Shown piece after piece: positions 1 to 35,608 of a stretch of DNA of 35,608 nucleotides; within the stretch, counting starts at the first letter, position 1, and each line of letters begins with the position of its first letter. Below the pieces are notes generated by a model. The model worked only from the letters and a program-made list of their open reading frames with translations, had not been told where the DNA came from and made no database searches. The stretch comes from an uncultured Oscillospiraceae bacterium (GTDB lineage Bacteria; Bacillota; Clostridia; Oscillospirales; Oscillospiraceae). Where the stretch lies: assembly GCA_947631865.1 (NCBI GenBank), contig CANRNF010000026.1, positions 1-35,608 on the forward strand, given 5' to 3'. A program made the position numbers and the translations under genes.

Positions 1-103
1 TGCGCCACTCCGCTTAAATCTTATTTCCTACTCAGGGGCGTTTCTTTTCTCTGTCCACTTTTTATGGGGCGGTACAAATAACAGGGGTTTCTTACAATTA
101 GGT

Positions 104-135
104 GAAAAGGACATGGCGCACGCCATGTCCTTTTC
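104..135 (-). terminator. Terminator of the sugar operon
   Basis: A perfect 15-bp inverted repeat, GAAAAGGACATGGCG at 104-118 against 121-135. It has an A-run on one side and a T-run on the other, so it could stop transcription in either direction. The only assigned operon pointing at it is the leftward fructan operon ending at 303. Confidence 0.7.
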
Positions 136-166
136 AAATCTTGGCAAAGATTGCGCTATTTGATAC

Positions 167-236
167 AATGCAACGCTTTTGGGAGGAGCGTTGCATTTAC
201 CGTATCAGCGTTGCATTTTGCTTTGAGCGTTGCACT
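167..236. repeat. Four phased GCGTTGCA boxes
   Basis: GCGTTGCA occurs at 188-195, 208-215 and 227-234, and in inverted orientation at 169-176. Neighbouring copies are 19-20 bp apart, about two helical turns. The first two copies form a perfect 11-bp hairpin (AATGCAACGCT at 167-177 with AGCGTTGCATT at 187-197, 9-nt loop), and the third copy repeats the same right arm at 207-217. Either an operator array or a switchable RNA hairpin would fit. Confidence 0.7.
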
Positions 237-302
237 CATCTGCACAACAACGAAAAACCTGCTCTATCAGCCGGGGCTGCGCACCGCTGGCCTGGCCTTG
301 TC

Positions 303-1277
303 TTAAACTCTATTTTTCTCCAGCAGCGCCATCACCTGTTCCCGCTCTGGCATGGAGCGGATGGCGCCCTTTTTCGTGGTGACGAGATAGGCCGCCGCGT
401 TGGCGAAACGCAGCATCTCCGTGAGCTGTTTCGCCGTCAGGCCTTGCAGGCCGTTTTCCAGCACGAAGTGCAGCACCGAGGCGCAGAAGGTGTCCCCCGC
501 GCCGGTGGTCTCAATGGTGCCGCCCAGCCGGAAGGCCGGGACGAACACCCGCTCTCCGCCGGCGTAGGCATAGCTGCCGTCGGCCCCGGCGGTGACGCAC
601 AGCAGCCGGATGTTGGGGTATTCCTCCAGGAGCATGGCCGCCCCGGCGTCAAAGTCGGTTTGACCGGTCATGAACGCCAGCTCGTTGTCCGCGATCTTCA
701 CCACGTCCGCCTGGGCAAGGCCCCAGGCGATCATGGCCTTGGCCACGTACATGTCCCGCCACAGGGGCGGGCGCAGGTTGGGGTCGAAGGAAATCACCGC
801 TCCCGCTTTGCGCGCCAGGGCCACCGCCTTCACCGTGGCGGCCCGGACCGGCTCGCTGGTCAGGGACAGCGTGCCAAAATGGAAGATCTTTGCGTTCTCT
901 ATGAGACGCGCAGGCACCTCCCCGGGCTCCAGCATCATGTCCGCGCCCGGGTCCCGGTAGAAGGAGAAGTCCCTGTCCCCGTCCGGGGCCGTCTGGACGA
1001 AGGCCAGGGTGGTATGTACGCGCTCGTCCTCCGCCAGGGCCGCCATGTCGATGCCGGCGTCCAGGCCTGTCCGGCGCAGCATGCGCCCGAAGCCGTCATT
1101 GCCCACCTTGCCGATGAAGGCGGTCTTACGGCCCAGCTTCTGCAGCATGGCCAGCACGTTGCAGGGCGCGCCGCCGGGGTTGGCCTCAAAGAGGGGGTTG
1201 CCCTGGCCGCTCACGCCGCTCTCCGTGAAGTCGATGAGCATCTCGCCCAGGGCCGCCACGTCATACATCCGCTCCAT
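303..1277 (-). CDS. scrK: Fructokinase, PfkB (ribokinase) family
   Basis: Cytoplasmic ATP-dependent sugar kinase of 324 residues, expected to phosphorylate fructose released by the adjacent GH32 enzyme. The PfkB fold is clear: an N-terminal DVAALGEMLIDF strand, the PGGAPCNVL substrate loop (about 34-42), SFDPNLRPPLW (about 163-173), and the C-terminal GAGD anion-hole motif with the catalytic base near D262. The longest frame opens with a GTG at 1283 only 1 nt from the AAGGAGGC SD, so I chose the ATG at 1277, which has 7 nt spacing. It starts 2 nt after the GH32 stop and is the last gene of the leftward operon. Sugar specificity is inferred from context; other PfkB substrates cannot be excluded by sequence alone. 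Confidence 0.88.
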   Translation of the reverse strand: MERMYDVAALGEMLIDFTESGVSGQGNPLFEANPGGAPCNVLAMLQKLGRKTAFIGKVGNDGFGRMLRRTGLDAGIDMAALAEDERVHTTLAFVQTAPDGDRDFSFYRDPGADMMLEPGEVPARLIENAKIFHFGTLSLTSEPVRAATVKAVALARKAGAVISFDPNLRPPLWRDMYVAKAMIAWGLAQADVVKIADNELAFMTGQTDFDAGAAMLLEEYPNIRLLCVTAGADGSYAYAGGERVFVPAFRLGGTIETTGAGDTFCASVLHFVLENGLQGLTAKQLTEMLRFANAAAYLVTTKKGAIRSMPEREQVMALLEKNRV

Positions 1278-1279
1278 CC

Positions 1280-2770
1280 TCACGCCTCCTTGTCAAGGTC
1301 CAGCTCGTATTTCTCCACGTCCACCAGCACCGCGCCGCCCTCGGCCTGGAAGCTGATAGAATCCGCCGTCTCCGGTGTGTAGATGATAAAGGTGGCCGCC
1401 TGCTCCCCGTCGTTGACGAACAGCTCCAGGCTGTGCCTATCCATCACCAGCCGCAGCTTGATCTCCCCGTTCCGAGGCCGGACCTGAAACTCCCGCACGT
1501 GGACCACGTCGTAGCGGATGCCGCAGCGGCTCCGGTCCACGCGCAGCACGTTCATCTCCGGCTTATAGCGAATATAGGTCACGTGCTCCCCGTCCTTGGC
1601 CACGTTCAGTCGAAAGGCATGGTAGGCGTTCCCCACCGGGCGGACGGTGACGGTCATATCCAGGATGCGGCCGCTGACCCCCGGCAGATTCGTCTCGCCG
1701 GTGATGAGCACGTCGCTGTAGGCCACCCGGTGGCCATGGTAATGCTCCAGCTCCCGCACCGGGTTCTGGATGAGCCGGCCATTTCGGATGGTGAGCTCCC
1801 TGGGCAGGGTCATCTCGCCGAAGATACGGGCGTTCAGGGGCTGGCAGTTGGAGGTGGCCCAGTTCTGCATCCAGGCGATCATGACCCGCCGCCCGTCATA
1901 GGTCTCCATGGTCTGGGCGGCGTAGAAGTCGATGCCGTAGTCGATGGACTGTACCTTCTCCCGGGTGAACCGATCATGTTCCCAGGAGCCCAGAAAGGCG
2001 ATGTTGCCGTTGCCCGCGTGGAACTCCAGGCCCAGGGCCAGCATATCCTGGGGGCTGACTACCAGCACCTGTTTTCCGTCCAGGGGGAAGAAGTCGGGGC
2101 ACTCCCACATCAGGCCGTACTCGTTGCGGCAGGCGTCCACCACGGTGACGAACCGCCAGTGGAAGCCGTCCTCGCTTTTGTACATCAGCACGGCGCCGCT
2201 GCCGTCGGCGGTGCGGTTGCCCACCACCGCCCGGTAGGTGCCGTCCGGCTCCCGCCAGAGCTTGGGGTCCCGGAAATCCAGGGGGCTGTTTCCCTCGGGG
2301 ATGTCCGCGCCGGTGAGGACGGGATCGCCCTCGTACTTCTCATAGTCCACCCCGTCGCCTACGGCGATGCACTGGGTCTGGTACTCCTCCAGCAGGCCGT
2401 CCTCCCGGCGGACGCGCTGCACGCCGGTGTACATGAGAAGCTGCCGGCCGTCCGGCATCTCCACGGCGCCGCCGGAGAAGCAGCCGTCCCGGTCGTACTC
2501 CTGGTCCGGGGCCAGGGCCACGGGCAGCCGCTCCCAGCGGATGAAGTCCCGGGTCTTGACGTGGCCCCAGTGCATGCTGTTCCACTTGGTGGAATAGGGG
2601 TGATACTGATAAAACAGGTGATACTCCCCCTTATAGCAGGAAAAGCCGTTGGGGTCGTTGATCCAGCCGATACCACCCGTCACATGAAACAGCGGCCGCT
2701 CGCTGTCCGGGATGAATGGCACATACTGGGCCTCAAAATCCCGCGCCTGCTGTAATTTCTCACTGGTCAT
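1280..2770 (-). CDS. Glycoside hydrolase family 32 beta-fructosidase (sucrose/FOS hydrolase)
   Basis: Hydrolyses beta-fructosidic bonds of sucrose or short fructo-oligosaccharides. The three GH32 signature blocks are all present: WINDPNG with nucleophile D39, FRDP with transition-state stabiliser D168, and ECPDFF with acid/base E223. A C-terminal beta-sandwich ending near ADSISFQAEGGAVLVDVEKYEL completes the 496-residue enzyme. There is no signal peptide, so it acts on imported sugar. The upstream permeases are ABC rather than PTS, so the substrate should be unphosphorylated. The start at 2770 has GGAAGGGAG about 8 nt upstream; the ten-residue longer frame has no good SD. It is followed 2 nt later by the fructokinase. 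Confidence 0.93.
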   Translation of the reverse strand: MTSEKLQQARDFEAQYVPFIPDSERPLFHVTGGIGWINDPNGFSCYKGEYHLFYQYHPYSTKWNSMHWGHVKTRDFIRWERLPVALAPDQEYDRDGCFSGGAVEMPDGRQLLMYTGVQRVRREDGLLEEYQTQCIAVGDGVDYEKYEGDPVLTGADIPEGNSPLDFRDPKLWREPDGTYRAVVGNRTADGSGAVLMYKSEDGFHWRFVTVVDACRNEYGLMWECPDFFPLDGKQVLVVSPQDMLALGLEFHAGNGNIAFLGSWEHDRFTREKVQSIDYGIDFYAAQTMETYDGRRVMIAWMQNWATSNCQPLNARIFGEMTLPRELTIRNGRLIQNPVRELEHYHGHRVAYSDVLITGETNLPGVSGRILDMTVTVRPVGNAYHAFRLNVAKDGEHVTYIRYKPEMNVLRVDRSRCGIRYDVVHVREFQVRPRNGEIKLRLVMDRHSLELFVNDGEQAATFIIYTPETADSISFQAEGGAVLVDVEKYELDLDKEA

Positions 2771-2800
2771 AAGGGGTCTCCCTTCCGAAATAGCACTCAA

Positions 2801-2830
2801 TGCCGCCCGCCCCCGAAGGAGCGGGCGGCA
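2801..2830 (-). terminator. Intergenic hairpin between binding-protein and GH32 genes
   Basis: A perfect 10-bp GC stem, TGCCGCCCGC at 2801-2810 with GCGGGCGGCA at 2821-2830 and a 10-nt loop. It lies just downstream of the solute-binding-protein stop. The weak T-run suggests partial termination or 3'-end protection, the usual way ABC operons make more binding protein than downstream enzyme. Confidence 0.5.
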
Positions 2831-2852
2831 ATATATGGATCGGGTTTAAGAT

Positions 2853-4478
2853 TTACTCAGCCTGGGCCGCGGCGTAGCGGTCATAAGCGTCCTGGTAGAC
2901 CTGCAGCAGTTCGTTCATGCCGCAGGAGTCGCTGAGCATCTCCTTGTAGGACTCCCAGCTATCGTCGGTGATGCCGCCGTCGCGGAGCCACAGGCCCTCC
3001 TGCTCGGCCACCATGGACTCAAAATCAGCCTTGTAAAGGTCGATGGTCTCCAGCTCCTTCGGCGTGAATACGCAGTCAACGGGGTACACGCTGGTGTCGT
3101 CCACAAAGGGCATCCAGTAATCATACAGGTCGGTCAGCCGCTCAATGGCCCGGTCCTCCATGGCGAAGGTGTCGCTGTAATACTCAGAGAGGATCAGCTT
3201 GGGACCGGCCACCTCGTTGGCCATCTTCAGCTCGCCGGCGCCCTTGCCGAACATCTCCTGAGACTGCTCCTCGGTGATGGACTGCCAGATGCCGTTTTCG
3301 TCCTGCTCCAGGAAGTAGGTGCCGATGGGGCCGTACTGCAGCTGCATGACGATCTCGCCGTCGTACCACTGGTCAAAGAACTTCAGCAGGGTGGCGGGGT
3401 CCTCGCAGGCGGAGGTGATGGAAAGCTGGCCGGCGTTGGTGGCGCCGCCGGTGCGGACGGTCACGTTATGGGTGCCGTCGGGGCCGTCCAGAACGGGCAG
3501 GAACACATAGTCGTCGGCGTAGTCGCCCATCAGCTCCTCGATGTACCACCAGGTGGACACGCCCACATAGCCCTGCTGGCACTTGGCCATCAGCTGGGTG
3601 TCGGACTGGGAGAACATCTCCACGTCCATCAGGCCCTCGGCGTACCAGTCGTGGAAATAGGTCAGCGCCTCGCGGTAGCGGTCGTCCACGCACACGAAGC
3701 TGACCTTGCCGTCCTTATCCAGCACCAGGTCGTTGCACACGTCGTTGATCCAGTTGGTGAAGCCGAAGCCGGCGTAAAAGATGTTCTGGCCCCAGCACCA
3801 CTGGTCGAAGCCAGTGGACATGGGCAGGGTGCTGCCGGGAGCGGCGCCGTACATCTTGGCGGCCATGTCGTTCTCCTTGAAGGCCACCAGCACGTCGTGC
3901 AGCTCATCCAGGGTGGTGGGCACCTCCAGGCCCAGATCGTCCAGCCACGCCTTGTTGATCATGGAGAATTGAGGAATGGTATAGATGGAGTAATCCTCCG
4001 GTTTGCCGATGCCGGCGGTGCCCATCTGCTCGGCGGCGGGCAGGCCGTAGATCTTGCCGTCGGACATGGTGATGGCGGAGCGGATACCGGGATGCTCTTC
4101 CAGAATGGCGGAGAGGTTGGGCATGATCTCCGGGGTGATATAGGGGGTCAGGTCGATGAAGGTCTCGTCCTCGCCGTACCGCATCAGGTCGTAGTTGGAG
4201 AAGCCCACGCCCATGAAAGCGTCAGGGTAGTCGCCGCCGGCGATACGGATATTCACCTGTTCGGCCAGGGAGTCGCTCATGGTATCCCAGGTGATGTGGA
4301 TGCCCAGGTTGTCCTGGAGCTGGTTGAGCACTACATTGTCGTCATAGCCGGGACTCAGGGCGGACATGCCGCCCATGATCTCGAACTCGGTCTGGGTCGC
4401 GTCTTCGGCGGCAAAGGCGGTCGCGCTCATGGTGAACGCCAGGCACAGGGCCAACACAACAGCGATGATCCTTTTCAT
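2853..4478 (-). CDS. Extracellular solute-binding protein of a carbohydrate ABC importer (LplA-like)
   Basis: Secreted sugar-binding component of 541 residues. The N-terminus is a signal peptide: a KR-containing start, a hydrophobic core to about residue 19, then an AFA cleavage motif near 23-24. No canonical lipobox is seen (LALC has Leu at -1), which is unusual for a Gram-positive binding protein; anchoring may rely on another partner. The body has the large family-1 binding-protein look, rich in Trp, Tyr and Asp (QWCWGQNIFYAGFGF, STWWYIEELMGDY). The SD AAAGGAG is well spaced. It lies between two permease genes and GH32, so sucrose or fructo-oligosaccharide is the inferred ligand. No ATPase gene is present, as is typical of CUT1 systems that share an MsmK-type ATPase. 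Confidence 0.88.
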   Translation of the reverse strand: MKRIIAVVLALCLAFTMSATAFAAEDATQTEFEIMGGMSALSPGYDDNVVLNQLQDNLGIHITWDTMSDSLAEQVNIRIAGGDYPDAFMGVGFSNYDLMRYGEDETFIDLTPYITPEIMPNLSAILEEHPGIRSAITMSDGKIYGLPAAEQMGTAGIGKPEDYSIYTIPQFSMINKAWLDDLGLEVPTTLDELHDVLVAFKENDMAAKMYGAAPGSTLPMSTGFDQWCWGQNIFYAGFGFTNWINDVCNDLVLDKDGKVSFVCVDDRYREALTYFHDWYAEGLMDVEMFSQSDTQLMAKCQQGYVGVSTWWYIEELMGDYADDYVFLPVLDGPDGTHNVTVRTGGATNAGQLSITSACEDPATLLKFFDQWYDGEIVMQLQYGPIGTYFLEQDENGIWQSITEEQSQEMFGKGAGELKMANEVAGPKLILSEYYSDTFAMEDRAIERLTDLYDYWMPFVDDTSVYPVDCVFTPKELETIDLYKADFESMVAEQEGLWLRDGGITDDSWESYKEMLSDSCGMNELLQVYQDAYDRYAAAQAE

Positions 4479-4520
4479 GTTTTACTCTCCTTTTTAAAAA
4501 TTTTCAAGTTCGGTCCGTGA

Positions 4521-5408
4521 TCAGCCTTTCACGGCACCGGCCATAAAGCCTTTTTCAAAGTATTTCTGCACGAAGGGGTAGATGATGAGCATGGGAGCGG
4601 CCGCCACGATCATGGAGGAGAATTTCAGCATCTCGGTCAGCTTGTTCAGCTCGGCGTAGCCGCCGGAGATGGTGCTGGCCTGGCTGGCGCTGGCGGAGCT
4701 CTTGATGAGGATGTTGCGGATGACCAGAGGCATGGGCGCCTGATTGGCCTTCAGATAGATCAGGGCGGTGAACCAGTCGTTCCAGTAGGCCACCATGGAG
4801 AACACCACCATGACCGCCAGAATGGGCTTGGACAGGGGGATGACGATGCGCAGGAAGGTGCGCATCTTGGAGCAGCCGTCTATTTCCGCCGCCTCGATCA
4901 GATCGTGGGGTATGTTGTTCTGGAAATAGTTGCGGACGATGATCATGTTGCCCACGGCCACGCCGCCGGGCAGAAACAGCGCCCACATGTTGTACAAAAG
5001 GCCCGTCTGCTTCACCACCAGGTAGGTGGGGACCAGACCGCCGCCGAAGTACATGGTGATGAGGAAGAACACGCTGAAGAATTTGCGGCCGGGCAGATCC
5101 TTCTGGGCCAGGGGATAGGCAGTGACGTACAGCATCACCACGGAGAAGATGGTGCCGATGACGGTGTATTTGACGGAGTTGATGAAGCCCCGCAGCAGGC
5201 TGTCGTCCGCAAACACCGCCGTATAGCCCTTGAGGGTGAACTCGCTGGGGAACAGGAAGGTCTTGCCGGCATACACGTCGTAGGGGTTGGACACGGAGGC
5301 CACCAATACATAGTACAGCGGATAAGCCACCAGCAGCATGATGATGGTGCAGAACACGACCAGGATAACGTCGCTGGTCTTATCGGAAAGTCCGCGCGTC
5401 TTTTTCAC
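4521..5408 (-). CDS. Carbohydrate ABC transporter permease (LplC/MalG type)
   Basis: Second inner-membrane permease of the importer, 295 residues with about six transmembrane segments. The EAA loop that docks the ATPase is visible as EAAEIDGCSKMRTFLRIVIPL, followed by SKPILAVM. The C-terminus FVQKYFEKGFMAGAVKG is the standard ending of LplC-type permeases. The start is a GTG at 5408 with TAAGGAGG about 8 nt upstream. It follows the first permease by 13 nt. Confidence 0.92.
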   Translation of the reverse strand: MKKTRGLSDKTSDVILVVFCTIIMLLVAYPLYYVLVASVSNPYDVYAGKTFLFPSEFTLKGYTAVFADDSLLRGFINSVKYTVIGTIFSVVMLYVTAYPLAQKDLPGRKFFSVFFLITMYFGGGLVPTYLVVKQTGLLYNMWALFLPGGVAVGNMIIVRNYFQNNIPHDLIEAAEIDGCSKMRTFLRIVIPLSKPILAVMVVFSMVAYWNDWFTALIYLKANQAPMPLVIRNILIKSSASASQASTISGGYAELNKLTEMLKFSSMIVAAAPMLIIYPFVQKYFEKGFMAGAVKG

Positions 5409-5421
5409 AGCGTCCGCCTCC

Positions 5422-6351
5422 TTACACGATGCCCACGTCCGAGGTCTTGGACGCGATCTTGTTGACGATGATCAGCAGCACCAGGTTGATGACCGTGTTG
5501 AACAGGCCCACGGCGGTGGAATAGCTGTACTTGGCGTTCTCGATGCCCTGCTGGTACACATACACCGCGATGACGTCGCTGGTGGCCTTGTTCAGATCGG
5601 TCTGCAGCAGCCATACCTTCTCAAAGCCCACGTTCATCAGCGAGCCCGCGCTCATGATGAGGTTCAGGATGGCCATGGGCAGCAGCGCCGGCACGTCCAC
5701 GTTCATGATCCGCTGGAACACGCTGGCCCCGTCCACCTTGGCCGCCTCGTACAGGCTGGTGTCCACGTTGGACAGCGTTGCCAGATAAATGATGCAGCCC
5801 CAGCCCGCGTCCTGCCAGATGCCGGAGGCTATGTAGATGGTCCGGAACGCGGAGGATTGTGTAAGGAAATCCACCTGGGTGCCCAGAAGCAGGTTGATGA
5901 GGCCGCCGGAGGGGCTCAGGAAGATGCGCAGCATACCGCAGATGACCATGGTGGAAATAAAGTGCGGCGCGTACAGCACGGTCTGCACGATCCGCTGGTA
6001 GCGCTTGAACCGCAGCTGGTTGATGCACAGGGACAGGATGATGGGCACCGGGAAACTCCACAGCAGACTGTAAAAGCTGAGCAGGATGGTGTTTTTGATC
6101 ATCCGCCCAAAGGTGGGCGCGTTAAAGAAGCGCCGGAACCAGTCCAGGCCCACCCATGTGCTGCCAAGATACCCCCGATTGGCTTTGTAATCCCGGAAGG
6201 CGATCTGGATGCCGTACATGGGGATGTACTTATAAATAAACGTGATGACCACCGGGATCAGCAGCAGAAGATAAAGCTGCCAGTTGTTCAGCAAGCGCGT
6301 TTTCAGCGGCTTGCCCACGCGAACAGGTTTTTTGCTGATCGCTTCGTCCAT
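5422..6351 (-). CDS. Carbohydrate ABC transporter permease (LplB/MalF type)
   Basis: First permease of the importer and first gene of the operon. It has about six membrane spans, beginning with NWQLYLLLLIPVVITFIYKY. The EAA motif is YEAAKVDGASVFQRIMNVDVPAL, and the C-terminal block resembles LplB proteins (DVIAVYVYQQGIENAKYSYSTA). A longer frame opens at 6384, but that ATG sits in operator O2. AAAGGAG lies about 11 nt before the ATG at 6351, so I use 6351 (309 residues). Repression by the divergent LacI protein is inferred from operators at 6372-6383 and 6429-6440. Confidence 0.92.
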   Translation of the reverse strand: MDEAISKKPVRVGKPLKTRLLNNWQLYLLLLIPVVITFIYKYIPMYGIQIAFRDYKANRGYLGSTWVGLDWFRRFFNAPTFGRMIKNTILLSFYSLLWSFPVPIILSLCINQLRFKRYQRIVQTVLYAPHFISTMVICGMLRIFLSPSGGLINLLLGTQVDFLTQSSAFRTIYIASGIWQDAGWGCIIYLATLSNVDTSLYEAAKVDGASVFQRIMNVDVPALLPMAILNLIMSAGSLMNVGFEKVWLLQTDLNKATSDVIAVYVYQQGIENAKYSYSTAVGLFNTVINLVLLIIVNKIASKTSDVGIV

Positions 6352-6371
6352 TGTCTGCTCCACTCCTTTTG

Positions 6372-6383
6372 TGTAACGTTTCA
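6372..6383 (-). promoter_or_regulatory. LacI-family operator O2
   Basis: TGTAACGTTTCA, the exact reverse complement of O1. It lies in the untranslated leader just ahead of the permease SD, with its centre 57 bp from O1. Confidence 0.75.
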
Positions 6384-6428
6384 TGCCGCGGTACGAAAAA
6401 ATCCGCCGAAGTGCGGGCTTTATCGTCG

Positions 6429-6440
6429 TGAAACGTTACA
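6429..6440 (-). promoter_or_regulatory. LacI-family operator O1
   Basis: TGAAACGTTACA with the central CG typical of LacI-family sites. It sits about 10-20 bases downstream of the inferred start of the sugar-operon transcript, where a bound repressor would block elongation or initiation. Confidence 0.78.
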
Positions 6441-6456
6441 TCATTAAGATAAACCT

Positions 6457-6486
6457 ATAATATGCCCACATCTGGCGCGCTGTCAA
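6457..6486 (-). promoter_or_regulatory. Promoter of the sugar operon
   Basis: On the minus strand: a perfect -35 TTGACA (6481-6486), an 18-nt spacer and a -10 TATTAT (6457-6462). Transcription would start near 6450 and read into the permease genes through O1 and O2. Confidence 0.75.
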
Positions 6487-6596
6487 GATAATATTTTGTG
6501 CGGTTTTACTGTTTTCCCTATTCACCAAAAACTGCTTTTTCTTTTTGTGCAACCCGCCGTATCGTGGCGGAATTCCTGCTATTTTGCGTTTTCTGC

Positions 6597-6625
6597 TTGC
6601 AAAATAACGTTTCATAAGTTATTCT
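6597..6625 (+). promoter_or_regulatory. Promoter of the LacI-type regulator gene
   Basis: TTGCAA at 6597-6602, a 17-nt spacer and TATTCT at 6620-6625. Operator O3 lies entirely inside the spacer, implying autorepression. Confidence 0.65.
6603..6614 (+). promoter_or_regulatory. LacI-family operator O3
   Basis: AATAACGTTTCA; the ten bases TAACGTTTCA are identical to O2. It lies between -35 and -10 of the regulator's own promoter. Confidence 0.65.
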
Positions 6626-6649
6626 GTGAACAAGAGACGCAAAATTCCA

Positions 6650-6661
6650 TGAAACATTTCA
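6650..6661 (+). promoter_or_regulatory. LacI-family operator O4
   Basis: TGAAACATTTCA has perfect TGAAA/TTTCA half-sites and differs by one centre base from the idealised TGAAACGTTTCA. It lies just before the regulator's SD. Confidence 0.5.
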
Positions 6662-6680
6662 CACAACAAGGAGCGGCTGT

Positions 6681-7670
6681 ATGAAGCGTGGAACGATGCC
6701 TACCATGAAAGATGTGGCCAAAGAGGCGGGCGTGGCCCTGGGGACGGTGTCCAAGGTGTTCAACGACATCCCCGTGGGCGAGGACTATCGCCGGCGGGTG
6801 CTGGACGCGGCCCAAAAGCTGGGCTACCAGGTCAACAGCTATGCCCGGGGCCTCAAGGCCGGCAAGACCGGAACCGTGGCCCTGATCCTGCCCAACGCCT
6901 ATGACCCCTATTTCGCCGCTCTGGCGGACAGTGTCTGCCAGACCCTCGCCCGGCGTGGCTGCCGTATGCTGATGGCGGTCACCGGTTCGGACCCGGACGC
7001 GGAGCAGCAGTGCATCCGCATGGTGGAACAGAATAAGGTGGACGGCATCATCGGTCTGACCTATAACCCGGCGCTGGAGATCCCCGCCTCCATCCCCTTC
7101 GTCAGCATCGACCGGTATTTCAACCCGGCGGTGCCCTGCGTGGCGTCGGACAACTTCGGCGGCGGGCAGCTCGCGGTGGAGAAGCTGGCGGAGCGGGGCT
7201 GCCGGCGGCTGCTGTTTCTGCGCATCGGCGCGGATGTGCCCGGCGAACCGGACAAGCGCATGGGCGGCTTTCAGGCCGCCTGTCAGGCCCGGGGACTTGA
7301 GCATGAGGCCCTGGCCCTGAACGACAGGGACGGCTATGAGCCCTTCCGCGTCTTTCTCCGGTCCCATGTGGAGGGCGGCAGGCTTTCCTACGACGGCATC
7401 TTCTGCAACACGGACCGGCTGGCCTTCTATGTACAGAACATGCTGGCCGAACTGGGTCTGCGGGTGCCGGAGGATGTGCAGCTGGTGGGCTTCGACGGCG
7501 TGCGCCGGTTCGGGAACGACGGCTACTACTGCTCCACCATCGTCCAGCCTGTGGGGCAGCTGGCGGAGACCAGCGTGAACATCCTGCTGGAGGAGGACCG
7601 CTCCGCCCTGCCCAGCCTCATCTGCCTGCCGGTGAGCTATGCTCCGGGGGGCACGACTCTGGACGGCTGA
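6681..7670 (+). CDS. LacI family transcriptional repressor of the fructan operon
   Basis: DNA-binding repressor of 329 residues. The LacI headpiece is at the N-terminus (TMKDVAKEAGVALGTVSKVFND, with VALGTVSKV as recognition helix), followed by the hinge helix SYARGLKAGKTGTVALI and a periplasmic-binding-protein-like effector domain (PNAYDPYFAALADSV, VDGIIGLTYNP, SIDRYF, VQLVGFDG). The start has AAGGAG 7 nt upstream. It is divergent from the ABC importer operon and flanked by four matching operators, so it most likely represses both that operon and itself until a sugar binds. The effector is not deducible; sucrose, fructose or a phosphate of either are candidates. Confidence 0.93.
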   Translation: MKRGTMPTMKDVAKEAGVALGTVSKVFNDIPVGEDYRRRVLDAAQKLGYQVNSYARGLKAGKTGTVALILPNAYDPYFAALADSVCQTLARRGCRMLMAVTGSDPDAEQQCIRMVEQNKVDGIIGLTYNPALEIPASIPFVSIDRYFNPAVPCVASDNFGGGQLAVEKLAERGCRRLLFLRIGADVPGEPDKRMGGFQAACQARGLEHEALALNDRDGYEPFRVFLRSHVEGGRLSYDGIFCNTDRLAFYVQNMLAELGLRVPEDVQLVGFDGVRRFGNDGYYCSTIVQPVGQLAETSVNILLEEDRSALPSLICLPVSYAPGGTTLDG

Positions 7671-7672
7671 CC

Positions 7673-8398
7673 ATGGCCAGCGAGTACCTGAAATGGAAAT
7701 ATCGGGACGTGAAGCCCGACGAAAAGCCCGCGCCCCTCACCGGCCGGGCCAAGCGGGCCAACTGGTGGCATTACCACAAATGGCTGGTGCTGGGCGGCAT
7801 CGTCCTGGCGCTGGCGCTGGGGGACATCCTCTGGCACGCGCTGGGCATCGGCCAGGTGCGGCCTGACTACGAGATCGCCTATGTGGGCAGGGACCCGCTG
7901 CCGGAGGACACCGCCGCCGCGGTGGAAAATGCTCTGGCCGGGCTGGGACAGGACTGCAACGGGGACGGCCGGACCGTGGTGCGGCTGAATCAGTATGTCT
8001 CCGGCGGAGAGGACAACGCCGACTACGCCTATGCCTCCGCCACCCGGCTCATGGGGGACATGGAGGACTGCGAGAGCTATTTCTTCCTGCTGGACGATCC
8101 GGACAGGTTCCAGCGGGAGCATCAGATCCTCCGGCTTCTGGACGGGACGCTGCCCGACGAAGGGAGCGGGGACGACAGGCCCTTTGCCCTGGCCTGGGCG
8201 GACTGTCCCGTACTGGCCGGCCTTGACCTTGGGTCCTATACCCAGACGGTCCTGGGCGAGCATGTCACCGGAGACAGCCAGACGCTGATGGCCGGGCTGT
8301 ACATCGCCCGGCGTGGTTTCTGGACGGAAAAGACCGCCGCTTTCCTGCCGGAATGCGACGGCCTGTGGGAACTTCTCACGGAGGGTGCCGACTTATGA
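7673..8398 (+). CDS. Unknown single-span membrane protein
   Basis: I do not recognise a named family. The 241-residue product has a basic soluble N-terminus (about 1-35), one transmembrane helix (about 40-57, WLVLGGIVLALALGDILW) and an acidic extracytoplasmic domain. That domain contains DCNGDGRTV, which resembles a Ca-binding EF loop, and many Asp/Glu residues. It starts 2 nt after the LacI-type gene with no strong SD, which suggests translational coupling. It overlaps the next gene by 4 nt (ATGA). The pattern (small anchor plus exported domain, next to a DUF624-like protein) suggests an envelope role, but no function can be assigned. Confidence 0.75.
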   Translation: MASEYLKWKYRDVKPDEKPAPLTGRAKRANWWHYHKWLVLGGIVLALALGDILWHALGIGQVRPDYEIAYVGRDPLPEDTAAAVENALAGLGQDCNGDGRTVVRLNQYVSGGEDNADYAYASATRLMGDMEDCESYFFLLDDPDRFQREHQILRLLDGTLPDEGSGDDRPFALAWADCPVLAGLDLGSYTQTVLGEHVTGDSQTLMAGLYIARRGFWTEKTAAFLPECDGLWELLTEGADL

Positions 8399-9018
8399 AA
8401 AAACGCACGATGATCCTTCTGCTGGGCGTGCTGATCCTGGTCATAGCCGTGGTGGCGGCGGTGTATTTCACGGCGGGCAGCCGCTACCCCTCCCGGGCGG
8501 CGGACGGCGCGGCCTGGGACGAGAGCTGGGAGATGCTGGGGCCCGTGCTGGGCGTGGAGGAACCGGGCAACGGTCTGACACTGCTCGATAACAGCGCCAT
8601 CCTCACCGCTGACGACATCTTTTATGCCACCTGGACCGCCGGGGACAGCGAGAAATTCACCAACGAGGACGGGGACGAGGTGGACGTATACGACGCCCAG
8701 CTCTATATGCTGGCGGTGGGCTGCGCCGACGAAGAAAACGCCGCCAAAGCCGTGCAGGAGTGGACGGACTGGGAAACGGACGCCAACGCTGTCCGCCAGA
8801 CCGGTTCGGCGGTCTGTAACGGCCAGGCGTACGACCTGCTCTATTATGACTGCGTCTCAGACACCAATCCTTACCAGCGGGGCGTGACCGCCTTCACGGT
8901 GTACGGCAATTATGCCGTCAGCGCGGAGCTGACCTGCCGGGAGGGTTATCAGGGCGACGAGGCCGCCATCCTGGCCGACGTGCTCAGCCGCTGCCATTAC
9001 AGCGCCGATATCTCATAA
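8395..9018 (+). CDS. Unknown exported or membrane-anchored protein
   Basis: A 207-residue protein with a Lys/Arg start and a long hydrophobic segment (about 7-26, ILLLGVLILVIAVVAAVYF), either signal anchor or uncleaved signal peptide. The exported part is acidic and contains a stretch of repeated DED/DEV residues near NEDGDEVDVYDAQLY. I do not recognise a family. The ATG at 8395 overlaps the preceding stop (ATGA) and has GGAGG about 10 nt upstream; a longer frame from 8353 would lie inside the previous gene without SD. It forms a tight cluster with the genes on both sides. Confidence 0.75.
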   Translation: MKKRTMILLLGVLILVIAVVAAVYFTAGSRYPSRAADGAAWDESWEMLGPVLGVEEPGNGLTLLDNSAILTADDIFYATWTAGDSEKFTNEDGDEVDVYDAQLYMLAVGCADEENAAKAVQEWTDWETDANAVRQTGSAVCNGQAYDLLYYDCVSDTNPYQRGVTAFTVYGNYAVSAELTCREGYQGDEAAILADVLSRCHYSADIS

Positions 9019-9031
9019 GGAGGCCATCGCC

Positions 9032-9790
9032 ATGGGACTATTCACGCCGGACGACCCCAGTTACGACGAGAGCGTGCGCCAGACCGGCTTCAACCGGTAT
9101 AAGCAGCTGATCAGCTTTCACTGGACGGACTGGGCCAAGGTCAATTTTCTCACCATCCTGGGAGCGCTGCCCCTGGCTTTCGCCGTCAGCGCGTCCATCG
9201 TGGCCTCCAGCGTGGCGGTGCTGCTGCCGGCCTCCATCGTGGGCGGGGTGATCTTCGGACCCTTCCTGGCAGGGCTTTACGACGCCATATACCGGGGACT
9301 GCGGGACGCGCCCGGCAAATGGTGGCCGGCCTGGAAGAAGAGCTGGCGGCAGAATTGGAAGGACAGCCTGCTGCCCGGCGCCCTGACCGGCCTTTTCCTG
9401 GGCGTGTTCTCCTTTATGACCGCCCTGTTCTGGTGGGCGCAGGTACCGCCCTCCGCCGGGACCGTGGCGCTGTACCTGTTTTCGGGGTTCCTGTTCCTGC
9501 TCCTGAGCACCCTTTACTGGCCCCAGCTGGTGCTCTTCCGCCAGACGGCGGCGGGCCGGCTGCGCAATATCATCCTGTTCACGTCCAAATACCTCTGGCG
9601 TGTGCTGGGCGTCGTGGCCCTCCAGGCCGCCTATTGGGCCATCTACATCCTTTTCGCGCCCTTCACCTTGGTGCTGGTCCCCTTTCTCGGCTTTTGGTAT
9701 ATCACCTTCCTGGCCCAGCTGCTGCTATATAGCCGCCTGGATCTGGAACTGCAGATCGAGAAACTGCTGGAAGAAAAAGAACACCCATAA
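9032..9790 (+). CDS. DUF624/YesL-like integral membrane protein
   Basis: A 252-residue polytopic protein with about five or six membrane segments: about 35-70, two segments in 110-160 and two more in 185-225. The N-terminal block with the TDWAKVNFLTILGALP helix followed by a Gly/Pro-rich turn and LYDAIYRGLRD is what I associate with the YesL (DUF624) family, often linked to carbohydrate uptake loci. The assignment is by pattern and moderate. It has AAGGAGG well placed. It ends a four-gene unit starting with the LacI-type gene, so it may belong to the sugar regulon. Confidence 0.7.
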   Translation: MGLFTPDDPSYDESVRQTGFNRYKQLISFHWTDWAKVNFLTILGALPLAFAVSASIVASSVAVLLPASIVGGVIFGPFLAGLYDAIYRGLRDAPGKWWPAWKKSWRQNWKDSLLPGALTGLFLGVFSFMTALFWWAQVPPSAGTVALYLFSGFLFLLLSTLYWPQLVLFRQTAAGRLRNIILFTSKYLWRVLGVVALQAAYWAIYILFAPFTLVLVPFLGFWYITFLAQLLLYSRLDLELQIEKLLEEKEHP

Positions 9791-10292
9791 GCGCAAAGCA
9801 AACTCCCCGCTTCCGCATCGGAGGCGGGAGGAGAGAATTTTATCATACCTATTGTGTCATTATACCACGCGACATGGACTGTACGCAATTGACGGACGTA
9901 TACATTTTTGGTTGTTCAACATTACCGCCAATCAGGACGCGGGCTTTTCTCCCGAAGGGGCCTCTCAAAGCCGCATCATACCGGCCCTTAAACATATAAA
10001 ATGCACCGCACCAGAGAGACATCTCGGACAAACAGCCCTCGGCCTGCTCTGTCTCGTACAGTTTCCAGATCAGGGCGGAGTTTTTGTTTAGAAAAGAAGA
10101 ACGGGAAGCTCGTGAGAGTTTCCCGTATTGCTTTATATCCTGTTGCATTACCCCGTCTTTTTGGGACAAACATTTGGTCCCCGGCGAGACGAATTGGGGT
10201 CAAATTGGGGTCAAAATTTTGCGGCCTTCCCCACTTTTGGGGCAAAAAGGCATGAAAAAACGCCGTTTTACGTGCGAAAACGGCGATTTTTA
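9791..10292. other. Gene-poor, lower-GC region next to tRNA-fMet
   Basis: About 500 bases without a credible gene. A weak GC hairpin at 9807-9827 may terminate the upstream operon. A consensus-like minus promoter (TTGCGT at 9883-9888, 18-nt spacer, TATAAT at 9859-9864) points into the end of the DUF624-like gene with nothing to express. The tandem GGGGTCAAA-type sequence at 10197-10218 recalls the 3' ends of phage integrase genes that sit beside tRNA genes. The region could therefore be the scar of an old integration at the tRNA 3' end; this is only suggestive. Confidence 0.4.
10255..10285 (-). terminator. Terminator of tRNA-fMet
   Basis: Perfect 9-bp stem CGCCGTTTT (10261-10269) with AAAACGGCG (10277-10285), followed on the minus strand by six T (10255-10260). 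It begins 8 nt beyond the tRNA 3' end. Confidence 0.88.
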
Positions 10293-10369
<77 letters not shown>

Positions 10370-10387
10370 TCATTTGATTGGACTGTT

Positions 10388-10416
10388 ATAATACCACGGG
10401 CGGGGGGAAAAGTCAA
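10388..10416 (-). promoter_or_regulatory. Promoter of tRNA-fMet
   Basis: Minus-strand TTGACT (10411-10416), exactly 17 nt, then TATTAT (10388-10393). It would start transcription about 10 nt before the mature tRNA. Confidence 0.8.
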
Positions 10417-10444
10417 GGTCTATTTCTGTCGAAGGGCCCCGTTC

Positions 10445-10473
10445 TTGACAAGGGCCCCGGTCAAGGGTAAACT
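10445..10473 (+). promoter_or_regulatory. Promoter of the aldo/keto reductase operon
   Basis: TTGACA (10445-10450), 17-nt spacer, TAAACT (10468-10473). The gene downstream has an extended SD, GAGGTGATCC, complementary to the 16S rRNA 3' end. Confidence 0.7.
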
Positions 10474-10509
10474 CATATCGATACTATTCTTTTAATTTGA
10501 GGTGATCCT

Positions 10510-11532
10510 ATGCAGACCGTGACACTGGGAAAGACCGGGCTAGTGGTCACAAAGCCCGCCTTCGGCGCCCTGCCCATCCAGCGGCGGGACAAGGATGAGG
10601 CCGTGCGCATCCTGCGCCGGGCCTATGAGGGCGGCATCCGCTACTTCGACACCGCCAACGCCTACACCGACTCCGAGGAGAAGATCGGCCTGGCCCTGGC
10701 CGATGTGCGGGGGGACATCGTGATCTCCACCAAGAGCATGGGCCGGGACCACGATACCGTGGCCAAGCATATCCAAATGAGCCTGGAGCGGATGAAGACC
10801 GACTACATAGACCTGTTCCAGTTCCACATGGTGTCCAATTGGGATGAGATCGACGGCGGTGCCTGGGTGGCGGCTCAGGAGGCAAAGGCCAAGGGCTGGG
10901 TGCGCCACATCGGCGTCACCAGCCACTCCATCCGCTTCGCGGAGGAGGCGGTGGCCTCGGGCCGGTTCGAGACGCTGCAGTATCCCTTCAGCTACCTGTC
11001 CAGCCCCGAGGAGATGGATCTGGTCCGGGCCTGCCGGGACGCGGACATGGGCTTCATCGCCATGAAGGCCCTGGCCGGCGGCATGCTGGCCAACGCCCGG
11101 GCGGTGCATGCCTTCATGCGGGAGCAGGAGGGCGTAGTCCCCATCTACGGCGTGCAGACAATGGAGGAACTGGAGCAGTGGCTGGCCCTGGCGGACGAGG
11201 ACCCGGCCCTGGACGGGGAGCTGCAGGCGGTCATCGACGCGGACAAGGAGCAGCTGGGCGGACAGTTCTGCCGCAGCTGCGGCTACTGCATGCCCTGCCC
11301 CCAGGGCATCGAGATCCGCAACTGCGCCCGGATGGACATGCTCATCCGCCGCAGCCCCTGGCGGCCCTACTTCACGCCGGAGTGGCAGGAGAAGATGAAC
11401 AAGATCAAGACGTGCCTGAACTGCGGCAAGTGCAAGTCCAAGTGCCCCTACCACCTGGACACCCCCGCGGTGCTCAAGTACATGCTGAAGGATTACCGGG
11501 AGTTCTATGAGGCCCACAAGGCGGAGCTGTAA
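10510..11532 (+). CDS. Aldo/keto reductase with C-terminal [4Fe-4S] ferredoxin domain
   Basis: A 340-residue oxidoreductase. The N-terminal two thirds form an AKR barrel with all four catalytic positions visible: D47, Y52 (FDTANAY), K75 (STK) and H106 (FQFHM). The C-terminal domain carries two Cys clusters, C254-x2-C257-x2-C260-x2-C263-P and C302-x2-C305-x2-C308-x3-C312-P, which should hold [4Fe-4S] centres. This architecture is common in anaerobes, but its substrate is generally unknown; electron transfer between ferredoxin-type centres and a carbonyl substrate is inferred. It overlaps apbE by 26 nt. Confidence 0.92.
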   Translation: MQTVTLGKTGLVVTKPAFGALPIQRRDKDEAVRILRRAYEGGIRYFDTANAYTDSEEKIGLALADVRGDIVISTKSMGRDHDTVAKHIQMSLERMKTDYIDLFQFHMVSNWDEIDGGAWVAAQEAKAKGWVRHIGVTSHSIRFAEEAVASGRFETLQYPFSYLSSPEEMDLVRACRDADMGFIAMKALAGGMLANARAVHAFMREQEGVVPIYGVQTMEELEQWLALADEDPALDGELQAVIDADKEQLGGQFCRSCGYCMPCPQGIEIRNCARMDMLIRRSPWRPYFTPEWQEKMNKIKTCLNCGKCKSKCPYHLDTPAVLKYMLKDYREFYEAHKAEL

Positions 11533-12538
11533 GGCCCTGTGCGCCCTGGCTCTGGCTCTGGGGCTGCTGGCCGGCTGCGGGAAAGACCCAGCCATGGAAA
11601 AGCATGAAAAGCAGCTTTTCGCCATGGACACGGTCATGCTCCTCACGGCTTACGGGGACAGATACGAGGCGGCGCTGGACGCCGCCGTGGATACCATCAA
11701 CGGCCTGGCGGCGGACCTGGACCCGGAGAAGGAGGGCGGCTCTCTCTATGCCCTGAACGCCGAGGCGGGCGGCCCTGTGATCGTGTCGGCGGACTGCGCC
11801 GCCGTGCTGGACACGGCCATGGACGTGTGGAGCGAGACAGGCGGGGCTCTGGACCCGGCCCTCTACCCGGTCATCAAGGCCTGGGGCTTCACCACGGGCG
11901 AGTACCGGGTGCCGGATCAGGGGTCGCTGGACGCCCTGCTGGCGGGAAAGGACACGGGCGCCATCGCCATTTCCGGTGACACGGTGACTATGCCGGCGGG
12001 GATGGAGCTGTCTCTCGGCGCGGTGGCCAAGGGCTATGCCGCCCAGAAAGCCGCGGAGGCCATGGCGGCGGCCGGGGCGGAGCACGCCATATTGTCCCTG
12101 GGCGGGAACGTGCAGACCCTGGGCGAGACCCGGCCGGACGGGAAGAGCTGGCAGGTGGCCGTGACGGACCCCAGCGACACGGGGGCCTATGTGGGCACCC
12201 TGTCCGTGGGCCAGACGGCGGTGGTCACCTCCGGGGGCTACCAGCGGTATTTTGACGAGGATGGCGTCCGGTATATCCACATCCTGGACCCGGCCACGGG
12301 CCGCCCGGCGGACAACGACCTGCTGTCCGTCACGGTGGTGACGGCGGACGGGGCAAGGGCGGACGCCCTGAGCACGGCCCTGTTCGTGCTGGGGTCGGAA
12401 GGGGCCCTGGATTATGCCGCGGCTCACGGGGACGTGGAGGCCGTGCTCATCACCAAAGACGGCCGGGTGATCGTGACCGGAGGCCTCCGGGACGGTTTCA
12501 CCGAGGCAGGTAAGGGATATACCTATGAATATGAATGA
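11507..12538 (+). CDS. apbE: FAD:protein FMN transferase, ApbE lipoprotein
   Basis: Transfers FMN from FAD to Ser/Thr of extracytoplasmic flavoproteins. The 343-residue product has a lipoprotein signal (MRPTRRSCK basic start, hydrophobic core, LLAGC lipobox with C24). The ApbE core is visible: FAMDTVMLLTAYG, SLGAVAKGYAAQKA (FAD binding), LSLGGNVQTLG and the HILDPATGRPADNDLLSVTV block with metal-binding residues. The start overlaps the reductase by 26 nt; GGGAG lies 5 nt upstream and no other start preserves the signal peptide. No flavinylated target (FMN-bind domain) is seen in this window, so its client is encoded elsewhere. Confidence 0.93.
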   Translation: MRPTRRSCKALCALALALGLLAGCGKDPAMEKHEKQLFAMDTVMLLTAYGDRYEAALDAAVDTINGLAADLDPEKEGGSLYALNAEAGGPVIVSADCAAVLDTAMDVWSETGGALDPALYPVIKAWGFTTGEYRVPDQGSLDALLAGKDTGAIAISGDTVTMPAGMELSLGAVAKGYAAQKAAEAMAAAGAEHAILSLGGNVQTLGETRPDGKSWQVAVTDPSDTGAYVGTLSVGQTAVVTSGGYQRYFDEDGVRYIHILDPATGRPADNDLLSVTVVTADGARADALSTALFVLGSEGALDYAAAHGDVEAVLITKDGRVIVTGGLRDGFTEAGKGYTYEYE

Positions 12539-13025
12539 GCTTTTGATGAGGCCCGCGCCGGAGGCGGCGCGGGCCCTTGTCGGCAAGATATTGGTCCGCC
12601 GCCTGCCGGACGGGACCGTCCTGCGCTCCCGCATCACGGAGACGGAGGCCTATTTTGGCGAGAGCGACACCGCCTGCCACGCCTGCCATGGGCGTACCAA
12701 ACGCACGGAGGTGCTGTACCACAGGGCGGGGACCATCTACGTCTACCTCTGCTACGGCATCCACTGGATGCTGAACCTGGTGACTGGCCCGGAGGACGAC
12801 CCCCAGGCCGTGCTCATCCGGGGCGTGGAGGGGGCCTCCGGCCCGGGCCGGGTCACGAAATATCTCCATATCGACAAGAGCCTGAACGACTGTCTCCTGG
12901 GCGATGAGCTGGCGCTGGAAGACGACGGCTATGTGCCGCCCCATGTGACCGCCTCGCCCCGGGTGGGTATCGGCTACGCCAGCCCCGAGGACCAGGCGAG
13001 GCTCTGGCGGTTCCGGGCGAAATAA
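12525..13025 (+). CDS. mpg: DNA-3-methyladenine glycosylase, AAG/MPG family, compact form
   Basis: Base-excision repair enzyme removing alkylated purines. Family blocks are clear: LVGKILVRRLPDG, the ITETEAY segment holding the catalytic Glu, HACHGRTKRTEVLY, YVYLCYGIHWMLN and VLIRGVEG, ending in PRVGIGYA and WRFRA. At 166 residues it is about 30 shorter than usual; the loss is in the segment between the VLIRG block and the C-terminal PRVGI block, where the normal GPG-rich loop is reduced to SGPGRVTKYL. All catalytic landmarks remain, so I read it as a compact functional enzyme rather than a pseudogene. It overlaps apbE by 14 nt, with AAGGGA about 8 nt before the ATG. Confidence 0.9.
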   Translation: MNMNELLMRPAPEAARALVGKILVRRLPDGTVLRSRITETEAYFGESDTACHACHGRTKRTEVLYHRAGTIYVYLCYGIHWMLNLVTGPEDDPQAVLIRGVEGASGPGRVTKYLHIDKSLNDCLLGDELALEDDGYVPPHVTASPRVGIGYASPEDQARLWRFRAK

Positions 13026-13049
13026 GCATATAAAAGAGAGAAGAGAAAA

Positions 13050-13907
13050 ATGGAAAATGAAGCGCTCTGGAAGAAAACCACGGCCATGAAGCTGATCGCG
13101 GTCACGCTTTTGATCGTGCTGCTCACGTTGTCTGTGACGGTGGGCGACAAGTATTTCAGCGACCCGGAACATTATTCCCAGACTCTGTCGGCCCTGGATG
13201 ATAAAGAGGAAAAAGTCCTGACGCTGACAGGTTCCTGCGCCACGGCGGCTACCCTTCTTGCTGCCGTACCGGACGACGCAACGACCCCAGTGGCCGACGA
13301 GATAGCGGACCTGGCATCAACCTTCGCGATCGTGCTCTCGGTGATTTTCATTGAGAAATACTCGGTGACGCTGATCGGACATATGGCATTCCGGTATCTG
13401 TTTCCCCTGGCGATCCTGCTGCTGATAGCCGGGATACTGTCCAACAGGTTCTTTTTGAAACGGTGGGCGATAAAACTCGGTATATTTGGGGCTATCGTAT
13501 GCTTCATCATACCCTTTGCCATGGATGTGTCCGGCCTGATTGAGAATACAGCCGATTACAAGATCGAGCAGACCATTGCCGAGGCTGAAGAGATCAGCGA
13601 GGAGATCAGCGAAAACACGGACTCCGAGGGGAATTTCTTTACAAAGGTATTGGAAAAAATCAAAGGTGGTATAACCGGCCTGATGGACCGCGCCAACGAC
13701 TTGCTTAAGAGAATGCTGGAGACGGCCGCGGTGTTGCTGGCCACCGCCTGCATCATACCCATCGCGGTGGTAGTAGTGATGGTCTGGGTAATCAAAGCAC
13801 TGTTCGCCATGCAGATCAAAGCCCCTGCCCGCCTGCCGGGGAAGGTCCCCGGCCAGGTCAGAGGACACGGGCGCCCGGATGACGCGGACGGCCCTGCGGA
13901 CGAATAA
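13050..13907 (+). CDS. Unknown polytopic membrane protein
   Basis: A 285-residue protein with about four hydrophobic segments: about 13-30 (LIAVTLLIVLLTLSVTV), 105-128 (FRYLFPLAILLLIAGIL), 138-158 (IKLGIFGAIVCFIIPFAM) and 228-250 (AAVLLATACIIPIAVVVVMVWV). A Glu-rich amphipathic stretch (TIAEAEEISEEISENTDSEG) lies before the last span and could be a coiled coil. I do not recognise a family. The base composition is less GC-rich than its neighbours. It sits between mpg and a radical SAM gene on the same strand, 24 nt after mpg, and ends 5 nt before the next gene. Confidence 0.75.
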   Translation: MENEALWKKTTAMKLIAVTLLIVLLTLSVTVGDKYFSDPEHYSQTLSALDDKEEKVLTLTGSCATAATLLAAVPDDATTPVADEIADLASTFAIVLSVIFIEKYSVTLIGHMAFRYLFPLAILLLIAGILSNRFFLKRWAIKLGIFGAIVCFIIPFAMDVSGLIENTADYKIEQTIAEAEEISEEISENTDSEGNFFTKVLEKIKGGITGLMDRANDLLKRMLETAAVLLATACIIPIAVVVVMVWVIKALFAMQIKAPARLPGKVPGQVRGHGRPDDADGPADE

Positions 13908-13912
13908 CGCCT

Positions 13913-14776
13913 ATGATCTGTTCCATCTGTCCGAGAAAATGCGGCGCGCTGCGGGATGATACCCACGCGGGCTTCTGCGGCGTGGGGGAGGCGCCGGTGG
14001 TGAGCCGGGCCGCGCCCCATTTCTGGGAGGAGCCCTGCATCAGCGGCGCCCGGGGCAGCGGCGCGGTGTTCTTCGCCGGGTGCACTCTCCGGTGCGTGTT
14101 CTGCCAGAACCACGACATCAGCGCCGGGGCCAACGGCAAGACCGTCACCGTGGACCGGCTGCGGACCATATTCCGGGAGCTGGAGGGGCAGGGGGTGCAC
14201 AACTTAAATCTCGTCACCGCCTCCCACTTCCTGCCTGCCGTGCTGAAGGCCATGGACCCACAGCCGGCCATCCCCGTGGTGTGGAACACCGGCGGGTATG
14301 AGTCCGTCCTGGCGCTCAAAGCCCTGGCGGGGCATGTCCAGGTGTACCTGCCGGATATGAAATACATGGACGGAGCTCTCGCGGCGTCGCTCTCCGGCGC
14401 GGGGGACTATCCCAATGTGGCCCAGGCTGCTATCCGGGAGATGTTCCGCCAGACAGGCCCGTATGTGCTGGACGATGACGGCATGCTGGTCCGGGGGGTG
14501 ATGATCCGCCACCTGGTCCTGCCGGGGCAGCTTGATAACACCTTCGCGGTGCTGGACTGGATCCGGGAGACCTTCCGGGACGGGGACGTGCTGGTCTCCC
14601 TCATGGGCCAGTATACCCCTAACGGCGTTGGCGGCCCGGACCGGCGGCTGACGGAGGAGGAGTACCGGCGGGCGGTGGATTACATGGCCGCCCTGGGCCT
14701 TTTGGAGGGCTACACCCAGGAGCTTTCCAGCGCCGAGAGCGCCTACACCCCGCCCTTCGACGGGACGGGGGTGTAG
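13913..14776 (+). CDS. Radical SAM protein, PflA/PflX-like
   Basis: A 287-residue radical SAM enzyme. The cluster-binding motif is C57-x3-C61-x2-C64 (CTLRCVFCQN), the CxxxCxxC pattern that coordinates the SAM [4Fe-4S] cluster. An additional N-terminal Cys set (C3, C6, C10, C22) matches PflX-type proteins. Further family blocks are NLNLVTASHFLPAV, VVWNTGGYE, VYLPDMKY and VRGVMIRHLVLPG. It is similar to pyruvate-formate-lyase activating enzyme homologues, but no glycyl-radical partner lies nearby, so the substrate is unknown. It is the last gene of the rightward run and is followed directly by a hairpin terminator. Confidence 0.88.
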   Translation: MICSICPRKCGALRDDTHAGFCGVGEAPVVSRAAPHFWEEPCISGARGSGAVFFAGCTLRCVFCQNHDISAGANGKTVTVDRLRTIFRELEGQGVHNLNLVTASHFLPAVLKAMDPQPAIPVVWNTGGYESVLALKALAGHVQVYLPDMKYMDGALAASLSGAGDYPNVAQAAIREMFRQTGPYVLDDDGMLVRGVMIRHLVLPGQLDNTFAVLDWIRETFRDGDVLVSLMGQYTPNGVGGPDRRLTEEEYRRAVDYMAALGLLEGYTQELSSAESAYTPPFDGTGV

Positions 14777-14778
14777 TT

Positions 14779-14803
14779 AAAGCCTCCCCACAGGGGAGGC
14801 TTT
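14779..14803 (+). terminator. Terminator after the radical SAM gene
   Basis: Perfect 11-bp stem, AAAGCCTCCCC (14779-14789) with GGGGAGGCTTT (14793-14803), 3-nt loop ACA. The T-run is only three bases. Confidence 0.7.
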
Positions 14804-14822
14804 GGAAGAAGCCATGGCCACC

Positions 14823-14840
14823 CCCCTTTACACAAAGGGG
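14823..14840. repeat. Intergenic palindrome CCCCTTT/AAAGGGG
   Basis: CCCCTTT-acac-AAAGGGG. Closely related palindromes occur at 17849-17866 and at both ends of the repeat at 18491-18603, so this is a dispersed intergenic family of this genome. Confidence 0.5.
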
Positions 14841-14852
14841 CCTTATAATGTA

Positions 14853-14876
14853 GGGTGCGCTGAAAAGCGCACCCTG
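14853..14876 (-). terminator. Bidirectional terminator between radical SAM gene and small ORF
   Basis: AGGGTGCGC-tgaaaa-GCGCACCCT, a 9-bp stem, followed on the plus strand by TGCTTTTA. It lies about 10 bases downstream of the minus-strand 56-residue ORF. Similar GGGTGCGC stems recur at 18641 and, as GGGCGCGTT, at 34030. Confidence 0.6.
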
Positions 14877-14885
14877 CTTTTATCT

Positions 14886-15056
14886 TCACTTTTCCGATGG
14901 ATCATCCTCCTCGGTCAGGTACAACTCCTCCGCCTCATACAGCGCCTTTTGCAGGACGTCCCGCCCGGCGGCGTTTGCTGGCTCGTCCGGCAGTTTGTCC
15001 AGCGCCTCCGATGCGGCGGCGCACAGGATATGGTACATCGTCTTATAATCCGGCAT
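14886..15056 (-). CDS. Small 56-residue protein of unknown function
   Basis: Reading the minus strand from the ATG at 15054-15056 gives a 56-residue protein beginning MPDYKTMYHILCAAASEAL and ending EEDDPSEK. It is acidic, has no membrane segment and is probably two amphipathic helices (ASEALDKLPD and VLQKALYEAEELYL). Similar short proteins with an MxDYKxMYxxLxxAxxxAI start are, from memory, common in Clostridia next to small regulators or phage-type genes. AAGGGGG lies about 10 nt upstream. It is divergent from an XRE regulator, with an AT-rich operator-like region between. Function unknown. Confidence 0.7.
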   Translation of the reverse strand: MPDYKTMYHILCAAASEALDKLPDEPANAAGRDVLQKALYEAEELYLTEEDDPSEK

Positions 15057-15081
15057 AAGGCATGGCCCCCTTGCTTTTATT

Positions 15082-15098
15082 TATCGTAATAATTATAC
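15082..15098. promoter_or_regulatory. Imperfect palindrome between small ORF and XRE gene
   Basis: TCGTA-n7-TACGA in an AT-rich divergent promoter region. It is a plausible operator for the adjacent XRE protein. The TATAAT at 15134-15139 is the likely -10 of the regulator gene; its -35 is poor, as expected for a regulated promoter. Confidence 0.45.
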
Positions 15099-15171
15099 GA
15101 CAATAATCATTAAAATACAACGCTTTGTCAAAGTATAATTAACGAAAATGAGAAGCAAAGGACGAAGCGGC

Positions 15172-15480
15172 GTGAAGGACATCCTGGGAACCATTGCCAT
15201 ATACCGGCAGGAGCGGGGCTGGACGGAGTACCAGCTCGCGGAGCGCTCCGGTCTGCCTCAGTCCACCATTTCGTCCTGGTATCGCAAAAACATGGTGCCG
15301 ACTGTGCCCTCTTTGGAGAAAGTGTGTGCCGCCTTCGGTATCACCCTCTCCCAGCTGTTCGCGGAAAACAATGAACCGGTGGCACTGACTCCTTCACAAA
15401 GAGCGTTGCTGGATAAATGGGACCGGCTTGATGAGGAACAGCAAGCGGCCATCTTTCAACTCATCGAAAAAATGTCATAA
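15172..15480 (+). CDS. XRE-family (Cro/CI) helix-turn-helix regulator
   Basis: Small DNA-binding protein of 102 residues. The HTH is at about 21-37 (QLAERSGLPQSTISSWY), followed by SLEKVCAAFGITLSQLF, the standard fourth and fifth helices of XRE domains. The C-terminal tail (LTPSQRALLDKWDRLDEEQQAAIFQLIEKM) is a helical dimerisation-type extension. A longer frame starts with ATG at 15148, but this is at the expected transcription start. The GTG at 15172 has AAAGGA about 9 nt upstream, so I choose it. It probably regulates itself and the divergent small ORF. Confidence 0.88.
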   Translation: MKDILGTIAIYRQERGWTEYQLAERSGLPQSTISSWYRKNMVPTVPSLEKVCAAFGITLSQLFAENNEPVALTPSQRALLDKWDRLDEEQQAAIFQLIEKMS

Positions 15481-15486
15481 GCGACC

Positions 15487-15511
15487 AATGCCCCCTCGTT
15501 GAGGGGGCATT
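15487..15511 (+). terminator. Terminator after the XRE gene
   Basis: An 11-bp stem: AATGCCCCCTC (15487-15497) with GAGGGGGCATT (15501-15511), loop GTT, then T. It is the same hairpin design as the lysC terminator at 34065. Confidence 0.75.
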
Positions 15512-15599
15512 TCCATGCCTCTCTCCCATTTCCCCCTTTTTTGCGGCTGGGGTCCCCTATAATGTACCCATGATATGTGCGCAAAAGGGGGAATATGCC

Positions 15600-16391
15600 G
15601 TGCAGATGCTGAAGACGAGGCGGCGGGAGGCCGTGGTGAACGTGGCGGTGGAGGACATCGAGCCCGGGCCCTATCAGCCCCGGCAGAACTTCGACCCGGC
15701 CCGGCTGGAGGAGCTGGCGGCCAGCATCCGCCGCTACGGGGTGCTGAGCCCCCTGTCCGTCCGGTACCGGGCGGGCCGGTATGAGCTGGTGGCCGGGGAG
15801 CGGCGGCTGCGGGCGGCGAAAATGGCGGGCCTGGAGCGGGTCCCCTGCCTCATCCTGGAGGTGGACGAGGCGGAGAGCGGCGTGATAGCCCTGGTGGAGA
15901 ACCTGCAGCGGCAGGACCTGGACTTTATCGAGCAGGCCCGGGGCATCGCCCGGCTCATGGACCAGTTCGGCATGAGCCAGGAGGAATGCGCCCGGCGGCT
16001 GGGGAAGAGCCAGTCTGCCGTGGCCAACAAGCTGCGGCTTTTGAAGCTGCCGGAGGACGTGCTGGCGAAGCTCCGGGCGGCGGAGCTCACCGAGCGCCAC
16101 GGCCGGGCGCTGCTGCGCCTTCCCGACGACGACCTGCGCCGCCAGGCCCTGGACCACATCATCGCGGGACAGCTCACCGTCCCCGCCACGGACAGCTACA
16201 TAGACGCCCTCCTGGAGCGCCAGACCCGACCTGCCCCTACCCGGACCCGGTTCGTTTTGAAGGACGTGCGGGTATTCTTGAACACCCTCCAGCGCAGCGT
16301 GGACGTGATGCGCCAGGGGGGCGTGGACGTGGGGATGCTCCGGGAGCAGACCGACCAGGAGATGGTGGTCACCATCCGGATCAAGCGGTAA
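15600..16391 (+). CDS. ParB/Spo0J-family partition or nucleoid-occlusion (Noc-like) protein
   Basis: CTP-dependent DNA clamp family protein of about 263 residues. The N-terminal ParB domain has QPRQNFD, LEELAASIRRYGVLSPLSVR, the GERRLRAAK nucleotide-binding motif (about 66-74) and ENLQRQDL (about 100-107). A central HTH follows (MSQEECARRLGKSQSAVANKLRLL). The C-terminus should dimerise. A frame from ATG 15570 exists, but TATAAT at 15558-15563 places the transcript start at about 15570; GTG 15600 has AAAGGGGG 8 nt upstream and is preferred. No parA lies beside it, which favours a Noc-like or orphan role over a standard parAB locus. Confidence 0.87.
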   Translation: MQMLKTRRREAVVNVAVEDIEPGPYQPRQNFDPARLEELAASIRRYGVLSPLSVRYRAGRYELVAGERRLRAAKMAGLERVPCLILEVDEAESGVIALVENLQRQDLDFIEQARGIARLMDQFGMSQEECARRLGKSQSAVANKLRLLKLPEDVLAKLRAAELTERHGRALLRLPDDDLRRQALDHIIAGQLTVPATDSYIDALLERQTRPAPTRTRFVLKDVRVFLNTLQRSVDVMRQGGVDVGMLREQTDQEMVVTIRIKR

Positions 16392-16399
16392 AATTTCCC

Positions 16400-16428
16400 T
16401 TGTGTTCGGTCCGCCATGGGGATAAAAT
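16400..16428 (+). promoter_or_regulatory. Promoter of the MATE gene
   Basis: TTGTGT (16400-16405), 17-nt spacer, TAAAAT (16423-16428), 30 nt before the start codon. Confidence 0.55.
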
Positions 16429-16457
16429 AAAGAAAAACGAGAGAAAAAGAGACATCT

Positions 16458-17831
16458 ATGGCGGAGAAGAAGACCCTCATAAAAGACTATACCTCCGGCC
16501 CGGTGGCCCGGCAGCTGCTGGCCTTTGCTTGGCCCTTCATGCTGTCCAACCTGCTGCAGACGGCCTACAACCTGGTGGACATGGTGGTGGTGGGCCGGTA
16601 CGTGGGCCCGGCGGGCCTGTCCGCCGTGGGCGTGGGCGCGGACCTCATCCACTTCTACACCTTCGTGTGCATGGGGTTCTGCAACGCCGGCCAGGTGCTC
16701 ATCAGCCAGTACGTGGGCCTCAAGGACCGGGAGAACCTCTCCCGCATCGTGGGCGTGATGTTCACGTTCATCCTGGGGCTCAGCGTCGTGATATCCGCCC
16801 TGGGGCTTGCTTTTGCCGGACAGGTGACGGCCCTCCTGAACGTGCCCCCCGAGGCCATGGCCTATTGCCGCCAGTACACGGTGTGCTGCACGGCGGGGCT
16901 CTTCTTCCTGGTGGGCTACGTGATGGTGGCGGCCATATTGCGGGGCATTGGCCAGTCCAAAATGCCCATGGTGTTCATCGTCATCGCGTCGGCGCTGAAC
17001 GTGGCGCTGGACATCCTGTTCGTGTCCGGGGGCATGGGCCCCTTCGGCGCGGCCCTGGCCACGGTCATCGCCCAGGGCGTGAGCTTCGTGCTGTGCGTGG
17101 GTTATCTGTGGCGCCGGCGGGGCGACCTGGGATTTGAATTCCATTTTAAGTATCTCCGGCCGGACCGGGGGAACCTGGCGAAGCTCTTGAAGCTGGGCGT
17201 ACCCATGGGCATCCAATCCTGCGCCATCAATTTGTCTATGCTGTTCGTGTCCAGCCGCCTGAACGTCTACGGCGTGACCGTGTCCGCCGTCACGGGGGTG
17301 GGCAACAAGCTCTCCACCGTGGCCAGCATCATCTGTTTGGCCCTGAGCCAGTCCGGGGCCACCATGGTGGGGCAGAACTTCGCCGCCGGTCAATTCGACC
17401 GGGTGACAAAGACCCTCGTCACCGCCGTGACCGTGGGGCTTGGGTACTCGGCGGCGCTGTCGGCGGTGATGCTGGCCGCGCCGGAGGCGGTGTTCGCCCT
17501 CTTTGACGACGACCCGGCGGTATTGGCCATGAGCCACAGCTACGCCCTGGTGGCGGTCCTGAACTTCTTCGGCTACGCCCTGCGGGGGCCCAGCACGGCA
17601 TTGTGCAACGGCATGGGCTTCCCCGTCATGAACTTCGTGCTGGGCATATTGGACGGCGTGGTCATGCGCATCGGCCTGTGCGTGCTCCTGGCGGAGGGGT
17701 TCCATATGGGCGTCATGGGCTACTGGCTGGGCGGGGCCCTCGCGGGGTTCACGTTCTTTATCGTCATGTTCCCCTACTTCCTGTCCGGGAAGTGGAAACG
17801 GCGTGCTCCGCCGGCTGCTGCGGCGTCATAG
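16458..17831 (+). CDS. MATE family efflux transporter
   Basis: A 457-residue cation-coupled multidrug/toxin exporter with about 12 membrane spans. Recognisable elements are ARQLLAFAWPFMLSNLLQTAYNLVDMVVVGRYVG at the N-terminus, the repeat LKLGVPMGIQSCAINLSMLFVSSRLN in the second half, and GNKLSTVASIICLALSQSGATMVGQN. Both six-helix halves are intact. The start is preceded by an A/G-rich but weak SD. The substrate is unknown; drug, bile-acid or metabolite export are possible. Confidence 0.93.
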   Translation: MAEKKTLIKDYTSGPVARQLLAFAWPFMLSNLLQTAYNLVDMVVVGRYVGPAGLSAVGVGADLIHFYTFVCMGFCNAGQVLISQYVGLKDRENLSRIVGVMFTFILGLSVVISALGLAFAGQVTALLNVPPEAMAYCRQYTVCCTAGLFFLVGYVMVAAILRGIGQSKMPMVFIVIASALNVALDILFVSGGMGPFGAALATVIAQGVSFVLCVGYLWRRRGDLGFEFHFKYLRPDRGNLAKLLKLGVPMGIQSCAINLSMLFVSSRLNVYGVTVSAVTGVGNKLSTVASIICLALSQSGATMVGQNFAAGQFDRVTKTLVTAVTVGLGYSAALSAVMLAAPEAVFALFDDDPAVLAMSHSYALVAVLNFFGYALRGPSTALCNGMGFPVMNFVLGILDGVVMRIGLCVLLAEGFHMGVMGYWLGGALAGFTFFIVMFPYFLSGKWKRRAPPAAAAS

Positions 17832-17880
17832 GTTCCCTCCCCCCTTGGCCCCCTTGTGTAAAGGGGCTGTCGGCGTCATA
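17821..17880. repeat. 10-bp direct repeat flanking a palindromic insert
   Basis: CGGCGTCATA at 17821-17830, containing the end of the MATE gene, recurs at 17871-17880. The 40 bp between hold the palindrome CCCCCTT-gtgta-AAGGGG at 17849-17866. This looks like a target duplication around a tiny repeat insertion. Confidence 0.45.
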
Positions 17881-17883
17881 AGA

Positions 17884-18016
17884 GCTTTGAAGATTCGGGA
17901 CCCCGGCGGACCGGGTCCCCTCATCGGTCAAAGCCCTTCTTCCTTTTTCCCGCAAAACCCGCTTCGCTGGGCTTTTGTGGGAGCCCTATAAAAAAGAGCG
18001 CCCGGTAAACCGGGCG
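17884..18016. other. Structured leader before the DUF523 gene
   Basis: Three stacked hairpins. (1) 17884-17934, with outer GCTTTGA/TCAAAGC and inner GGGACCCCGG/CCGGGTCCC. (2) 17948-17982, an imperfect stem with CAAAA...TTTTG and CCC...GGG. (3) CGCCCGG (17999-18005) and CCGGGCG (18010-18016), which touches the SD GGAGG. On the minus strand the third has a T-run (complement of AAAAAAGA at 17989-17996), so it looks like a terminator facing left although no minus gene is upstream. Confidence 0.5.
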
Positions 18017-18027
18017 GAGGTGTGAGT

Positions 18028-18447
18028 ATGATCCTGGTGAGCGGGTGCCTTCTGGGCGTCAACTGCAAGTATAACGGCGGCAACAACGACAACGCCGCCG
18101 TACATAAGTTCCTGGAGGGCAAGGAATACGTGGTGTTCTGCCCGGAACGGGCCTCCGGCCTGCCCGCGCCGCGCCTGCCCAGCGAGATCCGGGGCGACAA
18201 GGTATACAGCAAGGCGGGGGACGACGTGACGGCGGAATTCACCGCCGGAGCGGAGAAGGCCCTGGCCTTCTGCAAAGCCCACGGCGTCACCCAGGCCATA
18301 TTGAAGGCTCGGAGCCCCTCCTGCGGCGTCCACGCCGTCTATGACGGCACGTTCACCGGCAGGGTCATCCCCGGCATGGGCGTCACGGCCAAGCTCCTGG
18401 CCGCGAATGGTATAGAGCTCCTGGATGAAGAAGACATAGAGGCTTGA
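18028..18447 (+). CDS. DUF523 family protein
   Basis: A small Cys-containing protein of 139 residues. Conserved blocks of DUF523 are visible: ILVSGCLLGVNCKYNGG at the N-terminus, FCPE in the middle and the ILKARSPSCG motif, then GVTAKLLAANGIELLDEE. The invariant Cys residues suggest metal or Fe-S binding, but the biochemical role of the family is, to my knowledge, unknown. The longest frame begins with GTG at 18022, only 1 nt from the SD. ATG 18028 has GGAGG 7 nt upstream and is the better start. Confidence 0.85.
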   Translation: MILVSGCLLGVNCKYNGGNNDNAAVHKFLEGKEYVVFCPERASGLPAPRLPSEIRGDKVYSKAGDDVTAEFTAGAEKALAFCKAHGVTQAILKARSPSCGVHAVYDGTFTGRVIPGMGVTAKLLAANGIELLDEEDIEA

Positions 18448-18490
18448 CGTGCGGCAAGCGACGAGCGGCAGCGGTTGGGCAGATGCTCAT

Positions 18491-18603
18491 AGCCCCCCTT
18501 GTCAAAGGGGGGTGGTCCGAAGGACCGGGGGGATTGCCGTTGGAATTAGTACAATCCCCCAGTCAGCGCTTCGCGCTGCCAGCCCCCTTTCACAAGGGGG
18601 CCT
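18491..18603. repeat. MITE-like intergenic repeat of nested hairpins
   Basis: About 110 bp with five hairpins: CCCCCCTT/AAGGGGGG (18493-18512), GGTCC/GGACC (18514-18526), GGGGGATTG...CAATCCCCC (18528-18560), AGCGC/GCGCT (18565-18577), and CCCCCTTT/AAGGGGG at the right end. The ends resemble the palindromes at 14823 and 17849. It looks like a non-autonomous dispersed element with no coding capacity. Confidence 0.6.
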
Positions 18604-18640
18604 TTATTGCGCAGACCTGCCATGGCACCAACGTCACAAA

Positions 18641-18666
18641 AAGGGTGCGCCCTGAGGCGCACCCTT
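18641..18666 (-). terminator. Terminator of hpf
   Basis: Perfect 11-bp stem AAGGGTGCGCC (18641-18651) with GGCGCACCCTT (18656-18666), followed on the minus strand by TTTTTGTG. Confidence 0.8.
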
Positions 18667-18682
18667 GAAATTTAGTTCGGTT

Positions 18683-19222
18683 TCAGTCCGCGGAATCGGA
18701 GATCATGCCGTAGCCGCCGTCTCTGCGCTTGTACACCACGGAGAAGGCGTCGCCCTCCTCCTGGTTGCGGAAGGCGAAGAAGGTGTGGCCCAGCAGGTCC
18801 ATCTGCATGACCGCCTCCTCGGGGCTCATGGGCTTGAGGGGGAAGCGCTTGGCGCGGATGATGCGGTAATCCGCTTCTTCCTCGTCGTCGGGCATGGCCT
18901 CCGGCGCGGAGGTGCGCTCGAAGGCGCCGTCCCGCAGGCGCTTTTCCAGGCGGGTCTTGTTCTTCCGCACCTGCCGCACCAGCGCGGCGCAGGCGGAGTC
19001 GATGGAGGCAAACATATCGCTGGTGGTCTCGGTGACCCGATAGAACATGCCGTTGTTGCGGATGGTGACCTCCGCTGTGTAACGGCCGCGCTCCGCGCTG
19101 AAGGTGATGGAGGCGTCGCTCTCCGTGCGGAAGAGCTTGTCGATCTTGCCGACCTTCTTCTCCGCGTAGGCGCGCAGCTCATCGGATACCTCGTATTTTT
19201 TGCCGGTGATGGTAAATGTCAT
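18683..19222 (-). CDS. hpf: Long-form ribosome hibernation promoting factor
   Basis: A 179-residue long HPF that dimerises 70S ribosomes into 100S particles in stationary phase or stress. The N-terminal S30AE domain spans about 1-105 (ITGKKYEVSDELRAYAEKKVGKIDKLF, then EVTIRNNGMFYRVTETTSDMFASIDSA). A variable acidic linker (PDDEEEADY) leads to the C-terminal dimerisation domain (about 121-179: IIRAKRFPLKPMSPEEAVMQM, then LGHTFFAFRN). Start supported by AAAGGAGGT. It has its own promoter and terminator. Confidence 0.96.
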   Translation of the reverse strand: MTFTITGKKYEVSDELRAYAEKKVGKIDKLFRTESDASITFSAERGRYTAEVTIRNNGMFYRVTETTSDMFASIDSACAALVRQVRKNKTRLEKRLRDGAFERTSAPEAMPDDEEEADYRIIRAKRFPLKPMSPEEAVMQMDLLGHTFFAFRNQEEGDAFSVVYKRRDGGYGMISDSAD

Positions 19223-19245
19223 GGTACTCTACCTCCTTTGTGGAA

Positions 19246-19274
19246 ATTGTACCACACATTTCGAGACAGCACAA
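19246..19274 (-). promoter_or_regulatory. Promoter of hpf
   Basis: Minus-strand TTGTGC (19269-19274), 17-nt spacer, TACAAT (19246-19251). A sigma-A-like site; no sigma-B pattern seen. Confidence 0.65.
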
Positions 19275-19332
19275 TAGTTTTTATGAAAAATCTCCACACT
19301 AACTTCCAGAAAAAGGTTATTAATATTTTCCC

Positions 19333-19360
19333 TTGACAACGGGAAAAGACATGATACAAT
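19333..19360 (+). promoter_or_regulatory. Promoter of metK-ahcY
   Basis: TTGACA (19333-19338), 16-nt spacer, TACAAT (19355-19360). The transcript would begin at about 19367, just before the riboswitch. Confidence 0.78.
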
Positions 19361-19380
19361 ACATTCAGACAATTTTATAG

Positions 19381-19479
19381 CCTTATCAAGAGTGGCGGAG
19401 GGACCGGCCCTGTGAAGCCCGGCAACCTATGCGAGAGCAAAAGGTGCCAAATCCGGCGGTGTAAATCGAGAGATAAGGA
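19381..19479 (+). promoter_or_regulatory. SAM-I (S-box) riboswitch
   Basis: P1 is CCTTATC (19381-19387) with GATAAGG (19472-19478). The conserved core AAGAGTGGCGGAGGGACCGGCCC, GAAGCCCGGCAACC, GGTGCCAAATCC and GAGAGATAAGG matches the S-box consensus. A GC hairpin follows at 19497-19516 (GCCCGCCG with CGGCGGGC) with only a weak T-run (ATTCTT), the probable expression platform. It should switch off metK and ahcY when S-adenosylmethionine is plentiful. Confidence 0.95.
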
Positions 19480-19551
19480 ACGATATGTTTCCAACTGCCC
19501 GCCGGTCCCGGCGGGCATTCTTGATGGGCGGATATGCAAAGGAGATTTATC

Positions 19552-20805
19552 ATGGGACACTATCTATTCACATCCGAATCCGTCACCGAGGGTCATCCTG
19601 ACAAAGTGTGCGACCAGATCTCTGACGCCGTTCTGGACGCCATCCTGAAGGAGGACAGCCAGGGCCACGTGGCCTGCGAGTGCACCACCACCACCGGCAT
19701 GGTGTTCGTCATGGGCGAGATCAGCACCACCAGCTATGTGGACATCCCCAAGATCGTACGCGGGGTGCTGAAGGACATCGGCTACGACAAGGCCGAGTAC
19801 GGCATCGACTGCAACAACTGCGCCGTGCTCACCAGCATCGACGAGCAGTCCCCGGACATCGCCATGGGCGTGAACGCCAGCCTTGAGCAGAAGGCCGGCG
19901 GCGCGGCGGCGGAGCTGGAAAACGGCGCCGGCGACCAGGGCATGATGTTCGGCTATGCCTGCGACGAGACCCCGGAGCTCATGCCTCTGCCTCTGAGCCT
20001 GGCCCAGAAGATGGCCCGGCGGCTGGCCCAGGTCCGCAAGGACGGCACCATCCCCTATCTCCGCCCCGACGGCAAGACCCAGGTCACCGTGGAGTACGAC
20101 GAGGACAACATCCCCGTGCGCATCGACACGGTGGTGGTCTCTACCCAGCACGACCCCGACGTGACCCAGGAGCAGATCCGGGAGGATATCATCCGGGAGG
20201 TCATCACCCCCGTGCTGCCCGAGCGGATGGTCCAGGGGGACATCAAGTACTTCGTCAACCCCACCGGCCGCTTCGTGGTGGGCGGGCCCCAGGGCGACTC
20301 CGGCCTCACCGGCCGTAAGATCATCGTGGACACCTACGGCGGCAGCGCCCCCCACGGCGGCGGCGCCTTCTCCGGCAAGGACCCCACCAAGGTGGACCGC
20401 TCCGCGGCCTACGCCGCCCGCTGGGTGGCCAAGAACATCGTGGCCGCGGGCTTGGCCCGCCGCTGCCAGGTCCAGATCGCCTACGCCATCGGCGTGGCCA
20501 CCCCGGTCAGCGTGAACGTGACCACCTTCGGCACCGGCAAGGAGTCCGACGAGACGCTGCAGAAGGCCGTCCAGCAGGTGTTCGACCTGCGTCCGGCGGC
20601 CATCATCCGCGACCTGGACCTGCGCCAGCCCATCTACCGCCAGCTGGCCGCCTACGGCCACATGGGCCGGGAGGACCTGGACGTGGCCTGGGAGAAGACC
20701 AACAAGGTGGACGCCCTGAAGGCCGCCATCCCTGAGCCCCAGGAGGCTCTGGTCCCCTCGGAAAACGCAAAAAAAAAAAAGACCGTGGTGGAAATTCTGG
20801 GGTAA
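19552..20805 (+). CDS. metK: S-adenosylmethionine synthase
   Basis: Makes SAM from methionine and ATP. The 417-residue enzyme has GHPDK (residues 14-18) at the ATP site, [33 protein letters not shown] and [17 protein letters not shown], all active-site landmarks. The longer frame from 19534 is rejected: AAAGGAG lies 7 nt before ATG 19552. The gene follows a SAM-I riboswitch, so product feedback controls it. A run of 12 A at 20769-20780 near the 3' end encodes KKKK and is a potential slippage site. It precedes ahcY by 41 nt. Confidence 0.97.
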
Positions 20806-20846
20806 AAACTAAGGCCTGAGACGCTGATCGGGAGGAAATTGAACCA

Positions 20847-22082
20847 ATGAGTACCATTCGTGATATCAACCAGGCCCCCGAGGGGGAGAAAAAGATCGCC
20901 TGGGTGGAGCGGAACATGCCCCTTTGCCGCTCCATCGGGGAGGAATTTGAGCGCACAAAGCCCTTTGCGGGGCTGAAGGTAGCCCTGTCCGTGCACCTGG
21001 AGGCCAAGACGGCCTACCTGTGCCGGGTGATGGCCAAGGGCGGCGCCGAGATGCACATCACCGGCTCCAACCCCCTGTCCACCCAGGACGACGTGGCCGC
21101 GGCCCTGGTCGCCGGCGGCTTGGAGGTCCACGCCTTCCACGGCTGCACCCCCGAGGAATACGACGCCAACATCGACAAGGTCCTCTCCTGCGGGCCCAAC
21201 ATCATCATCGACGACGGCGGCGACCTGGTCCACCGGATGCACACGGTGTACAAGGACCTGCTGCCCGGGGTGATCGGCTCCTGCGAGGAGACCACCACCG
21301 GCATCATCCGCCTGCACCAGATGGAGCGGGCCGGCACCCTCCGGTTCCCGGCTGTCACCGTGAACGACGCCGACTGCAAGCACCTTTTCGACAACCGCTA
21401 CGGCACCGGCCAGTCCGTATGGGACGGCATCATGCGCACCACGAACCTGATCGTGGCGGGCAAGGACGTGGTGGTGGCCGGCTACGGCTGGTGCGGCAAG
21501 GGCGTGGCCATGCGGGCCAAGGGCCTGGGCGCCCGTGTCACCGTCACCGAGGTGGACCCGGTCCGGGCCATCGAGGCGGTGATGGACGGCTTCCGTGTCA
21601 TGCCCATGGCCGAGGCCGCCAAAATCGGCGACATCTTCTGCACTGTCACCGGCTGTGAGCGGGTCATCACCGAGGAGCACTTCCCCCTCCTGAAGGACGG
21701 CGCTATCCTCACCAACGCCGGCCACTTCAACGTGGAGGTGGACATGGAGGCCCTGGAAAAGAGCGCCGTGCGCAAGTACGAGGCTCGGCACAACATCGAG
21801 GGCTATGAGCTGCCCAACGGAAAGACCGTGTTTGCCATCGCCGAGGGGCGGCTGGTGAACCTGGCCTCCGGCGACGGCCATCCGGCGGAGATCATGGACA
21901 TGAGCTTCGCCATCCAGGCCCTGTCCGCCCGGTATCTGGCCGAGAACAAGGGAAAGCTGGCCCCGGGCGTGTACGCCGTGCCCAGAGAGATCGACCAGAA
22001 CGTGGCCCAGCGGAAGCTGGACACCATGGGCGTGGCCATCGACACGCTCACCCAGGAGCAGAGGGAGTACCTGGGCGTGTAA
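20847..22082 (+). CDS. ahcY: Adenosylhomocysteinase
   Basis: NAD-dependent hydrolysis of S-adenosylhomocysteine to homocysteine and adenosine, completing the methyl cycle begun by MetK. The 411-residue protein has HLEAKTAYL, NPLSTQDDVAAAL, GCTPEEYDANIDKVL and SCEETTTGIIRL, the Rossmann motif GYGWCGKGVA, and EVDPVRAIEA. The C-terminus lacks the KPDHYRY extension found in eukaryotic enzymes, as in the compact bacterial/archaeal class. Co-transcription with metK behind one SAM riboswitch couples synthesis and by-product removal. Many Bacillota use Pfs/LuxS instead, so the hydrolase route is worth noting. Confidence 0.95.
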   Translation: MSTIRDINQAPEGEKKIAWVERNMPLCRSIGEEFERTKPFAGLKVALSVHLEAKTAYLCRVMAKGGAEMHITGSNPLSTQDDVAAALVAGGLEVHAFHGCTPEEYDANIDKVLSCGPNIIIDDGGDLVHRMHTVYKDLLPGVIGSCEETTTGIIRLHQMERAGTLRFPAVTVNDADCKHLFDNRYGTGQSVWDGIMRTTNLIVAGKDVVVAGYGWCGKGVAMRAKGLGARVTVTEVDPVRAIEAVMDGFRVMPMAEAAKIGDIFCTVTGCERVITEEHFPLLKDGAILTNAGHFNVEVDMEALEKSAVRKYEARHNIEGYELPNGKTVFAIAEGRLVNLASGDGHPAEIMDMSFAIQALSARYLAENKGKLAPGVYAVPREIDQNVAQRKLDTMGVAIDTLTQEQREYLGV

Positions 22083-22095
22083 GACAGAATTGAAC

Positions 22096-22169
22096 GCCTC
22101 CCTCGTCTGAGGGGGCCGATTCAGAGGTTACACTATGGGTATGGGCCTGATGCAATTTGCATCAGGCCC
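22096..22169. terminator. Terminators shared by ahcY and the collagen-like gene
   Basis: An imperfect CCTC/GAGG hairpin lies at about 22096-22120 (compare the lysC terminator). It is followed by a perfect palindrome at 22143-22169: GGGCCTGATGCAA, one base, TTGCATCAGGCCC. The latter lies 11 bp from the collagen-like stop and can work for both converging genes. Confidence 0.65.
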
Positions 22170-22180
22170 ACTTTGCGCAG

Positions 22181-22999
22181 TCAGCTGATGAAGCCGGCAG
22201 CCCGCAGGCTGGCCAGCAGGGCGTTGAGGGTGTCGGCGACCTCCTCCGCGGTGGCCGCCCCCGGGGACGGGATGTCCGCCACAGCCGCGCCGGGCGTGAT
22301 CGCCGCGGCCGGGCCGGTGGGTCCGGTGGGTCCGACAGCGCCGGTCGGTCCCGTGGGTCCGGCAGGACCGGCAGGGCCGGTGGCACCCGCCGCGCCGGTG
22401 GCGCCTGTGGTGCCCGTAGCACCCACGGGACCAGTAGGTCCAGTGGGGCCAATAGGACCGGCAGGGCCGGTCTCACCAGCAGGCCCGGCAGCGCCAGTGG
22501 GACCCGTAGGACCGATAGGGCCAACTGCACCCACAGCACCAGTCGCTCCCGCCGGGCCAACGGCGCCGGCCGGGCCAGTTGCGCCGGTAGGACCCATAGG
22601 ACCGATGGGGCCGGCAGGCCCGGCAGCGCCAGTGGGACCCGTAGGACCGATAGGTCCGGCAGGGCCCGCAGCGCCAGTTGCTCCAGTGGCACCTGTTGCT
22701 CCAATAGGCCCAGTAGGGCCTATAGCGCCTGTAGCACCCGCAGCACCTGTTGCGCCGGTCGCGCCGGCAGGTCCGGTAGGACCTTGCATGCCCATGGGAC
22801 CCATAGGACCCATGGGCCCGGGGACGCCCATAGGGCCGGTGGGACCGGCAGGTCCCATAGCGCCGGTGGCCCCCGCGGGGCCGGTGGGGCCCGCGATCAG
22901 GGTCGGGCAGCAGGGCTGGGACGGACAGCCGGTCCAGCGGGCTAGACCGTTGGCCTGGACGCCGGGGATGATGTTCATGTTTTCAACACAATCCGCCAT
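22181..22999 (-). CDS. Collagen-like (Gly-X-Y repeat) surface protein
   Basis: A 272-residue protein in three parts. Residues 1-36 form a Cys-containing leader without a signal peptide ([21 protein letters not shown]). About 65 uninterrupted Gly-X-Y triplets (37-231) follow, mostly GPT, GPA, GAT and GPM, which should form a triple helix. A 41-residue C-terminal cap ([21 protein letters not shown]) is typical of clostridial collagen-like proteins and may nucleate trimers. The SD AAAGGAGGAA is well placed. Known relatives include spore or exosporium filaments (BclA type); a surface or spore-coat location is inferred. The repeat DNA is prone to length variation. Confidence 0.9.
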
Positions 23000-23075
23000 G
23001 ATTTCCTCCTTTGGGCTTCATGAGCCCATTCCAGCTATATGATGACCGGCGGAAACATGTGCTTTTAATAGAAAC

Positions 23076-23094
23076 GCCTCCCCATTGGGGAGGC
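23076..23094 (-). terminator. Terminator between DUF378 and collagen-like genes
   Basis: GCCTCCCC (23076-23083), ATT loop, GGGGAGGC (23087-23094), followed on the minus strand by GTTTCTATT. It separates the DUF378 gene from the collagen-like gene. The rest of 23000-23248 contains only imperfect hairpins, such as CCCCAT...ATGGGG at about 23139-23173. Confidence 0.6.
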
Positions 23095-23248
23095 ATCAAT
23101 ATGGTTAGGTCAGGCTTAAGCCCGCTGCGTTATTGGGGTCCCCATAAAAGCCCAGTGAAACGGGTTTCATGGGGAAAAGGAAGAATGGCTCCGACCGATG
23201 AACGGGCCTGGCTTGTCAGGACCGTGAATCCTCGGGGCCATTCTGACG

Positions 23249-23461
23249 CTACGCTTCTTCGTCTGCTTCGTCCCGGGACCGGAACAGCAGCGAGATGCAC
23301 CACAGCGCCGCGAGACCCACCAGCGTGTAGACCACCCGGGACACCGGATTGGTCTGGCCGCCGAAGATCCAGGCGACGATATCGAACCGGAACAGGCCGA
23401 CGCTGCCCCAGTTCAGCCCGCCGATGATGGCGAGGATCAGGGCTATCCTGTCAATGACCAT
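23249..23461 (-). CDS. DUF378 family small membrane protein
   Basis: A 70-residue protein with two transmembrane helices (about 5-25, IALILAIIGGLNWGSVGLF, and 42-60, VVYTLVGLAALWCISLLF) and a charged C-terminal tail. The GGLNWG motif in the first helix is the DUF378 signature. Its function is unknown. AAAGGAG is well spaced before the ATG, and a weak promoter (TTGCGG, 17 nt, AATACT) lies at 23489-23517. It is monocistronic by the downstream hairpin. Confidence 0.9.
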   Translation of the reverse strand: MVIDRIALILAIIGGLNWGSVGLFRFDIVAWIFGGQTNPVSRVVYTLVGLAALWCISLLFRSRDEADEEA

Positions 23462-23553
23462 GAAAAAGACTCCTTTTCCGTCAGACTGAGTATTCTTGCA
23501 TGGGCTAGTATCCGCAAAAGACAGAGCAAATATTCATCGCGGCAAAAAATTTT

Positions 23554-23582
23554 TTGCTGTGGCCGGTCACACATGGTATAAT
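23554..23582 (+). promoter_or_regulatory. Promoter of trmO
   Basis: TTGCTG (23554-23559), 17-nt spacer, TATAAT (23577-23582). Confidence 0.6.
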
Positions 23583-23612
23583 GCGATATCGCTATATTTT
23601 ATGGAGGCGGCC

Positions 23613-24305
23613 ATGCTCCAGGAAAAGCGGCTCATCCAGCCTATCGCCCACATCCGTACCGAGCTGCCCACCAAGTTCGGACTGCCCCGGCAGAGCGGCC
23701 TGGTGGAGGCGCTGCGGGCCCGGGTCGTATTCGAGCCCCTCTATCGGGACCCGGTGGCCTTCCGGGGCCTGGAGGGCTATTCCCACATCTGGCTCATATG
23801 GGGCTTTTCGGAAAACGAGCGGGACGCCTGGGCCGCCACGGTGAAGCCGCCCCGGCTGGGGGGCAATAAACGCATGGGCGTGTTCGCCACCCGCTCCCCC
23901 TACCGGCCCAACGCCCTGGGCCTGAGCTGCGTGAAGCTCATTGAGATCATCCGGGACGAGAAGCTCGGGCCGGTGCTGTCCGTGGCGGGGGCGGACCTGA
24001 TGGACGGCACGCCCATCTATGACGTGAAGCCCTATCTCCCCTTCACGGACAGCCGCCCGGACGCCGCCGGGGGCTTTGCCGGGGAGGTTTTCGACTACGC
24101 CCTGGAGGTGGAGTTTCCCCAGCCGCTCCTGGAGCGCATCCCCCCGGAGCACCGGGAAGCCCTGCTGGGCCTTTTGAGCCAGGACCCCCGCCCGGCCTAT
24201 ATCGACGACCCGGATCGGCGGTACGGGTTCAATTTTCTCACATACGACGTGCGCTTCACCGTGGCCGGCGGCAGGCTGACCGTGGTGGATGTCGTTGACT
24301 TATAA
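23613..24305 (+). CDS. trmO: tRNA m6t6A37 methyltransferase TrmO (UPF0066/TsaA)
   Basis: SAM-dependent enzyme that N6-methylates t6A37 in tRNA-Thr. The 230-residue product has the TsaA beta-barrel pattern: IQPIAHIRTELPTKFGLPRQSGL, LRARVVFEPLYRDPVAFRGLEGYSHIWLIWGF, then GVFATRSPYRPNALGLS and the GADLMDGTPIYDVKPYLPF block. The longest frame begins at 23496, upstream of the promoter -10, so it cannot be used. ATG 23613 has GGAGG 6 nt upstream; ATG 23601 is possible but poorer. Confidence 0.9.
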   Translation: MLQEKRLIQPIAHIRTELPTKFGLPRQSGLVEALRARVVFEPLYRDPVAFRGLEGYSHIWLIWGFSENERDAWAATVKPPRLGGNKRMGVFATRSPYRPNALGLSCVKLIEIIRDEKLGPVLSVAGADLMDGTPIYDVKPYLPFTDSRPDAAGGFAGEVFDYALEVEFPQPLLERIPPEHREALLGLLSQDPRPAYIDDPDRRYGFNFLTYDVRFTVAGGRLTVVDVVDL

Positions 24306-24319
24306 GCAAGGAGAACACC

Positions 24320-24589
24320 ATGAAAGCTATCGTATCAGTATTTTCCAAAGACCGCATCGGCATCATCGCGGACGTGTGCGCGGTGCTGGCCAAAATGCGG
24401 GTGAACGTGCTGGACCTGAGCCAGACCATCATGGACGGGCTGTTCACCATGGTCATGCTGGTGGATACCGGCACCTCAGACCTGCCTTTCGGAGAGATAC
24501 AGGAGTCCCTGGCCAAAAACGGCGAGGAGCTGGGTCTGAACATCCGCATCCAGCGGGAGGACATCTTCGACGCCATGCACCGCATATGA
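24320..24589 (+). CDS. ACT domain protein (UPF0237)
   Basis: A stand-alone ACT domain of 89 residues, a small-molecule sensing fold. [22 protein letters not shown] and [24 protein letters not shown] match the beta-alpha-beta-beta core, like the N-terminal half of GcvR. AAGGAG is well placed. It starts 14 nt after trmO and ends 10 nt before the UPF0210 gene. The ACT/UPF0210 pair is conserved in many bacteria, implying a joint role that remains undefined. Confidence 0.9.
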
Positions 24590-24599
24590 GGCTAGTACA

Positions 24600-25964
24600 A
24601 TGTTGAATCTCGACACAAAAGATATTCTTCTGACCTTGGACATGCTGGACCGGCAGCATCTGGACATCCGCACGGTGACCATGGGCATCAACCTGCTGGA
24701 CTGCGCCCACCCGGACATCGGCGAGTGCGCCCGGCGGGTGTACGACAAGATATGCCGCCGGGCGGAAAACCTCCTGCCCGTCACCCAGGGCATCGAGGCG
24801 GAGCTGGGCATCCCCATCGTCAACAAGCGCATCTCCGTCACCCCCATCGCCATGGTGGCCCAGGCGAGCGACGCCGTCGATTACGTCCCCGTGGCCGCGG
24901 CCATGGACCGGGCCGCCAAGACCTGCGGCGTGGATTTCATCGGCGGGTTCTCCGCCCTAGTCCAGAAGGGGCTCACCGACGGGGACAAAAAGCTCATAGA
25001 CAGCATCCCCCGGGCCCTGGCGGAGACGGACCTGGTGTGCGCCAGCGTGAACGTGGGCTCCACCAAAGCGGGGCTCAACATGGACGCCATCGCGGCCATG
25101 GGCCGGGTGGTCAAAGAGACCGCCGCCCTCACGGCGGACCGGGGAAGCCTGGGCTGCGCCAAGCTGGTGGTGTTCTGCAACGCGGTGGAGGACAACCCCT
25201 TCATGGCCGGCGCCTTCCACGGCCCCGGCGAGCCGGAGTGCGCCGTGAACGTGGGCGTGTCCGGCCCCGGCGTGGTCCACACCGCCCTCAAAAATGTCCG
25301 GGGCCGGCCCTTTGACGAGGTGGCCGAGCTCATCAAAAAGACCGCCTTCCGCATCACCCGCATGGGCCAGCTGGTGGCCCGGACGGCGGCGGACCGGCTG
25401 GGGGTGCCCTTCGGGGTGGTGGACCTGTCCCTGGCGCCCACCCCGGCGGTGGGGGACAGCGTGGCCCGCATCCTGGAGGAGATGGGCCTGGAGGTCTGCG
25501 GCACCCACGGGACCACGGCGGCCCTGGCCCTTTTGAACGACGCGGTGAAAAAGGGCGGGCTCATGGCCTCCGGCCGGGTGGGCGGCCTGTCCGGCGCGTT
25601 CATTCCCGTGAGCGAGGACGAGGGCATGATCGCCGCGGCCCGGTCTGGGGTCCTGACCGTGGATAAGCTGGAGGCCATGACCTGCGTCTGCTCCGTGGGC
25701 CTGGACATGATCGCCGTGCCCGGGGACACCACCGCGGACACCATCTCCGCCATCATTGCCGACGAGGCGGCTATCGGCATGGTCAACAACAAGACCACCG
25801 CCGTGCGCCTCATCCCTGCGGTGGGGCTGGACGTGGGGGACAGCGTGGACTTCGGCGGCCTTCTGGGCACCGCGCCCATCATGCCGGTCCATCCCGAGAG
25901 CGCCGCGGCGCTCATCGCCCGGGGCGGTCACATCCCCGCGCCCCTGCACAGCCTGAAAAACTGA
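24600..25964 (+). CDS. UPF0210 (PFL family) protein
   Basis: A 454-residue conserved protein. Recognisable blocks are [31 protein letters not shown] near the C-terminus, and [20 protein letters not shown] and [14 protein letters not shown] in the middle. The family is labelled PFL-like from weak resemblance to pyruvate formate lyase, but no glycyl-radical motif is evident. Function unknown; it is consistently paired with the small ACT protein encoded just upstream, which may sense an amino acid for it. The SD is weak, suggesting coupling to the ACT gene. Confidence 0.9.
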
Positions 25965-25984
25965 TACATTTATATATAAAACAG

Positions 25985-26010
25985 CGCCGCCGGACAGCCG
26001 TCCGGCGGCG
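25985..26010. terminator. Bidirectional terminator between UPF0210 and nucleotidyltransferase genes
   Basis: Perfect 11-bp stem CGCCGCCGGAC (25985-25995) with GTCCGGCGGCG (26000-26010), loop AGCC. T-rich on the plus side (TTGCTTTATA) and A-rich (TATATAAAACA) on the other, so it serves both converging genes. Confidence 0.85.
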
Positions 26011-26029
26011 TTGCTTTATATCTACGCGC

Positions 26030-26941
26030 TTACGCCCAGAGGTTTTCGGGGTATATGCCCGCTGCCTTCATTTGGGCCAGGGCCGTCTGCAAGGCGGGCA
26101 GGTCGTCCCGGTAGGTGACCCCGTGCCAGACCTCGTCCGTGGGCAGGACCTTCACCCGGTCCGTCCCGGCGGCGAGACAGGCGTTCACCACGCTGGGCAG
26201 GAAGAACTCCGCCTTGGCGGGATTTTTCGGCATGTCGTTTGCGAAGAATTTTTCCAGCTCCCCGCCGATGGCGTCCATGAAGCCCTGGTGGAAGCCCCAG
26301 GTGTTCAGGCTCACGGGGGTGTCCGGGGCCAGGGCGGTCCAGGTAGCGCCCCCGTCGGTGGTGTAAGAGGGGCTCGCCGCCGGGCCCTGGATGGCGGTGA
26401 GCTCCGTCACCGTGGCCAGGTACCCGCCCGCGTCCGTGGTGCAGACGCCCCGGGCCACGGTGCCGTTCTCCGTGAGGGTGTTTTTCAGGTCATAGGCCAC
26501 CAGGGCGTGGGTGTGGCCGTCCGCCTCATGGGCCAGGAAATCGTACAGAGCCCGGAACGCCCCACGGCCGTAGAAGTCATCGGCGTTGATGACGGCGAAG
26601 GGCCGGTCTATAAGGTCTCTGGCGGCGTAGACCGCGTGGCCCGTGCCCCAGGGTTTGGTCCGCTCAGGGGGGACAGCGAAGCCCGCAGGGATGTCGTGAA
26701 GGTCCTGGAAGGCGTAGTGCAGATCGCACTTCTTCCCGATCCGGTCCCCCACCAGGGCCCGGAAGTCCGCCTCTATCTCCTTTTTGATGACGCAGACCAC
26801 CTTCTCGAACCCGGCCTGGAGGGCGTCGTAGGCGGAGTAGTCCAATATGACCTGTCCGGCGGCGTCCACCGCCGTCATCTGCTTCAAACCTCCAAAGCGG
26901 CTGCCCATCCCGGCGGCCATGATCACCAGCATCGGTCTCAT
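26030..26941 (-). CDS. Sugar-phosphate nucleotidyltransferase-like protein
   Basis: A 303-residue NTP-transferase. The nucleotide-binding signature MAAGMGSRFGGLKQM is at 8-22, followed by FEKVVCVIKKE, PWGTGHAVYAARDLI and the metal-binding FAVINADDFYGRGAF. These activate a sugar or a phosphorylated alcohol with an NTP. The specific substrate cannot be told; there is no adjacent sugar-pathway gene. AAGGAGGT lies just before the start. Confidence 0.85.
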   Translation of the reverse strand: MRPMLVIMAAGMGSRFGGLKQMTAVDAAGQVILDYSAYDALQAGFEKVVCVIKKEIEADFRALVGDRIGKKCDLHYAFQDLHDIPAGFAVPPERTKPWGTGHAVYAARDLIDRPFAVINADDFYGRGAFRALYDFLAHEADGHTHALVAYDLKNTLTENGTVARGVCTTDAGGYLATVTELTAIQGPAASPSYTTDGGATWTALAPDTPVSLNTWGFHQGFMDAIGGELEKFFANDMPKNPAKAEFFLPSVVNACLAAGTDRVKVLPTDEVWHGVTYRDDLPALQTALAQMKAAGIYPENLWA

Positions 26942-27060
26942 CGCGGGACCTCCTTACGTTTTATCATGCCTTCATATTACCATGCCGGCGGAGATCTTGC
27001 AATGCTCGGCGCAAAGTTCGGCCAGAGCGGGGCATACTGGTTATGGCGGGGAATGAAGTT

Positions 27061-27087
27061 TTAGCACTCAAAAAGTGAGAGTGTTAA
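27061..27087. promoter_or_regulatory. CIRCE element
   Basis: TTAGCACTC, nine bases, GAGTGTTAA: the HrcA operator with a single deviation (GTTAA for GCTAA) from the consensus inverted repeat. It lies about 90 bases before the small heat-shock gene. Confidence 0.92.
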
Positions 27088-27107
27088 TATTTATACTTCG
27101 TTTACAA

Positions 27108-27140
27108 ATACACATAAATTTATTCACAATTTATGTGTAT
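27108..27140. promoter_or_regulatory. Second perfect inverted repeat before hsp20
   Basis: ATACACATAAAT (27108-27119), nine bases, ATTTATGTGTAT (27129-27140): 12-bp perfect arms with the same 9-nt spacer as CIRCE but an unrelated sequence. It could be an operator for another regulator or a leader hairpin. Confidence 0.6.
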
Positions 27141-27177
27141 GCTATAGCTAAATCAAAGAAACAGGAGGTTTTCCACC

Positions 27178-27591
27178 ATGTTTGATATGATCCCTTTTTC
27201 CAGCCGCTCCTATAAGCCCAGCACCATCTGGGACCCGTTCCAGGAGTTCTTCGGCGCCGTGACCCACGCGGCCGCCACCGATATCCGGGAGTCCGACAAA
27301 GACTTCACCATCGAAACGGAGCTGCCCGGCTTCGACAAGAGCGAGATCGCCGTCAGTGTCAAAGAGGGCGTTCTCACCGTGAAGGCCGAGCACCAGGCGA
27401 AGGACGACGAGACCGACGACAACGGCTATATCCGCCGGGAGCGGTCCAACGCCACTGTGGAGCGCAGCTTCGAGGTCTCCGGCGTGGACGCCGGCGCCAT
27501 CAGCGCCCAGTTCACCAACGGCGTGCTGAAGCTGACCCTGCCCAAGCTGCCGGAGATCGTGCCCCAGCAGCACCAAATTGAGATCCAGTAA
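27178..27591 (+). CDS. Small heat-shock protein (Hsp20/alpha-crystallin)
   Basis: ATP-independent holdase chaperone of 137 residues. The alpha-crystallin domain is complete: ATDIRESDKDFTIETELPGFDKSEIAVSVKEGVLTVKAE, then ERSFEVSGVDAGAISAQFTNGVLKLTLPK, and the C-terminal EIVPQQHQIEIQ segment. The N-terminal leader MFDMIPFSS is typical. The SD CAGGAGGT is strong. CIRCE upstream indicates HrcA control, which in most Bacillota governs groE and dnaK rather than hsp20. Confidence 0.96.
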   Translation: MFDMIPFSSRSYKPSTIWDPFQEFFGAVTHAAATDIRESDKDFTIETELPGFDKSEIAVSVKEGVLTVKAEHQAKDDETDDNGYIRRERSNATVERSFEVSGVDAGAISAQFTNGVLKLTLPKLPEIVPQQHQIEIQ

Positions 27592-27616
27592 CTCCTTCCT
27601 TCTTCTCTCTCCTCGC

Positions 27617-27649
27617 GCCGCCGGAGGTCAACGCCTCCGGCGGCTTTTT
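27617..27649 (+). terminator. Terminator of hsp20
   Basis: An 11-bp stem GCCGCCGGAGG (27617-27627) with CCTCCGGCGGC (27634-27644), then TTTTT. Confidence 0.9.
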
Positions 27650-27690
27650 GTATATTTTGTCACACACAGCAAAAATGCCTCCGTTTGATA

Positions 27691-27720
27691 TTGACAAAAA
27701 TGCCCAAAGGGCGCTAAAAT
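27691..27720 (+). promoter_or_regulatory. Promoter of the ACAD-Etf-rubredoxin gene
   Basis: TTGACA (27691-27696), 18-nt spacer, TAAAAT (27715-27720). The spacer contains the small palindrome GCCC-aaa-GGGC, a possible operator. Confidence 0.7.
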
Positions 27721-27782
27721 ATCTTCACCTATGCAAAGCGCAGACCGCATGGAGCAACACCAACGCAAAAGGAGGAGCATCT

Positions 27783-29696
27783 ATGTTATATCAGACGACC
27801 CCGGAGCACGAGGCCCTGCGTGCGAAAATACGCCAGTTCGCGGAGGAGGAGATCAAGCCCATCGCCTTCGCCCTGGATCAGGCCAACGAGTTCCCCGACG
27901 AGGCCGTGAAAAAGCTGGGCCAGATGGGGCTCATGGGCATCCCCTACCCGAAGGAATACGGCGGCGCGGGCCTGGACGTACAGAGCTATGCCATCGCCGT
28001 GGAGGAGCTGGCCCGTGTGGACGGCGGCGCGGGCGTCATCCTGTCCGCCCATGTGTCCCTGGGCAGCTACCCCATCTTCGCCTTCGGCACCGAGGAGCAG
28101 AAGAAAAAGTACCTGGTGCCCCTGGCCAAGGGCGAGAAGATCGGCGCCTTCGGCCTGACCGAGCCCAACGCGGGCTCCGACGCCGGCGGCACGGAGACCA
28201 CCGCCGTGGACAAGGGGGACTATTACCTCCTGAACGGCGGCAAGATATTCATCACCAACGCCCCCAAGGCGGACACCTACGTGGTCTTCGCCGTCACCAC
28301 CCCGGACATCGGCACCCGGGGCATCAGCGCCTTCATCGTGGAGAAGGGCTGGAAGGGCTTCGATTTCGGCGACCACTACGACAAGATGGGCATCCGCTCC
28401 TCCACCACGGCGGAGCTCATCTTCAACGACGTGAAGGTGCCCAAGGAGAACCTGCTGGGCAAGGAGGGCCAGGGCTTCAAGATCGCCATGGCCACCCTGG
28501 ACGGCGGCCGCATCGGCATCGCGGCCCAGGCCCTGGGCATCGCCCAGGGGGCCTATGAGAACGCCGTGGCCTACGCCAAGGAGCGCATCCAGTTCGGAAA
28601 GCCCATCGCCTTCCAGCAGGCTTTGTCCTTCAAGATCGCGGATATGGCCACCAAGCTGCGCTGCGCGCGGTTTCTGGTCTACTCCGCGGCGGAGCTGAAG
28701 GAGCACCACGAGCCCTACGCCATGGAGGCGGCCATGGCCAAGATGTACGCCTCCGACATCGCCCTGGAGGTCACCAACGACGCCCTTCAGATCCACGGCG
28801 GCGCCGGCTTCATGAAGGGCATGGAGGTGGAGCGGGCCTATCGCGACGCCAAGATCACCACCATTTACGAGGGCACCAACGAGATCCAGCGGGTGGTCAT
28901 CTCCTCGGCCATCCTGGGCAAGGCGCCCAAGTCCGCCGGCGGCGGCGGAGGCTCCGCCCCCAAGAAGCCCGCCCCCATCACCGGCGTGCGGAAAAAGACC
29001 ATCTTCCGGGAGGGCGACGCCAAGGAGAAGGTGGAGGCCCTGGTGGCGGCCCTTAAAAAGGACGGCTACGACTTCACCGTGGGCATCCCCGCCGACACGC
29101 CTATCGCCCAGGCCGAGCGGGTGGTATCCGCCGGCAAGGGCATCGGCCCCAAGGAGAACATGAAGCTCATCGAGGACCTGGCCCAGGCCGCCGGCGCGGC
29201 CATCGGCTCCAGCCGGCCCGTGGCGGAGACATTGAAATATGTGCCCCTGAACCGGTACGTGGGCATGTCCGGCCAGAAGTTCACCGGCAACCTCTACATC
29301 GCCTGCGGCATCTCCGGCGCCATCCAGCACCTGAAGGGCATCAAGGACGCATCCACCATCGTGGCCATCAACACCAACGCCGGCGCGCCCATCTTCAAAA
29401 ACTGCGACTACGGCATCGTGGGCGACGTGAACGAGATACTGCCCCTGCTCACCGAGGCCCTGGGCACCGGCAAGAAGAAGCCCGCCCCGCCCATGGTGAA
29501 GATCAAGCGGCCCGCGCCCCCCAAGCCGGAACCCATCGGCCCCCGGTATGTGTGCGGCGGCTGCGGCTACGAGTATATCCCCGAGCGGGGCGACGCCAAC
29601 GCGGAGATCCCCGCCGGCACCACCTTCGACAAGCTGCCCGAGGATTGGGTGTGCCCGGAGTGCGGCGAGGGTAAGGACCAGTTCATCCAGGCGTAA
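27783..29696 (+). CDS. Acyl-CoA dehydrogenase / EtfA FAD domain / rubredoxin fusion
   Basis: A 637-residue three-part flavoprotein. Residues about 1-380 are a full acyl-CoA dehydrogenase with [14 protein letters not shown] at the FAD site and the catalytic base E363 in [10 protein letters not shown] Gly/Ala/Pro-rich linker (about 380-400) leads to an EtfA C-terminal FAD domain, about 405-565 ([61 protein letters not shown]). A second Pro/Lys linker leads to rubredoxin with iron ligands C591, C594, C624 and C627. EtfA domain I and EtfB are missing. Electrons should run from acyl-CoA to FAD, Etf FAD, then rubredoxin iron. ATG 27783 has AAAGGAGG upstream. The flavodiiron gene follows 21 nt later. 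Confidence 0.95.
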
Positions 29697-29717
29697 GACG
29701 GAAAGGAGATATGATAT

Positions 29718-30932
29718 ATGCATTGCGTAAGAGAAGTTACCGATAAGCTCTACTGGGTGGGCGCCAACGACCACCGCCTGACCCTTTTCGAGAACATCCA
29801 CCCCATCCCCAAGGGCGTGAGCTACAACTCCTATCTGCTGCTGGACAAGAAGACGGTCCTGTTCGACACTGTGGACTGGTCCGCCTGCCGGCAGCTCATT
29901 GAGAACATGGAGTACCTGCTGGGGGATAAGCCCCTGGACTATCTGCTCATCAACCACATGGAGCCCGACCACGGCGCCTCCATCGAGGAGATATTGCTGC
30001 GCTGGCCCAAGGTGAAGATCATCTCCAACGACAAGGCCTTCCTCCTCATGCGCCAGTTCGGTTTCCACGTGGACGGCCACGAGCTCATATCCGTGAAGGA
30101 GGGGGACACCTTCTCCTTCGGCGACCACACCGTCACCTTCGTGGCGGCCCCCATGGTCCACTGGCCCGAGGCCATGGTGACCTTCGACACCACCAACGGG
30201 GTGCTGTTCTCCGCCGACGCCTTCGGCTCCTTCATCGCCCTGGACGGCAAGCTGTTCGCCGACGAGGTCGACTTCGACCGGGACTGGCTGGACGAGGCCC
30301 GCCGGTATCTCACCAACATCGTGGGCAAGTACGGCCCCCATATCCAGCTGCTGCTGAAAAAGGCGGCCGGCATCCTGGACCAGATCAAGTTCGTCTGCCC
30401 CCTCCACGGGCCGGTGTGGCGCAAGGACCTGGGGTACTTCATCGACAAGTACGACAAGTGGAGCCGCTATGAGCCCGAGGAGAAGGGCGTGCTCATCGTG
30501 TACGCCTCCATGTACGGCAACACCGAGGCCGCGGCCCAGTGCCTGGCCAGCAAGCTGTGCGAAAAGGGCGTGACCAACGTGGCGGTGTACGACGTGTCCA
30601 ACACCCACGTGAGCTACCTCATCTCCGAGGCCTTCAAGTACAGCCACATCGTCCTGGCCAGCGTCACCTACAACCTGGGCATCTACCCGGTGATGCACAA
30701 CTTCCTCATGGACATGAAGGCCCTGAACCTGCAGAACCGGACCTTCGCCGTCATCGAGAACGGCTCCTGGGCCGTGAAGTCCGGCGACCTGATGAGCGCG
30801 TTCATCACCGACCAGCTGAAGAACATGACGCTCCTCAATGAGCGTTTGTCCCTGGCCTCCTCCCTCAAGGAGGATAAGGCCACGGAGCTGGAGAACCTGG
30901 CTAACGCCCTGGTGGAATCCGTCAACGCATAA
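29718..30932 (+). CDS. Flavodiiron protein (rubredoxin:O2/NO oxidoreductase)
   Basis: A 404-residue class A flavodiiron protein reducing O2 to water (or NO to N2O). The metallo-beta-lactamase half has all seven di-iron ligands: H80, E82, D84, H85 (NHMEPDHG), H148, D167 and H230. The flavodoxin half starts near 255 (GVLIVYASMYGNTE) with FMN-binding loops including SVTYNLGIYP and ENGSWAVKSG. It has no fused rubredoxin or NADH reductase domain, so it needs an external electron donor. The rubredoxin domain of the preceding gene is an obvious candidate. AAAGGAG lies about 9 nt upstream. Confidence 0.96.
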   Translation: MHCVREVTDKLYWVGANDHRLTLFENIHPIPKGVSYNSYLLLDKKTVLFDTVDWSACRQLIENMEYLLGDKPLDYLLINHMEPDHGASIEEILLRWPKVKIISNDKAFLLMRQFGFHVDGHELISVKEGDTFSFGDHTVTFVAAPMVHWPEAMVTFDTTNGVLFSADAFGSFIALDGKLFADEVDFDRDWLDEARRYLTNIVGKYGPHIQLLLKKAAGILDQIKFVCPLHGPVWRKDLGYFIDKYDKWSRYEPEEKGVLIVYASMYGNTEAAAQCLASKLCEKGVTNVAVYDVSNTHVSYLISEAFKYSHIVLASVTYNLGIYPVMHNFLMDMKALNLQNRTFAVIENGSWAVKSGDLMSAFITDQLKNMTLLNERLSLASSLKEDKATELENLANALVESVNA

Positions 30933-30957
30933 AAATTTCACCCAACGGCAAAATATC

Positions 30958-30989
30958 ATGTCCCGGCTCCGCGGAGCCGGGACATTTTT
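30958..30989 (+). terminator. Terminator of the flavodiiron unit
   Basis: Perfect 13-bp arms ATGTCCCGGCTCC (30958-30970) and GGAGCCGGGACAT (30973-30985), followed by a T-run. It closes the two-gene unit. Confidence 0.92.
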
Positions 30990-31029
30990 GTGCGTCCTGA
31001 CAGTATCGCGCAGGGGCGGTCGAAAATGC

Positions 31030-31058
31030 TTGCATATCCCCCCGAAACGTGTTACGAT
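31030..31058 (+). promoter_or_regulatory. Promoter of the ACT-hom-lysC operon
   Basis: TTGCAT (31030-31035), 17-nt spacer, TACGAT (31053-31058). No T-box or attenuator is visible in the 40-base leader. Confidence 0.55.
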
Positions 31059-31099
31059 TCACCACGCGTGGACATTTGACCACATAAGGAGGACGAACT

Positions 31100-31546
31100 A
31101 TGGAAAACACCGGCCGAACCAAATACTATCTCGTGGACGGGGCAGCCCTGCCCGAGGTGTTCATCCGGGTGACCCAGGCCCAGGAGCTGCTGGACACGGG
31201 CCGGGCCCAGACGGTGGCCGAGGCCGCCGAGCAGGTGGGCATCTCCCGTTCCGCTTACTATAAATATAAGAACGCCGTCATGCCCTTCCAGAACGTGGCG
31301 GGCGGCCATATCGTCACCTTCCAGCTCATGCTCCGGCATAAGATGGGCCTTCTGAGCGAGGTGCTGGCGGTGTTCGCCGGCACCGGGGCCAATATCCTGA
31401 CCATCAACCAGGGCATCCCCACCAACGGGGCCGCCCCGGTGACCATCACCGCGGACATGACCGCCCTGGACACCTCCGCCGAGACCCTGCTGTCCCGGCT
31501 GGACGATATAGACGGGGTCATCCGGGCCGCCGTGGCCGCGGGCTGA
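31100..31546 (+). CDS. UPF0735 (PheB-like) HTH-ACT protein
   Basis: A 148-residue protein with an N-terminal helix-turn-helix-like segment (TVAEAAEQVGISRSAYYKYKNAV, about 37-59) and a C-terminal ACT domain (VTFQLMLRHKMGLLSEVLAVFAGTGANILTINQGIP, about 72-107). It belongs to the family once called PheB and probably senses an amino acid, although its target is unknown. It is first in an operon with hom (13 nt) and lysC, consistent with control of the threonine/methionine branch. AAGGAGG is well placed. Confidence 0.92.
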   Translation: MENTGRTKYYLVDGAALPEVFIRVTQAQELLDTGRAQTVAEAAEQVGISRSAYYKYKNAVMPFQNVAGGHIVTFQLMLRHKMGLLSEVLAVFAGTGANILTINQGIPTNGAAPVTITADMTALDTSAETLLSRLDDIDGVIRAAVAAG

Positions 31547-31559
31547 GGAGGGAATACCA

Positions 31560-32756
31560 ATGACAAAATACGCGATACTTGGATTCGGCACCGTGGGCGT
31601 GGGTCTCGCGGAGGTCATCGCTGACCAGAAGGAGAAGATGTCCGCCGCGGCGGGCGACGAGCTGGAGCTGGGCTATATCCTGGTCCGGCACGATTACCCC
31701 GACAGCCCCTTCCGGGACAAACTGGTGCAGGATTTTTCTGTCATCGAAAAAGACCCGGACGTGTCCGTGGTGGCGGAGGTCATCGGCGGCGTGGGCCCGG
31801 CATACGAATACTCCAAACGGGCCATCCTGGCCGGTAAGAGCGTGGTATCCAGCAACAAGGAGCTGGTGGCCGCCCACGGCCTGGAGCTGGCGGAGCTGGC
31901 AAAGGAGCACGGCGTGAGCTACCTCTTTGAGGGCAGCGTGGGCGGGGGCATCCCCCTGCTGCGGCCGCTGAGCCGGTGCCTGGCCGCCAACCGTATCGAC
32001 GAGGTGTACGGCATCCTGAACGGCACCACCAACTATATCCTCACCGCCATGGCGGAAAAGGGCCAGGCCTACGGCGACGCCCTGAAAAAGGCCCAGGAAC
32101 TGGGCTATGCCGAGGCGGACCCCACCGCCGACGTGGAGGGGATTGACGCCTGCCGCAAGACCGCCATCCTGGCGGATATGTCCTTCGGCGGGAACCTGGA
32201 CCCCACTGCTATCCCCACCACGGGCATCACCGCCCTGGAGCCGGCGGACCTGGAGCTTGCCCGGGCGCTGGGCTGCGCGGTGAAGCTCTTGGGACACGCC
32301 ATTCGCCGGGAGGACGGATGTGTCGCCTTCGTGGCGCCCCGCCTCGTCCCCCTGAGCCACACCCTGGCCTCGATAAACGGGGTCATGAACGCCTGCGCCG
32401 TCCGGGGCAGCGCCGTGGGAGAGGTCATCTTCTGTGGGCCCGGCGCGGGCCGCTACCCCACCGCCAGCGCGGTGGCGGCGGATGTGGCCGACGCGGTGCG
32501 GCACCGCAAAGATCCCATGGTCCCCGACCTGGGCAAGGCCAACGGGAAACTTTTGAGCTCCGACGGGCTGGCCTCCCCCTGGTATGTGCGGGCCGCGGCG
32601 GAGGCGGACGCGGTCGAAAATGCCTTCCCCGGCCTGAAGCCTGTCTACGGCTCCACCGGCGAGTGCGGTTTTATCACCGAGGCCATGGACAAGCCCGCCC
32701 TTACGGAGAAACTCGAGGGGCTGGACGTGCGGGCAGTGTACCGGGTGCTGGCATAG
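31560..32756 (+). CDS. hom: Homoserine dehydrogenase
   Basis: Reduces aspartate semialdehyde to homoserine for threonine, methionine and isoleucine synthesis. The 398-residue enzyme has the Rossmann motif GFGTVGVGLAEV, VAEVIGGVGPA, SSNKELVAAHG, the substrate loop SVGGGIPLLRPL and NGTTNYILTAM, then YAEADPTADVEGIDACRK with catalytic residues. The C-terminal regulatory ACT part is short (about 57 residues after WYVRAAAEA), compared with about 80 in the 430-residue Bacillus type. Feedback control may therefore be reduced or supplied by the neighbouring ACT protein. Confidence 0.95.
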   Translation: MTKYAILGFGTVGVGLAEVIADQKEKMSAAAGDELELGYILVRHDYPDSPFRDKLVQDFSVIEKDPDVSVVAEVIGGVGPAYEYSKRAILAGKSVVSSNKELVAAHGLELAELAKEHGVSYLFEGSVGGGIPLLRPLSRCLAANRIDEVYGILNGTTNYILTAMAEKGQAYGDALKKAQELGYAEADPTADVEGIDACRKTAILADMSFGGNLDPTAIPTTGITALEPADLELARALGCAVKLLGHAIRREDGCVAFVAPRLVPLSHTLASINGVMNACAVRGSAVGEVIFCGPGAGRYPTASAVAADVADAVRHRKDPMVPDLGKANGKLLSSDGLASPWYVRAAAEADAVENAFPGLKPVYGSTGECGFITEAMDKPALTEKLEGLDVRAVYRVLA

Positions 32757-32806
32757 AATGGATGGGCTCTAAGGCCCGGAACTGATAACAAGGAGACCTG
32801 ATATAT

Positions 32807-34015
32807 ATGTTGTTCGTACAAAAATTCGGCGGCTCCTCCGTTGCCAACGCTGAGCGTATCCGGAACGTGGCGGGCATCATCGCCGAGAAGTTTCTGGAGG
32901 GCAACGAGGTGGTGGTGGTCCTGTCCGCCCAGGGGGACACCACCGACGAGCTGCTGGAAAAGGCGGCGGAGATCAACCCCGACCCCTCCAAGCGGGAGCT
33001 GGATATGCTCCTCACCACCGGGGAGCAGCAGTCCATCGCCCTCATGGCCATGTGTCTGGAGGGCATGGGTCTGCCGGTGGTGTCCCTCACCGGCTGGCAG
33101 GTGGGCCTGCGCACCGATGCCAGCTACGGCGCCGCCCGCATCCGCCGTGTGGACACGGAGCGGCTGCGCCGGGAGCTGGACAAAAAGCGCATCGTGCTGG
33201 TGGCCGGGTTCCAGGGCGTCAATAAGTTCGACGACTACACCACCCTGGGCCGGGGCGGCAGCGACACCACCGCCGTGGCCCTGGCCGCGGCGCTCCACGC
33301 GGACCGGTGCCAGATATTCACGGACGTGGAGGGCGTATATACCGCCGACCCCCGGAAGGTGCCGGGGGCCAGGAAGCTGGAGGAGATCACCTACGACGAG
33401 ATGCTGGAACTGGCCAGCATGGGCGCCCAGGTGCTGATGAACCGGTCCGTACAGCTGGCCAGGCGGTACGGCGTGGAATTGGAGGTGCTCTCGTCGCTGG
33501 TGAGAGCGCCCGGTACAAAGGTGAAGGAGGTTTCCAAGAACATGGAGGAGATGAAGATAACCGGTATCGCCAAGGACGAGAAGGTGGCCCGGGTGACGGT
33601 GGTGCAGGTGGCCGACCGGCCCGGCTCCGCCTTCCGGGTGCTGAACGCCGTGTCCCGGGCGGGCATCAACGTGGATATGATCATCCAGGCCAACGGCCGG
33701 GACGGCGCCAACGACATGAGCTTCGTGGTGGCCGAGACCGACGCGGAGGCGGCCTGCCGGGCCCTGGAGGAGCGCCAGGCGGCCATCGGCTTCGACCATA
33801 TCTCCGTGGACAAGGACATCGCCAAGATCAGCGTGGTGGGCGCGGGCATGATGAGCTCCGTGGGCATCGCCTCTCTGGTGTTCGAGGCCCTCAACGACGA
33901 GCACATCAACATCCAGATGATCAACACCAGCGAGATCAAGATCTCCTGCGTCATCGACGCCGCCAGCGCCGACCGGGCCGTGGCGGCGATACACCGGAAA
34001 TTCTTCGAGAGCTGA
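32807..34015 (+). CDS. lysC: Aspartate kinase
   Basis: First step of the aspartate family pathway. The 402-residue protein begins with the KFGGSSVAN signature at about 5-13, has VLSAQGDTTDELL, TTGEQQS, GFQGVNKFDDYTTLGRGGSDTTA and FTDVEGVYTADPRKVPGA. Two C-terminal ACT domains follow (about 260-400: VADRPGSAFRVLNAVSRAGINVDMI and VGAGMMSSVGIASLVFEAL...INIQMINTSEIKISCVI), giving lysine/threonine feedback. SD AAGGAG is about 12 nt upstream. It is last in the hom operon and is followed by two terminator hairpins. Confidence 0.97.
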   Translation: MLFVQKFGGSSVANAERIRNVAGIIAEKFLEGNEVVVVLSAQGDTTDELLEKAAEINPDPSKRELDMLLTTGEQQSIALMAMCLEGMGLPVVSLTGWQVGLRTDASYGAARIRRVDTERLRRELDKKRIVLVAGFQGVNKFDDYTTLGRGGSDTTAVALAAALHADRCQIFTDVEGVYTADPRKVPGARKLEEITYDEMLELASMGAQVLMNRSVQLARRYGVELEVLSSLVRAPGTKVKEVSKNMEEMKITGIAKDEKVARVTVVQVADRPGSAFRVLNAVSRAGINVDMIIQANGRDGANDMSFVVAETDAEAACRALEERQAAIGFDHISVDKDIAKISVVGAGMMSSVGIASLVFEALNDEHINIQMINTSEIKISCVIDAASADRAVAAIHRKFFES

Positions 34016-34029
34016 TCGAATATAGAGAA

Positions 34030-34090
34030 AGGGCGCGTTGCAAAACGCGCCCTACATTATGGACGGCCCCCTCGTCTGAGGGGGCCTTTT
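34030..34090 (+). terminator. Tandem terminators after lysC
   Basis: The first stem is AGGGCGCGTT-gcaa-AACGCGCCCT (34030-34053). The second is GGCCCCCTC-gtct-GAGGGGGCC (34065-34086) followed by TTTT. The second is the stronger and has relatives at 15487 and 22096. Confidence 0.85.
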
Positions 34091-34109
34091 GCTGTGTGTC
34101 CTGCGAGGC

Positions 34110-34355
34110 TCAGCCTATCTTCGTGGCTTTTGCGCCGGAGATCTTCAGGTTCACGCCCTTGCTTGCCAGCATGTTCTGGAACATCTGCTCCAGCTTCTCT
34201 GCGTTGGAGTTGATGTAGCTCACCACCAGGTCCTCCTTGGCGCTGTCGGGCACCATCTTGGCCGCCAGCACCGCCGGGCCCGCCATGGACCCCGCCAGCA
34301 GGTGGATCAGGGAATCAAAATCCACGTCGCTCACGTTCAGCTTCAGTTCAACCAT
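34110..34355 (-). CDS. Small protein of unknown function
   Basis: An 81-residue protein starting MVELKLNVSDVDFDSLIHLL. A frame from 34370 exists, but GGGAG sits about 8 nt before ATG 34355, which I prefer. The sequence is hydrophobic-alternating near LLAGSMAGPAVLAAKM (about 19-34), then helical (EKLEQMFQNMLASKG). I do not recognise a family. A TATACT -10 lies just upstream on the minus strand at about 34409-34414. It is convergent with lysC and divergent from the MarR gene. Confidence 0.7.
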   Translation of the reverse strand: MVELKLNVSDVDFDSLIHLLAGSMAGPAVLAAKMVPDSAKEDLVVSYINSNAEKLEQMFQNMLASKGVNLKISGAKATKIG

Positions 34356-34467
34356 CGTTCTCGCTCCCATACGTTTTTTCGGCGGCGTGCGCCGTGTTCA
34401 GTACCGTCAGTATAGCATAGTTTTCCGCTGTTGGCACAGTCTTTTCCCGAAATTCCCGCCGGCGGCA

Positions 34468-34497
34468 TTGACAAACCGGTGACGAATAGGCTAATAT
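34468..34497 (+). promoter_or_regulatory. Promoter of the MarR-type gene
   Basis: TTGACA (34468-34473), 18-nt spacer, TAATAT (34492-34497), 32 nt before the ATG. Confidence 0.65.
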
Positions 34498-34529
34498 TAA
34501 ATATAAAGTATTGGGACGGAGGGACCGCT

Positions 34530-34952
34530 ATGCTCTACGAGAAGCTGAAGACCCTGTACGAAAAGGTCCGCTTGCAGCACTACCGGGATCTGTTCAGCCG
34601 GGTGAAGGAGCGGGACGGGTCCCTGAGCGCCACGGAGGCCTACGCCGCCGACGTGATCTACCTCATGGGCTCCCCCACCGTCAGCGCCTTCGCCGAGACC
34701 CTGGGCATCTCCCAGCCCAACGCCACCTACAAGATCAACAACCTGGTCACCAAGGGCTACGCCGTGCGCACCGGCTCCGAGGGGGACCGGCGGGAGTGCC
34801 GCGTCACCGTGGGGGACCGGTTCTTCTCCTACTACAACACCGACTACCCCTTCATGGATGACGGCCTGGCCGCTCTGCGGCGGGACTATACCCCCGAGCA
34901 GCTGAACCTGTTCGAGCGGATGATCGACGAGCTGACCCAGCACCTGAAATAA
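34530..34952 (+). CDS. MarR family transcriptional regulator
   Basis: A 140-residue winged-helix regulator. The HTH is at about 50-77 (TVSAFAETLGISQPNATYKINNLVTKGY), followed by the wing RTGSEGDRRECRVTV; dimerisation helices flank it at both ends. Upstream in-frame codons exist but lie before the promoter -10; ATG 34530 has ACGGAGGGA upstream. A strong terminator follows, so it is monocistronic. Its target is unknown; the neighbouring genes are the best guess. Confidence 0.9.
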   Translation: MLYEKLKTLYEKVRLQHYRDLFSRVKERDGSLSATEAYAADVIYLMGSPTVSAFAETLGISQPNATYKINNLVTKGYAVRTGSEGDRRECRVTVGDRFFSYYNTDYPFMDDGLAALRRDYTPEQLNLFERMIDELTQHLK

Positions 34953-34974
34953 GCCGAAAAGACCCTGTTTTCCG

Positions 34975-35004
34975 CGCCCTGCCCACACCGGCGGGGCGTT
35001 TTTT
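34975..35004 (+). terminator. Terminator of the MarR-type gene
   Basis: CGCCCTGCC (34975-34983) with GGCGGGGCG (34990-34998), one G-U pair, then six T (34999-35004). Confidence 0.88.
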
Positions 35005-35070
35005 CGTCCGTTTTTGGCTATTTCACTAATGTTATAAATCATTTATACGGAAAATCTGTCATAACCGCCC

Positions 35071-35100
35071 TTGAAAAGGGGGGCAGGGCCGTGTTAAAAT
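35071..35100 (+). promoter_or_regulatory. Promoter of the right-edge binding-protein gene
   Basis: TTGAAA (35071-35076), 18-nt spacer, TAAAAT (35095-35100), leaving a leader of about 65 bases before the ATG at 35175. Confidence 0.6.
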
Positions 35101-35174
35101 TCCTAGTGCGTGAACATTTGTCCGCTTACCATGGACAAAAACGAAAGCAACAATAACATTGGAGGAAAACAGCT

Positions 35175-35608
35175 ATGAAGAAAGTATTTGCGCTTATGCT
35201 GGCCGTCGTGATGGTCATGGCGCTGGCGGTCCCCGCCTTTGCCGACGACACCATCACCATCGGCGTGTTTGAGCCCCTGACCGGCGATAACGGCCCTGGC
35301 GGCAAGCAGGAGACCCTGGGCATGCAGTATGCCAACCAGGAGACCCCCACTGTGGAGATCGACGGCACCACCTATAACGTGGAACTGAAGGTCGCCGACA
35401 ACGAGTCCTCCACCGATAAGGCCGTCTCCGCCGCTACCGAGCTGGTGGCCTCCGGCGCCTCCATCGTCCTGGGCTCCTACGGCTCCAGCGTGGCCATCGC
35501 CGGCTCCGATACCTTCGGTGAGGCGGGCATTCCCGTCATCGGCGTCACCTGCACCAACCCCCAGGTCACCGTGGGCAACGACCACTACTTCCGCATCTGC
35601 TTCACCGA
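35175..35608 (+). CDS. Branched-chain amino-acid-type ABC substrate-binding protein (partial)
   Basis: The first 144 residues of a periplasmic-binding-protein type I domain; the 3' end lies outside the window. A signal peptide (MKKVFALMLAVVMVMA, cleavage after AFA at about 23) precedes ITIGVFEPLTGDNG, the LivJ-family opening, and later VASGASIVLGSYGSSVA and GIPVIGVTCTNPQVT. It should bind a branched-chain or other amino acid. AGGAGGAAAAC precedes the ATG. The permease and ATPase genes presumably follow beyond the edge. Confidence 0.9.
   Translation, partial: MKKVFALMLAVVMVMALAVPAFADDTITIGVFEPLTGDNGPGGKQETLGMQYANQETPTVEIDGTTYNVELKVADNESSTDKAVSAATELVASGASIVLGSYGSSVAIAGSDTFGEAGIPVIGVTCTNPQVTVGNDHYFRICFT

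Follow-up and report, generated by a model that had tools for sequence, protein, structure and literature searches.

A two-gene unit for a three-domain fusion and a flavodiiron protein

The window, a 35,608-nucleotide stretch of DNA from an uncultured Oscillospiraceae bacterium, is contig C26 of a 3.0-Mb draft genome (150 contigs, 87% complete). Its forward strand carries two adjacent genes. The first, BCR (27,783 to 29,696), encodes a 637-residue fusion of an acyl-CoA dehydrogenase, an EtfA FAD domain and a rubredoxin. The second, FDP (29,718 to 30,932), encodes a 404-residue flavodiiron protein made of a di-iron beta-lactamase domain and a flavodoxin. BCR starts at the ATG at position 27,783, inside an open reading frame spanning 27,648-29,696, with the ribosome-binding site AAAGGAGGAG ahead of it, and its stop codon is 21 nt from the FDP start. 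A promoter-like site (TTGACA-18-TAAAAT, 27,691 to 27,720, forward strand) agrees with the consensus at 11 of 12 positions. Two terminator-like hairpins of the same strand, each a 12-pair stem followed by a T run, flank the pair: one (27,617 to 27,644) closes the upstream unit after an HSP20 gene and the other (30,958 to 30,985) closes the BCR-FDP unit. The two genes form a unit bounded by these hairpins, and the original prediction of an FDP gene lying 21 nt after the fusion in one unit is borne out. The signal scan returned three promoter-like sites for 1.1 expected and seven terminator-like hairpins for 3.2 expected. The TTGACA motif is also found upstream of the pair in five of the six other genus members compared, being absent in L009, and it is absent upstream of the pair in the order member L012.

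Upstream of the unit lies the HSP20 gene; downstream are an ACT-domain gene, a homoserine dehydrogenase gene and an aspartate kinase-like gene. These neighbors suggest no additional partner protein. On the minus strand, an open reading frame of 1057 codons (27,786-30,959) overlaps the pair; it is read here as a mere shadow of GC-rich codons.

The dehydrogenase part of BCR covers residues 6-377 (27,798 to 28,913; Pfam Acyl-CoA_dh_N, M and 1, E-values down to 1.6e-50), and its nearest solved chain is 5ol2_C (E 3.9e-144). It harbors E363 (28,869-28,871), presumably the catalytic glutamate. The second module, residues 441-560 (29,103 to 29,462), is the C-terminal FAD domain of EtfA, delineated by Pfam, PDB EtfA matches and conservation: the Pfam ETF_alpha FAD domain spans residues 441-521 (E 9.5e-27) and the similarity to EtfA extends to about residue 560. 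Comparison with Etf families, which had been proposed as a check, assigns this segment to the C-terminal FAD third of EtfA only, the match spanning just that third of the solved EtfAs, and the Pfam scan detects no ETF N-terminal or EtfB domain in the BCR chain. The third module, residues 588-634 (29,544 to 29,684), is a rubredoxin (Pfam Rubredoxin, E 4.9e-19) with Cys591, Cys594, Cys624 and Cys627 all present. The predicted combination of a dehydrogenase, the FAD domain of EtfA alone and a rubredoxin in one chain thus agrees with the Pfam and PDB matches, and the residue check finds E363 and the four cysteines intact, as had been claimed.

The EtfA domain retains R478, S496 and H516, which, judging from motif spacing, may correspond to the Arg/Ser/His of the Etf flavin site named in PMC12630350. 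The G-K-G motif (Lys452) in place of G-R-G was considered as a loss of the semiquinone-tuning Etf arginine; this was ruled out, the Arg/Ser/His being the invariant R478, S496 and H516. An alignment with 16 relatives bears out the order dehydrogenase, EtfA FAD domain, rubredoxin. Of 8000 scored candidates, 5994 match the C-terminal part of BCR at E<=1e-10, which places the fusion architecture beyond chance, and PF00766 and PF00301 are both present in every one of the 120 matches listed for this part. An assembly artefact is ruled out by the recurrence of the fusion among database matches, genus genomes and class genomes. In the AlphaFold model, ordered modules are connected by low-confidence linkers at about residues 380-400 and 570-590; the model shows no contact, and such linkers would fit mobile carriers.

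The FDP comprises an ODP beta-lactamase domain and a flavodoxin, i.e., the class-A layout limited to the di-iron and flavodoxin domains, and Pfam detects no rubredoxin domain in it. The residues that we take to be the FDP iron-ligand set, His80, Glu82, Asp84, His85, His148, Asp167 and His230 (HEDHHDH), are complete, and the seven di-iron ligands are therefore intact as originally described.

Relation to butyryl-CoA oxygen oxidoreductase and the proposed electron route

In Fusobacterium nucleatum, FN1423 is described as a dehydrogenase followed by an EtfA C-terminus and a rubredoxin; it is termed butyryl-CoA reductase and its partner FDP is encoded bicistronically (PMC12288474). According to the same account, the two proteins form the butyryl-CoA oxygen oxidoreductase (BOOR), an a4b4 complex with butyryl-CoA:O2 activity, and the work is attributed to Bystrom & Wolthers 2024 (Biochemistry 63:2352). 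The locus tags FN1423-FN1424 are given in PMC12630350. Going by this published description, the window pair shares with the F. nucleatum system the three-domain fusion, the FDP type and the two-gene unit; it comes from another organism, and its activity is predicted. Over 637 residues, the window BCR shares 77.6% identity with the BCR in a record titled Fusobacterium sp., and it shares 74-79% with the 22 loci of the family of that Fusobacterium-labelled genome. In all likelihood, the BCR-FDP pair is a member of the BOOR kind, and by analogy it very probably makes an enzyme complex turning O2 into water with electrons of a short acyl-CoA. In this host, the activity, the acyl chain length used and the individual electron transfers are inferred.

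The electron route had been thought uncharacterized. The gene pair and the route were in fact already published in 2024, and this locus adds a member; since the architecture beside an FDP was known, the route is supported as a kind and not as a discovery. PMC12288474 states that the system is encoded by many Firmicutes, and the preprint PMC13404960 describes BCR and FDP beside an Rrf2 regulator in Roseburia, Faecalibacterium, Eisenbergiella and other gut Clostridia. The window holds the same pair of genes as these gut Clostridia, but the Rrf2 neighbor mentioned in the preprint has no adjacent counterpart in the window, where the upstream gene encodes the HSP20 chaperone.

Two better known systems share parts with the pair. 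The bifurcating Bcd-EtfAB complex (5ol2) has a homologous dehydrogenase and a homologous EtfA FAD domain (E 4.6e-29). Its electron partners are presumably NADH and ferredoxin, whereas the window pair is devoid of EtfB and of the EtfA N-terminal domain and possesses a rubredoxin and an FDP. No EtfB domain was detected in BCR or in the flanking genes scanned, the PF01012 matches of the genome being on contigs C61 and C128; the EtfAB genes in or beside the unit that would mark a canonical Etf-dependent acyl-CoA dehydrogenase are thus absent. In NorV-type flavorubredoxins, a rubredoxin likewise feeds a flavodiiron core, but it sits on the FDP, while in the window it sits on the electron-donor protein. 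The window FDP, which lacks the rubredoxin, matches the anaerobic NO reductase flavorubredoxin models with 216 and 194.8 bits, far under their cut-offs of 635 and 711, and its best solved match is 1ycf, a chain named nitric oxide reductase. Both matches would favor an FDP serving chiefly as an NO reductase fed by acyl-CoA, but the F. nucleatum complex is reported in PMC12288474 to be without NO reductase activity. Such a role is very improbable, and NO, named as a possible second acceptor in the original prediction, is no longer retained.

By analogy with the published chain, the window protein, whose four cysteines are all present, is taken to pass electrons from acyl-CoA to FAD, EtfA FAD, Fe, FMN, the di-iron site and O2. 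The dehydrogenase part would take electrons from acyl-CoA onto its FAD, and the EtfA domain, on its flexible linker, would ferry them on its own FAD. The iron of the C-terminal rubredoxin would then hand them singly to the FMN of the FDP, whose di-iron site would reduce O2 to water. The pair would thus be an O2 scavenger of an anaerobe, spending weak electrons (-10 mV) instead of NADH, and the crotonyl-CoA formed would be reduced again by the host Bcd-Etf. Contig C61 carries genes for a crotonase, a 3-hydroxybutyryl-CoA dehydrogenase (Hbd), Bcd, EtfB and the start of EtfA, and RnfC is encoded on contig C82. Judged by its genes, the host therefore has the Bcd-Etf/Rnf setting that is proposed for BOOR in PMC12288474.

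The substrate deserves a comment. Among NCBIfam models, the BCR dehydrogenase domain matches acryloyl-CoA reductase AcrC best, with 495.5 of the 640 bits required, and the domain stays under the cut-off of each NCBIfam model among the matches listed (25 of 31). The host EtfB, most similar to caffeyl-CoA reductase CarD and 5ol2 chains, reaches 502.7 bits with the acryloyl-CoA reductase EtfB model and exceeds its 475-bit cut-off, pointing to a possible C3 substrate. The physiological acyl-CoA might hence be another one (propionyl-, branched or longer), making the pair an acyl-CoA oxygen oxidoreductase that is not strictly specific for butyryl-CoA. Against this, the crotonase and 3-hydroxybutyryl-CoA dehydrogenase genes stand in the same gene row as the host Bcd and EtfB, and the F. 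nucleatum homologue is described as using butyryl-CoA (PMC12288474). A different acyl-CoA is unlikely, though it deserves to be kept in mind.

The direction of flow might also be questioned. The acyl-CoA and rubredoxin couples have close potentials, and the host genome encodes a free rubredoxin at another site. Both facts would suit a reverse wire in which the rubredoxin receives its electrons from a rubredoxin reductase or a different donor and the fusion converts crotonyl-CoA into butyryl-CoA. It is hard to reconcile with the tight pairing of the fusion with an FDP, with the Bcd-EtfAB genes that the host already has for crotonyl-CoA reduction, and with the opposite direction reported for F. 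nucleatum in PMC12288474; it is very improbable.

Distribution and phylogeny of the pair

The EtfA-rubredoxin part is carried over nearly its full length by 31 of the 391 genomes of the class sample, the window's own included, and in all 31 the FDP gene is directly downstream of the fusion. Among the named loci, a set made of the best 80 of 333 matches, an FDP stands beside the fusion in 79 of the 79 that can be assessed, L203 being left out as its contig ends 2 nt past the fusion. In this set, 78 FDP genes share the strand of the fusion and lie no more than 400 nt downstream of it, and that of L189 follows after 568 nt. In the family of the Fusobacterium-labelled genome, the fusion occurs in 22 of 61 genomes searched and an FDP accompanies it in 22 of 22, one of them cut by a contig end. 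The GC content of these loci is 52-54% in two and 30-35% in the other 20, so that this family may not be Fusobacterium throughout. Within the window's genus, the pair is found in 10 of the 24 other genomes (seven whole, three split at contig ends), always with the FDP adjoining the fusion (10/10). Completeness is given as 97% for three genus genomes in which no fused match was found, and the pair is patchy within the genus. A conserved separation of the two genes in relatives, which would have spoken against a functional link, was looked for in these comparisons and was not observed. In the 80 named sequences (best of 333) and the 22 family sequences, E, R, S and H of the dehydrogenase and EtfA domains are kept throughout, as are the rubredoxin cysteines, all four of them.

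In the tree, a split with 100/100 support divides the BCR dehydrogenase domains from stand-alone dehydrogenases, among which the host Bcd is placed. The window BCR falls in a supported set (99/94) of 11 BCRs bearing the four cysteines (Cys4). With rubredoxin-less fusions included in the tree, a single clade of all BCRs is rejected (p-AU 0.027), L064 lying apart, which indicates repeated gain or loss of the rubredoxin.

Cysteine-less and rubredoxin-less variants

A first variant is found in genus g119 of family f50, termed here Anaerococcus-type, a name inferred from the source names A. octavius, A. hydrogenalis, A. porci and others. BCR is present in 29 of the 31 genomes of this genus, the other two having no match, and D,S,S,S stands in place of its four rubredoxin cysteines at every one of the 29 loci (28 of them distinct). 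The same replacement is seen in nine of nine Anaerococcus-named proteins and in the 70 closest of the matches listed (70/70, P0121-P0190). An alignment of 291 distinct sequences, restricted to those above 600 residues and with shorter and duplicate entries dropped, contains 92 D,S,S,S and 199 C,C,C,C sequences. An FDP adjoins BCR in all 29 Anaerococcus-type loci, and HEDHHDH is kept in all 29 FDPs. In the open literature searched, outside which the 2024 BOOR paper lies, no report was found on Anaerococcus with rubredoxin and acyl-CoA dehydrogenase, or with a flavodiiron protein.

The Cys-less domain is well conserved. At equal dehydrogenase divergence, conservation of the non-ligand rubredoxin positions is 0.81 vs 0.73, 0.87 vs 0.83 and 0.95 vs 0.88 (Cys-less vs Cys4) in the three divergence bins that can be compared. 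Without the ligand positions, its dN/dS is 0.094 (333 pairs), as compared to 0.164 for the Cys4 rubredoxin domain of the window's group, a set of 28 pairs that are less diverged than the Cys-less ones; for the EtfA domain, the values are 0.099 (Cys-less) and 0.103 (Cys4, window's group). The predicted secondary structure matches that of the window protein's rubredoxin. Given the loss of all four ligands, the purifying selection and the matching predicted secondary structure, the iron site is gone and the module kept. Position 452 of the EtfA domain is Arg in 92 of 92 Cys-less sequences; among the 199 Cys4 sequences it is Lys in 174, Leu, Gln, Met, Val, Ile or Thr in 21 and Arg in four. The Cys-less sequences form one clade, so no firm link between R452 and cysteine loss can be drawn.

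A free rubredoxin special to Anaerococcus might have replaced the lost cysteines. A short free rubredoxin ORF does occur in 31 of 31 Anaerococcus-type genomes, but a PF00301 match is present in 117 of 130 family genomes, fused ones counted, and there are at least two in each BCR-bearing genome listed. As BCR-bearing genomes throughout the family have the second match, the free rubredoxin does not discriminate, and this explanation is not supported. A free rubredoxin acting as electron carrier in Anaerococcus-type genomes is nevertheless possible.

Dehydrogenase-EtfA fusions without any rubredoxin, 556-591 residues long plus one of 535 residues at a contig end, were found at 28 places, along with one EtfA-size frame; 20 regions were examined, plus L065 and L067. 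An FDP adjoins the fusion in 14 of the 20: in 13, the FDP gene is divergent, with a gap of 116-342 nt (1.5 kb in L247), and in L254 it is codirectional, 111 nt downstream. The L256 operon contains a rubredoxin-less fusion, then a BCR, then an FDP. In five of the 20 regions (L246, L260, L263, L264, which is cut short, and L265), no FDP occurs in the stretch examined. L065 has a broken fusion beside a divergent-type FDP, and no FDP was found at L067, nor at L066 from another family. The FDPs beside rubredoxin-less fusions keep HEDHHDH, and the fusions themselves keep E, R, S and H, with the exception of the long-branched L259, which has D for E.

Taken together, the Cys-less and rubredoxin-less variants suggest that the built-in rubredoxin iron may be dispensable in the acyl-CoA-to-O2 wire. 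A joint reading, finely balanced between acceptance and doubt, would be that this iron is no obligatory link. The Anaerococcus domain would then be an iron-free docking module, under strong purifying selection beside an FDP with intact ligands; rubredoxin-less fusions would pair with FDPs; and electrons would pass from the EtfA FAD to the FDP FMN directly or via a docked free rubredoxin. The rubredoxin module may serve primarily for docking, and in some members electrons may cross from flavin to flavin without built-in iron, unless a free rubredoxin carries them. As for the original prediction of a route from acyl-CoA through FAD, Etf-FAD, Fe and FMN/di-iron to O2 that bypasses EtfB, it matches the F. 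nucleatum report and is probably right, with the reservation that some members may do without the Fe step.

The close pairing of the two genes across Clostridia and the Fusobacterium-labelled family fits a general O2-scavenging role that would spend butyryl-CoA and not NADH. More than the addition of a new BOOR member, the variants are the interesting product of this analysis, as they bear on the BOOR mechanism: with natural Cys-less and rubredoxin-less wires, whether the FeS4 site carries electrons or chiefly serves for docking becomes testable by comparing existing proteins.

The rubredoxin and EtfA domains of the fusion

The Anaerococcus-type genomes (L099-L127, L062/L063) harbor a variant of the acyl-CoA dehydrogenase/EtfA FAD domain/rubredoxin fusion (BCR) in which all four cysteine positions of the rubredoxin are replaced by D, S, S and S, a pattern found in 29/29 loci. 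This Cys-less domain is under purifying selection, and a flavodiiron protein (FDP) gene still adjoins that of the BCR in these genomes. Within the EtfA domain, residue 452 of the window BCR (29136-29138) is the lysine of a G-K-G motif, at a place where canonical EtfA has G-R-G. The position is occupied by K in 174 of the 199 BCRs that retain the four cysteines, and by R in all 92 of the Cys-less ones (92/92).

Fusions lacking the rubredoxin and additional FDPs

Dehydrogenase-EtfA fusions devoid of the rubredoxin domain are also paired with an FDP, in 14 of the 20 fetched regions (L247-L255, L257-L259, L261 and L262); 13 of these pairs are divergent, and that of L254 is codirectional. Locus L256 (G485:C3:1-10000) aligns a rubredoxin-less fusion, a complete BCR and an FDP in a row on one strand. 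In locus L067 (G389:C7:160000-172000), at 3660-7656, the rubredoxin-less fusion is flanked by putative 3-hydroxyacyl-CoA dehydrogenase and CoA-transferase genes, assigned by eye, and no FDP was found in the fetched stretch around it.

Two members of the same genus as the window possess a second, longer FDP, convergent and just downstream of the BCR-FDP pair (L073, 2977-4839; L075, 9071-10951), for which Pfam identifies in L075 an ODP domain, a flavin reductase and a rubredoxin-like C-terminus. The window's own genome has a 617-aa frame on a different contig from the pair (C10:21204-21788), a candidate for an FDP of this kind.

Genomic surroundings

Members of one cluster of Rrf2-type regulators, the identity of which was confirmed by Pfam on one representative, occur near the BCR in 29 of 108 loci, the window pair not being among them; 25 of these members lie upstream of the BCR, on the same strand and within 1 kb. 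Directly upstream of the window pair stands an HSP20 chaperone gene (27178-27591), a stress-type neighbour, followed by a terminator-like hairpin that would end its unit ahead of the pair. Elsewhere in the window (10510-12538), an ApbE-family gene follows and overlaps that of an aldo/keto reductase bearing a 4Fe-4S dicluster domain. In the same genome, the EtfB adjoining Bcd (C61:472-1272) scores above the cut-off for the acryloyl-CoA reductase EtfB, which makes a propionyl/acryloyl-CoA role possible.
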